The notes under the pieces were generated by a model, which was not told the DNA's origin, ran no database searches, and saw only the letters and a program-made list of their open reading frames with translations. Both the position numbers and the translations under genes were made by a program. From Caulobacter sp. (GTDB lineage: Bacteria; Pseudomonadota; Alphaproteobacteria; Caulobacterales; Caulobacteraceae), in the NCBI GenBank assembly GCA_019636175.1, contig JAHBYC010000017.1, forward strand, positions 1-53,391: a stretch of 53,391 nucleotides of DNA, in the 5' to 3' direction. Numbering within the stretch: position 1 is the stretch's first letter; each line of letters starts with the position of its first letter. Below, piece after piece: positions 1 to 53,391 of the stretch.

Positions 1-1
1 C

Positions 2-247
<246 letters not shown>

Positions 248-270
248 GGATTGCCAATTCAGTTCGAACA

Positions 271-299
271 GGGCGGGGGCGCAGGCTCCCGCCCTTTTT
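271..299 (+). terminator. Intrinsic terminator of ahcY
   Basis: A GC-rich hairpin (GGGCGGG paired with CCCGCCC) with a short loop is followed directly by five T residues. It lies 23 bases behind the ahcY stop codon and separates ahcY from the RAYT element. Confidence 0.85.
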
Positions 300-318
300 C
301 GTTGCGCCGACCGTTGGG

Positions 319-404
319 GCTAATTCGGTGACAGTCACTTTTTTCAGGTCCACGGACGCCGCAGCCACCTCGCTGTAGAAAAAAGTGACTGTCACCGAAT
401 TAGC
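319..404. repeat. REPIN 1 (two inverted REP arms) upstream of the RAYT gene
   Basis: Two 27-nt arms, 319-345 and 378-404, are perfect reverse complements separated by 32 nt. Each arm contains the core GGTGACAGTCACTTTTTT, itself centred on the small palindrome GTGACAGTCAC. The outer ends read GCTAATTC. The unit ends 33 bases before the RAYT start codon. The same arm recurs at 1113-1240, 47956-48040 and 49809-49892, which defines a dispersed repeat family rather than a terminator. Confidence 0.9.
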
Positions 405-437
405 TGGTTAGCTGGCGGGGGCTGACGGGGAGAGGCA

Positions 438-1097
438 ATGGCCAGGCTGGCGCGTGTGGTCATTCCGGGTCTGCCGCATCATGTGACGCAGCGCGGCAAC
501 CGCGCTCAGCGGGTGTTCCATGAGGACGGCGACTGGCGATACTATCTCAAGCTGGTTTCCGACGCGGCGAAGGCGTCGGGCACGGACATCTGGGCCTACT
601 GCCTGATGCCCAACCATGTTCATTTTGTCGCCGTTCCCTCGAAGGAGGAAGGACTGCGCCAGACCTTCGCCATGCCGCACAAGCGCTATACGGCGATGGT
701 CAACCGGCGGAACGGCTGGACAGGGCACCTGTGGCAGGGGCGGTTCAATTCGTCTGTCATGGACGAGGCGCATCTGATGGCGGCGGTCCGCTATGTATCA
801 CTCAATCCGGTCCGGGCCGGCCTCGTCGCCAGGGCGGAGGACTGGCCGTGGTCGAGCGCCCGGGCCCATCTGTCGGGCCGTGACGATGGGGTGGTGACGG
901 TCGCGCCGATGCTCAGCCGGTTCGCGGATTTTGCAGGCTATCTGTCGGCGGAGAACGATCCTCGCGCGGTCGAGGCGCTTCGGCGGTCCTATTCCACGGG
1001 GCGGCCGGTGGGGGCCGCTGACTGGGTCAGGGCGCTGGAAGGAGAAACGGGTCGAACCCTGGGCGCCGCCGCGCGGGGTCGGAAGCCGTTGGCGTAG
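438..1097 (+). CDS. REP-associated tyrosine transposase (RAYT, Y1_Tnp family)
   Basis: 219-residue single-strand DNA transposase-like protein. It starts at an ATG preceded by GGGGAGAGG. Visible family features are the HUH motif PNHVHF (His60 and His62), the catalytic tyrosine in the helix AVRYVSLNPVRAG (Tyr119, with Asn123 and Pro124 giving the YxxxNP signature), and the N-terminal LPHHVTQRGNR block. RAYTs are IS200/IS605-related enzymes, usually single-copy and domesticated, thought to spread REP sequences. Here the gene is flanked by REPINs on both sides (ends 33 bases upstream and 15 bases downstream), matching that role. All catalytic residues are intact, so it may be active. The C-terminal region beyond about residue 150 has no recognisable motif. 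Alternative: a short IS200-like element, but no IS200/IS605 ends or tnpB are present. Confidence 0.92.
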   Translation: MARLARVVIPGLPHHVTQRGNRAQRVFHEDGDWRYYLKLVSDAAKASGTDIWAYCLMPNHVHFVAVPSKEEGLRQTFAMPHKRYTAMVNRRNGWTGHLWQGRFNSSVMDEAHLMAAVRYVSLNPVRAGLVARAEDWPWSSARAHLSGRDDGVVTVAPMLSRFADFAGYLSAENDPRAVEALRRSYSTGRPVGAADWVRALEGETGRTLGAAARGRKPLA

Positions 1098-1112
1098 TCG
1101 CCGGCGGTGGGG

Positions 1113-1200
1113 GCTAATTCGGTGACAGTCACTTTTTTCTCCAACCCTGCTGTCGGCCGCCGGTCGCGGGGCTGAAAAAAGTGACTGTCACCGAATTAGC
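1113..1200. repeat. REPIN 2 downstream of the RAYT gene
   Basis: Arms 1113-1139 and 1174-1200 are perfect reverse complements and identical to the arms of the 319-404 unit, with a different 34-nt spacer. It begins 15 bases behind the RAYT stop codon, so gene and repeats form a nearly symmetrical cassette of about 0.9 kb. Confidence 0.9.
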
Positions 1201-1214
1201 TCGGCGGTGAGGCG

Positions 1215-1240
1215 GAAAAAGTGACTGTCACCGAATTAGC
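1215..1240 (-). repeat. Solitary REP arm
   Basis: A single arm with the same sequence as the right arm of REPIN 2 but with five instead of six A residues. It lies 14 bases beyond REPIN 2 in the same orientation as that right arm. It could be what remains of a third unit that lost its partner. It sits about 56 bases upstream of pdxY. Confidence 0.85.
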
Positions 1241-1296
1241 TGGCCCTGACTTTTGCCCGTAGCCTTCGCCAACCGCCTCCGGTAATTCCTTGCGCC

Positions 1297-2145
1297 ATGC
1301 CCATGGCGCTTCTCCTTTCCAGTCACGTCGCCGGCAGCCGGGTGGGCGGTTCCGCCCAGGCGCTGGCGTTGGCCCAGTTCAAGATCGACCCGGTGCATGT
1401 GCCGACGGTCCTCTATGGCCGCCATCCCGGCTGGGGCGCGCCGGGCGGGGCGCAGGTGCCGATCGAGGCCTTTGAGGGCATGCTCGACGGCATCGAGGCC
1501 AACGGCCTGTTCGGCATGACCGATCTGGTCATCACCGGCTATTTCGCCTCGGTCGAGCAGGTCCGGGCCGCCGGCCGGGCGATCGACGCGGTGCGGGCCG
1601 CCCCGCGCGAGGGCGCCTTTTCCCGCAAGCCCTATGTCGTGGTCGACCCGGTGATGGGCGACGCCGGCAAGGGCCTCTATGTCAGCGCCGAGATCGCCAA
1701 GGCGATTCAGGACGAGCTGATCCCCCGCGCCGATCTGATCACCCCCAACGCCTGGGAAATGCAGCGGCTCAGCGGCGCCGACGCGCGCGACCCGGCCTCG
1801 GCCATGCGGGCGGCGCGGCTGCTCGGCAAGCCGGCGCTGATTTCCTCGGTGCAGCGTGGCGGCGAGATCGGCGTGGTCTACGCCGACCGCCGCGAGGCCT
1901 GGCTAGCGGCGCACCAGAGGGTCGACAATGTGCCCAGCGGCACTGGCGACCTGCTGGCCGCCCTGTTCGCCGCGGCGATGATCGAGGGGCAGACGCCGTC
2001 CTATGGCCTGGCCCGGGCGGTCGGGGGCCTCGCCGAAACGGTGGCCGCCGCCGGCATCTGGCAGTCGCCGGAGCTGCCGGTCGTCGCGGTCGGTCCCAAG
2101 ATCAAGAACGCCAGTCCCACCGTCCGCATGGAGCGCCTGGCGTGA
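1297..2145 (+). CDS. pdxY: Pyridoxal kinase (PdxK/PdxY type)
   Basis: 282-residue PfkB-fold kinase that phosphorylates pyridoxal (and related vitamers) to the 5'-phosphate in the salvage pathway for vitamin B6. The N-terminal block SHVAGSRVGGSAQ matches the substrate-binding start of the family, VVVDPVMGD lies in the ATP site, and NVPSGTGDLLAALF supplies the GTGD anion-hole motif with the catalytic Asp. Length fits the family. ATG codons at 1297 and 1303 are both possible; no strong Shine-Dalgarno sequence precedes either. The stop codon overlaps the next gene by four bases (GTGA), so the two are co-transcribed. Confidence 0.88.
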   Translation: MPMALLLSSHVAGSRVGGSAQALALAQFKIDPVHVPTVLYGRHPGWGAPGGAQVPIEAFEGMLDGIEANGLFGMTDLVITGYFASVEQVRAAGRAIDAVRAAPREGAFSRKPYVVVDPVMGDAGKGLYVSAEIAKAIQDELIPRADLITPNAWEMQRLSGADARDPASAMRAARLLGKPALISSVQRGGEIGVVYADRREAWLAAHQRVDNVPSGTGDLLAALFAAAMIEGQTPSYGLARAVGGLAETVAAAGIWQSPELPVVAVGPKIKNASPTVRMERLA

Positions 2146-3266
2146 GCAGCGACATCCACGGCCATTGCGACCCGGCCTTCGCGCCGGTCCGCGAAGCCTT
2201 CGAGGCCAACTTCGCCGCCGATCAGGAACTGGGCGCCCGGTTCTCCCTGGTGCGGAACGGCGAGCTGGTGGTCGATCTGTGGGGCGGCTTCGCCGACAAG
2301 GCGCGGACCGTTCCCTTCGATGACCGCACCCTGACCATGGTCTTTTCGACGACCAAGGCGGTGGCGGCGACGATGATCGCGCGCCTGGTCGAGCAGGAAA
2401 AGCTGGCCTACGATCAGCCGGTGTCCGAGGTCTGGCCCGAGTTCGGCCAGGCCGGCAAGCAGGACGTCACTGTCGCCCAGGTGCTGTCGCACCAGGCGGG
2501 CATTCCCGGCTTCGTCGAGCAGATCGACCCGGCGCTGTGGTTCGACATTCCGGCCATGGTCGCCATGCTGGCCGCCAAGGCGCCGATGTGGCCGCCGGGC
2601 AGCGCCAGCGGCTATCACGCCCTCACTGTCGGCTATCTGACCGGCGAGATCTTCCGCCGGGTGGACGGTCGCAGCATGGGCCAGGCGCTGAAGGCCGATA
2701 TCTGCGACCCGGCCGGTCTCGACCTGTGGATCGGCCTGCCGGAGAGCGAGCACGGCCGCGTCGCGGAATTCAAGCCGCCGACCGCCCTGCCGCAGTTTGG
2801 CGAGATCACCGATCCCAAGCGCGCGGCCTTCCTGACGCCCTGGGCGGCGCCGAACGGTCGGGGACCGGAGTGGCGAAAGCTGGAGGTTCCCTCGGCCAAC
2901 GGCCACGCCACCGCCGAGGCTCTGGCCCGGTTCATGGGCGCCCTGGCCGGGGACGGCTTCATCGGCCGAGTCAAGGTGCTGTCGCCGAACGTTCGCGATC
3001 AGGCCCGGGTCGAGCAGATCCGCGGCGAGGACCTGGTGCTGCCCTTCGAGCTCAGCTGGGGCGCCGGCTTCATGCGCAATCCGCCGAACGGCTTCTTCGG
3101 GCCGGGACAGCAGACCTTCGGCCACAGCGGCTGGGGCGGCTCCTGCGCCTTCGCAGACCCGGAGACGGGTCTGGCCGGGGCCTATGTGATGAACCGTCAG
3201 GACGTGCACCTGATCGGCGATCCCCGCTCGCGGCGGCTGATCGACGCGGCCTGCGCCAGCCTCTGA
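2142..3266 (+). CDS. Serine hydrolase of the beta-lactamase/EstB family
   Basis: 374-residue protein beginning at a GTG that overlaps the pdxY stop. The penicillin-binding/class C beta-lactamase fold is indicated by VFSTTKAVAATM, giving the SxxK motif (Ser69, Lys72), by LSHQAGIPGF after it, and by FGHSGWGG near the C-terminus in the place of the KTG/HxG motif. No signal peptide is visible, so the enzyme is probably cytoplasmic, which argues for an esterase or amide hydrolase rather than an antibiotic-degrading lactamase. Substrate cannot be predicted. A second member of the superfamily, exported, lies on the other strand just downstream; they are not close copies. Confidence 0.85.
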   Translation: MSSDIHGHCDPAFAPVREAFEANFAADQELGARFSLVRNGELVVDLWGGFADKARTVPFDDRTLTMVFSTTKAVAATMIARLVEQEKLAYDQPVSEVWPEFGQAGKQDVTVAQVLSHQAGIPGFVEQIDPALWFDIPAMVAMLAAKAPMWPPGSASGYHALTVGYLTGEIFRRVDGRSMGQALKADICDPAGLDLWIGLPESEHGRVAEFKPPTALPQFGEITDPKRAAFLTPWAAPNGRGPEWRKLEVPSANGHATAEALARFMGALAGDGFIGRVKVLSPNVRDQARVEQIRGEDLVLPFELSWGAGFMRNPPNGFFGPGQQTFGHSGWGGSCAFADPETGLAGAYVMNRQDVHLIGDPRSRRLIDAACASL

Positions 3267-3304
3267 GCTGGAGTGGTCTGTATTCGAGGATGCCCGCCAG
3301 ACAC

Positions 3305-3410
3305 CCGCCTCCCCGGCGGAGGCCGGGGCCCAGCCCATGGCGCGATAGTCTCGGGTCTGCTTTCCAGGTTCACGGATGAATCTGGGCCCCGGCCTTCGCC
3401 GGGGAGGCGG
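3305..3410. repeat. Intergenic inverted repeat (CCTCCCCGGCG family)
   Basis: Arms 3305-3333 and 3382-3410 are near-perfect reverse complements (GCCTCCCCGGCGGAGGCC against GGCCTTCGCCGGGGAGGC). It occupies the 206-base gap between two convergent genes and could also act as a transcription barrier. Related arms occur at 21637-21771 and 43501-43637. Confidence 0.75.
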
Positions 3411-3472
3411 AGAAATGTATGCCCGTCTTGAGGCCCTGACGACCGCGCCTGTGTTCCGATAGTCGGACTCCG

Positions 3473-4789
3473 TCAGGCGCTGGCCATCGCCGCCGCAATG
3501 GTCTCTTCGACCGTGGTGAACTGTGACCGTCCGTGCAAAGTCTCGAGCGGCGCGGCGGTGCCGTTGACCAGATAGACCATGCCCCGACCGCTTGAAGGCT
3601 GCACCCACAGGCCCGAGACCAGGCCGTAGGCGTCGCCGCCATGGCCGACCCAGCCGGCGCAACCGGGGAACAGGCTGTCGCCGCCGCCGTCGGTGAGGAT
3701 CTGCATGCCAAGTCCGTAGGACAGGATGGCCCCGCCATAGGCGTCGCCGTTGGGGGCGGCGGCGTCATAGGTCCAGACCGGGCTCGCCATCAGCCGCACG
3801 GTCTCGGGCTTGAGGATGCGGATGGTGTCGACCTGACCGCCGCCGGCGATCAGCCGGGCGATCACCTCCAGGTCGCGGGCGCTGGCCCGCAGCCCGCCCT
3901 GCGGCGAGAAGACAAAGCCGTTGCCGCCTTCATAGTCGTCGGGCCCCATGCCGGCGCCTTCCGGAGCCAGGGTCAGGGCGATCTTCGGCTCCGGCGGGAT
4001 GGCGGCGTCCAGCTGGGCGATCCACGGGCCGGTGGCGTCCCACGGACCGTCCTCGGACGGCGCCTTGCGATAGAGGGCCGCGCCATAGTTCCGGTACTGG
4101 CGGGTGACGCCGCTCCAGTTGAAGCCGCACTCCAGGCCCAAGGGCTTGAACAGCCAGCGGGTCATGTAGAGGTCGAAACGCTCGCCGGTCATCCGCTCGA
4201 TCAGTTGGGCGATCACCGCATAGTTGACGTCGGCATAGGCGAACCACTGGCCCGGCGGCTGATCGGCGGGGCCAAACCAGGCGCCGTCGTCCCATTGCGC
4301 GCCGCCGGGCGTCAGGGCGTCGCTGAGCTGGCGACCAAGGCCGACGGGGTAGCTGGGGCCATTGCGCAGGCCGCTGGTGTGGCTGAGCAGCATGCGCGGG
4401 GTGATGGCCAGGTCCGGGAACAGCGGGTGGCGGAGGCGGAACTTCAGCAGGTCGGAGACGTCGTCGTCGAGACCGATGCGGCCCTGTTCCTGCAGCCGCA
4501 TGAAGCCGATGGCGGTGACCAGCTTGGAGATGGAGGCGATGCGCATCGGCGAGTCGAGCCGCAGAATCCGGCCCTGGCTCAGCCCGTCGACCGCCATGCC
4601 GCCGACCTCGGTGCGGGCGGCGATCTCGTCGGCCTTGCGAAAGGCGATTGCGGCGTAGCCGATCACCGCCTGCTCGGGGACCCCCGCGCCGGTCAGCAGG
4701 CGGTTGAAGGGATTGTCCTGACCCCGGGCGAGGGCCGGGATCAGGCTGGCCGCGGCCGCGGCCGACATCAGGGTCCGTCTGGAAATCAC
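3473..4789 (-). CDS. Exported serine hydrolase, beta-lactamase family (class C-like)
   Basis: 438 residues with a twin-arginine signal (SRRTLMSAAAAASLIPALA) suggesting Tat export to the periplasm. Catalytic motifs of the class C/EstB group are visible: ASISK (Ser86, Lys89), YADVNY as the Tyr-x-Asn element, and HGGDAYG near the carboxy terminus as the HxG element. Such proteins include esterases, D-aminopeptidases and peptidoglycan-active enzymes, so beta-lactam hydrolysis is not implied. It runs toward pdxY and the cytoplasmic hydrolase and shares no operon with them. An inverted repeat lies behind its start. Confidence 0.85.
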   Translation of the reverse strand: MISRRTLMSAAAAASLIPALARGQDNPFNRLLTGAGVPEQAVIGYAAIAFRKADEIAARTEVGGMAVDGLSQGRILRLDSPMRIASISKLVTAIGFMRLQEQGRIGLDDDVSDLLKFRLRHPLFPDLAITPRMLLSHTSGLRNGPSYPVGLGRQLSDALTPGGAQWDDGAWFGPADQPPGQWFAYADVNYAVIAQLIERMTGERFDLYMTRWLFKPLGLECGFNWSGVTRQYRNYGAALYRKAPSEDGPWDATGPWIAQLDAAIPPEPKIALTLAPEGAGMGPDDYEGGNGFVFSPQGGLRASARDLEVIARLIAGGGQVDTIRILKPETVRLMASPVWTYDAAAPNGDAYGGAILSYGLGMQILTDGGGDSLFPGCAGWVGHGGDAYGLVSGLWVQPSSGRGMVYLVNGTAAPLETLHGRSQFTTVEETIAAAMASA

Positions 4790-4820
4790 GCTCGGGTCCT
4801 CCTGGAATTACACTAGCCTA

Positions 4821-4963
4821 CTCCTCCCCCAGGCCCGAAGGGCCGATTTGGGGGAGGGGGACCGCGCCGCAGGCGGGGTGGAGGGGGGCTGGTTGGACAC
4901 GGCCTCAGGCGTCGGTGGAGGACCCCCTCACCGGCTTCGCCGGAGCTCCCCCGGAGGGGGAGC
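4821..4963. repeat. Intergenic inverted repeat (CTCCCCC/GGGGGAG family)
   Basis: The gap between the exported hydrolase and rarD holds two G/C-rich arms (about 4821-4889 and 4915-4963) containing CTCCCCCAG/GGGGGAG and the GGCTTCGCCGG-type palindrome. They are imperfect reverse complements and resemble the other gap-filling repeats of this window (for example 14004-14196). Confidence 0.6.
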
Positions 4964-4969
4964 AGCTTG

Positions 4970-5869
4970 TCAGGCGGCAGCGACCTTGCGGGTCGCGCGC
5001 CAGGCGCCCCAGGCGAACACCGCCACCCCGGCCCAGATGAAGGCGAAGCTGACGGCGCGCAGCGGGGTGAAGGCCTCGCCCAAGGCCAGGCCGACGAAGA
5101 ACTGCAGGGTCGGCGCCATGAACTGCAGGAATCCCAGCGCCGTCAGCGACAGCCGCCGCGCCGACCAGGCAAACAGGGCCAGCGGCGCCACCGTCGCCGG
5201 TCCCGCCGCCAGCAGCAGCAGGGCGACGCCCGGCCCGTTGAGGAAGTGTCCCTGGCCCTGGCCTTGCAGCCAGAGCACATAGGCCAGGCCGGGCAGGGCG
5301 AGATACAGGCACTCGATGAAAAGGCCGGTCTGGGCGTCGGCCTTCACCTGTTTGCGCACCACGCCGTAGGCGCAGAAGCTGACCGCCAGGCCGAGCGAGA
5401 CATAGGGCAGATGGCCCAGGGACACGGTCTGAACCGCGACGCCGACGGCGGCCAGGCCAATGGCGATCTTGCCGGTCAGCGGCATCCGCTCTTTGAAGAA
5501 CAGGGCGCCGACGGCCATGTTGAGCAGCGGATTGATGTAGTAGCCCAGGCTGGCCTCGATGACCTTGCCGTGGTTCACCGCCAGCACATAGATCGTCCAG
5601 TTGATCAGGATCGCCAGGGTCGAGAGCGCCAGCAGGCCCAGGGTCCTGGGCTCGGTGAGCACCCGCCGCACCTGGCCGCCCTGCCGCGACAGCCAGACCA
5701 GGCCCAGGGCCCAGAACACGCTCCACAGGGTGCGGTGGGCGATCATCTCGGGCGTGCTGACGCCAAGGCCGCTCAGCAGGTGGAAATACAGGGGCAGGAA
5801 GCCCCAGATGCCATAGGCCCCCAGCCCGGCGAACAGGGCGTTGCGGCCTTCATCGGTGGTCTGGGGCAA
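4970..5869 (-). CDS. rarD: RarD-family EamA permease
   Basis: 299-residue inner-membrane protein with about ten predicted hydrophobic helices in two EamA/DMT-type halves. The start AGLGAYGIWGFLPLYFHLL and the segment EMIAHRTLWSVFWAL are typical of the RarD subgroup; NPLLNMAVGALFFKERMPL marks the end of the first half. The family was named for chloramphenicol-sensitive phenotypes; the true substrate is unknown, and amino-acid or metabolite export is usually assumed. The gene lies downstream of asd on the same strand, but a strong terminator separates them, so it is probably transcribed on its own. Confidence 0.88.
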   Translation of the reverse strand: MPQTTDEGRNALFAGLGAYGIWGFLPLYFHLLSGLGVSTPEMIAHRTLWSVFWALGLVWLSRQGGQVRRVLTEPRTLGLLALSTLAILINWTIYVLAVNHGKVIEASLGYYINPLLNMAVGALFFKERMPLTGKIAIGLAAVGVAVQTVSLGHLPYVSLGLAVSFCAYGVVRKQVKADAQTGLFIECLYLALPGLAYVLWLQGQGQGHFLNGPGVALLLLAAGPATVAPLALFAWSARRLSLTALGFLQFMAPTLQFFVGLALGEAFTPLRAVSFAFIWAGVAVFAWGAWRATRKVAAA

Positions 5870-5910
5870 GGCGTGAACTCCGGGGCGGACAGTCGGGACC
5901 GAAAGGAGAA

Positions 5911-5942
5911 GAGGCCCGGGACCTGATGGGGTCCCGGGCCTC
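5911..5942 (-). terminator. Intrinsic terminator of asd
   Basis: A perfect 12-13 bp stem (GAGGCCCGGGACC with GGTCCCGGGCCTC) around a short loop lies 32 bases behind the asd stop. Read on the minus strand it is followed by a pyrimidine-rich tract (CTTCTCCTTT). Confidence 0.8.
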
Positions 5943-5974
5943 CGATTTCCATCCGCTGATTGCGGTGGTTGTCG

Positions 5975-7012
5975 TCAGGCGAGGGCCTTCTGGCCGATCA
6001 GGCCGCGCTCGTGCAGCAGCTGGGCGATCTGCACGGCGTTGAGGGCGGCGCCTTTTCGCAGGTTGTCGGAGACCACCCACAGGCTGAGGCCGTGATCGAG
6101 GGTCGTGTCGGTGCGGATGCGGCTGACATAGACCGGGAACTCGCCCTGGACTTCCTTGGGCGTGGCGTAGCCGCCGTCCTCGCGCTTGTCGATCACCATG
6201 ACGCCGGGAGCCTCGCGCAGGATGTCGCGGGCCTCGTCGTCGCTGAGCGGGCTGTGGAACTCGATGTTGACGGACTCGCCGTGGCTGACGAAGACCGGCA
6301 CCCGAACGCAGGTGGCGCTGACCTTGATCGACGGATCGAGCATCTTGTGGGTCTCGTCCATCATCTTGCGCTCTTCCTTGGTGTCGCCGCTGTCGTCGTC
6401 GAGGAAGACGTCGCACTGCGGGATCACGTTGAAGGCGATCTGCTTGTGATAGACCTTGGGCTCGGGCGCGCCGAGGACGAAGACGCCCTTGGTCTGTTCC
6501 CACAGCTCGTCCATGGCCGCCTTGCCGGTGCCCGACACCGATTGATAGGTCGAGACCACGATCCGCTTGATCTTTGCCACGTCATGCAGGGGCTTGAGCG
6601 CCACCAGCAGGCCGGCGGTCGTGCAGTTGGGATTGGCGATGATGTTCTTCTTGCGGAAGCCCTCGATGGCGTCGGGGTTCACTTCCGGCACGATCAGCGG
6701 CACGTCCGGATCCATCCGGAAGTGGCTGGAATTGTCGATGACGATGGGGCCGGCCCGGCCGATCTTCTCGCCCCAGGCCTTGGACACCGAACCGCCGGCG
6801 CTCATCAGCACCAGGTCGACGCGGGAGAAGTCGAACTGTTCCAGGTCCTTGCATTTGAGAATCTGGTCCTTGAACGACACCTCCATGCCGACCGACTTGC
6901 GGCTGGCGATGGCGAAGATCTCGTCGACCGGAAATTCCAGTTCCTCGAGGATATTGAACATCTCGCGGCCCACGTTGCCCGTGGCGCCGACGACGGCCAC
7001 TCGGTAGCCCAT
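5975..7012 (-). CDS. asd: Aspartate-semialdehyde dehydrogenase
   Basis: 345-residue NADPH enzyme that converts aspartyl phosphate to aspartate semialdehyde, the branch point to lysine/diaminopimelate, threonine and methionine. MGYRVAVVGATGNVGREM is the Rossmann loop; NPNCTTAGL carries the active-site Cys; FVSHGESVNIEF carries the catalytic His near residue 250. The start at 7012 is preferred over one seven codons upstream because GGGAG lies 8 bases before it and the protein then begins directly with the dinucleotide fold. Single gene with its own terminator. Confidence 0.95.
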   Translation of the reverse strand: MGYRVAVVGATGNVGREMFNILEELEFPVDEIFAIASRKSVGMEVSFKDQILKCKDLEQFDFSRVDLVLMSAGGSVSKAWGEKIGRAGPIVIDNSSHFRMDPDVPLIVPEVNPDAIEGFRKKNIIANPNCTTAGLLVALKPLHDVAKIKRIVVSTYQSVSGTGKAAMDELWEQTKGVFVLGAPEPKVYHKQIAFNVIPQCDVFLDDDSGDTKEERKMMDETHKMLDPSIKVSATCVRVPVFVSHGESVNIEFHSPLSDDEARDILREAPGVMVIDKREDGGYATPKEVQGEFPVYVSRIRTDTTLDHGLSLWVVSDNLRKGAALNAVQIAQLLHERGLIGQKALA

Positions 7013-7170
7013 CGCAAAATCTCCCAAATACAAGGCCGGGAGCGATACGCCCCCGGTGGCGGCTGTGCAAGTGAAGGAAAAATGCAGACGCCTTCAGCCC
7101 CCCTTTTCGGGCGGTTCGGCCGCAGGCGGCGCGGTCTAGTCAGGCGTCATCACCTGGTGGAGAGACCGAT

Positions 7171-7485
7171 ATGGCGACGCTGTTCCTGTCCTACAAGCTC
7201 AAGGCCGGCGTTTCGCCCGAACAGTTCGAGGCCTGGGTCCGGGAGACCGATTATCCGTCGATGCGCGGCCTGCGGCGGGTCAGCAGCTTTGTCACCCATC
7301 GCACCACCGGCCTGCTGATCGGCGAGGGAACGCCGAGCGCCGACTACATCGAGGTCTTCGACATCCCCGACCTGGCCGGCTTCGTCGCCGAGGACATGCC
7401 CGGCGGCGTGGTCCAGGCGGTGATGGGCCAGTTCATGGCCTTGGTCGACAATCCGGAATTCACCATCGCCGAGGCGGTGGTCTGA
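7171..7485 (+). CDS. Small dimeric alpha/beta-barrel-like protein (possibly REDY/HapK-like)
   Basis: 104 residues starting MATLFLSYKLKAGVSPEQFEAW, with a GGAG 7-8 bases before the ATG. The beta-strand followed by a helix with VRETDYPSMRGL resembles small ferredoxin-fold proteins annotated REDY-like/HapK, where a R-E-x-D-Y segment is conserved. That assignment rests on a short match and is tentative. No signal peptide or membrane segment. It is transcribed away from asd and ends shortly before a convergent gene. Confidence 0.7.
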   Translation: MATLFLSYKLKAGVSPEQFEAWVRETDYPSMRGLRRVSSFVTHRTTGLLIGEGTPSADYIEVFDIPDLAGFVAEDMPGGVVQAVMGQFMALVDNPEFTIAEAVV

Positions 7486-7534
7486 GGGGGAAGCGCGGGT
7501 TGGCGGTGGAGCGACACCGCCAACCTACTCGGCC

Positions 7535-8083
7535 CTATCCCGCCTTCGCCGGCCGGTAGGTGAAGTCGAAGTTCGGGGCCCAGGTCTTGCCGTCGTCTGT
7601 TGATCCCTCGCCGAACTGGCGGACAGAGCCGTCGGCGCCCTTTGTATAGGTCATCCGGACCAGGGCGGGCTGGCCGGGGGTCACCGCGCCGGGCCAGCTG
7701 CCTTCCAGCACCAACGCCTCGCCGGTCCAGCCGCCGGTGAACTCGACCCAGCCTCCGCTGGAGTCGGTCCAGGTCTGGCGCCAGCCCTTGTCGGCGGGAA
7801 CAAAGGCGCTGAGGCTGCCGCCGCCGGTTCCCTTGAGGGGCATCCAGTTTTCCCGCACCGCGCAGCCGCCGTAGAGGCTCTCGATGCGGCTGTGGGCCAC
7901 CAGATTGTCCTTGCCCGTCGGGTAGACGTCCCATTCGCCGACCCAGAAATCGAACTGGCGACGCTCGGGCTCCTGGCAGGCCGGCGGCGGCTTGGCGGGC
8001 GCCGCGGAGGGGGGCGGAGTCTGGGCCAGGGCCGGAAAGGCGATGGCGGCGAGGGCCGCGGCGGACAGCAGGGGTTTGATCAT
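7535..8083 (-). CDS. Exported protein of unknown function
   Basis: 182 residues. A clean Sec signal peptide (MIKPLLSAAALAAIAFPALAQ) supports the start at 8083; GGAGGA lies 9 bases upstream. After a Pro/Ala-rich linker the mature part begins CQEPERRQFDFWVGEWDVYP and continues with Trp-rich strands (NWMPLKGTGGGS, WVEFTGGWTGE), a lipocalin- or DUF1579-like beta-barrel pattern seen in many periplasmic proteins of unknown role. No catalytic motif. It may be coupled to the LysR gene 52 bases upstream on the same strand. Confidence 0.75.
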   Translation of the reverse strand: MIKPLLSAAALAAIAFPALAQTPPPSAAPAKPPPACQEPERRQFDFWVGEWDVYPTGKDNLVAHSRIESLYGGCAVRENWMPLKGTGGGSLSAFVPADKGWRQTWTDSSGGWVEFTGGWTGEALVLEGSWPGAVTPGQPALVRMTYTKGADGSVRQFGEGSTDDGKTWAPNFDFTYRPAKAG

Positions 8084-8134
8084 GACGAAGTCCTCCCAGC
8101 GAACAGCGTCCGCCCATCGCGCCAAGGCGGCAAG

Positions 8135-9052
8135 TTAAGCTTCCGTCACCCGCGCCGCCGCCCGCTCGGCGCGCACGAAATCGACAAAGGCGCGCAGGGG
8201 GCCGGGGACCAGCCGGCGATCGGGATAGTAGAGGCTGGGGCCGGGAAAATGCTGGGACCAGTCGGGGAGGACCTCGACCAGCCGCCCGTCCGCCAGTTCC
8301 CGGGCGACGAAATCGGGGAAGGTGAACATCAGTCCGACGCCGTCGACGGCCGCGGCGACCAGGGTGTCGACGGCGTTGGTGACCAGCGGCGCGCGGCCGG
8401 GCGTCACCCGCAGGATTTCACCGTCCTTCTCGAACTCCCAGGGGGTCATCCCGCCGCTGGGAAAGCGGTGACGGACGCAGGCGTGGCCGGACACCTCCGA
8501 GGGATGGGCCGGGGTTCCCCTGGCCGCCAGATAGGCCGGGGCGGCGACCAGGGCGAAACGCATGGGCGGGCCCAGCGGCACGGCGATCATGTCCTGCTCA
8601 AGGGCTTCCTCGAACCGCACCCCGGCGTCAAAGCCGGCGGCGAAGATGTCGACGAAGCTGTCTTCGGAAACGATCTCCACCGTGACCCCCGGATTGGCGG
8701 CCATGAACCGGGGCAGCAGGGGCGGCAGGACCACCCGGGCGACGACGCCCGAAACGTTCAGCCGGAGGGTCCCCAGGGGCGTGTCGCGAAAGGCGTTCAC
8801 CGCCTCCAGGGCGCTGGCCACGCCCCCCAGCGCCGGCTCCAGCCGCTCGAGCAGACGGGCGCCGGCCTCGGTCAGGCCGACGCTGCGGGTCGTGCGGTTG
8901 AGCAGCCGCACGCCCAGCCGGTCTTCCAGCCGCCGGACGGCCTGGCTGAGGCTGGAGGCGGAGACCCGGCGGCGGATGGCGGCGGCGCGAAAGCCCCGGG
9001 CCTGGGCCACGGCATTGAAGGCGTCGAGATCGGCGAGATCGGGCGGTATCAT
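8135..9052 (-). CDS. LysR-family transcriptional regulator
   Basis: 305 residues: N-terminal winged helix-turn-helix (about 1-65, with RGFRAAAIRRRVSASSLSQAV as the recognition region and LEDRLGVRLLNRTTRSVGLTEAG after it), then a periplasmic-binding-protein-like effector domain (about 90-295). The segment FRFPSGG-type substitution and DTLVAAAVDGVGLMFTFP fit the group of LysR proteins that sit beside oxidoreductases. It is divergent from the aldo/keto reductase at 9168 with a 115-base shared promoter region, so that gene is the likely target. Effector unknown. Confidence 0.9.
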   Translation of the reverse strand: MIPPDLADLDAFNAVAQARGFRAAAIRRRVSASSLSQAVRRLEDRLGVRLLNRTTRSVGLTEAGARLLERLEPALGGVASALEAVNAFRDTPLGTLRLNVSGVVARVVLPPLLPRFMAANPGVTVEIVSEDSFVDIFAAGFDAGVRFEEALEQDMIAVPLGPPMRFALVAAPAYLAARGTPAHPSEVSGHACVRHRFPSGGMTPWEFEKDGEILRVTPGRAPLVTNAVDTLVAAAVDGVGLMFTFPDFVARELADGRLVEVLPDWSQHFPGPSLYYPDRRLVPGPLRAFVDFVRAERAAARVTEA

Positions 9053-9167
9053 TGTGCAAATATCCGAACAGGCCGTGGCCTATAGCATGGATTATCGCAC
9101 AGTCTTCCCGGCGCCATAAGGCGGGCCAGGGACGCGGCCACAGTCGGCCCGTCGAGGAGAAATCACC

Positions 9168-10163
9168 ATGCAGACCCGCAAGCTTGGCCGCACCGGCCCC
9201 GATGTTTCCCGGATCGGCCTCGGCGCCATGGGGATGAGCGACATGTACGGCCCGGCGGACCGGACCGAAAGCATCGCCACCGTCCACGCCGCCCTGGACG
9301 CCGGCGTCACCCTGATCGACACCGGCGACTTCTACGGCAGCGGCCACAACGAAATGCTGCTGGCCGAGGCGCTGCAGGATGTGGCCCGGGACCGCTATCA
9401 ACTGAGCGTCAAGTTCGGCGGCTTGCGCGGCCCCGACGGCCAGTTCATCGGCTATGACTGCCGTCCCAAGGCGATCAGGAACTTCCTGGCCATGTCGCTG
9501 CGCCGGCTGCGGGTCGACTACATCGACATCTACCGGCCCTCGCGCCTCGACCCCGACGTGCCGATCGAGGACACCATCGGCGCTATCGGCGAGATGGTCC
9601 AGGCCGGCTATGTGCGTCACATCGGCCTGTCCGAGGTCGGGGCCGGGACCATCCGCAAGGCCGCGGCGACCCACGCCATCTGCGATCTGCAGATCGAGTA
9701 TTCGCTGATCAGCCGGGGGATCGAGGAGGCCATCCTGCCGACCTGCCGTGAGCTGGGCATCGACATCACCGCCTACGGCGTTCTGGCCCGCGGGCTGATC
9801 AGCGGCCACTGGAGCAAGGACCGCCCGGCGGCAGGACGCGACATCCGGGGCTTCAGCCCCCGTTTCCAGGGCGAGAATCTGGATCACAACCTGGCGCTGG
9901 CCGATGCGCTTGGCCGGGTGGCGGCGCGGAAGGGGGTGACAACGGCTCAGCTCGCCATCGCCTGGGTGGCCTCGCGGGGCGATGATGTCGTCCCCCTGAT
10001 CGGCGCCCGCAAGCGCGAGCGGCTGGGCGAGGCGCTGGGGGCGCTGGACGTGACGTTGACCGCCGACGACCTGGCGGCCATCGAGGCGGCGGCGCCGAAG
10101 GGCTCGGCCCACGGCAGCCGCTATCCCGAAGCGCTGATGGTCCACCTCGACAGCGAGCGGTAG
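9168..10163 (+). CDS. Aldo/keto reductase
   Basis: 331-residue TIM-barrel oxidoreductase using NADP(H). RKLGRTGPDVSRIGLGAMGM is the usual N-terminus; DTGDFYGSG supplies Asp51 and Tyr56, SVKFGG supplies Lys82. The fourth tetrad residue, normally a His in a LHR-type strand, is replaced: the strand reads DIYRPSRLDPD, with Ser125 at the expected place. I recall this RP-x-RLD variant in a subset of the family; its effect on activity is not known to me. The C-terminal VPLIGARKRERL binds the cofactor phosphate. GAGGAG lies upstream of the ATG. Divergent LysR gene probably controls it. Confidence 0.9.
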   Translation: MQTRKLGRTGPDVSRIGLGAMGMSDMYGPADRTESIATVHAALDAGVTLIDTGDFYGSGHNEMLLAEALQDVARDRYQLSVKFGGLRGPDGQFIGYDCRPKAIRNFLAMSLRRLRVDYIDIYRPSRLDPDVPIEDTIGAIGEMVQAGYVRHIGLSEVGAGTIRKAAATHAICDLQIEYSLISRGIEEAILPTCRELGIDITAYGVLARGLISGHWSKDRPAAGRDIRGFSPRFQGENLDHNLALADALGRVAARKGVTTAQLAIAWVASRGDDVVPLIGARKRERLGEALGALDVTLTADDLAAIEAAAPKGSAHGSRYPEALMVHLDSER

Positions 10164-10229
10164 ATTACCTCCGAGGTCATGGCGGCGGCGGCCTGGCGCT
10201 GGCAGACTGGCGCAAAGAGGAGCCTCGCC

Positions 10230-10616
10230 ATGACCTTTGACGCCGCCGCCCTGCCGTTCGCCAGGTTGATGGGCGTGGAATTCACCGAGGCGTCGAAGGA
10301 GAAGGTGGTCGGCAGGCTGCTGGTTCGCGACGACCTCTGCACTGCCGGGGCCATCCTGCATGGCGGGGCGGTGATGGCCTTCGCCGACAGCCTGGGCGCC
10401 GTCGGGGCCTTCCTCAACCTGGCGCCCGGCCAGCACACCACCACCCTCGAGAGCAAGACGAACTTCCTGGGCGTGGCCAAGGCCGGAACGACGGTGACGG
10501 GGACATCGGTTCCCCTGCACGTCGGCGGCCGCACCAGCGTCTGGCAGACCCGGATCGAGGGCGAGGGCGGCAAACTGGTGGGCCTGGTCACCCAGACCCA
10601 GATGGTGCTGGGGTGA
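10230..10616 (+). CDS. PaaI-type hotdog thioesterase
   Basis: 128 residues in a single hotdog domain. LHGGAVMAFADSLGAVGAF contains the HGG motif and the conserved Asp of the PaaI/YdiI group that hydrolyses aryl- or acyl-CoA esters; KTNFLGVAKAG is the following strand pair. The start at 10230 is chosen because AAAGAGGA precedes it and the hotdog fold begins soon after; an in-frame ATG 51 bases upstream lacks such a site. It overlaps the next gene by four bases. Substrate unknown. Confidence 0.85.
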   Translation: MTFDAAALPFARLMGVEFTEASKEKVVGRLLVRDDLCTAGAILHGGAVMAFADSLGAVGAFLNLAPGQHTTTLESKTNFLGVAKAGTTVTGTSVPLHVGGRTSVWQTRIEGEGGKLVGLVTQTQMVLG

Positions 10617-11041
10617 TCGAGGCCTGGATCCTCGAGGCCGGCGACGAGGATATTCTGGCGCGGGCCTATGAGGCGATCGGCGAAGAGCGGCCCTCGCCGG
10701 AGCGCTGTCGCGCCCTGCTGGCCAATCCGTCCTTCGTCGGGGTCGCGGCGATGGCGCCGGAGCCGGTCGGCTTCACCTGGGGCCACTTCCTGGCGCATCC
10801 GGAGGGGGATGCCCTGCTGCTCTATTCCATCGATGTGGCCGAGGCGACGCGGCGGCAGGGCGCGGGGCGGGCCATGGTCGAGACGATGAAGGCGCTGGCC
10901 GCCGCGCGCGGATGCTTCGAGATGTGGGTGGCGACCAACCGGTCCAACCCCGCCGCTATGGCGCTGTACCAGGCGGCGGGGGGAATATCGGACGCCGACG
11001 ACGAGGTGGTGTTCGCCTTCCCGACGGACGCTCAGACGTAG
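10613..11041 (+). CDS. GNAT-family N-acetyltransferase
   Basis: 142 residues beginning at a GTG overlapping the thioesterase stop (GTGA). The acetyl-CoA binding motif A is visible as IDVAEATRRQGAGRAMVETM (R-x-x-G-x-G/A form), followed by the motif-B region MWVATNRSNPAAMALYQAAGG. Acceptor substrate cannot be predicted. Coupling with a CoA-thioesterase may only reflect shared transcription. Confidence 0.85.
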   Translation: MIEAWILEAGDEDILARAYEAIGEERPSPERCRALLANPSFVGVAAMAPEPVGFTWGHFLAHPEGDALLLYSIDVAEATRRQGAGRAMVETMKALAAARGCFEMWVATNRSNPAAMALYQAAGGISDADDEVVFAFPTDAQT

Positions 11042-11095
11042 AGTGTCTGCAGTCCCGACCGAAGGATGACGGCGGAAGGAGAGGCGGCCGCGGCG

Positions 11096-11953
11096 CTAGA
11101 CCAGCGCCCGCCCGTACATCGCCAGCAAGGCCGCCCAGGCCCGTTCGGCTTCCGGTTCGTCATAGGCGGCCGAGCCGGGAACGCACCAGCCGTGGTTGGC
11201 GGCATAGACCTCCACCGTCGCGTCATGGCCGGCGAAGGCCTGCCTGAGGATGGTCTTGCTCTCGGGCTGTCTGGCGTCGTCGTTGGCCGCCACGCCGAAA
11301 TACATCGCCGCCTTGATCTTCGGGGCCAGCAGATGGGGGCTGTCGGGGGCGTCGGTGGTCAGGCCGCCGCCATGGAAGCTGCCCCCGGCGCCGACCCGGT
11401 CCGGCCGGGCGGCGGCGGCGCGGACGACGATCGCCCCGCCCATGCAGTAGCCGGTGAAGCCGACCGGGGCTTTGGCGTTGACCGCCTTCTGGCCGTCCAG
11501 CCAGTCGATCCAGGCGCTGCAGTCGCGGGTGACGTTGTCGGGCGTCAGCAGGGCCCGGGGCGCCGCCAGCTTCTCGCGGTCGGCGGGGTTGGAAAAATCG
11601 AACGGACCGGTGATCAGCGGAGCCTTCTGGCTGCGGTAATAGACATTGGGGACGACGACGCTGTAGCCGGCGCCGGCCAGCCGTTTGCCCATCTGGCGGA
11701 ATACCGGCCTCAGGCCGATGACATCGGTGATCATCACCACGCCGGGGCGCGGCTTGCCGTCGGAGGGATGGAAGAAGGCCGCGTCGCAGGCGCCGTCCGG
11801 GCTGGGGATCGAGACGTCGGATTCCACGACGGTCTCGGCCGCGGTGGCCGCCCCGGCCGCGGCGGCGCCGGCGGCGAGCGAGGCCAGTCCAAATCCGCGA
11901 CGCGAGAGGCGGGGATCCTGGCTGACGCCGGACTGTTCATCGTCGAGGGGCAT
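11096..11953 (-). CDS. Dienelactone hydrolase-family protein, Tat-exported
   Basis: 285-residue alpha/beta hydrolase. A twin-arginine motif LSRRGFGLASLAAGAAAAG at about residues 17-35 indicates Tat export. The nucleophile elbow GYCMGG (Cys170) has the Cys typical of dienelactone hydrolases; NDD and the HGWC segment provide the Asp and His. Relatives hydrolyse lactones or esters, and substrate is open. Converges on the GNAT gene with a 54-base gap. Confidence 0.85.
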   Translation of the reverse strand: MPLDDEQSGVSQDPRLSRRGFGLASLAAGAAAAGAATAAETVVESDVSIPSPDGACDAAFFHPSDGKPRPGVVMITDVIGLRPVFRQMGKRLAGAGYSVVVPNVYYRSQKAPLITGPFDFSNPADREKLAAPRALLTPDNVTRDCSAWIDWLDGQKAVNAKAPVGFTGYCMGGAIVVRAAAARPDRVGAGGSFHGGGLTTDAPDSPHLLAPKIKAAMYFGVAANDDARQPESKTILRQAFAGHDATVEVYAANHGWCVPGSAAYDEPEAERAWAALLAMYGRALV

Positions 11954-11991
11954 GGTCGATCTTCTTTGCGTGCAAGGCGATCTAGTCTGGA

Positions 11992-12768
11992 TCAGTCCGA
12001 GGGCGAGATCACCCCCGCATCGCCCGGCGCGCCCTGCTGGCGAGCGCGCAGCCAGCGCAGGCGATAGGCGTTCATCGCCGTCGCCCCCAGCTGATCGAGC
12101 AGTCGGTAGTTGACGAAGGCCCCCACCGGAGCGCCGATCACCGGCAGCATCTGGGCCAGCTTGGCCAGGTCGATGTAGTCGCGATACTGCTGCTGGAAGG
12201 TGCGCCAGTCGAAGTCGGCGTGCGATCCGGGGCGGCCGTCGGCCTCGCTGTCCCAGGCCTCGATTTTCGCCAGGACGGCCTGGCGATGGTCGGCGCTGGA
12301 GAAGGCCAGCTGGAAGATGGACAGGATATAGAGCCGCTCGTCCCAGCTCTCGCCGTCATGGCCGTAGAGGCCGGCGATTTCGAACAGCAGCTTGATCTTG
12401 AAGCCGATCAGCACCGGGAAGTCGGCCGCCGCCATCAGGAAGCCGCCGGCGCCGGTGACGCCGCCCTCGGCCGCCGCCATGGCGCGGTAGGCGGCGATCC
12501 GCTGCCGCACCAGGGCCTCCCGCGCGCCCAGGGAAGCCTTTTGCAGGGGCGGGGCGGTGGTGATGTCCGATCCGCTGAGGATGGCCCGGGTCAGGTGCTC
12601 GATGACCTTGGTCACCGCCGCATGGACCTTGTCGGGGATCAGATTGTTGATCGTCGCCTGCATGTGGCGGGAGGCCCGGTCGAGCGGACCGGGCTGGCGC
12701 ATCATCTTCTCGCGCCAGGCCGCCAGCTCCTCGGCCGCGACCGTTTCATGGAGGTCGAGGCGGGCCAT
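11992..12768 (-). CDS. EcsC family protein
   Basis: 258 residues with the EcsC pattern: an amphipathic N-terminal half (MRQPGPLDRASRHMQATINN, then IPDKVHAAVTKVIEHLTRA), a Gly/Ala-rich hydrophobic segment GGVTGAGGFLMAAADFPVLI, and the C-terminal block MLPVIGAPVGAFVNYRLLDQLG. The family takes its name from a Bacillus protein next to an ABC transporter; function is unknown. It follows neither ABC gene here. The gene ends 38 bases before the dienelactone-hydrolase-like gene on the same strand. Confidence 0.82.
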   Translation of the reverse strand: MARLDLHETVAAEELAAWREKMMRQPGPLDRASRHMQATINNLIPDKVHAAVTKVIEHLTRAILSGSDITTAPPLQKASLGAREALVRQRIAAYRAMAAAEGGVTGAGGFLMAAADFPVLIGFKIKLLFEIAGLYGHDGESWDERLYILSIFQLAFSSADHRQAVLAKIEAWDSEADGRPGSHADFDWRTFQQQYRDYIDLAKLAQMLPVIGAPVGAFVNYRLLDQLGATAMNAYRLRWLRARQQGAPGDAGVISPSD

Positions 12769-12776
12769 GATCAGCC

Positions 12777-12903
12777 GTCATCCCGGCCGTAGCCGCGACG
12801 CGGCGGAGCGCCGGGACCCAGGCGGGACGGGACTCCCTGTCGGCCAGCGTGGGGTGCAAGGAGTCTGGGTCCCGGATCGGCCCCGTGGGCCGTCCGGGAT
12901 GAC
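12777..12903. repeat. Intergenic inverted repeat (GTCATCCCGG / CCGGGATGAC family)
   Basis: Left arm 12777-12822 starts GTCATCCCGGCC and ends CCGGGACCCAG; right arm 12864-12903 starts CTGGGTCCCGG and ends CCGGGATGAC. It fills the gap between EcsC and leuB. Sister copies are at 44817-44968, 48550-48677 and 49903-50010. Confidence 0.75.
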
Positions 12904-12924
12904 GGGTTGGAGGAGGTCATGAGA

Positions 12925-13977
12925 CTACAACGCGGCGATCACGGCGTCGCCCATCTGCACGGTCGACAGCTCGCCGCCGAGATCACGGGTCCGCGCGCCG
13001 TTCGCCAGGGCCGTCTCCACCGCCTTGAACAGACGATCGGCCTCCGCCGCCCGGCCGAGCGACCAGCGCAGGGCCATCTCGAAGGACAGGATGGCGGCCA
13101 GGGGGTTGGCCACGCCTTGCCCGGCGATGTCGGGCGCCGAGCCGTGGATCGGCTCATAGAGCCCGGGCTTGCCGGGCTCGCCGAGGGCGGCGCTGGGCAG
13201 CATGCCGAGCGAGCCGGTCAGCTGGGCGGCGGCGTCGGACAGGATGTCGCCGAACAGGTTGTCGGTCAGCAGGACGTCGAACTGGGTGGGGGCCCGGACC
13301 AGCTGCATGGCGGCGTTGTCGGCCAGGATGTGTTCGAGCTGGACGTCGGGGTATTCGCGGCGGTGCAGGTCGGTGACCACCTCGCGCCACAGCAGGCCCG
13401 ACTCCATGACGTTGGACTTCTCGGCGCTGTGCACCTTGTTGCGGCGGGCCCGGGCCAGTTCGAAAGCCACGCGGCTGACCCGCTCGATCTCGCTCGTCGT
13501 ATAGACCTGGGTGTCGACGCCGCGCTTCTGGCCGTCGGGCAGGGTCTCGATGAAGCGGGGCTCGCCGAAATAGACCCCGCCGGTCAGCTCCCGCACGATC
13601 ATGATGTCCAGCCCGGCGACCAGGTCGCGCTTGAGGCTGGAGGCGTCGGCCAGGGCGTCGAAACACAGGGCGGGACGCAGGTTGGCGAAGACGTTCATCG
13701 CCTTGCGCAGGCCCAGCAGGCCCGCTTCCGGTCGATGCTGGCGTTCGACTCCCGCCCATTTCGGGCCGCCGACCGCGCCCATCAGCACAGCGTCGGCGCT
13801 ATTGGCGGCGTCGATGGCTTCGGCGGTGATCGGAACGCCATGCCGGTCATAGGAAATCCCGCCGAAGTCGCGCTCGTCCAGGGTGATGTCCGGCGTCAGA
13901 TGTTCGGCGACCCGGCGCACCTGGGCGATCACTTCAGGGCCGATGCCGTCGCCGGGCAGGAGGAGGAGGGTGGTCAT
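12925..13977 (-). CDS. leuB: 3-isopropylmalate dehydrogenase
   Basis: 350 residues of the isocitrate/isopropylmalate dehydrogenase family; oxidatively decarboxylates 3-isopropylmalate to 2-ketoisocaproate precursor in leucine synthesis, NAD-dependent. [12 protein letters not shown] is the N-terminal signature; the [12 protein letters not shown] loop, [17 protein letters not shown] and [19 protein letters not shown] are the substrate and Mg-binding segments; [17 protein letters not shown] is the cofactor-binding end. It is the last leu gene here and is separated by 240 bases (including an inverted repeat) from the coupled leuC-leuD block, so it may have its own promoter. Confidence 0.96.
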
Positions 13978-14003
13978 GGTCGTGGCAACGTCCGCTGTTC
14001 TTC

Positions 14004-14196
14004 TCCCTTCCCCCTGGAGGGGGGAAGGGCCGGGGATGGGGGTGGAGGCGGTCAGGCCAGGCTGTCTGGCTGGCGGCAGGGCCGGGAGGCGGGAAGGGGC
14101 GCGTGATCAGGCCGGCGGCGGGTCGATCCCGTCACCGCGTTAGCCGACAAGCCGCCACCCCCATCCCCAATCCTTCCCCCCTCCAGGGGGAAGGGG
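14004..14196. repeat. Intergenic inverted repeat between leuB and the ABM gene
   Basis: Arms about 14004-14048 and 14154-14196: CCCCCTGGAGGGGGGAAGG with GGGGATGGGGGTGG on the left, and the reverse complement on the right. The 100-base centre has no recognisable gene. Together they fill most of the 240-base space within the leucine cluster. Confidence 0.7.
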
Positions 14197-14217
14197 GCGA
14201 TGCGGCAACCGCCGCCT

Positions 14218-14517
14218 TCAGAACGCCTCGCCATCATTGGCCTCATACAGCTTGATGTCGCGATCCTTCAGCCCGGCGCCGGACAGCGCCGTGCGCCAGA
14301 CGGCCATGTGCGGGGTCTGGAAATGCGCCTGCAGGGCTGCCCGGTCGGTCCAGCGTTCGGACACCCGCACCAGTCCCGGCTCCAGAAGGTCGAGGGCGTA
14401 GGCGTAGGTCAGGCAGCCGTCCTCGGCCCGGCTGGCGGCGACCATCGTGGCCATCGCCGGCCTCAGGGTCTCGACCATGTCGGGATCGATCCGCACCGTG
14501 CCCATGACGATGATCAT
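14218..14517 (-). CDS. Antibiotic biosynthesis monooxygenase (ABM)-domain protein
   Basis: 99 residues of the ferredoxin-like ABM/YgiN fold. The opening IVMGTVRIDPD and CLTYAYALDLLEPGLVRVSERW follow the usual pattern of beta-strand, helix, then the E-x-W strand, and FQTPHMAVW is the conserved H-containing helix start. Such proteins are quinol or small-aromatic oxygenases or stress proteins. The ATG overlaps the leuD stop by one base (TGATG), so it is translated with leuD; its metabolic link to leucine synthesis is unknown. Confidence 0.85.
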   Translation of the reverse strand: MIIVMGTVRIDPDMVETLRPAMATMVAASRAEDGCLTYAYALDLLEPGLVRVSERWTDRAALQAHFQTPHMAVWRTALSGAGLKDRDIKLYEANDGEAF

Positions 14518-15128
14518 CAGGCGTCCTCCATCCAGGGCTCGCTGAGGGCCCGCTTGCTTTCGAACAGGTCGATGGCGCCGGCGTGCTGCAGCGTCTCGCC
14601 GATGGCGTCGAGCCCTTTGAGCAGCTTGTCCTTGCGGTCGGGGTCGATGTCGAAGCTGTAGCGCGTCCCCGACGGCGCGGTCACTGTCTGGCTTTCCAGA
14701 TCGACGGTGAAGACGTGGTTGCCGCCCTTGGCCTCGTCCATCAGGGCCTCGACCTCGTCGGGCTTGAGGATCACCGGCAGCAGGCCGTTGTTGAGGCAGT
14801 TGTTGCGGAAGATGTCGGCGAAGCTGGAGGAGATCACGCAGGTGATGCCGAAATCCATCAGCGCCCAGGGGGCGTGCTCGCGGCTGGAGCCGCAGCCGAA
14901 ATTGTCCCCGGCGATCAGCACCGCCGCGCCCTTGTATTCCGGGCGATTGAGCACGAAGTCGCTCTTTTCGCGGCCCTGCTCATCGAAGCGGAAGTCGTAG
15001 AACAGCCCCTTGGCCAGACCCTCGCGCTCGACGGTCTTGAGGAACTGCTTGGGAATGATCTGGTCGGTGTCGACATTGGCCAGATGCAGCGGCGCGGCGC
15101 GGCCGTCGAGACGGGTGAAGGGCTTCAT
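14517..15128 (-). CDS. leuD: 3-isopropylmalate dehydratase small subunit
   Basis: 203 residues; forms the swivel domain that completes LeuC in the isomerisation of 2- to 3-isopropylmalate. [14 protein letters not shown] is the N-terminal signature, [17 protein letters not shown] the conserved substrate-loop, and [19 protein letters not shown] the next conserved block. The start at 15128 is used because the protein then begins MKPFTRLDG as in the family, and this ATG overlaps the stop of the upstream VOC gene by four bases (ATGA). Confidence 0.96.
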
Positions 15129-15958
15129 GTCGCCAATCCGAGAATAAGGGTGGGCACGCCGGCCGGGGCGTCCTTGATGGTGAACACCCGGGTGCCGGGC
15201 TTGCGGCCGTCGCGGATCTCGCTGAGCTGAAGTCCGGCGGCGGTCATCCGGGCGTGGGCGGCGTCGATGTCCGGGACCCGCCAGGTCAGGCCCCACAGGC
15301 TGTCGGGGTCGTCGTTGGGCTCGTCCTTCAGCCGGTGGGCCACCTCAACCACAAGACCGCCGACCTTGAAGAACATCAACCGGCTGCCCCAGGCCTCGTT
15401 GGTCCGGTCCAGCCGGAAGTCGAGGCCCAGACGCGCCCCGTAGAGGGCGGCGGCGCGGTTGGGATGACGGGTCGAGACCACGACATGGTCGAGGCCGCTG
15501 ACGGCGGCGGCCTCGTCGCCGGTCGCGGGGGCGAGGGGCCAATCGGGGGTTTCGCCGATCAGGAAGGTGGTGACCCCGTGGGTCGCGTCGAGATCGAGGA
15601 TCGAGGTCGGCCAGAGGCGGGCCTCACCGGCCTGGTTCTTCGTCCGGATCGGCATGAGCTCGGTCGAGGGGATCGACAGGCGGGCCAGCCGCCCGCGCTC
15701 GGCCTCGACATCGTCGCTGGCGAAGGCCAGGCCCCAGAGCCCCGCGCCTTTCGCCTTCAGCCAGGCGCCGGAGGGGCCATGTTCTCCGGGGGCGATGATG
15801 TCCAGGGCGGTGTTGCCCAGCTGGAACCAGGCGTGCCGCACCGGACCGCTGGCTCCGCGCCAGTCGGGCGAGCGGCCGAGCAGGTTCGAATAGCCTTCGA
15901 CGGCGGCGTCGAGGTCGTCAACGACAAGGGCAATGTGGTCGAGGGCGGTGATGGTCAT
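15125..15958 (-). CDS. VOC-superfamily (glyoxalase-like) protein
   Basis: 277 residues in two vicinal-oxygen-chelate modules: [20 protein letters not shown] near the start and [19 protein letters not shown] at about residue 155. The paired LDH starts give the His ligands expected for a metal site, and the second module ends in Glu-containing strands (LVVEVAH). Similar proteins are annotated as glyoxalase-like or dioxygenase-like, with unknown substrates. Both ends overlap neighbours by four bases, placing it in the middle of the leuC-leuD transcript. Confidence 0.85.
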
Positions 15959-16722
15959 GGGATCGCCCTCAACGGTTCGAGCAGACCGGGGTTGGCCGCC
16001 AGATACTTGGACGCCGCCTTCACCTGCCGCACAAGGCCGTCCTTAAGCCAGCGGTCGGCGGAGTCGGCAGGCAGGCCTTTTAGGGCGATGAACACGGCCA
16101 GGGCGAAGGCCCAGCTTCGCTCTGACAGATAGCCGGACCGGCTGGAGGACCAACCCTGGCTCTGACCGTCGCTGAACTGCTGGAAATGGAAGGCGGCGTT
16201 GGCGCCGAACACGCCGAAGCCGGCATAGGCGACGCAGAGGTCGGTCAGCAGTTCGTGGGCCTCTTCGCCGCCAGGCATCTGCTCGCTGACACTGCCGGTC
16301 AGATAGTGGCTGAGTTCATGGGCGAAGGTAGCGACCAACTGGTGCGGCTGGCTGATCAGGTCGTCCGCGTAGCTGATGATGACCTTGTTGCCGTCCCACT
16401 CGAAGGCCCCGTTGGCGCCGCCGCTCTCAAAGGTCCCGTAGCTGAGGCCGGCCAGGCTGGGCGCCCGCTTGAAGGGTTCGAGCGAGACGTACCAATCCTG
16501 CATCCCCATGCCGGACCGCACGCAGTCAAAGATATGGGTCCCGAGCGCCCGGCCCTTGGCTTTGGTGGGCGGGAAGAAGTCACGGTTGGGCATCGCCAGG
16601 GGGCTGGCGGAGATCCGCTCCATGCCGCCCAGGTTCCGCATCAGCCAGCCATAGCCGTCGAGCAGCCACGCCTCGATCTCGGCGTCCAGGAAGGTCTGCT
16701 TGGCGAAAAGCTTGAAGATCAT
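15955..16722 (-). CDS. HExxH putative zinc metallopeptidase-like protein
   Basis: 255 residues I cannot place in a named family. The zinc-binding signature HELSH occurs at residues 135-139 in [12 protein letters not shown], with a Glu-rich helix downstream ([11 protein letters not shown]) that could provide the third ligand, as in gluzincins. The rest is soluble with no signal peptide, so it would act in the cytoplasm. ATG at 16722 overlaps the leuC stop by four bases and its own stop overlaps the VOC start, so expression is tied to leuC. Whether it is catalytically active is unknown. Confidence 0.8.
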
Positions 16723-18149
16723 GCGTCGAGGAAGGTCCTGACATCGACGATGTGGCCGGCGATCGCCGCCGCCGCCGCCATGGCCGGGCTCATCAGATGG
16801 GTGCGGCCGCCGCGGCCCTGCCGGCCCTCGAAGTTGCGGTTGGAGGTTGAGGCGCAGCGCTGGCCGGGGGTCAGCCGGTCCGGGTTCATGCCCAGGCACA
16901 TCGAGCAGCCGGGCTCGCGCCACTCGAAGCCGGCGGCCTTGAGAATGGCGTCCAGGCCTTCCTCCTCGGCCTGGTATTTCACCAGACCCGAGCCCGGCAC
17001 CACCATGGCTCGCACATGGGGCGCGACGAGGCGGCCTTCCAGGAAGGCGGCCTGGGCCACGGCGGCGGCGGCGCGCAGGTCCTCGATGCGGCTGTTGGTG
17101 CAGCTGCCGATGAACACCACGTCGATCCGGGCGTCGGTGATCGGCTGGCCGGCGGTCAGGCCCATATAGTCCAACGCCCGGTGGGCCGAGGCCCGCTTGT
17201 CGGGGGTGGCGAAGCTTTCGGGGTCAGGGACCTGGCCGGTGACCGGCACGACGTCCTCGGGGCTGGTGCCCCAGGTCACGGTCGGGGCGATGTCCTCGGC
17301 GCGAAGACGGACCTCGCGATCAAAGACGGCGTCGTCATCGGTGAAGAAGCTCTTCCAGTGACTGACCGCCATGTCCCAGGCCGCCCCCTTGGGCGCCGAG
17401 GGCCGGCCCCGGATGTAGTCCAGGGTCGTCTGGTCGGGCGCGATGAGGCCCGCCCGGGCCCCGCCCTCGATGGTCAGGTTGCAGAGGGTCATCCGCCCCT
17501 CCATCGACAGGGCGCGCACCGCCTCGCCGGCGAACTCGATCACCGAACCGGTGCCGCCGGCGGTGCCGATCTCGCCGATGATGGCCAGGGCCATGTCCTT
17601 GGCGGTGACGCCAGGACCGAGCTGGCCGTCGACCGTGACCCGCATGTTCCTCGACTTGGCCTGCCGCAGGGTTTGCGTGGCCAGCACATGCTCGACCTCG
17701 CTGGTGCCGATGCCCTGGGCCAGGGCCCCGAAGGCGCCGTGGGTGGAGGTGTGGCTGTCGCCGCAGACGATGGTCATGCCCGGCTGGGTGCGGCCCTGTT
17801 CGGGACCGATGACATGGACGATGCCGTTCCGCGGGTCGCCCATCTGGAAGTATTCGATGCCGTGGTCGGCGACGTTGCGACCCAGGGTCTGAAGTTGCAG
17901 CCGCGCCTCGTCATCCTCGACCGCGTCGACGCCCAGCTCCTGGCCGATGGTGGGCACATTGTGGTCGGCGACGGCCAGGGTGCGGTCGGGCCGGCGCACC
18001 TTGCGACCGGCGGCGCGAAGGCCGGCGAAGGCCTGAGGCGTCGTCACCTCATGGATCAGATGCAGGTCGATATAGAGAACGGTTTCGCCGCCATCCTGAG
18101 CGACGGCGTGCGCGTCCCAGATCTTGTCGTAGAGGGTCTTTCCGGCCAT
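16719..18149 (-). CDS. leuC: 3-isopropylmalate dehydratase large subunit
   Basis: 476-residue aconitase-family enzyme carrying the 4Fe-4S cluster. [15 protein letters not shown] is the N-terminal signature; [31 protein letters not shown] is the conserved block whose first part carries a cluster-binding context; the cluster cysteines lie in FIGSCTNSR and [11 protein letters not shown]. The start at 18149 gives the family beginning [12 protein letters not shown]. First gene of the coupled leuC-HExxH-VOC-leuD-ABM transcript. The 227-base region upstream, shared with the divergent DUF885 gene, should hold the promoter; I see no convincing leucine-rich leader peptide there. Confidence 0.96.
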
Positions 18150-18376
18150 GGCGCGATGTAGGACGCCGACGGGCGTCCCGTCCAGTAGGGCGCAAGGATT
18201 GTGCGCCAGATTGAGGATATCGGCCGGGCAGGGGAAGGAAGTTGCGGAAGCCTCGCCCCCGTCGGGGTCCGCGGACCCTGGCCTCCCGGCGCGCGCAAAA
18301 CATGACAAAAGCGCAAGGTGACAGGAGCGGCGAACCGTGAAGACTGCTGCGGTCTTCATCCAGGAGTTCCGCAAGC

Positions 18377-20182
18377 GTGCCCAATCTTCTCATCAGCCGC
18401 CGCCTCGCCCTTGCCGGACTGGTCCTCGCCGGACCGCTTAGCCAGGCGGCCTTCGCCCAGGACAGCGAGGACGCCCGGTTCACCGCCTTCCTGGACAAGG
18501 CCTTCGACGAAAGCCTGGCCCTGAGCCCGGAGAGCATGACCTCGCTGGGTCTGAAGACCGACTACGGCAAGCTCGATGACTACACCGACGCCGCGGCCGA
18601 GCGGGAGCTGGCCCTGGCGGAGCGGCAGCTGGCGGCGATGAAGGCCGGCTTCGACTATGAAAAGCTCGGCCCGCAGGCGCGGATCTCCTGGCGGCTGTTC
18701 GAACAGTCGGTCGAGCGGGACCGGGAAGGCATGCGCTGGCGCGACCATCGCTATCTCGCCACCACCAACGGCAGCCCGGCCGGCGAGATTCCGGTGTTCC
18801 TGATCAACGAGCATGCCGTGGAGGGCGTCGGCGACGCCGAGGCCTACATCAGCCGTCTGAGGGCGGTCCGCCGGGTGATGGGCGAGGTCGCGGCCCGGCT
18901 GAAGGTCGCCGCCGGCAAGGGAATCGTCGCCCCCGCCTTCACTTTCGCGCCGGTCGAGGCCGACGCCCGCAAGGTGCTGACCGGCGCGCCCTTCACCGAC
19001 GGCCCCGACAGCGCCGTCTGGGCCGATTTCAAGGAGAAGGTGGCCGCCCTGCCGTCTCCGAAGGAAGACAAGGACAATCTGCTTGCCGCGGGCAAGGCGG
19101 CCCTGCTGGGCCCCTTCAAGACCGGCTACGAGATCTTCCTGGCCGCCCAGGCGGAGATCCGGCCTCTGGCCAGGGGCAATAACGGCGCCTGGTCCCTGCC
19201 GGACGGCGAGGCCTACTACGCCTTCCGCCTGAAGGGGTCGACGACCACCGACATGACCGCCGAGGAGATCCATCAGCTGGGTCTGAGCAACCTTGCAAGG
19301 GTGCAGGGCGAGATGAAGGTGATCATGGGCAAGGTCGGGTTCACCGGCTCGCTGCAGGACTTCTTCAAGGCCATCAAAACCGACCCGGCGCACCAGTACC
19401 CGAACACCGAGGCGGGCAAGGCGCGGTATCTGGCCGACGCGCGCGGCTATATCGCCCAAGTGATGGCCAAGGCGCCGCAATACTTCATGCGTCTGCCCAA
19501 GGCCCCGCTGGAGGTGCGGGCGGTCGAGGCCTGGCGCCAGGAGACCGCCTCGGTGGCCTTCTACAACCGGCCCACGCCCGACGGCTCACGGCCCGGCATC
19601 TTCTATGTGAACCTGGCCGACATGACCCAGGTGCTGAAGCCCCAGATCGAGGGCATCGCCTATCACGAGGCGGCCCCGGGCCATCACTTCCAGATCGCCC
19701 TGGCCCAGGAGCTCCAAGGCATTCCGAAATTCCGCAAGTTCGGCGGCTATGGCGCCTATATCGAGGGCTGGGGGCTGTATTCGGAGCGGCTGGGCAAGGA
19801 GATGGGCTTCTACCAGGACCCCTATTCCGACTTCGGGCGGCTGTCGCTGGAAGCCTGGCGGGCCGTGCGCCTGATCACCGACACCGGCATGCACGCCAAG
19901 AAATGGACCCGCGAACAGGCCATCGACTTCTTCCGCGAGAACTCGCTGCTCAGCGAGCGCGACATCGTCAAGGAAATCGAGCGCTACCTCTGCAACCCGG
20001 GCCAGGCGACCAGCTACATGGTCGGCCAGCAGAAGATCCTGATGCTGCGGGACAAGGCGAAGACGGCGTTGGGGTCGAAGTTCGACATCCGCGCCTATCA
20101 CGACGCGGTCCTGAAAGACGGCGCCCTGCCGCTGGACGTGCTGGAACAGCAGGTGGACGCCTATATCGCCGGGGCGGGGTAG
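18377..20182 (+). CDS. DUF885 family exported protein (metallopeptidase-like)
   Basis: 601 residues starting at a GTG. The N-terminus carries [22 protein letters not shown], a signal peptide with a twin arginine. The hallmark of the family, HEAAPGHH (HExxPGHH, residues 430-437), is a likely metal site, and [14 protein letters not shown] follows as the conserved downstream block with a Glu. Members are widespread in Caulobacterales and Xanthomonadales as periplasmic proteins or lipoproteins presumed to be peptidases. Divergent from leuC; ends before an inverted repeat and the rplS terminator. Confidence 0.88.
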
Positions 20183-20207
20183 GCTTGGCTAGGTAACCTC
20201 TGGGCGC

Positions 20208-20364
20208 CCTTCTCCCCTTGCGGGAGAAGGTGGCCCGAAGGGCCGGATGAGGGGTTGAAGACCCGTCAAGCTGCGATGAGGCGGTGGCCGGCCGCGCCGT
20301 AGAGGCCGGTGCGACCCCTCATCCGTCGGCTTCGCCGAGTGAGTTTCTCCCGCAAGGGGAGAAG
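20208..20364. repeat. Intergenic inverted repeat (CTTCTCCC...GGGAGAAGG family)
   Basis: Left arm 20208-20254 (CCTTCTCCCCTTGCGGGAGA, then GGTGGCCCGAAGGGCC, ending GGATGAGGGG) and right arm 20315-20364 are imperfect reverse complements around 60 bases of centre. Same family as 23577-23721, 24290-24467 and 40440-40603. It fills most of the space between the convergent DUF885 and rplS genes. Confidence 0.75.
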
Positions 20365-20389
20365 GCAGACCCGAGGCGAACCCGCATAG

Positions 20390-20422
20390 AAAAAGGCCCC
20401 GCCGTTTCCAGCGGGGCCTTTT
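20390..20422 (-). terminator. Terminator of the trmD-rplS transcript
   Basis: AAAAAGGCCCCGC pairs with GCGGGGCCTTTT across a 7-base loop. Read on the minus strand the stem is followed by TTTTT, 25 bases past the rplS stop. The A/T flanks on both sides also allow it to stop transcription from the DUF885 side. Confidence 0.85.
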
Positions 20423-20446
20423 CCATGTTCAGAACCTGAGGTCGGC

Positions 20447-20845
20447 TTATTCGCCGGCGTCTTCGGTCTTTTCCTTGCGGGCCATGGCGCGCTCGGCGAT
20501 CCGGGCGCTCTTACCGCGGCGGTCGCGCAGGTAGTAGAGCTTGGCGCGACGGACGACGCCGCGGCGCTTGACCTCGATGCTTTCGATCATCGGCGACATG
20601 ATCGGGAAGACCCGCTCGACGCCCTCGCCGAAGCTGATCTTGCGGACGGTGAAGCTCTCGTGGAGGCCAGCGCCCTGACGGGCGATGCAGACGCCTTCAT
20701 AGGCCTGGACGCGCTCGCGGTCGCCTTCCTTGATGCGGACGTTGACGCGCAGGGTGTCGCCGGCCTGGAAATCGGGGGTGGTGCGGAGGGCGGCGAGACG
20801 CTCGGTCTCTTCCTGCTCCAGCTGTTTGATAATGTTCGCAGCCAT
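20447..20845 (-). CDS. rplS: 50S ribosomal protein L19
   Basis: 132 residues; binds 23S rRNA at the 30S-50S interface. [48 protein letters not shown] and [18 protein letters not shown] are the conserved L19 blocks. The carboxy end carries an extra Lys/Glu-rich tail of about 10-15 residues. AAGGAG lies ten bases before the ATG and only four bases separate it from the trmD stop, so the two are co-transcribed as in most bacteria. Confidence 0.97.
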
Positions 20846-20849
20846 AACT

Positions 20850-21587
20850 CTAGTTCTCCTTGGGCTTGACCGGTTTGCCGGCGCCCTTTGCCTGTTGATT
20901 GGCGAGATGACGGTCCCAAAGGTCGGGCCGCCGCTCGCGGGTCGTCTCTTCTCTCATTGCCTGCCGCCAGGCCGCGACCCGCTTGTGGTCGCCGCTCAAC
21001 AGCACCTCGGGGATGTCCAGCCCTTCGAACGTCCGCGGCCTTGTGTACTGCGGATGCTCGAGAAGCCCGTCCTCGAAGCTTTCTTCCTTGAGGCTGTCCG
21101 CCTGCCCGAGAACCCCCGGGACAAGACGCACGCACGCCTCGATCGCCACCATCGCCGCCGCCTCGCCACCGGCCAGGACCGCGTCTCCGACGGAGACCTC
21201 CTCGAACCCCCGGGCGTCGAGCACCCGCTGGTCCACCCCCTCGAACCGGCCGCAGAGGACGATGATCCCCGGCGCCCTGGCCCACTCACTGACGCGCGCC
21301 TGGGTCAGGGGCCTGCCCCGGGCGCTCATGCACAAAAGCGGCCGTCCCGCGGTATCGACACTGTCGAGCGCCGCCGCGATCACGTCCGCCTTCATCACCT
21401 GTCCAGGACCGCCACCCGCGGGGGTGTCGTCGAGGAAGCCGCGCTTATCCTTGGAAAAGGTGCGGATGTCCACTGTTTCAAGGCGCCACAGGTCGGATTC
21501 CCGCCAGGCGGTCCCGATCAGCGAAACGCCGAGGGGGCCGGGGAAGGCCTCGGGAAACATGGTCAGGACGGTGGCGGTGAAGGGCAT
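20850..21587 (-). CDS. trmD: tRNA (guanine-37-N1)-methyltransferase
   Basis: 245-residue SPOUT methyltransferase that methylates G37 next to the anticodon to prevent frameshifting. The knotted AdoMet site is visible in [13 protein letters not shown] and [28 protein letters not shown] and [12 protein letters not shown], then [13 protein letters not shown] are further signatures. The start at 21587 is chosen because the family begins with a strand like [13 protein letters not shown]; an upstream in-frame ATG would add 31 unrelated residues that fall in a repeat region. Confidence 0.96.
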
Positions 21588-21636
21588 GGGCGCGGGGCTA
21601 TACGCTTTTCGGCCCTCGCGGTCGAGCACACCGATC

Positions 21637-21771
21637 TTCCGCTCATCCCGGCGAAGTCCGGGACCCAGCCGCCTGAGCACGGTGGTTCAGGACGGGACGG
21701 CAAGCCTCGCAGCTGAATCTGGGCCCCGGCTTTGGCTTCGCCGCCCTTCGGGTCGCCGGGGTGAGCGGAGG
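21637..21771. repeat. Intergenic inverted repeat upstream of trmD
   Basis: Left arm from 21637 (CCGCTCATCCCGGCGAAGTC, ending GGGACCCAG) and right arm to 21771 (CTGGGCCCCGGC, then GGTCGCCGGGGTGAGCGG) form an interrupted dyad. It belongs to the same type as 3305-3410 and 43501-43637. No gene lies in the 198-base gap. Confidence 0.65.
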
Positions 21772-21785
21772 GTGGGGAGGCGGCC

Positions 21786-22163
21786 TCAGTCCGGCGCCAG
21801 TTCGAAATTGAACTTCTCGGCGAAGTCGTCATAGGGCGGCTGGGGCCAGCGGTATTCGGCGAAGGCGTCGGCGATGCAGGCGGCGACGGCGCTGTCGTCA
21901 TTGCTGTCGACGCGGTCCAGCTTGCCCTTCTCGAAACTGACGATCAGCGAAAAGCTCATCCGCCGGCGGTGCTCGCCGCTGTAGCAGCGGGCCAGCAGGG
22001 CGGTGGTCTTGGGCTTGAGGAAGGGGTCCATCTTGTCGTCGCGCCAGGCCTGGGCGGCGAGATCGGTCTTGTATCGGTCGGCCCGGACCAGGGCCTCGTT
22101 ATAGGCCAGGCCGGCGCCGGACTGGAACATCAGGGCGAGGGCGACGGTGGTGGGTGTCAGCAT
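21786..22163 (-). CDS. Small exported protein of unknown function
   Basis: 125 residues. The N-terminus MLTPTTVALALMFQSGAGLA looks like a short signal peptide. The mature part is charged, with a single Cys in the middle (LLARCYSGEHRRR) and another in AVAACIADAF; no recognised motif. It sits between the Aba4-like gene and trmD on the same strand, with only nine bases to the former's stop, so it is likely co-expressed with it. Family unknown to me. Confidence 0.7.
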   Translation of the reverse strand: MLTPTTVALALMFQSGAGLAYNEALVRADRYKTDLAAQAWRDDKMDPFLKPKTTALLARCYSGEHRRRMSFSLIVSFEKGKLDRVDSNDDSAVAACIADAFAEYRWPQPPYDDFAEKFNFELAPD

Positions 22164-22172
22164 GAGAGGGCT

Positions 22173-22610
22173 CTAGGCGGCAACCGTGGCGCCACGGCGG
22201 CGGACGAACCGCAGCAGCAGAAACAGGACAAAGCCGACCGGACCGAAGAACAGCGTCAGCAGCAGGATCGGCGTGAGAAGCCAGGGTGAAACGCCCTCGG
22301 CGTCCCCGGTGCGGCTGATCCAGCCGCCGACGAACAGATCGAAGGCCAGATAGTGCAGCCAGGCGATCAGCAGCATGTTGGGCTGCGAGAACAGGGTCTG
22401 GACGCCGGCCAGGGTGCCCATGTCGCCGCTGGCGCCGCCGATGTTCACCGCCAGCAGCAGCAGATAGCAGGCCGCGAACAGACCAGGCGCGATGAATCCG
22501 CACAGGGGATCGGCCCAGCCGCGCATCGGCTTTATGAACCGGGCCAGGATCATCACCAGCCAGAAGGCCATGGCGATCCCGTTCGCCCAGAGATAGCCGT
22601 TCGCCGCCAT
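22173..22610 (-). CDS. Aba4-like (DUF4281) integral membrane protein
   Basis: 145 residues with four hydrophobic helices. GYLWANGIAMAFWLVMIL, FIAPGLFAACYLLLLAVNIG, the central HYLAFDLFVGGWISR and LLTPILLLTLFFGPVGFVL match the Aba4 family, named after a plant neoxanthin-synthesis protein; bacterial members are of unknown role. The start at 22610 has GGAGGGG just upstream; an earlier in-frame start lacks it. Part of the insert between rimM and trmD. Confidence 0.82.
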   Translation of the reverse strand: MAANGYLWANGIAMAFWLVMILARFIKPMRGWADPLCGFIAPGLFAACYLLLLAVNIGGASGDMGTLAGVQTLFSQPNMLLIAWLHYLAFDLFVGGWISRTGDAEGVSPWLLTPILLLTLFFGPVGFVLFLLLRFVRRRGATVAA

Positions 22611-22711
22611 CGTCCCCTCCCGTTCCACCTGTCCACCAACAGACTGGCGCCTGACGAGGCCGTCGTCGAGCCGCTTGCCGCCCCGGTTCCACAGGCCTAT
22701 TGCAACGCACC

Positions 22712-23569
22712 ATGACCGACGCCGAAAACCTGATCGCCACCCTGGCTCTCGAGCCGATCGAGATGAACCTGTTCCGGGGCGTGTCCCCGAACGAGGGGTT
22801 CCCGCGCATCTTCGGCGGGCTGGTGATCGCCCAGGCGCTGCTGGCCGCCTATGAGACGGTTCAGGACCGGGTCTGCCACTCGCTGCACGCCTATTTCATC
22901 CGCCCGGGCGATGTGACCATTCCGGTGCTGTATGAGGTGGACCGCTCGCGCGACGGCGGCACCTTCACCACCCGGCGGGTGATCGCCATCCAGAACGGCA
23001 AGCAGATCTTCAACCTGGCCGCCTCCTTCCAGGTGGTCGAGGACGGGCTGGAACACCAGTCGGCCATGCCCGAGCATCCCGATCCGGAATCGGTGAAGAC
23101 CGAGCTGGACCAGCTGCTGGCCAAGTTCGGCGACAAGCTGCCCGAGCGGATGAAGGAGCAGATGAACCGGCCCCGGCCGATCGACCTGCGCTGGCCCGAC
23201 CCGCAGAACATGTTCAAGCCCGTGCCCAAGCCGCCGCGCAAGCAGGTGTGGATGCGCGCCAAGGCTCCCATCGGTCCGGAAGTGAAGCTGCAACAGGCCT
23301 GCCTGGCCTATGCCTCGGACATGGCCTTCATGGAGACGGCCCTGCGGGTGCACGGCCTGACCTGGCAGACGCCGGGCCTGCAGTCGGCCAGCCTGGACCA
23401 CGCCATGTGGTTCCACCGCCCGGTCGACTTCAACGACTGGATCCTGTTCGACCAGGACTGCCCCAGCACCAGCCAGGGCCGTGGCTTCATCCGGGGCGAG
23501 ATGTACACCAGGGACGGCAAGCTGGCCGCCTCGGTGGCGCAGGAATGCCTGATGCGGGTGAAGACCTGA
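22712..23569 (+). CDS. tesB: Acyl-CoA thioesterase II (TesB)
   Basis: 285 residues with two hotdog modules. The N-terminal half shows NLFRGVSPNEGFPRIFGGLV and HSLHAYFIRPGD, the C-terminal half LDHAMWFHRPVDFNDWILFD with the conserved Asp region and GRGFIRGEMYTRDGKLAASV with the Gln/Thr region typical of TesB. It hydrolyses medium- and long-chain acyl-CoAs in the cytoplasm. It is the only plus-strand gene between rimM and rplS and so interrupts the ribosomal cluster. Confidence 0.95.
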   Translation: MTDAENLIATLALEPIEMNLFRGVSPNEGFPRIFGGLVIAQALLAAYETVQDRVCHSLHAYFIRPGDVTIPVLYEVDRSRDGGTFTTRRVIAIQNGKQIFNLAASFQVVEDGLEHQSAMPEHPDPESVKTELDQLLAKFGDKLPERMKEQMNRPRPIDLRWPDPQNMFKPVPKPPRKQVWMRAKAPIGPEVKLQQACLAYASDMAFMETALRVHGLTWQTPGLQSASLDHAMWFHRPVDFNDWILFDQDCPSTSQGRGFIRGEMYTRDGKLAASVAQECLMRVKT

Positions 23570-23576
23570 ACACCAC

Positions 23577-23721
23577 CTCTCCCTGAGGGAGAGGTCGGGC
23601 GCGCCCAGCGCGACCGGGTGAGGGTTTACGCTGTCGGACGGCTGACGAAAATTTCGGCGCCGTAAACCCTCATCCTCCCACGCCTGCGGCGCGGGCCCCT
23701 CCTTCTCCCTCAGGGAGAAGG
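23577..23721. repeat. Intergenic inverted repeat (CTCTCCCTGAGGGAGAGG type)
   Basis: Left arm 23577-23630 (CCTCTCCCTGAGGGAGAGGT, ending GGGTGAGGGTTTACG) and right arm 23661-23721 (CGTAAACCCTCA ... CCTTCTCCCTCAGGGAGAAGG) are interrupted reverse complements lying between the convergent tesB and rimM genes. Each arm end is itself a small hairpin. Confidence 0.75.
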
Positions 23722-23722
23722 A

Positions 23723-24244
23723 TCAGGTGAGGTCGCCCTCGATCTCGATCTCGTTGGGCGTCACCACCACGATCCGCCTCTCGGCGATCAGCACCTCCGG
23801 CACGCAGTCGCGGGTGAAGGGCAGGTACCAGGTGGGTCCGCCCAGCGGCGGGGCGATCTCGAGAATGTCGCCGGCGCCGAAGTCCTGCACCGACTTCACC
23901 TTGCCCAGCACTTCGCCCTCGGGCGTGACCGCTGAAAGACCGATGAGGTCGGCGAGGTAGAATTCGTCCTCCTCGGGCTCGGGCAGGTCGGCGCGGTCGA
24001 TGTGCAGGGTCAGGCCGCGCAGGGCGTCGGCCGCCTCCTTGCTGTCGATCCCCTTGGCGCGGGCGACCACGCCCCCCTTGGCCAGCCGGGCCGAGGTGAT
24101 GGTCAGGGCCGGCGAACCGTCGGCGCGCTTCAAATGCCGGTAGTCGGCCAGGGCCAGCGGGTCGGCGGTAAAGGTGCTGATCCGCAACTCGCCGCGCACC
24201 CCATGGGCGCCGCCGACCCGGCCGATGAGAAGGAGGTTGGACAT
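23723..24244 (-). CDS. rimM: Ribosome maturation factor RimM
   Basis: 173 residues: an N-terminal beta-barrel (LLIGRVGGAHGVRGELRI) followed by a PRC-barrel domain (EFYLADLIGLSAVTPEGEVL, and a C-terminal LPFTRDCVPEVLIAERRIVV). It binds S19 and assists 30S head maturation. It lies downstream of rpsP, 233 bases away, with an inverted-repeat unit in between. Confidence 0.95.
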   Translation of the reverse strand: MSNLLLIGRVGGAHGVRGELRISTFTADPLALADYRHLKRADGSPALTITSARLAKGGVVARAKGIDSKEAADALRGLTLHIDRADLPEPEEDEFYLADLIGLSAVTPEGEVLGKVKSVQDFGAGDILEIAPPLGGPTWYLPFTRDCVPEVLIAERRIVVVTPNEIEIEGDLT

Positions 24245-24289
24245 GGGCGGGTTGGACCTGAAACAGACCCGAAGGGCAAGAGCGCGGTT

Positions 24290-24467
24290 CCTTCTCCCGC
24301 ACGCCGGGAGAAGGTGTCGGCGCAGCCGACGGATGAGGGCGACGCCGGCCCCGCGGGTTTAGGTGCGGTCTCGTCCGGACATGGAAAAGGGCAGCCCGGC
24401 TCAGGCCGGTGCTGCCCTCATCCGACTCCCTTCGGGAGCTGCCTTCTCCCGGCAGGCGGGAGAAGGG
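24290..24467. repeat. Intergenic inverted repeat between rpsP and rimM
   Basis: Left arm 24290-24339 (CCTTCTCCCGCACGCCGGGA... GGATGAGGGC) and right arm 24415-24467 (GCCCTCATCCGACTCCC, ending GGCGGGAGAAGG). It is in a transcribed position inside the ffh-rpsP-rimM series and could form a long hairpin in that mRNA. Confidence 0.75.
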
Positions 24468-24476
24468 CTGAAGACC

Positions 24477-25001
24477 TTAGCCTTCGGTCTTCTCTTCGTC
24501 GGCTTCAGCGGCCGGAGCCTCTTCAGCGGCCGGAGCTTCCTCGGCGGCGGGGGCTTCTTCGGCAGCGGCCTCGACGGCCGGAGCCTCTTCGGCGGGCGCC
24601 TCGGCTTCGGGTTCCGGCTCGGGGGCCGGCGGGTTGGCGGCCAGCTCGGCGGCGGCGGCGGCGCGGGCCTCTTCACGCTCGGCGCGCTCGGCGGCGCGTT
24701 CCTCGGCCTTCTTGCCCGGCTTGCCCTTGTTGGGGTTGTTGCCGTGCTCCCACTTCACCAGGCCTTCCTTGGCCAGGAAACGGGCGACGCGGTCGGTCGG
24801 CTGGGCGCCCTTCTTGAGCCAGGCCTGGATCGACTCCAGCTTCAGGGTGACCCGCATCGGGTCGTCCTTCTTGAGCAGCGGGTTGTAGGCGCCCACCTTC
24901 TCGATGAAACGACCGTCGCGGGGCGAGTGGCTGTCGGCGATGACGATCGAGTAGTAGGGCCGCTTCTTGGTGCCGCCGCGAGCCAGACGAATCTTCAGCA
25001 T
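24477..25001 (-). CDS. rpsP: 30S ribosomal protein S16 with a long Ala/Glu/Pro tail
   Basis: 174 residues, about twice the usual length. Residues 1-80 are the S16 fold ([34 protein letters not shown], and the helix [20 protein letters not shown]). From about residue 90 a Lys-rich linker leads to a low-complexity tail of repeated EEAPA units, very acidic and Ala/Pro-rich, which would be unstructured. Similar extensions are known in Caulobacterales S16. AAGGA precedes the ATG. Ffh lies just upstream, 23 bases away. Confidence 0.96.
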
Positions 25002-25024
25002 TTCAGTTTAGTCCTTGGAAGTGT

Positions 25025-26545
25025 TCAGTTTTTCTTGAACGGGTTGAAAGGGGAGGGACCGCCGAGACCCGGCAGTCCGGAAAGGTTGGGGCCGCCGGGA
25101 CCACCCAGGCCGGGCAGACCCTTCAGCTGCTTTTCGAGCTCGGCGGGATCGGGAGGAGGCAGCTTGCCGCCGCCCATGGCCTTCATCCGCTCGCCGCCGC
25201 CGCCGCCCAGCATGGCGGCCATCTTGGCGAAGCCCTTGCCGCCGCCCTTGCTCATCATCTTGAAGGCGTCGGCCATCTGACGGTGTTGCTTGAGCAGGCG
25301 GTTGATCTCGGCGACGTCGACACCGGCGCCGGCGGCGATGCGGCGCTTGCGCGAGGCGGCCAGGATGTCGGGCTTCTTGCGCTCGGCCTTGGTCATCGAG
25401 CTGATGATCGCCTTCTGGCGCTTGATCATCCTGTCGTTCAGGCCCGCCTCGGCGATCTGGCCCTTCATCTTCTGGACCCCGGGCAGCATGCCCATCAGCC
25501 CTTCCATGCCGCCCATCTTTTCCATCTGCGACAGCTGTTCTGACAGCATGTCGAGATCGAACTGACCCTTGGCCAGCTTGCGGGCCATGGCCTCGGACTT
25601 GGCCTGGTCGAAGTCGGCGGCGGCCTTTTCCACCAGCGAGACGATGTCGCCCTGGCCGAGGATGCGTCCGGCCACCCGGCGGGCGTCGAACACGTCGAGG
25701 GCGTCGACCTTTTCCCCGGCGCCGAGGAACTTGATGGGCAGGCCGGTGACGGCCCGCATCGACAGGGCCGCGCCGCCGCGTCCGTCACCGTCGGCGCGGG
25801 TCAGGATCAGACCGGTCAGCGGCAGGCGCTCGTGGAAGGCCTTGGCGGTGCGCACCGCGTCCTGACCGGTCAGGCTGTCGGCGACGAGGATGGTTTCGGC
25901 GGGATTGGAGATCTTCGCGATCTCGGCCGCCTCGTTCATCATCGACTCGTCCAGCGTCGTGCGGCCAGCCGTGTCGAGGATCAGGATGTCATAGCCGCCC
26001 AGCTTGGCGGCGCTCATCGCCCGCTTGGCGATATCGACCGCCGACTGGCCCGCGACGATGGGCAGGGTGTCGACCTCGACCTGTTTGCCCAGGGTGGCCA
26101 GCTGTTCCATGGCGGCCGGACGACGGGTGTCCAGCGAGGCCATCAGGACCTTCTTGCGCTCGGTCTTGCTCAGACGCAGCGCCAGCTTGGCCGAGGTGGT
26201 GGTCTTGCCCGAACCCTGCAGGCCGCTCATCAGGATGACGCTGGGCGGGTTGATGGCGATGTTCAGGCCCACCGGCTCCTCGCCGCCGAGCATCTCGACC
26301 AGACCGTCATAGACGATCTTCACCACCTGATCGGCCGGGCGGACCGAGCGGATCACCGCCTCGCCGGTCGCCAGGTCGCGGGCCTTGGCGATGAAGTCCT
26401 TGACCACCGGCAGGGCGACATCAGCCTCCAGCAGCGCCACGCGAACCTCGCGCATCGCTTCATCGACGTCCTTCTCGCTGAGGACGCCGCGTCCGGACAG
26501 GCGGTCAAAAACGCCGCTCAGCCGTTCTGTAAGGCCTTCAAACAT
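25025..26545 (-). CDS. ffh: Signal recognition particle protein Ffh (SRP54)
   Basis: 506 residues: N domain (1-90), G domain with GLQGSGKTTTSAKLAL, DTRRPAAMEQLA, DTAGRTTLDE and TRADGDGRGGAAL, then a Met-rich M domain (MGGMEGLMGMLPGVQKMKG onward) binding 4.5S RNA and signal sequences. The C-terminal tail is Gly/Pro/Leu-rich (GGG and PGLGGP repeats). It targets nascent inner-membrane proteins to FtsY. Start at 26545 has GAGGA upstream. First gene of the ffh-rpsP series. Confidence 0.97.
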   Translation of the reverse strand: MFEGLTERLSGVFDRLSGRGVLSEKDVDEAMREVRVALLEADVALPVVKDFIAKARDLATGEAVIRSVRPADQVVKIVYDGLVEMLGGEEPVGLNIAINPPSVILMSGLQGSGKTTTSAKLALRLSKTERKKVLMASLDTRRPAAMEQLATLGKQVEVDTLPIVAGQSAVDIAKRAMSAAKLGGYDILILDTAGRTTLDESMMNEAAEIAKISNPAETILVADSLTGQDAVRTAKAFHERLPLTGLILTRADGDGRGGAALSMRAVTGLPIKFLGAGEKVDALDVFDARRVAGRILGQGDIVSLVEKAAADFDQAKSEAMARKLAKGQFDLDMLSEQLSQMEKMGGMEGLMGMLPGVQKMKGQIAEAGLNDRMIKRQKAIISSMTKAERKKPDILAASRKRRIAAGAGVDVAEINRLLKQHRQMADAFKMMSKGGGKGFAKMAAMLGGGGGERMKAMGGGKLPPPDPAELEKQLKGLPGLGGPGGPNLSGLPGLGGPSPFNPFKKN

Positions 26546-26706
26546 CCCAGTTCCTCATATGCACAACGAAACCAGCCCCCGTGGACGTTCGCGTCGACGG
26601 GGGGCCTCTCCGTCCTCGTCCGATATAGGTATCGGGGTCGTGACGGGGGAGGGCGCTGGCAGATTGCGCCGGAAGGGCGCGCTTATGGGCGAAAGGGGCG
26701 CAAAGG

Positions 26707-27615
26707 TCAAGGAACAGGGGCGGTTGGCCGGGTCGGCCAGCGGACCGAGCGGTTGAGGAACGGCGTATCCCGAAATGACTCATGGAGCCGGCCGATGTCG
26801 CGTTCGGTTTCCCAGACGGCATGACTGGCGGCCCAGACCTCCCGCGAGGCGAAGTCGCCGCGTGCTTCGGCCTTGCGGGCAACCTCGGCATAGCGCTCCA
26901 TTTGTCGGGCGTAGTCGATGTGCAGCGCCCAGAATTTTTCCACCAGCCGCTCGCCTTTGGCGGCCTGCTGATCAAACACCACCAGCCGTTCCCTGCCGGC
27001 GCGGGACGGTCCAAGCCGTGCGGCCAGATCGACGCGAACCTTGCGGCGCCGCGTCTCAAAGGCGTCGGCGCGCTCTTCGACCTTGGCGCCGAATAGCCGG
27101 ATGCGATGGACGCCGTCCTCGTAGAGGTTGGCGGGCGGCGGATCGTCGGGGGACCGCAGGACGCCGGCCGCGCGCAGATCTCCCTCCAGGGCGTTCATGT
27201 CTTTCAGGGTGGCGCCGACGTAGGCGTTCTCGATTTGGAAGACGTCATAGGCCATGCGTTCACGCGGTGCGCTGACCCCGATCAACCCGGCCAGCATTGA
27301 GAGGGTTCCGGCCCCGCAGATCGTCAGGATGGCCAAGGTCGGGTCCTTCTGGCCTGCCGGTCTGAGGATCATGAAATACAGCGGCAGAAGAAACAGGCCG
27401 ACAATCACCACCAAGGCCGGAAAGGCCTGAAGCCCAAGCGCTGGCCAGACGCCATTGATGTCCGTCAACCGGGCCGGGTCCACCCGAAGGATCGAGGCCC
27501 AGACGCCGGCGATGACCGCCGTCGCCAGCGTCGCCATGATCAGCGCCGCGGTCTTGTTCAGTCCGCCACCAACGCCCAGCGACCGCTGATGCCCCTTGCT
27601 CAGATCGTAAGTCAT
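26707..27615 (-). CDS. Membrane protein of unknown function with cytoplasmic helical domain
   Basis: 302 residues. Three hydrophobic segments lie in the first third (ALIMATLATAVIAGVWASIL at about 23-42, ALVVIVGLFLLPLYFMIL at about 68-85, and ILTICGAGTLSMLAGLIGV at about 95-113). The remainder is charged and Arg/Glu-rich (for example VEERADAFETRRRKVRVDLA and EKFWALHIDYARQMERYAEV) and probably forms long helices or a coiled coil. I recognise no family. It stands alone between ffh and the divergently read SDR gene, with normal base composition, though with somewhat more ordinary codon variety than neighbours. Confidence 0.65.
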   Translation of the reverse strand: MTYDLSKGHQRSLGVGGGLNKTAALIMATLATAVIAGVWASILRVDPARLTDINGVWPALGLQAFPALVVIVGLFLLPLYFMILRPAGQKDPTLAILTICGAGTLSMLAGLIGVSAPRERMAYDVFQIENAYVGATLKDMNALEGDLRAAGVLRSPDDPPPANLYEDGVHRIRLFGAKVEERADAFETRRRKVRVDLAARLGPSRAGRERLVVFDQQAAKGERLVEKFWALHIDYARQMERYAEVARKAEARGDFASREVWAASHAVWETERDIGRLHESFRDTPFLNRSVRWPTRPTAPVP

Positions 27616-27770
27616 GCCCGCCCCCCGAACGGTCGCCGCACCCTACGCAAGGGCCGGGAAACGTCCAAGCGGTCAATACGAGCCGCCCGGATTAAGGAGG
27701 TCAGGAAAACTGGCGAACCATCGAGGGGCGGGCGGCGTTAGTTCCGCTCAAGCCGCAAAGGAGCCAGGCC

Positions 27771-28757
27771 ATGACCAGCACCTCCGCTGACGCCTCCCGG
27801 GACGCCGCCCGCCAGCAACGGGAAATCCAGGATCAGGTCGCCCGCGCCGACAGGGCCGTCGGCGAGGAAAAGTCGTTCGGCGCCATGCAGGCGGGGGCCA
27901 GGCGCTATCCGGAAACGCCGTTGCCCCGGCAGCACGAGGCCAAGCCGGGCGACGAGGCCAGGCTGGACCCGGCGCCGATGTATGACGCGCCCTTCTACAA
28001 GGGTTCGGACAAGCTGAAGGACCGGGCCGCGATCATCACCGGCGGCGACAGCGGCATCGGCCGGTCCGTCGCGGTGCTGTTCGCGCGTGAGGGGGCCGAC
28101 GTGGCTATCGTCTATCTGCGGGACGAACAGGCGGATGCCGAGGCGACCCGGGCGGCCGTGGAGAAGGAAGGGCGCAGATGCCTGCTGATCCCCGGGGATG
28201 TCCGCGATCGCGCCTTCTGCCGCGAGGCGGTCGACAAGGCCGCCGCAGAGTTCGGGCGGCTCGACGTGCTAGTCAACAACGCCGCCTTCCAGATCCACTC
28301 CAGCTTCGAGGACCTGACCGAGGAGCACTTCGACACCACCCTCAAGACCAACCTCTACGGCTACTTCTTCATGGCCCAGGCCGCCGTCCCGCACATGAAG
28401 CCGGGCTCGGCCATCGTCATGACCGGCTCGGTCACCGGTCTGCTCGGCAATGCGGGGCTGCTGGACTATTCGATGACCAAGGGCGGGATTCACGCCTTTG
28501 TCCGGTCGTTGGCCACCCACTTGGTTCCCAAGGGAATCCGGGTCAACGCCGTGGCGCCGGGGCCGGTCTGGACGCCGCTCAATCCCAGCGACAAGACCGC
28601 CGACCAGATCACGAAATTTGGCAGCGACACCCCGATGAAGCGGCCGGCCCAGCCGGAAGAGATCGCTCCGGCCTATGTGTTTCTCGCCTCGCCGCAGACG
28701 GCCAGCTACATCACCGGCGAAATCCTGCCGATCATCGGCGGCTACAGCGGCGGCTGA
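27771..28757 (+). CDS. SDR-family NAD(P)-dependent oxidoreductase
   Basis: 328 residues. About 85 N-terminal residues precede the Rossmann fold; this extension is typical of the YghA/YhdF-type general-stress SDRs. Motifs: IITGGDSGIGRSVAVLF (TGxxxGIG), LVNNAAFQ (NNA), the catalytic Ser in MTGSVTG, and YSMTKGG (YxxxK) at about residues 240-246, then NAVAPGPVWTPL. The substrate is likely a small alcohol or aldehyde and cannot be told. AAAGGAG lies ahead of the ATG. It converges on the glutaredoxin-MauE gene. Confidence 0.92.
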   Translation: MTSTSADASRDAARQQREIQDQVARADRAVGEEKSFGAMQAGARRYPETPLPRQHEAKPGDEARLDPAPMYDAPFYKGSDKLKDRAAIITGGDSGIGRSVAVLFAREGADVAIVYLRDEQADAEATRAAVEKEGRRCLLIPGDVRDRAFCREAVDKAAAEFGRLDVLVNNAAFQIHSSFEDLTEEHFDTTLKTNLYGYFFMAQAAVPHMKPGSAIVMTGSVTGLLGNAGLLDYSMTKGGIHAFVRSLATHLVPKGIRVNAVAPGPVWTPLNPSDKTADQITKFGSDTPMKRPAQPEEIAPAYVFLASPQTASYITGEILPIIGGYSGG

Positions 28758-28773
28758 TCATCCCGGAACACCA

Positions 28774-29526
28774 CTAGATCGCCATGCGCGCCATCATCCA
28801 CAGCGCCATGGCGACCATCATCACATTCTCGGTCAGGGAGACGAAGCCCAGCGGCACATTACTGTCGCCGCCGACGCAGGCGCATTTCAGGTCGCGCTTG
28901 TCGAGATAGACGGCCTTGAACACCGACACCGCCCCGATGGCGCCGATGACCAGGGCGACCGGGCCCGACAGCCATGTGAGCACGCCGGCCGCCATCAGGA
29001 CGCCGGCCCCCAGTTCGGCGAACGGATAGACCTTGCCATAGGGGACCCACCGGCGGGCCAGCAGATCGTAGTTGAGGAACATGGCCGAGAAGCTTTCCAG
29101 ATCGCGCAGTTTCTGGACCGCCAGCACCACCATGCTGAAGGCGATGAACCATTCTGCGGCCCGCAGGGTCAGCGGCGATCCGAAGGCCGCCTGGCTGGCC
29201 GCCAGCGCCATCAGCGCCGTGCCGACAAAGATGGCGATGACCGGGGTGTAGGTCTTTTCCTTCGGGTCCCGCACCGGCTTGCCGAAGAACCGGCGCAGAT
29301 CGTCGTAGCCGCCGATCCGCTTGCCGTCGATGAAGGTCTGGGGCGTGGTCCTGACGTCGTGCTCGGCCTTGAAGGCGTCCGTCTCGGCCCGGGTCGTCAG
29401 CCACCGATCGTCGATGTCAAAGCCCTGGCTCCTGAGCAGGTGGCGGCTTTTCAGGCCCCAGGGGCAGACATGGTCCGGCATGACCATGCGGTAGAGGGTG
29501 GCCTTTCGGCCGGTGGACTGGGTCAT
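28774..29526 (-). CDS. Glutaredoxin-MauE fusion membrane protein
   Basis: 250 residues in two parts. Residues 8-80 look like a glutaredoxin/GST N-terminal thioredoxin fold with the active-site-like CPWG at 21-24, the cis-Pro segment TPQTFIDGKRIGGYDDL and a following helix. Residues 95-250 hold four hydrophobic helices of the MauE/DoxX type, with a conserved CAC at 215-217 and LTENVMMVAMALWMM at the end. MauE-type proteins are membrane thiol-redox helpers, so the fusion could pass electrons to or from thiols across the inner membrane (inference). A MerR-type promoter 41 bases upstream and the divergent merR-like gene indicate metal or thiol-stress control. Confidence 0.85.
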   Translation of the reverse strand: MTQSTGRKATLYRMVMPDHVCPWGLKSRHLLRSQGFDIDDRWLTTRAETDAFKAEHDVRTTPQTFIDGKRIGGYDDLRRFFGKPVRDPKEKTYTPVIAIFVGTALMALAASQAAFGSPLTLRAAEWFIAFSMVVLAVQKLRDLESFSAMFLNYDLLARRWVPYGKVYPFAELGAGVLMAAGVLTWLSGPVALVIGAIGAVSVFKAVYLDKRDLKCACVGGDSNVPLGFVSLTENVMMVAMALWMMARMAI

Positions 29527-29566
29527 CTGGCTCGCTTTCCGTTGCCTGTGTAACTGGACCCGCCCT

Positions 29567-29597
29567 ATGTAGGTTCCGTACCGTGGTACGGAGTCAA
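29567..29597 (-). promoter_or_regulatory. MerR-type promoter and operator for the glutaredoxin-MauE gene
   Basis: On the minus strand TTGACT (29592-29597) and a weak -10 CTACAT (29567-29572) are separated by 19 bases, the long spacer that is diagnostic of MerR-activated promoters. The spacer is filled by a perfect 8+2+8 dyad TCCGTACC-N2-GGTACGGA (29575-29592), which matches the classical mercury operator half-sites CCGTAC/GTACGG. It also overlaps the start region of the divergent regulator (ATG at 29604), so self-repression is likely. Confidence 0.8.
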
Positions 29598-29603
29598 GAG
29601 GTC

Positions 29604-30020
29604 ATGTCGACTACGATCGCCGGTCTGGCGCGCAGCAGCGGCGTCGGGGTCGAGACGGTGCGCTTCTATCAGCGGCGGGGCCTGCTGGAGACGCCGGAGA
29701 AGGAGGGCGGGATCCGGCGTTATGGCGACGACCATGTCCGCCGCCTGCGCTTCATCCGCTCGGCCCAGGCGGCCGGCTTCACCCTCGACCAGATCGCCGA
29801 GCTTCTCACCCTGGATTCCGGCCTCGACCATGCACGGGCCCAGGCGCTGGCCCTGAGCCGCATCGAGGCCCTCGACGCCAGGATCCTGGAGCTTCAGCGG
29901 TCCCGCGCCGTCCTGGCCGGACTGGCCAGGGACTGCGCCGCCTCGGCGGGGCCCTGCGCGATCATCGCGGCCTTCGAAGGCGAGGGCGGGGGCGAGGGCG
30001 GCAGGGAGGTTTCGGAGTGA
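29604..30020 (+). CDS. MerR-family transcriptional regulator (MerR/mercury-like variant)
   Basis: 138 residues. Winged-helix domain TIAGLARSSGVGVETVRFYQRRGLL, then the IRRYGDDHVRRLRFIRSAQ region, a long dimerisation helix (79-108), and a C-terminal Cys-x6-Cys pair (Cys111, Cys118) followed by IIAAF. This is the layout of the mercury regulator MerR, where three cysteines (82, 117, 126 in Tn501) bind Hg(II). Here the first is a His (His76) and the last pair has two fewer residues between them, so the effector may differ. The upstream ATG at 29583 is rejected: it would lie inside the operator dyad. RBS-like AGAGG precedes 29604. Confidence 0.88.
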   Translation: MSTTIAGLARSSGVGVETVRFYQRRGLLETPEKEGGIRRYGDDHVRRLRFIRSAQAAGFTLDQIAELLTLDSGLDHARAQALALSRIEALDARILELQRSRAVLAGLARDCAASAGPCAIIAAFEGEGGGEGGREVSE

Positions 30021-30075
30021 CCAAAGCGCCGCGACAAGGCGCAAGCCGGCCCGGACCTGACGACCGTTCACGAAA

Positions 30076-30105
30076 AACCCCGCCGGGGCGTACCTCGGCG
30101 GGGTT
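30076..30105 (-). terminator. Intrinsic terminator of the M3 peptidase gene
   Basis: AACCCCGCCG pairs with CGGCGGGGTT around a 10-base loop; preceded on the plus strand by five A residues, which become a T-run on the minus strand. It lies 28 bases past the peptidase stop and may also end the merR transcript. Confidence 0.8.
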
Positions 30106-30132
30106 GATCACGTCGCGACGCGAAGGGGCGGA

Positions 30133-32259
30133 TCAGGCCCCTTCAGGGACCGGGAAGCCCCGGTCGCGCATCAGGGCGCCGATCTTGGGATCGCGGCCTC
30201 GGAAGTCGCGGAACTGCTCGGCCGGGTCCTTGCGGTTGCCCTGGCTGAGGATGGTCGCATACAGCCGGTCGGCGGTCTTGCGGTCATAGGCGCTGCCGGC
30301 TTCCATGAAGGCTTCCCAGCAGTCGGCGGTCAGGGTGTCGGCCCAAAGATAGCTGTAGTAGCCGGCCGAGTAGCCGTCGCTGGAGAAGACGTGGCCGAAC
30401 TGCGGCGTGCGGTGACGCATGACGATCTCTTCGGGCATGCCCAGCTTGGCCAGTTCCTCGCGCTCGAACTTGTCCGGATCGATGGTCACGTCGCCGGCCA
30501 GATGCAGCTTCATGTCGATCAGGGCGCTGGCCAGATACTCGACGGTGTCGAAGCCCTGGTTGAAGGTCTTGGCCTTTTCGATCTTGGCCACCAGCTCGGC
30601 CGGGATCGGCTTCTTGGTCTGGTAGTGGATGATGTACTTCTTCATCACCTCGGGCGTGGTCAGCCAGTGCTCGTTGAGCTGGCTGGGGAACTCCACATAG
30701 TCGCGGGCGACGCTGGTGCCCGAGACCGACGGATAGACCACGTCGGAGCACAGGCCGTGGATGGCGTGGCCGAACTCGTGGAACATGGTCTCGGCGTCGT
30801 CCCAGCTGATCAGCACCGGGGCGCCGTCCTCGCCTTTGATGTAGTTGCAGTTGTTGCTGACCAGGGTGGTGATCGGCTTCTTGAAGGTCTCCTGGGTGCG
30901 GTAGTCGGTCATCCAGGCGCCCGAGCGCTTGCCGTCGCGGGCGAAGGGGTCGAAGTACCACAGGCCGACGTGTTTGCCCTTGCGGGTGACCTCCCAGACC
31001 TTGACCTCGGGGTGGAAGACCGGGACGCCGCTGACCGGCTTGAACTTGAACCCGTGCAGCTTGCCGGCGGCGAAGAACAGGGCCTCGCGCAGGTTGTTGA
31101 GCTCGAGGTAGGGCTTCACCTCGTTCAGATCGAGGTCGTACTTCGCCTTGCGGACCTTCTCGGCGTAGTAGCGGTAGTCCCAGGGGGCCAGCTTGAAGCC
31201 GCCGCCCTCGGCGTCGATGATCGCCTGCATGTCGGCCACGTCGCGTTTGACGGCGGCGACGGCCGGCGGCCAGACCGCTTCCATCAGCTCCATCGCCCGC
31301 TCGGGGGTCTTGGCCATGGAATCTTCCAGGCGCCAGTGGGCGTGGGTCTTGAAGCCCAGCAGCTTGGCGCGTTCGGCCCGCAGCTTGAGGATCTTGGTGA
31401 TGATGGCGTTGTTGTCGAACTCGCCGCCGTTGTCGCCGCGGTTGACGAAGGCCTTCCAGACCTTCTCGCGGGCGGCGCGGTTGGGGGAGTAGGTCAGGAA
31501 GGGCTGGGCGCTGGAGCGGGTGTTGAGGATCACACCCTTGCCGTCCTGGCCCTTGGCCTTGGCGGTCGAGCGGGCGGTCTCGGCCAGGGAGTCGGGCAGA
31601 CCCTCCAGCTCGGCCGGCTCGAGAACCGTGATCAGCCCTTCGTCGTGCAGCAGGTTCTTGTTGAACTCGGTGAACAGCCCGGCCAGTTCCTCGTTGATCG
31701 CCGCGACGCGGGCCTTGTCGGCCGCGTTGAGGTTGGCGCCGGAGCGGACGAAGTTGTTGTGATACAGCCAGGTGACCCGCTTCTGCTCGTCGGTCAGATC
31801 GGCGGCGCCGCGGCTATTGTAGACGTCGCGGACGCGGCTGAAGAGGGCGGCGTTCTGGGTGATGCTGTCGTTGAAGGCCGACAGTTTGGGGTCCATCTCG
31901 GCCTCGACCGCCTGGAACTCCGGCGAGCTCATGTTCGACGACCAGACGCCATAGTAGCGGTAGAGGCGGCCCAGCATGCGGCCGGAATCTTCCATCGCCG
32001 CGATGGTGTTGGCGAAGCTGGGCGGGGCGGCGTTGGCGGTGATGGCGTCGAATTCGGCCAGGTTCTCGGCCATGGCCAGTTCCAGCGCCGGCTTGAAATC
32101 GGAGACCTTGACCTTGTCGAAGGCCGGCAGTCCGCCGTAGGGCCCGGTCCAGGGGGCGGTCAGGGCGTTGCCCGTCCCGGCGGAGAAGGCGAAGGCGGGT
32201 TTGACCGCGGCGGTGGCGACGGCGGCGGCCGAGGCGGCCAGAAGGGTTCGACGATTCAC
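30133..32259 (-). CDS. dcp: M3 family metallopeptidase (peptidyl-dipeptidase Dcp type)
   Basis: 708 residues with an N-terminal export signal (NRRTLLAASAAAVATAAVKP, possibly Tat). The zinc site is HEFGH at 494-498 within MFHEFGHAIHGL, and the following conserved NEHWLTTPEVMKKYI and the C-terminal YSAGYYSYLWADTL (with the catalytic Tyr region) mark it as the Dcp/OpdA group. It removes C-terminal dipeptides from short peptides, here in the periplasm. Length fits the family. It follows the M56 gene on the same strand with a 115-base gap, so separate expression is likely. Confidence 0.93.
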   Translation of the reverse strand: MNRRTLLAASAAAVATAAVKPAFAFSAGTGNALTAPWTGPYGGLPAFDKVKVSDFKPALELAMAENLAEFDAITANAAPPSFANTIAAMEDSGRMLGRLYRYYGVWSSNMSSPEFQAVEAEMDPKLSAFNDSITQNAALFSRVRDVYNSRGAADLTDEQKRVTWLYHNNFVRSGANLNAADKARVAAINEELAGLFTEFNKNLLHDEGLITVLEPAELEGLPDSLAETARSTAKAKGQDGKGVILNTRSSAQPFLTYSPNRAAREKVWKAFVNRGDNGGEFDNNAIITKILKLRAERAKLLGFKTHAHWRLEDSMAKTPERAMELMEAVWPPAVAAVKRDVADMQAIIDAEGGGFKLAPWDYRYYAEKVRKAKYDLDLNEVKPYLELNNLREALFFAAGKLHGFKFKPVSGVPVFHPEVKVWEVTRKGKHVGLWYFDPFARDGKRSGAWMTDYRTQETFKKPITTLVSNNCNYIKGEDGAPVLISWDDAETMFHEFGHAIHGLCSDVVYPSVSGTSVARDYVEFPSQLNEHWLTTPEVMKKYIIHYQTKKPIPAELVAKIEKAKTFNQGFDTVEYLASALIDMKLHLAGDVTIDPDKFEREELAKLGMPEEIVMRHRTPQFGHVFSSDGYSAGYYSYLWADTLTADCWEAFMEAGSAYDRKTADRLYATILSQGNRKDPAEQFRDFRGRDPKIGALMRDRGFPVPEGA

Positions 32260-32374
32260 GGGCAGTTGGCTCCGGTGTGACAGTTTGGCCGGACCCTAGG
32301 CCATTGCCCGCGGCGCGTCACATGACAGCGATGTAATCAAACCGCGTCCCCGCCGGAGCGCGGGGGCGCCGGCC

Positions 32375-33274
32375 TCAGCGCAGCAGCATCACGTTCATCA
32401 CCGGCGCGGGCCAGTGCGGCGGCGGCGGTTCCTGGATCCGGGGCGGCTGGGCGCTCCAGGCGATGCCGGCGGCCAGCAGGGCGATGGCGGTGATCAGGCC
32501 AAGGCCGATCAGCTGGCGGCCGCTGGGCGGCGCGGGGCGGCGCAGCAGGGCGATGCGGGCTTCCAGCGGGTGGCGTTCGGGCGCCAGCCAGGTGCAGCCG
32601 ACCGGCAGGGCCTGTTCGGCCAGCTGGCTCTTGAGCATGGTCTCGGCATAGCGGCGGCGCTCGCGGGGGAAGCGGGCGACAACCACGGCGTCGCAGGCCA
32701 GTTCCTGGTCCAGACGGATGCGGCTGGCGGCCATGTGAACCAGCGGATTGTACCAGAACAGGCATTGCAGCGCGGCCAGCACGGCGTTGGCGCGAGGATC
32801 GTCGCGGTCCAGATGCACCCGCTCATGGGCCCGGATCAGCGCCTGCTCCTGGGGCGTGAAGCGGGCGTCGAAATCGCTGGGCAGGATCAGTCGCGGATCG
32901 AGGAAGCCGACGATGGCCGGGCCGGCCTGGCCCCTGGCCGCCTTGCGCATGAAGCGCCGCTGGCCGACGGCCAGGCGGGTGGCGAAGAGGGCGGCGCCGA
33001 CAAGCCAGGCCAGCACCGCCAGCGCCGACAGGACCGGGGCCGACTCGAACAGGCCGCGCAGATCGGGGGTGTTGGCGGCCAGATGCGCCGGAACGCTGCG
33101 CAGCGCCGGCAGCAGGCTGGCGAAGGCGGTCAGCGGCACGGCCAGCCAAAGGGCGTAGGCGGCCCGGGCGCCGAAGGTCTTGAGGATCGGACCGCGCAGA
33201 GCCAGCACCAGCACAATGGCGGCTCCGGCCGCCAGATTGAGCTTGAGCAGGATCAGCAGCAGGTCACTGATCAT
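32375..33274 (-). CDS. M56 family membrane metallopeptidase (BlaR1-like)
   Basis: 299 residues. Hydrophobic helices at about 3-25, 35-58 and 80-100 precede the zinc motif HERVH (residues 150-154, RAHERVHLDRDDPRAN) and another hydrophobic segment ends the protein at about 245-270. Pattern and the neighbouring BlaI gene, which overlaps it by 11 bases, show a BlaR1/MecR1-type sensor protease; it lacks the C-terminal penicillin-binding sensor domain of true BlaR1. The signal it senses is unknown. Its proteolysis of the BlaI repressor is inferred from family knowledge. Confidence 0.88.
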   Translation of the reverse strand: MISDLLLILLKLNLAAGAAIVLVLALRGPILKTFGARAAYALWLAVPLTAFASLLPALRSVPAHLAANTPDLRGLFESAPVLSALAVLAWLVGAALFATRLAVGQRRFMRKAARGQAGPAIVGFLDPRLILPSDFDARFTPQEQALIRAHERVHLDRDDPRANAVLAALQCLFWYNPLVHMAASRIRLDQELACDAVVVARFPRERRRYAETMLKSQLAEQALPVGCTWLAPERHPLEARIALLRRPAPPSGRQLIGLGLITAIALLAAGIAWSAQPPRIQEPPPPHWPAPVMNVMLLR

Positions 33275-33647
33275 CGCCCATCTCCTCGATCAGCGCCTTC
33301 AGACGGGTCACTTCCTGAGGGCTGAGTTTGCGGTGCTCGGCGAAATGGGAGATCAGCGGGGCCAGCTGTCCGTCGAACAGCCGGTCGAGAAGCCCCTGGC
33401 TTTCACTGGCGACATAGTCGCTGCGCTGGACCACCGGGCGATACTGGTGGCGACCCCCGCCGCGCTCGGACTTGATGACGTTCTTCTTCAGCAGGCGGTT
33501 GATCAGCGTCTTGACCGTGGCGTCGCCCCAGTCCTGGCCTTCCTTGACGGCGGCGACGAGCTCCTCGGCGGTGCAGGGCCCCCGCTTCCACAGGGCCTCC
33601 ATGACCTGACTTTCGGCGCTGGTGATCTGTACGGGTTCGCGAGCCAT
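33264..33647 (-). CDS. BlaI/MecI/CopY-family repressor
   Basis: 127 residues. Winged-helix pattern typical of the family: ITSAESQVMEALWKRGPCTA at the start, ATVKTLINRLLKKNVIK as the recognition helix region, then RYRPVVQRSDYV and a dimerisation tail ending LSPQEVTRLKALIEEM. It overlaps the M56 gene by 11 bases; in this arrangement the protease usually cleaves the repressor. A promoter with an overlapping palindrome lies directly upstream, suggesting autorepression. No beta-lactamase is adjacent, although two beta-lactamase-fold hydrolases occur earlier in the window. Confidence 0.92.
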   Translation of the reverse strand: MAREPVQITSAESQVMEALWKRGPCTAEELVAAVKEGQDWGDATVKTLINRLLKKNVIKSERGGGRHQYRPVVQRSDYVASESQGLLDRLFDGQLAPLISHFAEHRKLSPQEVTRLKALIEEMGDDQ

Positions 33648-33654
33648 GGAATTG

Positions 33655-33682
33655 AGATTACGCCGGTAATGTATGGGGTCAA
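33655..33682 (-). promoter_or_regulatory. Promoter/operator of the BlaI-M56 operon
   Basis: On the minus strand TTGACC (33677-33682) and TAATCT (33655-33660) are separated by 16 bases. The spacer and -10 contain the dyad ATTACCGGCGTAAT (33657-33670), a plausible repressor half-site pair. The -10 lies 8 bases before the ATG codon, so the leader would be very short or absent. Confidence 0.55.
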
Positions 33683-33699
33683 GCGGTTATTGCTCCCCG

Positions 33700-35142
33700 T
33701 CAGTCACCCTGGGGAAGGGGCAGGCGGACAATCGCGGTCAATCCGCCGGGACCGTTGAGCAGGGACACATCGCCGCCGTGGGCGCGGGCGATGGAGCGCG
33801 CGGCCGCCAGGCCCAGACCGACCCCGCCTTCCAGGGTCCGTGCTGCCTCGGCGCGATAGAAGGGCTGAAAGACCCGCTCCAGTTCGCCGGGCGGCAGGCC
33901 CGGTCCCGCGTCGGCGATGCGCACCACCGCCTCATCGCCTTCCCGCGTCAGGCGGATGCGGGCCTGGCCGCCGTATTTGACGGCGTTGTCGACCAGGTTC
34001 GCGAACAGACGCTGCAGGGCCAGGGCGTCGGCCTCGAGGATCAGCGGGGCGCCGGTCTCGACCGAGACGTCGCCGCCGAGAAGTTCGGCGTCGTCAGCCA
34101 CGACCTCCAGCACTGACAGCAGATCCAGCCGCCGGCGGTCCCGAACCGCGCTGGCGTCACGAATGAAGCTGAGGACCGCCGAGATCATCGCCTCCATCTG
34201 GTCGATGTCGCCGCCAAGGCTGCCTTTGAGGGCGTCCGGCGCGGATTCCAGCTTGAAGCGCATGCGGGCCAGCGGGGTGCGCAGATCGTGGGAGATGGCG
34301 CCGACCATGGCTGTGCGGTCCTCGACATAGCGGGCCAGCCTCGCCTGCATCTCGTTGAAGGCCTGGGCCGCGGCGCCGATTTCGGCGGGCCCCGACAGGC
34401 TCATGGCTGGAAGGCCGGGGTCGCGACCCAGCCGCTCGGCCGCGCGGGCGAAGGCGCGCAGGGGCGCGGTGATGCGGCGGGCGAACAGATATCCGGCCGG
34501 CGCCACCACCAGCAGACATCCGGCCAGCCAGATCAGAATTCGCTTCTGCCAGGGGTTGGGAAATCCCTCCGGCGGCGGTCGCACCACCACCCAGCTTCCG
34601 TCGACCTGCCGAAGGGCGGCGGTGAAGCTTCCCAGCAGGGGGCGCTGGAAGTCGTCCGGCGGGCGGCCGCCGGGACCGCGATCCGCGAAGGGGTCCTTGC
34701 GGGCGCCTGGTCCCGGTCCTGCGGTCCGGAAGCGAGGTTTGCCGTCTGCGAAGCCGTGATCTCTGAAGCGAATGGAATAGGGGAACGGCGGGCCGTCCTC
34801 GATGACTCTGACCCGGTCCGGCGCGACATTCAGCAGCTGCGCCAGGGCTCTCGCGGTCTCCCGGTCGTGGCCGCCGGGGTCATTCCGGCCTGACGGCGGA
34901 TTGAAGGTCGCGGCCACGCTGCGGGCCAGCGGCGGATCACGGCTCGCGCCCTCCGGCCTGGCCGCGGCGGGTCGGCCCCTCAGGGCGTCCGCGACCTCGG
35001 TCAGGCGATAGATGCTGGGGCGAGGGGGCTGCATCAGCAGGACCACGGCCACGGTCATCAACTGGGCCGCCGCCAGGGTCAGCAACAGCAGCATGACGAC
35101 CTGCAGCGCGAACGGCGCCCGTCCGGGCCATCGGCGGATCAC
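33700..35142 (-). CDS. Sensor histidine kinase (OmpR-type two-component system)
   Basis: 480 residues. A helix at about 12-35 and another at about 205-230 enclose a periplasmic sensor region that is Pro/Arg/Gly-rich (with RDPPLARSVAAT and several PGPG stretches); a HAMP-like linker follows. Kinase motifs: H-box AISHDLRTPLARM (phosphorylated His285), N-box LFANLVDNAVKYGG, G1 IADAGPGLPPGEL and G2 GGVGLGLAAARSIARAHGG. Overlaps the upstream regulator gene by four bases. The stimulus is unknown. Confidence 0.93.
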   Translation of the reverse strand: MIRRWPGRAPFALQVVMLLLLTLAAAQLMTVAVVLLMQPPRPSIYRLTEVADALRGRPAAARPEGASRDPPLARSVAATFNPPSGRNDPGGHDRETARALAQLLNVAPDRVRVIEDGPPFPYSIRFRDHGFADGKPRFRTAGPGPGARKDPFADRGPGGRPPDDFQRPLLGSFTAALRQVDGSWVVVRPPPEGFPNPWQKRILIWLAGCLLVVAPAGYLFARRITAPLRAFARAAERLGRDPGLPAMSLSGPAEIGAAAQAFNEMQARLARYVEDRTAMVGAISHDLRTPLARMRFKLESAPDALKGSLGGDIDQMEAMISAVLSFIRDASAVRDRRRLDLLSVLEVVADDAELLGGDVSVETGAPLILEADALALQRLFANLVDNAVKYGGQARIRLTREGDEAVVRIADAGPGLPPGELERVFQPFYRAEAARTLEGGVGLGLAAARSIARAHGGDVSLLNGPGGLTAIVRLPLPQGD

Positions 35143-35867
35143 AGCCGGGCGACGCGGGCGTCGAGCATATAGCCCGAGCCCCTGTAGGTCTGGATCAGGT
35201 CGTGGTCGGTGCAGCTGTGCAGCTTGCGGCGCAACCGGCTGATCTGGACGTCGATCGCGCGGTCGAAGACGTCGGCGGTCTCGCCGCGCGCCATCTCGAT
35301 CAGCTGGTTGCGGCTGAGGATGCGTTGCGGCTGTTCGAGGAAGGCGCAGAGCAGGGCGAACTCGCCGCCCGTCAGCAGGATGCCGACCCCGGCCGGCGAC
35401 TTGAGGCTGCGGCGTCCGGTGTCGAGTTTGAAACCGAGGAACTGATAGACGCGCCCCCGGGCCGCCTCGCCCCGGCCATCCTCCCGCCGACGCAATACGG
35501 CCCGGACGCGGGCCAGCAATTCCCGCGGATTGCAGGGCTTGGGCAGGTAGTCGTCCGCCCCCAGTTCCAGGCCGAGGATGCGATCGATCTCCTCGCCCAT
35601 GGCGCTGATCATGATCACGGGCGGGCCCGCTGCGTCAGCCAGCCTCCGACAGACCGACAGGCCGTCCTCTCCGGGAAGCATGATGTCGAGCAGGACGAGG
35701 TTGACCAGGCCGGTCGCGAGAACGCGATCCATCTCGATGGCCGTGGCGGCGACCTTCACCGTGTAGCCGTGCTGGGTCAGGTAGAGGGCGATCTGGTCGC
35801 GCAGTTCGATGTCGTCGTCGACGACCAGGACGACGGACGAAAAGGCGGCGGCGGCGGGAGCTGTCAT
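35139..35867 (-). CDS. OmpR-family response regulator
   Basis: 242 residues: receiver domain with DDD acidic pocket (residues 17-19), phosphoacceptor Asp61 in LVLLDIMLPGEDGLSV, Lys110 in LGADDYLPKPCNPREL, and a C-terminal winged-helix domain (RAIDVQISRLRRKL). It partners the kinase encoded next to it. The start at 35867 gives a normal-length protein; the frame continues open upstream without homology. Divergent from the unknown gene at 36040, which may be one of its targets. Confidence 0.95.
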   Translation of the reverse strand: MTAPAAAAFSSVVLVVDDDIELRDQIALYLTQHGYTVKVAATAIEMDRVLATGLVNLVLLDIMLPGEDGLSVCRRLADAAGPPVIMISAMGEEIDRILGLELGADDYLPKPCNPRELLARVRAVLRRREDGRGEAARGRVYQFLGFKLDTGRRSLKSPAGVGILLTGGEFALLCAFLEQPQRILSRNQLIEMARGETADVFDRAIDVQISRLRRKLHSCTDHDLIQTYRGSGYMLDARVARL

Positions 35868-36039
35868 GCCATTGCCCTTTGCCGCAGGACTGTGGCGCGG
35901 TGATCGCAGCCCGGACACAATTGCGCATTGAAACAATTGTGGCGCGCCGGGCGCCGCCTCCGTTGCCGGCTGAAATCCAGCGGCCGCGCTTTCAACGCAC
36001 TGGAGTGGTCTCACCCCCTGTCCAACAGACGGGGGGCCG

Positions 36040-36666
36040 ATGGCCGCGCGAGGCGACAGGACCCGGGCCGCGGGTCGCAACCGGTTTCTGGCGGTCCTCG
36101 CGCTCTCGCTCGGGGGCCATGGCCTGGCGGTGACGCTACTGCTTGCCGGCCTCAAGCCCTCGCCGGCGCCGTGGGCCGAGCCGGCCCCGCTGGATATCCG
36201 TCTGTTGAGGCCGGTTCGAGCCGCGTCCGCCGCGCCGCAGACCCCCGGAAGCGCGGCTTCAAGGGTCAGGCAGACCAGATCACCCCCATCGGAGGCCGGA
36301 CCCAGCAAGGCGATCTCGCCGTCGGAAGACCCGCCGATCAACCTGCCCCGGAACGCTTCCGCCGGACCCGGGGCCGAAGCCGGAGGCGGCCCCCCGATAG
36401 ACGATGGCCTTCCTCCGGGGTTGCGGGCCGGGCTGCGCCGTCAGCTTGGCTGTGGCGACGCCGATTTCTATGGCCTGACAGCCGCCGAGCGCGAGGCCTG
36501 CGCCGAGCGGCTCGACGTGAAGCGCGACGGACCCTTGCTGGCGGTGATCAGTCCGGAAAAGAAGGCCATCTTCGACGGGGAGTGCGCCAAGGACGACGCC
36601 TGGTGTCTCTACAGGGTCGGCAAGGGGCCCTATCCGGGGCTGTTCTCCCTGTTGCGCAAGAAGTAG
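36040..36666 (+). CDS. TonB-N-like single-pass membrane protein of unknown function
   Basis: 208 residues. Cytoplasmic Arg-rich start, one membrane segment (FLAVLALSLGGHGLAVTLLL at about 15-34), a Pro/Ser-rich spacer (35-125) resembling TonB spacers, and a compact C-terminal domain (130-208) with four cysteines (LGCGDADFYG, REACAERLD, GECAKDDAWCLY). The layout resembles TonB or TolA anchor proteins, but no TonB C-terminal fold is recognisable. It is transcribed away from the two-component system and toward murI, 39 bases before that GTG/ATG. Two start codons are possible; no strong RBS is visible. Confidence 0.7.
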   Translation: MAARGDRTRAAGRNRFLAVLALSLGGHGLAVTLLLAGLKPSPAPWAEPAPLDIRLLRPVRAASAAPQTPGSAASRVRQTRSPPSEAGPSKAISPSEDPPINLPRNASAGPGAEAGGGPPIDDGLPPGLRAGLRRQLGCGDADFYGLTAAEREACAERLDVKRDGPLLAVISPEKKAIFDGECAKDDAWCLYRVGKGPYPGLFSLLRKK

Positions 36667-36710
36667 CCCCGGCGCTTCCCAAGCGGGCGTCGTCGCCCTA
36701 AACGGTGCGC

Positions 36711-37562
36711 ATGGCGATTGGCGTATTCGACTCCGGGGTCGGGGGACTGACCGTGCACCGTTCACTGGTGCAGCGGCTCCCCCAGGCCGACTTCATCTAT
36801 CTGGCCGACCAGGCCAATGCGCCCTACGGCGGACGGCCCGGCGAGGAGATCGTCGACCTCACGCGGGCCGGCTGCATCCGCCTGTTCGAGGCCGGAGCCA
36901 GCCTGATCGTCCTGGCCTGCAACACCGCCAGCGCCATCGCCCTGCGCCGCCTGCAGCAGACCTGGCTGCCTGGCTATCGCCGCGAGACCGGCCGGGCGCT
37001 GAACGTGCTGGGGATCATCGTGCCGACCATCGAGGCGGCGACGGGCCTGCCCTGGGAGCACGAGGCCGAGCGGCGCGGCGACAAGATCGAGAAGCTGGAT
37101 ATCCTCGGCGTCTTCTCGACCCCGGGCACCGCCAGCAGCCGGGTGTTCGAGATCGAGATCGACAAGCGCAAGCAGGATCTGGCGGTGTTTTCCGAGCCCT
37201 GCCCCAATCTGGCGCGAATGATCGAGGAGGGGGCCGGGGCGGTGGAACTGGCCGCCGAGGTCGAGCGCCACGTCCAGTCGCTCAAGCGCCGGGTCGGCCG
37301 TTTTCCCGACCGCGCCATTCTGGGCTGCACCCACTATGAGATGGTGGCCGACATGTTCCGCGCCGCCCTGCCGCCGGGGACTCCGCTGATCCATCAGCCG
37401 GGCGCCACCGCCGACGCCCTGGCGCTGTATCTGGAGCGTCATCCGGAGCTCGACCCAGGCCATTCGGGCCTGCGCCGCTTCCTGACCACCGGCCAGCCCG
37501 GCGGCCAGAACGATCTGGTCGAGACCTTCTGGGGCGGGCCCCTGACGTTCGAGGCGGCTTGA
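36711..37562 (+). CDS. murI: Glutamate racemase
   Basis: 283 residues; supplies D-glutamate for peptidoglycan. The start motif MAIGVFDSGVGGLTV contains the Asp-Ser pair of the active site; Cys70 in IVLACNTASA and the second Cys in ILGCTHYEM are the two catalytic residues; NAPYGGRPGEEI is also conserved. The start at 36711 (ATG) gives the family N-terminus; a GTG two codons upstream is possible. It may be co-transcribed with the preceding TonB-N-like gene. Confidence 0.95.
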   Translation: MAIGVFDSGVGGLTVHRSLVQRLPQADFIYLADQANAPYGGRPGEEIVDLTRAGCIRLFEAGASLIVLACNTASAIALRRLQQTWLPGYRRETGRALNVLGIIVPTIEAATGLPWEHEAERRGDKIEKLDILGVFSTPGTASSRVFEIEIDKRKQDLAVFSEPCPNLARMIEEGAGAVELAAEVERHVQSLKRRVGRFPDRAILGCTHYEMVADMFRAALPPGTPLIHQPGATADALALYLERHPELDPGHSGLRRFLTTGQPGGQNDLVETFWGGPLTFEAA

Positions 37563-37610
37563 TCGCGGGGCGGGACGGGTCTTAGCTGTCGCCCCTCACA
37601 GGAGGGTCCC

Positions 37611-38147
37611 ATGCGTCGTCTCGCCCTTGCCGTTGTCGCGGCCCTGACCATGGCGGTTGTCGGAAGTCCGGTGACGGCGGAGGTGAAGTCGGCCGGGGAC
37701 GGCCGTCTGGTGCTGCAGAACAGCGCCGTCATCGCCGACACGCCGGACAAGGTCTATGCCGCCCTAGGCCGGATCGGCCAGTGGTGGGATCCGGCGCACA
37801 GCTATTCGGGCAAGGCCGGGGCCATGACCATCGAGCTCAAGCCCGGCGCCTGTTTCTGCGAGGCCCTGCCCGACGGCGGGGTCAAGCATGGCGAGGTGGT
37901 GATGGTGATGCCGGAGCGGACGCTGCGCATCATGGGCGCCTTCGGCCCGTTGCAGGCGACCGGGGCCACCGGCGCCCTGACCTTCGAGATGAAGCCGCGG
38001 CTGGATGGCGGCACCGAGGTGGTCCAGACCTACCAGGTCAGCGGGCTGGATCCAGCCATGACCCAGGCCGCGCCCGGCATCGATGCGGTGATCGGCGGCC
38101 AACTCGCCCGCCTCAAACGCTATGTCGAGACGGGCAAGGCGGACTAG
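37611..38147 (+). CDS. Exported SRPBCC (Bet v 1-like) domain protein
   Basis: 178 residues. Signal peptide RRLALAVVAALTMAVVGSPV precedes a START/polyketide cyclase-like domain: strand SAVIADTPDKVYAALG, tryptophan-containing IGQWWDPAHSYSGKAG, and a final helix ending GGQLARLKRYVE. Proteins of this fold bind hydrophobic ligands in a cavity. Unlike most of the family it is predicted to be periplasmic. AGGAGG precedes the ATG. Confidence 0.8.
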   Translation: MRRLALAVVAALTMAVVGSPVTAEVKSAGDGRLVLQNSAVIADTPDKVYAALGRIGQWWDPAHSYSGKAGAMTIELKPGACFCEALPDGGVKHGEVVMVMPERTLRIMGAFGPLQATGATGALTFEMKPRLDGGTEVVQTYQVSGLDPAMTQAAPGIDAVIGGQLARLKRYVETGKAD

Positions 38148-38153
38148 CCTGGA

Positions 38154-38690
38154 TCAGGCCGCCGCGGCCAGTTCGCCGGCGATCACCCGGCTGGCCGCGT
38201 TGACCGCCGCGGCGATGCGCAGGGCGGCCTGGACCGAGGTGTTGGGCACGCCGTGCTTCTTCAGTTCGGCCTCATGGGCGTCCAGGCACATGCCGCAGCC
38301 GTTGATCGCCGAGACGGCCGTCGACCACAGTTCGAAGTCGATCTTCTCCACGCCCGGATTCGCCAGGAGGTTCATCCGCAGCTTGGCGGGAAGCGTGCCG
38401 TATTCCTTGTTCTTCATCAGGTGCAGCGAGCGGTAGTAGACATTGTTCATGCCCATGATCGCCGCCGCCCCCTTGGCCGCGCTCAGCGCTTCCTCGCTGA
38501 GGCCGGCGGCGCGGGCGGCCGCCTCGATGCCGCGCACGACGATGGGCTGGCCGATGGCGTGGGCCGAGGCGACGAAGGCGCCCCACTTCTGCTGATCGGT
38601 CAGCAGGGTCTCGTTGGACAGGGAGGAAAGGTTGAGGCTGAGGTCCTTGGCGTAGGCCGGCAGGGCCTCGCGCAGCGCGTCGATCGACAT
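38154..38690 (-). CDS. ahpD: Alkylhydroperoxidase AhpD
   Basis: 178 residues of the carboxymuconolactone decarboxylase fold. The redox site INGCGMCLDAHE has Cys132, Cys135 and His139, with Glu120 in the preceding helix: the same Glu-Cys-Cys-His relay and spacing known from Mycobacterium AhpD. It reduces AhpC (and can act directly on peroxides). The start at 38690 gives the family N-terminus MSIDALREALP. It is transcribed behind ahpC (140-base gap), and the two proteins probably work as one peroxide-reducing pair. Confidence 0.94.
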   Translation of the reverse strand: MSIDALREALPAYAKDLSLNLSSLSNETLLTDQQKWGAFVASAHAIGQPIVVRGIEAAARAAGLSEEALSAAKGAAAIMGMNNVYYRSLHLMKNKEYGTLPAKLRMNLLANPGVEKIDFELWSTAVSAINGCGMCLDAHEAELKKHGVPNTSVQAALRIAAAVNAASRVIAGELAAAA

Positions 38691-38830
38691 GGCGATGCTC
38701 CGGTTTCGAACGGGGAGGAAAGGGGGCCGGGGCCCTTCGCAGCCTGAGGGAGGGACAGCGCGAAGGGCCCCGGGAACCGGCGGCGTCCTGAAGGGACGGG
38801 GACGCCGCCGGTCAGCTCGGCGTCTTGCGG

Positions 38831-39394
38831 TTACTCGGCCGCCAGGCTGAGCACGTCGCCGCCGACGGCGCGGTTGCAGGGGCACAGCTCGTCGGTCTGC
38901 AGGGCGTCGAGGACGCGCAGGGTGTCGGACGGGTTACGGCCGACGTTCAGGTTGGTGACATAGACGTGCTGCACCACATTGTGCGGGTCGACCACGAAGG
39001 TGGCGCGCAGGGCCACGCCCTCGTCCTCGTCCAGCACGCCCAGGGCGCGGGCGAACTTGCCGCTGTTGTCGGCGAAGTTCCAGATCGGCAGGCTGTTGAG
39101 ATCGGGGTGCTCGCGGCGCCAGCCCAGCTTGCTGTGCTCATTGTCGGTCGAGCCGCCCAGCACCACCGCGTCGCGGTCCTCGAAGTCCTTGCTCAGGCGG
39201 GCGAACTCGGCGATCTCGGTCGGGCAGACGAAGGTGAAGTCCTTCGGGTAGAAGAAGATGATCTTCCACTTGCCCGGGAAGCTCTCGCCGGTCACGGTTT
39301 CGAAGGCGCTTTCACCGTTCTCTTCGTGGCGGTTGAACTTCGGCTTGACGCCGATGACCTTGAATTCCGGCAGTTTCTGGCCAACACCCAGCAT
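38831..39394 (-). CDS. ahpC: Peroxiredoxin AhpC
   Basis: 187 residues. FYPKDFTFVCPTEIAEFARL carries the peroxidatic Cys57; the C-terminal LQTDELCPCNRAVGGDVL carries Cys171 and Cys173, resembling the actinobacterial, AhpD-reduced AhpC type rather than the AhpF-dependent enteric type. Reduces hydrogen peroxide and organic hydroperoxides in the cytoplasm. GGAG lies seven bases before the ATG. Divergent from oxyR across 147 bases containing an OxyR-like half-site. Confidence 0.97.
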   Translation of the reverse strand: MLGVGQKLPEFKVIGVKPKFNRHEENGESAFETVTGESFPGKWKIIFFYPKDFTFVCPTEIAEFARLSKDFEDRDAVVLGGSTDNEHSKLGWRREHPDLNSLPIWNFADNSGKFARALGVLDEDEGVALRATFVVDPHNVVQHVYVTNLNVGRNPSDTLRVLDALQTDELCPCNRAVGGDVLSLAAE

Positions 39395-39517
39395 GATAAT
39401 CTCCGTCGCTTGGATACAATACATTTGATCGAGGCCGCCGGGCGGGGAGGCCGCGGCGACAGGAGGGAGATAGGGATCCCCCGGCCCAATATCCAATCGA
39501 TAGTTTTTGCTAAACGA

Positions 39518-39532
39518 ATAGATTGAGCCTAT
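39518..39532. promoter_or_regulatory. OxyR-like binding site between ahpC and oxyR
   Basis: A perfect ATAG-N7-CTAT half (ATAGATTGAGCCTAT) ends nine bases before the oxyR start codon, with a second ATAG at 39500-39503. This fits the OxyR consensus of repeated ATAG/CTAT tetranucleotides, although the distance to the other ATAG is shorter than the ideal repeat. It would allow oxyR autorepression and activation of ahpC. Confidence 0.6.
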
Positions 39533-39541
39533 ATTGGGGTC

Positions 39542-40435
39542 ATGCTCCCGACTCTCCGCCAGCTGCAGTATCTCAAGCTTCTCGCCGAGCACGGCTCGTT
39601 CAGCCGCGCCGCCGAGGCCGCCCATGTCACCCAGCCGACCCTCTCGGCCGGCATCGCCGAACTGGAGCGGATCATCGGCGCCCCGGTGGTCGACCGGGCG
39701 CGGTCGGGCGTGATCCTGACGGCGGCGGGAGAGGAGGCGGCGACGCGGGCGCGCGAGCTGCTGGCCGGGGCCGAGGACCTGGTCCAGGCCTCGCAGAGCG
39801 CCGGCCTGCCGTTGGCGGGGCGGTTCCGCCTGGGAGTCATCCCGACCATCGCGCCCTTCCTGCTGCCCCGGGCCCTGCCCATCATGCGGACAAGGTTTCC
39901 CAAGCTGCGCCTCTTCCTGCGCGAGGACCTCACCAGCCGGCTGATCACCGCCCTGCGCTCGGGCGCCCTGGACGCGGCGCTGATCGCCCTGCCGTACGAC
40001 ATGACCGGCCTGGAGTGGGCCCATGTGGTCGACGATGAACTGCTGGCGGCGGTGCCCACCGATCACGCCATGGCCCGCCAGAGCCAGATCCGGCCGGAAT
40101 CCCTCGATGGCGACGAGCTGATCCTGCTGGAAGACGGCCACTGCCTGCGCGACCACGTCCTCTCCTCCTGCGGCCTTGCGCCACCGCGCAGCGGTCATGA
40201 GGAGGCCTTCGCCGCCACCTCCCTGCCGACCCTGGTGCAGATGGTCGGCTCGGGCCTGGGGGTCTCCTTCGTGCCGGCCATGGCGGTGGAGGCCGGGCTG
40301 ACCGGCCAGGCCCCGGTCACCATCCGCCCCCTCGACGCCGACCATCCCAGCCGCGAGATCGTCGTGGCCTGGCGGGCCGGCTCCAGCCGGGCCCGCGACG
40401 GCCGGCTGCTCGCCGAGGCCCTGCAAGCGGCATAG
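39542..40435 (+). CDS. oxyR: OxyR, hydrogen peroxide-sensing LysR activator
   Basis: 297 residues. N-terminal LysR winged helix (about 1-62: LRQLQYLKLLAEHGSFSRAA, HVTQPTLSAGIAELE). The regulatory domain contains Cys201 and Cys210 in EDGHCLRDHVLSSCG, the two redox-active cysteines in the same nine-residue spacing as E. coli Cys199 and Cys208, so it should form the activating disulfide on peroxide exposure. Divergent from ahpC-ahpD, the expected targets. Confidence 0.95.
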   Translation: MLPTLRQLQYLKLLAEHGSFSRAAEAAHVTQPTLSAGIAELERIIGAPVVDRARSGVILTAAGEEAATRARELLAGAEDLVQASQSAGLPLAGRFRLGVIPTIAPFLLPRALPIMRTRFPKLRLFLREDLTSRLITALRSGALDAALIALPYDMTGLEWAHVVDDELLAAVPTDHAMARQSQIRPESLDGDELILLEDGHCLRDHVLSSCGLAPPRSGHEEAFAATSLPTLVQMVGSGLGVSFVPAMAVEAGLTGQAPVTIRPLDADHPSREIVVAWRAGSSRARDGRLLAEALQAA

Positions 40436-40439
40436 CAAT

Positions 40440-40603
40440 CCTTCTCCCGCTTGCCGGGAGAAGGTGGCCCCGAAGGGGTCGGATGAGGGCGGCGCCGGCT
40501 TCGGCCAACCCGCCCTGAACTCCGCCCGTTCTCCAATCCCCAACCCTCCGCGCAGCTCTCATCCGGCGCTGCGCGCCACCTTCTCCCGGCAAGCGGGAGA
40601 AGG
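40440..40603. repeat. Intergenic inverted repeat downstream of oxyR
   Basis: Left arm 40440-40490 (CCTTCTCCCGCTTGCCGGGA..., ending GGATGAGGGC) and right arm 40558-40603 (CTCATCCGGCGCTGCGCGCC... CTTCTCCCGGCAAGCGGGAG). Same family as 20208-20364. It lies directly before the PadR control region. Confidence 0.75.
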
Positions 40604-40616
40604 ACTCCCGCAAAAA

Positions 40617-40677
40617 GATATATCGAAACCCTTGCGAACCGACCCAATTTAGATATATCGACAATTAGACATATCGA
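40617..40677. promoter_or_regulatory. Three repeated operator-like sites upstream of the PadR gene
   Basis: GATATATCGA at 40617-40626 and 40652-40661, and GACATATCGA at 40668-40677, form three same-strand copies in an AT-rich island within a GC-rich genome. The last two are spaced 16 bases, about one and a half turns. They contain the ATAT palindromic core typical of PadR/YqjI binding sites. The ATG begins 18 bases after the last site, so binding would block the promoter. Confidence 0.65.
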
Positions 40678-40695
40678 AATGGAGTCTAAATTCAT

Positions 40696-41250
40696 ATGCA
40701 CAGGCATTTTCATTGGGGGCGCCACGCCCATCACCGCGGTCACTTCGGCGCGCATGGGCATCATGACCGGGGCCATCACGGCTGGCGGCGGCGCGGCGGG
40801 CGGTTCTTCGATCATGGCGATCTGAAGTTCGTGGTTCTCAAGCTGATCGCCGAACGGCCCCGCCACGGCTATGAGCTGATCAAGGCCATCGAGGAGCAGG
40901 CCGGCGGCGCCTACAGCCCCAGCCCCGGCGTCATCTATCCCACCCTGACCCTGCTGGAAGAGACCGGCCTGGTCACCGCCCAGGCCGAGGGCGGCAAGAA
41001 GCTCTACACCGTCACCGCCGAGGGCGAGGCCCAGCTGGCCGAGGCCGAGGGCCAGGTGGCCGGGATCTTCCAGCGCATGGCCGAAGCCGCCATGGCCAGC
41101 GCCATGTTCTCTCCGCAGATCCTCCGGGCGCGGGAGAACCTCAAGACCGCGCTGAAGCTGAAGCTGACCGGATCGGCCCTGACCAAGGAGCAGATCGCCG
41201 CCATCTGCGACGCCCTGGACGCCGCCGCCGCCGCCGTGGAGCGGGCCTGA
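40696..41250 (+). CDS. PadR-family repressor with His-rich N-terminus (YqjI-like)
   Basis: 184 residues. The first 40 contain 13 His (for example HFHWGRHAHHRGHFGAHGHH), a likely metal-binding arm. A PadR winged helix follows (LKFVVLKLIAERPRHGYELI, SPGVIYPTLTLLEETGLV, GKKLYTVTAEGEAQ), then a C-terminal dimerisation helix pair. The layout matches E. coli YqjI, a nickel- or iron-responsive repressor of the ferric reductase YqjH. Here the partner gene is DUF2218, a family often found beside siderophore-interacting proteins. GGAG at 40681-40684 precedes the ATG. Confidence 0.87.
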   Translation: MHRHFHWGRHAHHRGHFGAHGHHDRGHHGWRRRGGRFFDHGDLKFVVLKLIAERPRHGYELIKAIEEQAGGAYSPSPGVIYPTLTLLEETGLVTAQAEGGKKLYTVTAEGEAQLAEAEGQVAGIFQRMAEAAMASAMFSPQILRARENLKTALKLKLTGSALTKEQIAAICDALDAAAAAVERA

Positions 41251-41579
41251 TGGACAGCCACGCGCGACTGATCACCGACAGGGCGGTCCGCTACATGACC
41301 CAGCTGGGCAAGCACTGGAGCCACAAGTTCCCGGTGCTGCTCGGCGAGGCCGACTGCGAGATCGAGCTGCCGGTCGGCCGCTGCGCGATGCGGGCTGACG
41401 GCGAGGGTCTGGACATCACCGCCACGGCGGAGACGCTGGAGAACCTGACCAGGCTGGAGGACGTCATCGCCAGCCACCTGGCCCGCTTCGCCTTTCGTGA
41501 GGGCGAGATCAGCCTGGCCTGGACCCGCGCCTGGCCCGCCGGCCAGATCGACCCGGCCCGCATCCGGCCGTCAGCCTGA
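41250..41579 (+). CDS. DUF2218 domain protein
   Basis: 109 residues. DUF2218 pattern: HARLITDRAVRYMTQLGKHW at the start, then SHKFPVLLGEADCEIELPVG and the strand SLAWTRAWPA. The family is often encoded next to or fused with siderophore-interacting ferric reductases and is thought to be linked to iron release or metal handling; the activity is not established. Start codon overlaps the PadR stop by one base (TGATG). Its end overlaps the convergent radical SAM gene by nine bases. Confidence 0.85.
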   Translation: MDSHARLITDRAVRYMTQLGKHWSHKFPVLLGEADCEIELPVGRCAMRADGEGLDITATAETLENLTRLEDVIASHLARFAFREGEISLAWTRAWPAGQIDPARIRPSA

Positions 41580-42542
41580 GCAGCTGGCCCCGCCCAGCAC
41601 ACAGAACTTGGCGCAGTGGGGGTGGTTCAGCTTCACCGCGCCCAGCGCCGAGGCCAGGGTCGATCCCAGGTCGAAGTCCGGCTCATAGGGCAGCAGGGTG
41701 CAGGCGATGACGCTGGGCGCCTTGCCCTTCGCCTTCACCACCATCCGGCTCGAGGCGCACATCACCTCGCCGGGGTCCTTGTGCAGGATGTCCCAGCAGG
41801 CGGTGGTGATCTCGGGCACATCGACCGCCGCGTCCATCTCCGGGAACAGCACCAGCCGGGCGGGACTGGCGGCGTCGATAGCGACGCCAAGGTCATCGAA
41901 CAGGCGCCGATAGCCTTCCCGGGTCTCCTCCAGAGATTCCCCGACCAGCTGGCGACCGGCGACGGCGATGGAAAAGCCGTTGTCGGACAGCCATTTCAGA
42001 CCGTCGATGGCCCGGGCCCAGCTGCCCGCGCCGCGCTCGGCCTCATGGACGGCGGCGCTCCAGTGATCGAGGCTGACCCGCAGGGTCAGGCGGTCTCCAT
42101 GGCGGTCCTTCAGGGCCAGCAGAGCCGGGCGCCTGTGCCCCATCGGCGTCATGGCGTTGGTCAGCACCAGCACCTCGAAGCCGCGCTCCAGCGCCGTTTC
42201 GAGAATGGCCATGATGTCGGGGTTCATGAACGGCTCGCCGCCGGTCACGCCGATCTCGCGGGTGGTCAGGCCCAGGTCGGCGATCTCGTCGAGATAGGCG
42301 GTCGCCTCGGCCAGGGTCAGCCACTCAAGGGCGTCGTTGGTCGGGGTGCTCTCGATATAGCAGTTGAGGCAGGCGAGGTTGCACAGGGTCCCGGTGTTCA
42401 GCCACAGGGTCGCGAGCCCGCGCAGCGAGACGCTGGCCCGCGCCTCGCCCTTCGCCGTCACGTCCGGATCGCGGAACTTGGCGGGGTCCAGCCGTGGGGC
42501 TTGCGGGGCGACGAAAGGGGAGACGGGAGCCGGCGCGTTCAT
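41571..42542 (-). CDS. Radical SAM protein of unknown substrate
   Basis: 323 residues. The 4Fe-4S motif CxxxCxxC is Cys54, Cys58 and Cys61 (LCNLACLNCYIES), followed by the SAM-binding GVTGGEPFMNP. The C-terminus ends with a tight set of cysteines (HCAKFCVLGGASC), reminiscent of an auxiliary cluster, though not of a full SPASM domain. No precursor peptide gene or obvious pathway partner is nearby; the adjacent GFA-like gene is upstream on the same strand with a 61-base gap. The start at 42542 is chosen because an earlier in-frame start gives an unrelated Arg-rich extension. Confidence 0.9.
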   Translation of the reverse strand: MNAPAPVSPFVAPQAPRLDPAKFRDPDVTAKGEARASVSLRGLATLWLNTGTLCNLACLNCYIESTPTNDALEWLTLAEATAYLDEIADLGLTTREIGVTGGEPFMNPDIMAILETALERGFEVLVLTNAMTPMGHRRPALLALKDRHGDRLTLRVSLDHWSAAVHEAERGAGSWARAIDGLKWLSDNGFSIAVAGRQLVGESLEETREGYRRLFDDLGVAIDAASPARLVLFPEMDAAVDVPEITTACWDILHKDPGEVMCASSRMVVKAKGKAPSVIACTLLPYEPDFDLGSTLASALGAVKLNHPHCAKFCVLGGASCSG

Positions 42543-42603
42543 GCGCAAGGACAATGGCGTCTGGCGCGGCGAGGGCAAGGGGCGCCAGGCGACATTGGCC
42601 GGT

Positions 42604-43044
42604 TCAGTCGCCCTGAAGCACCGACTGCGGTCCGCCCTCGACCATCTCCTGGAACACCGGACCGTCGGTGTTGAGCCGCGCCCAGCTGGGCGCCCGGCTG
42701 GCATAGACGGTCATCCCCGGCGCGACGGCCTCCAGGTCATCCAGGCTGGAGGCCCGGATGAAGATCATGCCCGGCATGGCGGCGTTGGTCGAATAGACCG
42801 CCGACCCGCAGCGGGGACAGAATGCGCGGGTGACCAGGTTGCCGCTGTCGGCGGCGCGTTCGTAGCGGCTGACCGCGCCGCTGACCTTGACGGCCTCGGC
42901 GACGAACACCGCGTGGGTGCAGTGGGTGGTGCCGCTGCTGCGCCGGCAGTCGACGCAATAGCAGTCTCCCACCATCTGGGGCTCGGCCGCGGCCTGGTAT
43001 CGGACCGCGCCGCAAAGGCACCCGCCGGTCAGTGTTCTGGTCAT
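42604..43044 (-). CDS. GFA/CENP-V domain protein
   Basis: 146 residues of the glutathione-dependent formaldehyde-activating family. Zinc-binding cysteines lie in GGCLCGAVRY (Cys9, Cys11), GDCYCVDCRRSSG and FCPRCGSAVYS. Many members are only distantly related to the formaldehyde enzyme and their substrates are unknown. The ATG at 43044 gives MTRTLTGGC, the usual start; an earlier ATG would add 12 residues. It is divergent from the HxlR regulator. Confidence 0.88.
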   Translation of the reverse strand: MTRTLTGGCLCGAVRYQAAAEPQMVGDCYCVDCRRSSGTTHCTHAVFVAEAVKVSGAVSRYERAADSGNLVTRAFCPRCGSAVYSTNAAMPGMIFIRASSLDDLEAVAPGMTVYASRAPSWARLNTDGPVFQEMVEGGPQSVLQGD

Positions 43045-43088
43045 GTCTTGACGTCCCTGCTTCTGCTGGCCGGAACTCAAGCACCATC

Positions 43089-43112
43089 ACTTGTGAATGG
43101 CAATAAACAAGT
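43089..43112. promoter_or_regulatory. Operator-like dyad between the GFA and HxlR genes
   Basis: ACTTGT at 43089-43094 and ACAAGT at 43107-43112 are perfect inverted repeats separated by 12 bases in an AT-rich stretch. It lies 12 bases before the HxlR start codon and 45 bases before the GFA gene, a natural place for HxlR binding. Confidence 0.55.
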
Positions 43113-43123
43113 TACTATGGGGC

Positions 43124-43474
43124 ATGGATAGCGATTTCCGGTCCGGCTGCCCCATCGCCACCACGCTGGACCTTGTCGGCGACCGATGGACCCTGGTGCT
43201 GCTCCGCGACATGATCAACGGCAAGGCGCGGTTCTCGGAGTTTCTCGACAGCCCCGAGCGGATCACCACCAATGTCCTGACCGACCGGCTTGGCCGGATG
43301 GAGGCGGCGGGACTGGTCACCCGGACCGCCTATCAGGACCGGCCCCGGCGGTTCGCCTACAGCCTGACCGAAAAGGGCGCGGCCCTGACCCCCGTCATGC
43401 AGGCGATGTGTCGCTGGGCCAACGCCTGGATCCCGGACACCTGGGTCCCGCCAGAGAGCTTCATGGCGTTGTAG
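43124..43474 (+). CDS. HxlR-family transcriptional regulator
   Basis: 116 residues. The N-terminal CPIATTLDLVGDRWTLVLLR (conserved Cys10 near the DNA-binding domain) and the recognition region NVLTDRLGRMEAAGLVTR followed by the basic RPRRFAYSLTEKGAAL are the HxlR signatures. Relatives often sense electrophiles or formaldehyde through that Cys, which fits a role over the adjacent GFA gene. The start at 43124 is preferred over an ATG nine codons upstream, which lies inside the dyad. Confidence 0.9.
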   Translation: MDSDFRSGCPIATTLDLVGDRWTLVLLRDMINGKARFSEFLDSPERITTNVLTDRLGRMEAAGLVTRTAYQDRPRRFAYSLTEKGAALTPVMQAMCRWANAWIPDTWVPPESFMAL

Positions 43475-43500
43475 GGGCGATCCACGGTCGTCGCGCACTC

Positions 43501-43637
43501 CCCCTGTCCGCTCTTCCCGGCGAAGGCCGGGATCCAGATTCAGCCACGTGGCCGGCCGACTAATTCCGAAAAGGGGCTTAGGCGGAAGGGGCCCCGCCTT
43601 GGCTTCGCCGTCCTCTGGGTCGCCGGCAAGGGCGGAG
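43501..43637. repeat. Intergenic inverted repeat between HxlR and the phytase
   Basis: Left arm about 43501-43542 (CCCTGTCCGCTCTTCCCGGC, then GAAGGCCGGGATCCAG) and right arm about 43588-43637 (GGGGCCCCGCCTTGGCTTCG, then GGTCGCCGGCAAGGGCGGA) are interrupted partners of the 21637-21771 type. Nothing else is visible in this 222-base gap. Confidence 0.6.
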
Positions 43638-43696
43638 GGAAGAGAAATTGCCTGAAATTTCTTGGTTCCGGCGGTTCAGCCTGGACCCCGGCGGCC

Positions 43697-44791
43697 CTAC
43701 AGCCCCAGCGCGGCCTTCACGTCCCGCCAGTCGATCAGCTTGAAGTTCTGCCGCGCGCGATCGGCGCTCTGGCCTTCGCCCGCGCTGTCGACATCGTCCT
43801 GAACGACCAGCAGCCCGTCGGCATAGGGCCCGACCTGGCCGCCCAGGGCCGCGACGCCATCGGTGCCGGTCACCGGATCGACGCCATTGCCGCCGACGGC
43901 GGAAAATCGTCCGCGATAGACCGGGGTCTCGCCGTCCACCCGCCAGACGGCGAAGGCGCTGTCGCCCTGGCTGGAGGCGATCAGCCAGGTCACCGGCCCC
44001 TCGCGCAGCAGGGTCAGACCCTCGACATCGGGAACCAGCATGTCCGACGGCGCGGCGGCCACCAGCTGGCGCGTGACGTCCCCCGGCTTCAGGTCATAGC
44101 GCCAGATGCCGACGTTTTCCTCGCCGATGTAGAGCACGCCCCGATCGTCATCGACGACGCAGCCCTCGGTCTGGCTGCCGACGGCGAACTGCTTTTCGAT
44201 GCTCGCCTTGAAGGCGCCGTCGGCGCCGGCCTCGATCCGCATCTGGCGCACCTGGCCGTCGGTACCGTTGGTGATGATGATGAAGCCGCCGTCGCGCCGC
44301 CCCATGCACAGGCCATAGGGCTCGGCCAGATCCAGCGGCGCCACGCCCCAGGGCGTGATCTTCAGGCTGTCGGGGTCCATCAGATAGAGCGCATTGCCCA
44401 TGCGGCCGCGGTCGCTGGCGGCGATCAGCACCCGCATCCCGTCCGGCGTCGGGAAATCGCCGCGCAGATCGACATTGTTCAGCCGGCCGTCGGGGATGAA
44501 GCCGGTGATCCTGCCGGTCACGTCATAGGTGTAGAGCCCGGCCTGCTTGTCGGTGCCGAAGATCACCACCCGGGACGGATCGCGGGGGTCGGCCCAGATC
44601 TCCGGATCGTCAGCGGCGTCCTTCTTCTTGGTCGCCACGGCCTGGGTCTCGCCCGACGACATCACCGGCGTTCCGACGCCGAGGGTCAGCTTGCCCGAGT
44701 CCGACACCGCCTCGGGATCAAGGGCCGCGCAGGCGGTCGAGACCAGCAGGCCGGCGAGCAGCGGGAGCAGGGCGGGGGAGAGACGCATCAT
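43697..44791 (-). CDS. Beta-propeller phytase
   Basis: 364 residues. An N-terminal signal (LSPALLPLLAGLLVSTACAA), possibly a lipoprotein with a weak lipobox, precedes the six-bladed propeller. Propeller features: DDPEIWADPRDPSRVVIFGT near the start, DGRLNNVDLRGDF, EPYGLCMGR, QTEGCVVDDDRGVLYIGEEN and VPDVEGLTL, which supply the Ca-binding acidic residues. The enzyme removes phosphate from phytate. Directly behind a TonB-dependent receptor on the same strand (188-base gap), a pairing known in Caulobacter relatives that suggests outer-membrane or periplasmic phosphate scavenging. Confidence 0.92.
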   Translation of the reverse strand: MMRLSPALLPLLAGLLVSTACAALDPEAVSDSGKLTLGVGTPVMSSGETQAVATKKKDAADDPEIWADPRDPSRVVIFGTDKQAGLYTYDVTGRITGFIPDGRLNNVDLRGDFPTPDGMRVLIAASDRGRMGNALYLMDPDSLKITPWGVAPLDLAEPYGLCMGRRDGGFIIITNGTDGQVRQMRIEAGADGAFKASIEKQFAVGSQTEGCVVDDDRGVLYIGEENVGIWRYDLKPGDVTRQLVAAAPSDMLVPDVEGLTLLREGPVTWLIASSQGDSAFAVWRVDGETPVYRGRFSAVGGNGVDPVTGTDGVAALGGQVGPYADGLLVVQDDVDSAGEGQSADRARQNFKLIDWRDVKAALGL

Positions 44792-44816
44792 CGATCCTTG
44801 GTCCACCCCCTGAACC

Positions 44817-44968
44817 CGTCATCCCGGCCGTAGCGCGACGCGCGGAGAGCCGGGACCCAGAGGGCCATTTCGCGACTTGAGCCCCCGGGTCCCGGATAGC
44901 CCGCAAGGGGCTTCCGGGATGACGGCGGGGCAGGTCCCGGATCGCCCGCAAGGGGCGTCCGGGACGAC
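44817..44968. repeat. Intergenic inverted repeat between the phytase and its receptor
   Basis: One left arm 44817-44862 (GTCATCCCGGCC... CCGGGACCCAG) faces two right arms, 44887-44924 and 44931-44968 (GGTCCCGGAT...CCGGGATGAC/GACGAC). The right side is thus duplicated. It lies inside a probable phytase-receptor transcript. Confidence 0.7.
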
Positions 44969-44979
44969 AGTGGGCAGTA

Positions 44980-47805
44980 TCAGAACTTCAGCTTCACACC
45001 GGCCTTGGCGGTCCAGCTGTACTCCTCGTACTGCAGGAGGCGCTTGCGGCCCGGACCGTTCTGGTAGGCGACGTAGGGCGCATCGCCCAGGTTCACCAGT
45101 TCCAGGAACAGCTGGGCGTTCCGGGTGATCCGGTACTTGGCGCTGGCGTCGTACTGGATGTGATCCTTGACGTAGCGGTCGGTCCCGGCGCTGGAGCCCA
45201 GCTCGTCGAGATACAGGTCGCGGTAGGTCGCCGAGAGGCGGATGCTGACCGGGCCCTTCTCGTAGCCGAGCATGGCGTTGTAGGTGTTCTTCGACGACGA
45301 CGGCAGCGGGATGGTGCGGCCGACAATGTCGCCCTCGGCGTCGGTGTAGGTGTAGTTGAAGCCGACCAGCACCGCGTCCAGAGGACCGGGCAGGAAGGTC
45401 AGGGCCTGCTGGTAGTTGAACTCGAAGCCGAAGACGGTGGCCTTGTCGCCGTTGATCGGGATGATCGCCTCGTCATAGGCCACGCCGTTGTAGACGCCGT
45501 TGTTGAACTCGGCGTCGACGATGAAGTTGTCGATCGACTTGTAGAACAGGCCGCCCGACAGCACCGCTTCCTTCGCGAAATACCATTCCGCCGACAGGTC
45601 CAGGTTCCAGGCCTCATAGGGCTTGAGGTCGGGGTTGCCGAACTCGCCGCTGCGCACGTCCTTGTCGTCTTCCTCGACGATGAAGCGGGGGGCGATCTGG
45701 CCGACGCGCGGACGGACCACGCTGCGGAAGACGCCGCCGCGCAGGATCAGGTCATCGGCCGCCTCGAAGCGGATGGTGGCGCTGGGCAGCCAGTCGACAT
45801 AGTCGACCGACTTGCTGACCGGGGTGATGAACACCGTGTCGTCGGCCAAGACGGCGCCGTTGTAGGTGGCGCCGGCCTCGACCAGCTCGACCAGATTGCC
45901 GGCGGCCTCGGTCTTCGTCGCCTCGACCCGCAGGCCGCCGATGATCCGCAGGGGCCCCTGTTCGTACTTGCCCTGGATATAGCCGGCGTAGATGTCCTCG
46001 CTGACGTCATAGTCGGCGACGGCGGACTCGAAGCGGGTGTCGAGATCGCTGATCACGAACCCGGTCTTGTCCTTGCGGAAGAAGTTGGAGATGGCGCCCT
46101 TGGACGGGACCGGCTCGATATCGGCCAGATTGTAGTCCTGCGGGCCGGTGAAGGCCGCCAGGTTCAGGCCGCCGGTGTAGCCAGTGTAGTAGTCCAGCTG
46201 CAGGTCGTAGCTCTTGTCCTTGGTGCGGGCCTTGGCGCCGAACTTCAGGTCGAAGGCCGCGTCGCCCAGCTGGAATTCGCGGGTCGCGTCGATCTTGAAC
46301 TCCTCCTCCTCCTCCTCGGAGAGGCTGAGCTTGGTGTGCTCCAGGCGATAAAAGCTGTAGCGGCTGGCGTCGAGGAAGTTGGTCTCGCCGGTTGTGACGT
46401 CGTACTTCGGTTTTTCCATGTTGGAGTAGTCGAAGTTGACGACCAGGGAATTGCCGCTGAAGCGCTGGCGGAAGCGGGCCGGGTCGACGCTGCCGGCTTC
46501 CTTTTCGCGGGCCTTGGAATAGCTGGCCGAATAGTCGAAGCGCCAGTCGCCGGCGAAGGTCCGGCCGCCCAGCACCAGCGAGGTGATGTTCTGGCTCTCG
46601 AAGCGGTCCTTCAGGTCGCGGATGACGGTGATCCGGTCGTCGGACGAGCGGAAGTTGGCCGAGGTGGCCGTGCCGCTGTTGGGGTCGCCGTCCATTTCGA
46701 AGATCAGCCGGCGGCGGAATTCCTGGTCGTCGAACACGCTGTGCAGCAGGCGGGCGTAGAGGTCGGTGTTCTCGTCGAGGCGGAAGTCGAACGACAGCGA
46801 GCCGCCGGTGCGGGTCCGCTCGACGTCATAGTCGCGGTATTGCAGGGTCTTGGCCGAGACGATGCCGCCGTTCTCATCCCAGTCATCCATCTCGATGTTG
46901 TCGGTCGAGAAGCTGCGCTTGTAGTAGGACAGGCCGCCGGAAACGCCGATGCGGTCGCTGAGCATCTTCGAGAAGTCGAAGGAGGCCTTGGGCGAGGTCT
47001 CGCCGTTGAGGTCGTTGTACGACCCTTCCAGGCTGAGCGAATAGAAGTCCTTGCGGCGGTCGAAGGCGCTGGTGGTCTTGATCTGGATCGAGGCGCCGAT
47101 GGTGTCGGCGTCCATGTCGGGGGTCAGGGTCTTCTTGACCTCGATGCTCTCGATCAGCTCGCTGGGAATGACGTCCAGGGCCACGGCGCTGACATCGGCT
47201 TCCGGCGCCGGCACCCGGGCGCCGTTGATCGAGGCGGAGTTGAGGTTCGGATCAAGGCCGCGCACGGACACGAAGCGCCCCTCGCCCTGGTCGTCCAGCA
47301 CATTGATGCCCGGCAGGCGGCGCAGGGATTCGGCGACGTTCTGGTCGGGGAACTGGCCCACGGCGTCGCGGGTCAGCACGCTCTCGACGCCGTCGGCCGA
47401 ACGCTGGCGCTGCACGGTGCTGTTGAGGTTGCCGCGCTGGCCGACCACCAGCACGCTGTCGACCACGCCATCGGCCTGCGGTCCGACCTGGATGTCCAGG
47501 GTGACAAGGCCGGTCTCGGCGACCTGGACTGTGCGGGTCACGGTGTCCGCGCCGCTGTAGTCGACCTTGATCGTATAGGTTCCGGCCGGCAGGTCGCTGA
47601 AGCGGAACAGGCCGTCGGCGCCCACCTCGGTGTGGCGGTTCAGCTCGACGATGGTGACCTGGGCGCCCGGCAGGGTCTTGACCCCGCTGCCGTCGGTGAC
47701 GTCGCCCGACAGGTCGCCGGCCAGCGCCGGACCGGCGAAAAGAGCCAGCGCGCCGGCGGTGGCCATCAACAGGGCGCGCGAACGGCCCGTGCGAGAAATG
47801 TGCAT
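44980..47805 (-). CDS. TonB-dependent receptor (TonB-Xanth-Caul type)
   Basis: 941 residues. Signal peptide ALLMATAGALALFAGPALAG; a carboxypeptidase-regulatory-like beta-sandwich at about 33-105 (GVKTLPGAQVTIVE, GTYTIKVDYSGADTVTR); plug domain with the Ton-box-proximal VLVVGQRGNLNSTVQ and VAESLRRLPGINVLDDQG, RFVSVRGLDPNLN; then a 22-strand barrel ending in TAKAGVKLKF with the terminal Phe of outer-membrane proteins. It imports a ligand across the outer membrane using TonB energy. Gene order with the phytase suggests phytate or an inositol phosphate product as ligand (inference). Confidence 0.93.
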   Translation of the reverse strand: MHISRTGRSRALLMATAGALALFAGPALAGDLSGDVTDGSGVKTLPGAQVTIVELNRHTEVGADGLFRFSDLPAGTYTIKVDYSGADTVTRTVQVAETGLVTLDIQVGPQADGVVDSVLVVGQRGNLNSTVQRQRSADGVESVLTRDAVGQFPDQNVAESLRRLPGINVLDDQGEGRFVSVRGLDPNLNSASINGARVPAPEADVSAVALDVIPSELIESIEVKKTLTPDMDADTIGASIQIKTTSAFDRRKDFYSLSLEGSYNDLNGETSPKASFDFSKMLSDRIGVSGGLSYYKRSFSTDNIEMDDWDENGGIVSAKTLQYRDYDVERTRTGGSLSFDFRLDENTDLYARLLHSVFDDQEFRRRLIFEMDGDPNSGTATSANFRSSDDRITVIRDLKDRFESQNITSLVLGGRTFAGDWRFDYSASYSKAREKEAGSVDPARFRQRFSGNSLVVNFDYSNMEKPKYDVTTGETNFLDASRYSFYRLEHTKLSLSEEEEEEFKIDATREFQLGDAAFDLKFGAKARTKDKSYDLQLDYYTGYTGGLNLAAFTGPQDYNLADIEPVPSKGAISNFFRKDKTGFVISDLDTRFESAVADYDVSEDIYAGYIQGKYEQGPLRIIGGLRVEATKTEAAGNLVELVEAGATYNGAVLADDTVFITPVSKSVDYVDWLPSATIRFEAADDLILRGGVFRSVVRPRVGQIAPRFIVEEDDKDVRSGEFGNPDLKPYEAWNLDLSAEWYFAKEAVLSGGLFYKSIDNFIVDAEFNNGVYNGVAYDEAIIPINGDKATVFGFEFNYQQALTFLPGPLDAVLVGFNYTYTDAEGDIVGRTIPLPSSSKNTYNAMLGYEKGPVSIRLSATYRDLYLDELGSSAGTDRYVKDHIQYDASAKYRITRNAQLFLELVNLGDAPYVAYQNGPGRKRLLQYEEYSWTAKAGVKLKF

Positions 47806-47955
47806 GTGGATCCCCTAGCCCCAAAATAGGCCCAGGAGCGCGGATGCCAGTTGAGAATGACACGCAGCCAACAGAGCTGTGACGGTTGAGCGTAGGTTTT
47901 CCGTCAGTTCAGTGACGATGCAATTTGGCGACAGCAGGCCGATGGGGAGGGGTCG

Positions 47956-48040
47956 GTAATTCGGTGACAGTCACTTTTTTCGGGCCTGCCGTCGGCTGCC
48001 TCACCGGCGAGGTGGAAAAAAGTGACTGTCACCGAATTAC
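47956..48040. repeat. REPIN 3
   Basis: Arms 47956-47981 and 48015-48040 are 26-nt reverse complements with a 33-nt spacer and the core GGTGACAGTCACTTTTTT. The outer ends are GTAATTC, one base shorter than the GCTAATTC ends of the copies beside the RAYT gene. It occupies the centre of the 309-base gap between the TonB receptor start and the DUF1801 gene. Confidence 0.9.
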
Positions 48041-48114
48041 ACAGCTGGCCAATCCTGGGAAATGCCAGGGAACTCCATACAGATCTCGCCGCCGAAAAGC
48101 TGTGTCCCGACCCC

Positions 48115-48501
48115 TCACCCCCGCTTTCCCTTCGACGCATTCAACGCCGCCGCCGCGCGAAACAGCGCCGTCAGGGCCGCCTCATCGATGACCTCGCCTT
48201 CTCGGATGTCGATGGCGCGGCGGGTATTGCCCTCGAGGCTTGAGTTGAACAGCCCGGACGGATCTTCCAGCGCCGCCCCCTTGGCGAAGGTCAGCTTGAC
48301 CACCGCCTTGTAGCTTTCGCCGGTGCAGATGATGCCGTCGTGATACCAGACCGGCACGCCCCGCCATTTCCACTCCTCGACCACCTCGGGCAACGCCGCC
48401 TTGATGATGGCGCGGACTTTTGCCAGGGCCTCGCCCCGCCAGTCGCCCAGCTCGGCGATCCGCTGGTCGATCAGGTCGGAGGGGGAGGGGGTGTCGGTCA
48501 T
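48115..48501 (-). CDS. DUF1801 domain protein (YdhG-like)
   Basis: 128 residues. The DUF1801 pattern is clear: LAKVRAIIKAALPEVVEEWK, then KWRGVPVWYHDGIICTGESY, AVVKLTFAKGAALEDPSGLF and a final AALTALFRAAAAL. The fold is a small alpha/beta domain of unknown function, common near stress and regulator genes. It begins 75 bases from REPIN 3 in the opposite direction. A REP remnant lies 23 bases upstream of its ATG. Confidence 0.85.
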   Translation of the reverse strand: MTDTPSPSDLIDQRIAELGDWRGEALAKVRAIIKAALPEVVEEWKWRGVPVWYHDGIICTGESYKAVVKLTFAKGAALEDPSGLFNSSLEGNTRRAIDIREGEVIDEAALTALFRAAAALNASKGKRG

Positions 48502-48523
48502 GACCGGCTGTCCTTCTGTTGCT

Positions 48524-48538
48524 CTGTCACCGAATTGC
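48524..48538 (-). repeat. Decayed REP fragment
   Basis: CTGTCACCGAATTGC repeats the outer 15 bases of a REP arm with one change in the end (GCAATTC instead of GCTAATTC). It has lost the poly-A/T part. It indicates an older insertion of the same family between DUF1801 and the next gene. Confidence 0.6.
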
Positions 48539-48549
48539 CTCCCCCCTCC

Positions 48550-48677
48550 GTCATCCCGGAAAGCGCGCAGCGCTTGTCCGGGACCCAGGGGGGCGAGGCG
48601 CGGTCCCTACGGCCGCGATCAAGACGCCGATCTGTTCCCTCTAGGTCCCGGCTCGCCCCGCGGGCGTCCGGGATGAC
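48550..48677. repeat. Intergenic inverted repeat upstream of DUF1801
   Basis: Left arm 48550-48588 (GTCATCCCGGAAAGCGCGCA, ending TCCGGGACCCA) and right arm 48641-48677 (CTAGGTCCCGGC... CCGGGATGAC). The centre contains no gene. The left arm is almost identical to that at 49903-49940. Confidence 0.75.
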
Positions 48678-48713
48678 GGAAGGGTGAGAAAAGGGGCGCA
48701 ATGCCTCGCGGTC

Positions 48714-48953
48714 TCACGCTCGACCGGGTTTGCCCCTGTCGCCCCGACCCGCGGCGCGCCAGCGGGCCACATAGGGCAGAAAGAACAGATACAGCCCGCT
48801 GACCAGCATCAGGATCAGCGGAACCAGGGCCAGCAGGCCGATCCAGAAGGCCTGGGATTGTCGCATCAGGGCGACGATGTTGATGATCACAGCCACGGTG
48901 AAAATGATCGACAGCCAGCGGTGGGTCTGACGGATGAATTGGTTCCAGTTCAT
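48714..48953 (-). CDS. Small membrane protein of unknown function
   Basis: 79 residues with two hydrophobic helices (WLSIIFTVAVIINIVALM and WIGLLALVPLILMLVSGLY) and a basic C-terminus (RWRAAGRGDRGKPG). It starts MNWNQFIRQTHRWLSIIF, the pattern of small PepSY-like or DUF-type membrane proteins common in alphaproteobacteria, but I cannot name the family. It follows the SRPBCC gene on the same strand by 33 bases, so it may be the third gene of that operon. Confidence 0.75.
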   Translation of the reverse strand: MNWNQFIRQTHRWLSIIFTVAVIINIVALMRQSQAFWIGLLALVPLILMLVSGLYLFFLPYVARWRAAGRGDRGKPGRA

Positions 48954-48986
48954 GTGGGGGACTCCTGAAAGGCGAGGGCGGCCGGC

Positions 48987-49418
48987 CTACCTGGACCGGG
49001 CCAGCAGGGCGTCGAGATTGTCGAGAAACCGGCCCCAGCCGACCATCGCGCCGCCGAAGGCCTGTTTCTGACCCGGACGGAAGCCGGCCTGCTCCATGCG
49101 CAGATGTGTGCCGCCGTCGGTCGGGGTCAGGGTGAAGGTGACCACGCTCTTCAGGGCAAAGGCGGGGTCATCGTTGGCGAAGTCCCAGCTGTAGGACAGG
49201 GTCTCGCCGGGCGTGACTTCCAGGACTTCGCAGTCCAGAACCCCGCCCCATTCGCCCCGCAGCTTGAAGCCGTGGCCGACCACCGGCCGGAAGTCGTTCT
49301 TCATCAGCCATTCCTCGATCAGGTGCGGCTGGGTCAGGGCGCGCCAGAGCTTTTCCGGCGGGTGAGGAAAGTCGCGCTCGACGACGACGGCGCGGGTCTG
49401 CGTGTCCGGATCGGTCAC
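48987..49418 (-). CDS. SRPBCC/AHSA1-domain protein
   Basis: 143 residues starting at a GTG that overlaps the ArsR stop by four bases (GTGA). Pattern of the AHA1/SRPBCC family: VVVERDFPHPPEKLWRALTQ at the start, EEWLMKNDFRPVVGHGFKL, then the closing helix GWGRFLDNLDALLA. This ligand-binding fold is commonly paired with small ArsR regulators; the ligand is unknown. No signal peptide. Confidence 0.88.
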   Translation of the reverse strand: MTDPDTQTRAVVVERDFPHPPEKLWRALTQPHLIEEWLMKNDFRPVVGHGFKLRGEWGGVLDCEVLEVTPGETLSYSWDFANDDPAFALKSVVTFTLTPTDGGTHLRMEQAGFRPGQKQAFGGAMVGWGRFLDNLDALLARSR

Positions 49419-49738
49419 TGGTCCATCCTGTTGAGCAGATTTTCGAGGTCGTCGAAGCGGCCTTCCCAGAACCGCGTCATCTGCCGCGACCAGTCGGTCA
49501 GCGGCGCCAGGGCCCCGGGCAGGGCGGCATAATGGGTCTCGCGCCCCTGCTGCCGACCGCTGACCAGCCCGGCCTGCTTCAGCACGCCCAGATGTTTCGA
49601 CACCGCCGGCTGCGAAACCCCCGCCCGCGCCGTCAGCGCCCCGACCGTCTGCTCCCCCTCCCGGCACAGCCGCTCGAAGATGGCCAGCCGTGTCGGATCA
49701 GCCAGGGTCCTGAACAGGGTTTCGGGGGCGGGTGACAT
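49415..49738 (-). CDS. ArsR-family transcriptional repressor
   Basis: 107 residues of the winged-helix ArsR/SmtB type: LFRTLADPTRLAIFERLCRE, the recognition region VSQPAVSKHLGVLKQAGLV and a wing GRQQGRETHYAAL. The metal-binding cysteines of true ArsR are absent, as in members that pair with SRPBCC enzymes. A long dyad lies just ahead of its ATG, 10 bases away, and is a likely autoregulatory operator. Confidence 0.92.
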   Translation of the reverse strand: MSPAPETLFRTLADPTRLAIFERLCREGEQTVGALTARAGVSQPAVSKHLGVLKQAGLVSGRQQGRETHYAALPGALAPLTDWSRQMTRFWEGRFDDLENLLNRMDQ

Positions 49739-49748
49739 GCGGAGATTG

Positions 49749-49790
49749 ATAACTCTGTGGCTATGGATTGACGTATAGCTACAGAGTTAT
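49749..49790. promoter_or_regulatory. Long operator-like dyad before the ArsR-SRPBCC operon
   Basis: 16-base arms ATAACTCTGTGGCTAT (49749-49764) and ATAGCTACAGAGTTAT (49775-49790) are reverse complements with one mismatch, separated by 10 bases. The dyad ends 10 bases before the ArsR start codon. It is AT-rich against the local GC-rich background and is not a terminator. Repression by ArsR is inferred. Confidence 0.65.
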
Positions 49791-49808
49791 GGGTCAGTCA
49801 AGCCGCCG

Positions 49809-49892
49809 GTAATTCGGTGACAGTCACTTTTTTCCACCTCGCCGACGTGGCCCCCGCAGCGGGTCCGAAAAAAGTGACTGTCACCGAATTAC
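49809..49892. repeat. REPIN 4
   Basis: Arms 49809-49834 and 49867-49892 are 26-nt reverse complements around a 32-nt spacer, with GTAATTC ends as in REPIN 3. It sits 18 bases upstream of the ArsR operator and is followed after 10 bases by a GTCATCCCGG-type arm at 49903. Confidence 0.9.
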
Positions 49893-49902
49893 CCCCACCT
49901 CC

Positions 49903-50010
49903 GTCATCCCGGAAAGCGCGCAGCGCTTGTCCGGGACCCAGGGGGCGCGAGACGCCGCCATTGCGGCCGCGATGAAGAGGCCGATCTGTCCCCTCCGGGT
50001 CCCGGCAGGC
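49903..50010. repeat. Inverted-repeat arm set next to REPIN 4
   Basis: Left arm 49903-49940 (GTCATCCCGGAAAGCGCGCA, ending TCCGGGACCCA) is nearly identical to 48550-48588. The right arm (from about 49997, GGGTCCCGGCAGGCC) is degraded and loses similarity before 50010. Located just behind the end of the S9 peptidase. Confidence 0.6.
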
Positions 50011-50034
50011 CCTCGCCGCGACCCGTCAGGCGCC

Positions 50035-52179
50035 TCAGTCCATCAGCCGCCGGCTCAGGTAGGTGAACTCCAGGGCCACCCGCATCGCCGTCTCGTTGAG
50101 GTTGGCGCTGGCCGCGTGGCCGCCGTCGATGTTCTCGTAGTAGAGGACGTCATAGCCCAGCGACTGCAGCTTGGCCGCCGCCTTGCGGGCGTGGCCGGGG
50201 GCGACGCGGTCGTCCTTGGTCGAGGTCTCGATATAGACCTGCGGATAGGGCTGGCCGGGCTTGATGGCCTGATAGGGGCTGTATTTGCTGATGTAGGCCC
50301 AGTCCTTCGGATCGGTCCCGTCGCCGTATTCGCCTTCCCAGCTGGCCCCGGCCCCGCCCATCACCGTGTAGCGCTTCATGTCGAACAGCGGCACCTGGAT
50401 GACCACGGCGTTGTAGAGGTCCGGCCGCTGGGTCAGGGCCACGCCCATCAACAGCCCGCCGTTCGATCCGCCCATGATGCCAAGCCGCTTGGGCGAGGTG
50501 ATCTTGCGGGCGATCAGGTCCTCGGAGACGGCGAAGAAGTCGTCATAGACCCGCTGGCGGTTCTCCTTCAGCCCCTGCTCGTGCCAGCCGGGGCCGAACT
50601 CGCCGCCGCCCCGGATATTGGCCACCACATAGACGCCGCCGCGCTCCAGCCACAGCTTGCCGACCGTGCCGGAATAGCCGGGGGTCATCGAAACCTCGAA
50701 GCCGCCATAGCCATAGAGCAGGGTCGGGGCCTGGCCGTCGTATTTCAGGTCCTTGGGCCGCACCACGAAGTAGGGGATCTTGGTGCCGTCCTTGCTGGTC
50801 GCCTGGAACTGTTCGACGACATCGCCGGAAGCATCGAACTTGGCCGGGGCCGCCTTCAGCTTGCGCGGCGGCACGCCCGGGCGGATGTCGGCCATCCACA
50901 GGGTGGTGGGCTCCAGATAACCGGTGACGGTGATCATCACCCGGTCGATGGAATGGGCGCTGGAGCCGATGCCGATCGAGGAATTCTCCGGCAGCTCGAT
51001 CTTCGTCCGGGTCCAGCCGCTGGGCTCGGGGGTGAAGAACCAGGCCGATCCCTTGACGTCCTGATACAGGGCCACGACCAGCGAGCCTTGCGTCGCGGTG
51101 ACGCCCTCGATGGACTCCCGCGGGCCCGGACGCAGGATCAGCTCGGCCCTGGCGGCGGCCGGATCAGCCTGCAGGTCGGCGAGGTTGAAGGCCGCCAGAT
51201 CGCCCTGCTTGAGGTTCTGTTCGGGCCAGTCCTGCTTCAGGCTGACGACCACCTTGCCGCGCACATAGTCCTCGACGCTGAGCTTCAGCGGCCAGGGCAT
51301 CTTTACCGGCTTGCCGCCGCTGAACAGGTAGTATTCGGTCTCGAAGAAGGAGACGGCGCGATAGATCATCGGCGCCACCACCTGGCCGCTGTCGGCGCGC
51401 AGCACGAAGGGGGCGACGGTGATGTCGTTCTCCGAACCGCGGAACACCTCCTTGACCTGGTCGACCGGCTGGCCGCGTTTCCACAGGCCCAGCACGAAGG
51501 GATAGCTGGACTTGGTCATGGACCCCTCGCCCCAGTCGCGGGCGATCAGAACGGTGTCCTCATCCAGCCAGGTGATGTTCTGCTTGCTCTCGGGCGAGAC
51601 GAAACCGCCCTCGACGAAGCGCTTCTCCTTGGTGTCGTATTCGCGGACCGTCACCGCGTCCTTGCCGCCGTCGGACAGCGACACCAGGCAGTAGCGGTCG
51701 GAGGGCGGCAGGCACTGGGCGCCCTTCCAGACCCAGTTCTTGCCTTCGGCCGCCGAGATGGCGTCGAGGTCGAGCAGGGTCTCCCATTCGGGCGTCTCGC
51801 TGCTGTAGCTGCCCAGGTCCGTCTGGCGCCACACGCCCCGCACATGCTCGGCGTCCTGCCAGTAGTTGCGCAGCTCACTGTCCTTGGGGCCGGCGAACCC
51901 GACCATCGGAATGCGGTCCTGGGCGGTGACGATCTTCAGGGCGTCGTCGAACAGCTCCTGGTAGCGGGGATCGCCCTTCAGCACCGGCAGCGACCGGGCG
52001 TTCTCGGCCCGCGCCCAGTCCAGGGCCTTCTCGCCCTGCACCTCTTCCAGCCACAGGAAGGGGTCCTCGGCCTGGTCGGCGCCGGCTTTGGGGGTCGTTT
52101 GCGAGGTCTGGGCCATGGCGTCCGGTGCGGCTGAAAGGGTCAGGGTCGCGGCCAGGGCCGCCAGAGCAAGCTGTCTCAA
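50035..52179 (-). CDS. S9 family prolyl oligopeptidase, exported
   Basis: 714 residues. It starts at a TTG; this gives a clean signal peptide RQLALAALAATLTLSAAPDA, and the alternative internal ATG would remove it. A seven-bladed propeller (about 80-440) is followed by an alpha/beta hydrolase domain with GYGGFEVSMTPGYSGTVG, the Ser nucleophile in MGGSNGGLL (Ser572), the Asp in TSTKDDRVAPGHARK and the His in NIDGGHAA. Cleaves small proline-containing peptides in the periplasm. Only four bases separate its TTG from the stop of the upstream S9 gene, so the two form one unit. Confidence 0.92.
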   Translation of the reverse strand: MRQLALAALAATLTLSAAPDAMAQTSQTTPKAGADQAEDPFLWLEEVQGEKALDWARAENARSLPVLKGDPRYQELFDDALKIVTAQDRIPMVGFAGPKDSELRNYWQDAEHVRGVWRQTDLGSYSSETPEWETLLDLDAISAAEGKNWVWKGAQCLPPSDRYCLVSLSDGGKDAVTVREYDTKEKRFVEGGFVSPESKQNITWLDEDTVLIARDWGEGSMTKSSYPFVLGLWKRGQPVDQVKEVFRGSENDITVAPFVLRADSGQVVAPMIYRAVSFFETEYYLFSGGKPVKMPWPLKLSVEDYVRGKVVVSLKQDWPEQNLKQGDLAAFNLADLQADPAAARAELILRPGPRESIEGVTATQGSLVVALYQDVKGSAWFFTPEPSGWTRTKIELPENSSIGIGSSAHSIDRVMITVTGYLEPTTLWMADIRPGVPPRKLKAAPAKFDASGDVVEQFQATSKDGTKIPYFVVRPKDLKYDGQAPTLLYGYGGFEVSMTPGYSGTVGKLWLERGGVYVVANIRGGGEFGPGWHEQGLKENRQRVYDDFFAVSEDLIARKITSPKRLGIMGGSNGGLLMGVALTQRPDLYNAVVIQVPLFDMKRYTVMGGAGASWEGEYGDGTDPKDWAYISKYSPYQAIKPGQPYPQVYIETSTKDDRVAPGHARKAAAKLQSLGYDVLYYENIDGGHAASANLNETAMRVALEFTYLSRRLMD

Positions 52180-52183
52180 GGGA

Positions 52184-53391
52184 TCAATCCATCAGTTGCC
52201 GGGAAAGGTAGACGTAGTGCATCGCCCAGCGCCGGGCGTTGGCCCTGGGATCGGCGCCGTTGGCGTGCCCGCCGTCGAGGTTCTCATAGTAGAGATAGGG
52301 CTGACCCAGTTCGGCCAGCCGGGCGGCGAACTTGCGGGCGTGGCCGGGGTGGACGCGGTCGTCCTTGGTCGAGAGATAGAGGAAGATCGGCGGATACTTC
52401 ACGCCCTCGCGGATGTTCTGATAGGGCGAGTATCGCGATAGGAACGCCCAGTCGTCGGGATTGTCGGGATCGCCATATTCGGCGACCCAAGAGGCGCCGG
52501 CGAGCAGCTTGTTGTAGCGCTTCATGTCCTTGAGCGGCGAGCCCGAGATCACCGCGCCGTAAAGGTCGGGCCGCTGCTCCATCGCCGCGCCGACGAGGAC
52601 GCCGCCGTTCGAGCGGCCCGAGATGGCGATCCTGCCCTTCGGGCTGACGCCGGTGGCGACCAGATCCTCGGCGACCGCATGCAGATCGTCGAAGCTCGCC
52701 TGGCGCTTTTCGCGCAGCGCCGCCTGGTGCCACGCCGGGCCATATTCGCCGCCGCCGCGGATGTTGGCGAGGACATAGGCGTTGCCGCCCTCGACCCAGA
52801 AGAGGCCCAAGGGTCCGGCGCGATAGGGCTGGCCGGTCAGATAGCCCGGCGTCTGCGCGGCGCGGAAACCGCCATAGGCGTGGACGAGCGCGGGAACCGG
52901 CCCCGCCGCGCCCGCCTTGCGGACGAGGAAATAAGGGATTTGCGTGCCGTCCTTCGAGGTGGCGAAGCGCTTTTCGACGGTCATGCCCGTTGCGTCGAAG
53001 GTCGCGGGGAGGCTCTGCACCGCCTGCGGCGCCGCGCTTTCCGCCACCGCATAGAGCGTCGGCGGCATCAGCATCGTCTCGGCCGTGGCGAGCAGCATGT
53101 CGCGCTTGCCGATGGTGCCGGCGATCGAGACGGTGGCATTGTCGGCGAGCGGCACTTCCCTCTGCCTCCACTCGCCCGTCGCCGCATCGCGGCGCAGCGC
53201 GAACAGCTTGCCCTCGACATCGTCGAGCGCCTTGACCCACAATATAGTGTCGGTCGCGGCGACATTCTCGATCGCCTGCGCCTTCGTCGGCGTCATCGCG
53301 GTGACGACGGGGGTCTCGCGGCCCGCCGCCATGTCGGCGAGCGACAGCGACACGAGCGAGCCCGCGGGAATGGCGTCCCAGTCGCGGTTGA
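52184..53391 (-). CDS. Second S9 family prolyl oligopeptidase, 5' end outside window
   Basis: The frame is still open at the window edge (residues NRDWDAIPAGSLVSL precede the first visible Met), so about the C-terminal 400 residues of a roughly 700-residue enzyme are seen. The hydrolase domain shows HAYGGFRAAQTPGYL, Ser in SGRSNGGVL, Asp in LSTKDDRVHPGHARK and His in NLDGGHANG. It is related to, but clearly distinct from, its downstream neighbour. The stretch from about 52380 to the edge uses GCG for Ala and CTC for Leu far more than the rest of the window, while its last 200 bases look native. Confidence 0.9.
   Translation of the reverse strand, partial: NRDWDAIPAGSLVSLSLADMAAGRETPVVTAMTPTKAQAIENVAATDTILWVKALDDVEGKLFALRRDAATGEWRQREVPLADNATVSIAGTIGKRDMLLATAETMLMPPTLYAVAESAAPQAVQSLPATFDATGMTVEKRFATSKDGTQIPYFLVRKAGAAGPVPALVHAYGGFRAAQTPGYLTGQPYRAGPLGLFWVEGGNAYVLANIRGGGEYGPAWHQAALREKRQASFDDLHAVAEDLVATGVSPKGRIAISGRSNGGVLVGAAMEQRPDLYGAVISGSPLKDMKRYNKLLAGASWVAEYGDPDNPDDWAFLSRYSPYQNIREGVKYPPIFLYLSTKDDRVHPGHARKFAARLAELGQPYLYYENLDGGHANGADPRANARRWAMHYVYLSRQLMD

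Follow-up and report, generated by a model that had tools for sequence, protein, structure and literature searches.

A tyrosine transposase gene framed by hairpin repeats

The DNA analysed here (the window, 53,391 nucleotides of a Caulobacter sp. contig) carries near its start a gene for a TIRYT/RAYT-type Y1 HuH transposase (438-1097, plus strand), assigned from Pfam, a PDB match and the predicted fold. The open reading frame codes for 219 amino acids; upstream of it, the ORF within which the window starts presumably encodes an adenosylhomocysteinase, and the ORF that follows it encodes what we take to be a pyridoxal kinase. The product displays the HuH and Y---NP motifs of TIRYT enzymes, with catalytic residues H60/H62 and Y119, the latter within a YxxxNP signature (Y119-V-S-L-N123-P124). 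In a 33-row alignment, H60, H62 and N123 never vary and Y119 has a conservation of 90% or more, bearing out the description of an intact RAYT-type gene with these residues in an earlier note on this DNA.

Pfam returned Y1_Tnp (E 4.1e-08), and the NCBIfam model NF047646, REP_Tyr_transpos, gave 74.9 bits (E 5.7e-21), a score below its curated cut-off of 80 bits; in PHROGs the product matches one family, of unknown function. The sole PDB chain found by sequence at E ≤0.01 is 4er8, a RAYT bound to a REP hairpin (E. coli TnpA_REP), and the same chain ranked top among solved structures in a fold search with the AlphaFold model (pLDDT 92.3; E 2.8e-09), followed by the IS608 and ISDra2 transposases. 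The model predicts an intact catalytic fold. The C-terminal 82 residues are modelled with confident helices at 165-170, 175-187 and 194-204; among the Pfam matches listed, at E up to 10, none falls in this region (the helix-turn-helix domains of subclass 2.1 enzymes are Bac_DnaA_C, HTH_23 or HTH_28). A sigma-70 consensus scan of positions 1-1500 yielded no promoter-like site, and Rfam at gathering scores yielded no match in the window.

Two-armed hairpin repeats flank the gene on both sides. The upstream one (319-404) has arms of 27 nt each at 319-345 and 378-404 with 32 nt between them, the downstream one (1113-1200) arms of 27 nt each at 1113-1139 and 1174-1200 with 34 nt between them; in both, the two arms are 100% complementary, as the earlier note had read them. 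It had also reported an extra arm near 1215-1240, and a single arm on the minus strand is indeed present at 1214-1241 (1214-1240 in our feature list), 27/28 identical to the reference arm. The palindrome GTGACAGTCAC and the run of six T, by which the arm had been described, are local variants, and the palindrome pairs only weakly within the arm. In TIRYT loci, or TIRtrons, a tyrosine transposase is flanked by inverted repeats unrelated to the GTAG REPs (Di Nocera et al. 2013, PMC3733652), and repeats of this kind flank the gene here: the arm has no GTAG, and carries instead a TIRYT-like motif, GGTGACAG, one base off the GGGGWSAS found in some, not all, of the TIRs described in that article.

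Dispersed dimers and their folding

The repeat is dispersed well beyond the transposase gene. Its core, GGTGACAGTCACTTTTTT, has nine matches in the window at ≤3 mismatches (0.01 expected), and two of the two-armed copies, or dimers, which the earlier note had not included, lie far from the gene, at 47956-48040 (core matches at 47963-48033) and at 49808-49893 (core matches at 49816-49885), the latter with GG/CC rather than GC/GC as outer pairs. The draft genome to which the window belongs (designated G000; 3,172,269 bases, 91 contigs, 86.88% complete) holds 26 core matches at ≤2 mismatches, and a reversed-pattern control holds none. These matches resolve into 12 dimers on six contigs, four of them within the window, plus two single arms. 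A lack of two-armed copies elsewhere in the genome would have refuted the earlier note, but 10 of the 12 dimers are located away from the transposase gene. The gene itself is the single close match at its similarity level in the draft genome. By a crude gene call, 18 of 19 checked elements lie outside genes, although two of the 18 overlap the edge of a called ORF; the 19th precedes an ATG for which G000 and a sister genome, G236, align.

Folded as DNA, each window dimer forms a hairpin of 26-27 bp with a free energy of -33.3 to -36.6 kcal/mol (z -9.7 to -12.4), equalled by no shuffled sequence. A lone arm, with its GTGACAGTCAC palindrome, pairs weakly (-1.7 kcal/mol; 13/200 shuffles as good); the strong fold is that of arm to arm, not one within a single arm. 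This bears on the idea that the locus is a canonical GTAG REP/REPIN system whose REP has degenerated. The dimer layout and the RAYT fold do resemble those of REPIN systems: as in REPIN/RAYT pairs, two inverted repeats with a variable linker are dispersed, mostly in intergenic positions, with a transposase gene nearby, and dispersed inverted doublets that form a variable-loop hairpin are what define a REPIN-like organisation. REPINs, unlike the dimers here, have arms with a GTAG-tagged short hairpin. With no GTAG at the foot of a short hairpin, a TIRYT-like motif in its place, and a lone arm that folds weakly, we regard the canonical system as very improbable. The dimers are also few, 12 in this draft genome against the roughly six hundred REPs given for E. 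coli K12 in PMC8266576.

Across 21 dimers from G000 and G236, 15 of 29 pairs never vary. The outer pairs do vary and mostly stay paired, one of them, for example, being C-G in 13 dimers, G-C in five, G-U in one and unpaired in two. Cells changed on both sides number 22, versus 11.7 in shuffles (0/500 reaching this value) and 0-9 in slid controls, whereas further pair types are not above shuffles (16 vs 14.3; 124/500). The same covariation pattern would arise if one arm were copied from its partner.

The window has a second family of repeats. The sequence CGTCATCCCGG occurs there seven times exactly, against 0.12 expected (12776-12904, 44817-44924, 48549-48678 and 49902-49912); six of the seven occurrences make up three inverted pairs, and the copy at 49902 comes immediately after a dispersed dimer. 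By motif, to which the family assignment is limited, these repeats resemble the CGTC REPs described for C. crescentus and others in PMC3733652, where C. crescentus is listed among the species with CGTC REPs and with genes for tyrosine transposases.

Comparison with a sister genome

G236, the single sister genome compared, carries the transposase gene in synteny on both sides; identity to the query protein is 93% there and 100% in G000. A single arm (C4:148304) occupies a place in G236 like that of the arm at 1214-1240. The comparison took in 10 of the 12 G000 dimers (C78:46040 and C78:60598 being the other two), and eight of the 12 have a dimer as their counterpart at the matching position in G236, although for one of them (C78c) only one flank aligns. 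The syntenic G236 stretches of the remaining two, at window 47963 and 49816, contain no core, and a G236 dimer at C20:328627 conversely lacks a counterpart at the matching G000 place. The flanking stretches of the two genomes have a blast identity of about 80-94%, two lower matches, probably paralogous, aside. Clean empty sites were sought at these three presence/absence differences (window 47963 and 49816; G236 C20:328627), but their junctions are diverged or laden with repeats, so that insertion and loss are indistinguishable and neither a target site nor an exact boundary can be read.

At the eight shared sites, 5 of 288 positions differ in the two 18-nt arm cores; in the loops, aligned in whichever of two orientations fits better, 73 of 287 columns do (Fisher 7e-19, a value to be read with the positions not being independent). 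This disparity indicates that the arms are either held by selection or homogenised, and it weighs differently on two alternative accounts of the dimers. One sees in them neutral, MITE-like fossils left behind by an ordinary IS200-type element. The loops, which are related but diverged (mean identity 0.62 with greedy orientation, 0.54 in shuffles), are as expected of such old copies. Neutral decay, however, would strike arms and loops alike, and the transposase gene, present once and syntenic in G236, differs between the genomes with a dN of only 0.040 for a dS of 0.732 (0.011 and 0.230 for the next gene); we thus consider fossils an unlikely explanation. According to the other account, the dimers now serve the host as mRNA 3'-end hairpins or as transcription or nucleoid sites, and selection maintains them, with the transposase as a passenger or a former supplier. 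Arm cores that are conserved while loops drift suit this account, as does the position of 18 of the 19 checked elements outside genes, with the crudeness of that call and the two ORF-edge overlaps in mind. We give it a small chance, for reasons that emerge from the distribution of the arms in other genomes.

Three further features of the shared loci deserve mention. The transposase gene (window 438-1091 against locus L109) has a threefold higher dS than the next gene, which may point to a separate history or to a replacement long ago. Both gene-flanking dimers of G236 have GCTATTTC and a loop beginning with CTCCA, whereas the upstream loop of G000 differs, a pattern which suggests that the two gene-flanking dimers exchanged sequence. 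At the shared site C89a (L167 3430-3500, L156 5090-5159), the loop appears inverted between the genomes: it differs at 11 of 37 positions when reverse-complemented and at 17 of 36 as it stands, which is no more than suggestive of an inversion.

Distribution in the family

A scan of 390 genomes of the family with AATTCGGTGACAGTCAC, which represents 17 of the 27 arm nucleotides, at ≤1 mismatch found the arm in multiple copies in only two genomes, G000 (27 matches) and G236 (19), both of which carry this transposase; 11 further genomes have one match each. A generic dimer of the CGGTGACA form (as distinct from CGGGGACA), CGGTGACA-N42-70-TGTCACCG, was detected in 38 of the 390 genomes, the reversed control giving one match in one genome (G383). 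Several of the single dimer matches look like chance. Among the places listed, the second halves of the arms differ: they read, for example, GTTTACGAATT in G237 and G252, GTTTACTTAATTC in G203 and GTTGCAATAACCC in G336.

Dimer and transposase tend to occur together. With a match at E ≤0.001 taken as presence and fragments counted, the transposase is found in 26 of the 38 dimer genomes and 53 of the 352 others (Fisher 9e-12), and in 12 of the 16 genomes with at least three dimer matches (2e-6); genomes and elements are related, and these P values thus overstate independence. Four genomes with 3-11 dimer matches, G203, G306, G377 and G388, have no Y1_Tnp at E ≤0.001 (the dimers of G377 and G388 being known from counts), and 53 of the 79 transposase-bearing genomes have no dimer of the CGGTGACA form; together these argue against a strict link between dimer and transposase. 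The earlier note had tied the repeats to the presence of the gene. This holds for the exact arm AATTCGGTGACAGTCAC, multi-copy solely in the two genomes with the gene, but holds only in part for the wider dimer form: 4 of the 16 genomes with at least three matches lack Y1_Tnp.

For the account in which the dimers serve the host, the four genomes with dimers and no Y1_Tnp are favourable. The restriction of the multi-copy exact arm to genomes with its own transposase tells against it, in that a pure host function does not require such company.

G203 is also an observation in its own right. This genome, 100% complete, has 11 dimer matches, with CGGTGACAGTTTACTTAATTC or near-identical arms in the places listed (L194-L198, five of the 11), and thus presents hairpin repeats that survive without a visible transposase.

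Arms and protein across phyla

A contig scan found 104 relatives of the transposase, of which 80 were kept; they are labelled Pseudomonadota, Thermodesulfobacteriota, Myxococcota, Acidobacteriota, Actinomycetota, Spirochaetota and other phyla, and many derive from metagenome bins. These 80, with 29 loci from the family genomes and two from the window's own genome, made up the 111 loci scanned for motifs, 97 of which matched on the plus strand and formed the flanking-sequence set. The tree and the arm test covered 95 loci, leaving aside 14 of the 111 without an ORF of 190-270 aa, the distant Y1 gene L028 and, where present, the duplicates L029 and L033.

Of the 95 loci, 65, the window's included, have matching G[GT]GACA arms (GG[GT]GACA) to either side of the gene, the layout that PMC3733652 names TIRYT/TIRtron. 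As a control, the upstream side of one locus was combined with the downstream side of another; 4.75 loci then matched on average and nine at most in 20 shuffles. The variable base is G in 50 of the 65 matched-arm loci and T in 15. Such arms in many phyla bear on the earlier claim of a separate alphaproteobacterial REP class with its own transposase: a RAYT-type transposase with its own dispersed two-armed repeats is indeed what the locus holds, but the separate class is not supported. In a quick tree of the 95 rows, the protein falls inside a 37-row clade (SH-aLRT 99) that is rich in alphaproteobacteria and contains 13 of the 15 rows labelled with a dimer on at least one side. This tally is soft, the labels having been set by eye: close > < pairs went unlabelled at L071, L083 and L137 and were labelled at L104.

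The distance between arms follows the distance between proteins (Mantel r 0.38; 0/5000 permutations), a finding that again counts against a purely host-serving role, for which arm sequence need not track the transposase. A scan for arm specificity, corrected for overall distance, placed columns 79 and 82 first of 174 (partial r 0.35 and 0.27, the next being 0.24 and 0.15). Independent contrasts for residue 79 amount to three pairs among those listed, and enrichment of the helix among the top ten columns is not significant (2/10, p 0.28). That residues 79 and 82, in one helix, best track the variable half of the arm is thus offered as a lead only.

A probable TIRtron with REPIN-like dimers

The locus looks like a TIRYT, or TIRtron, with REPIN-like dimers, and so like a member of a known, little-studied family instead of a new alphaproteobacterial class. 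As in the TIRtrons of PMC3733652, a transposase is flanked by non-GTAG inverted repeats, and dimers are dispersed; that article also describes, for some genomes, moderately abundant TIR families with many copies arranged as dimers or clusters. Unlike the TIRtrons described in its main text, the gene here has dimers both upstream and downstream. The words Caulobacter, Phenylobacterium and Brevundimonas are absent from that main text, and a literature search conducted largely outside subscription papers found no description of such a system in Caulobacteraceae.

In the classification of Quentin et al. (2018, PMC6006769), the enzyme probably belongs to TnpA_Y1 subclass 2.1; according to the text consulted, this subclass probably corresponds to TIRYT and includes RAYT group 1 of Bertels 2017. 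The Y---NP signature and a C-terminal extension beyond the core are shared with subclass 2.1. Neither automatic nor manual searches, the same text states, turned up REP-like sequences in the vicinity of subclass 2.1 genes, in contrast to the hairpin-forming dimers present here.

We favour, as the probable explanation, a TIRtron whose gene occurs once in the draft genome and whose cognate arms have doubled into dispersed REPIN-like dimers, with an enzyme that would process the folded dimer while the gene stays put. The enzyme would bind the dimer in its folded form, on single-stranded (lagging-strand) DNA, and recognise it by the GG[GT]GACA arm; the tracking of arm and protein supports such recognition. 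Tyr119 would then cut near the foot of the dimer, and on rare occasions the dimer would be pasted or copied into another intergenic site, the transposase gene itself not moving. Either hairpin-based processing or host selection on the hairpin could keep the arms alike while the loop drifts. Cutting and movement of the dimers are inferred here; the analogue is E. coli TnpA_REP, an enzyme that cuts single-stranded REP DNA and joins it (PMC8266576).

A wider proposition, which we consider less likely than not, is that the TIRYTs of alphaproteobacteria evolved REPIN-like dimers independently of the GTAG REPs, that the enzyme, or the host even once the enzyme is lost, actively maintains the arms, and that the helix around residues 79 and 82 may read the variable half of the arm. 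PMC3733652 and PMC6006769, as far as the texts consulted go, describe TIRYTs as flanked by inverted repeats, in the later article without REP-like sequences nearby, and leave their job open. The locus, combined with the family-wide scan, provides a compact model for matching transposase and hairpin repeat one to one, for comparing genomes with and without the enzyme, and for testing arm specificity biochemically.

In two relatives from genomes of the family (L116 1453-2154, minus strand; L117 1501-2181, plus strand), the downstream arm is absent in the motif scan and a His replaces the catalytic Tyr (RHLSLNP), and they are possibly catalytically dead. The draft genome itself also has the second, distant Y1 gene, L028 (C49:503-805), whose product is 39% identical to that of 438-1097 over residues 51-150 and which is surrounded by a 25-nt inverted repeat, AGGGAGCGCGGACCTCCAGGTCCGC.
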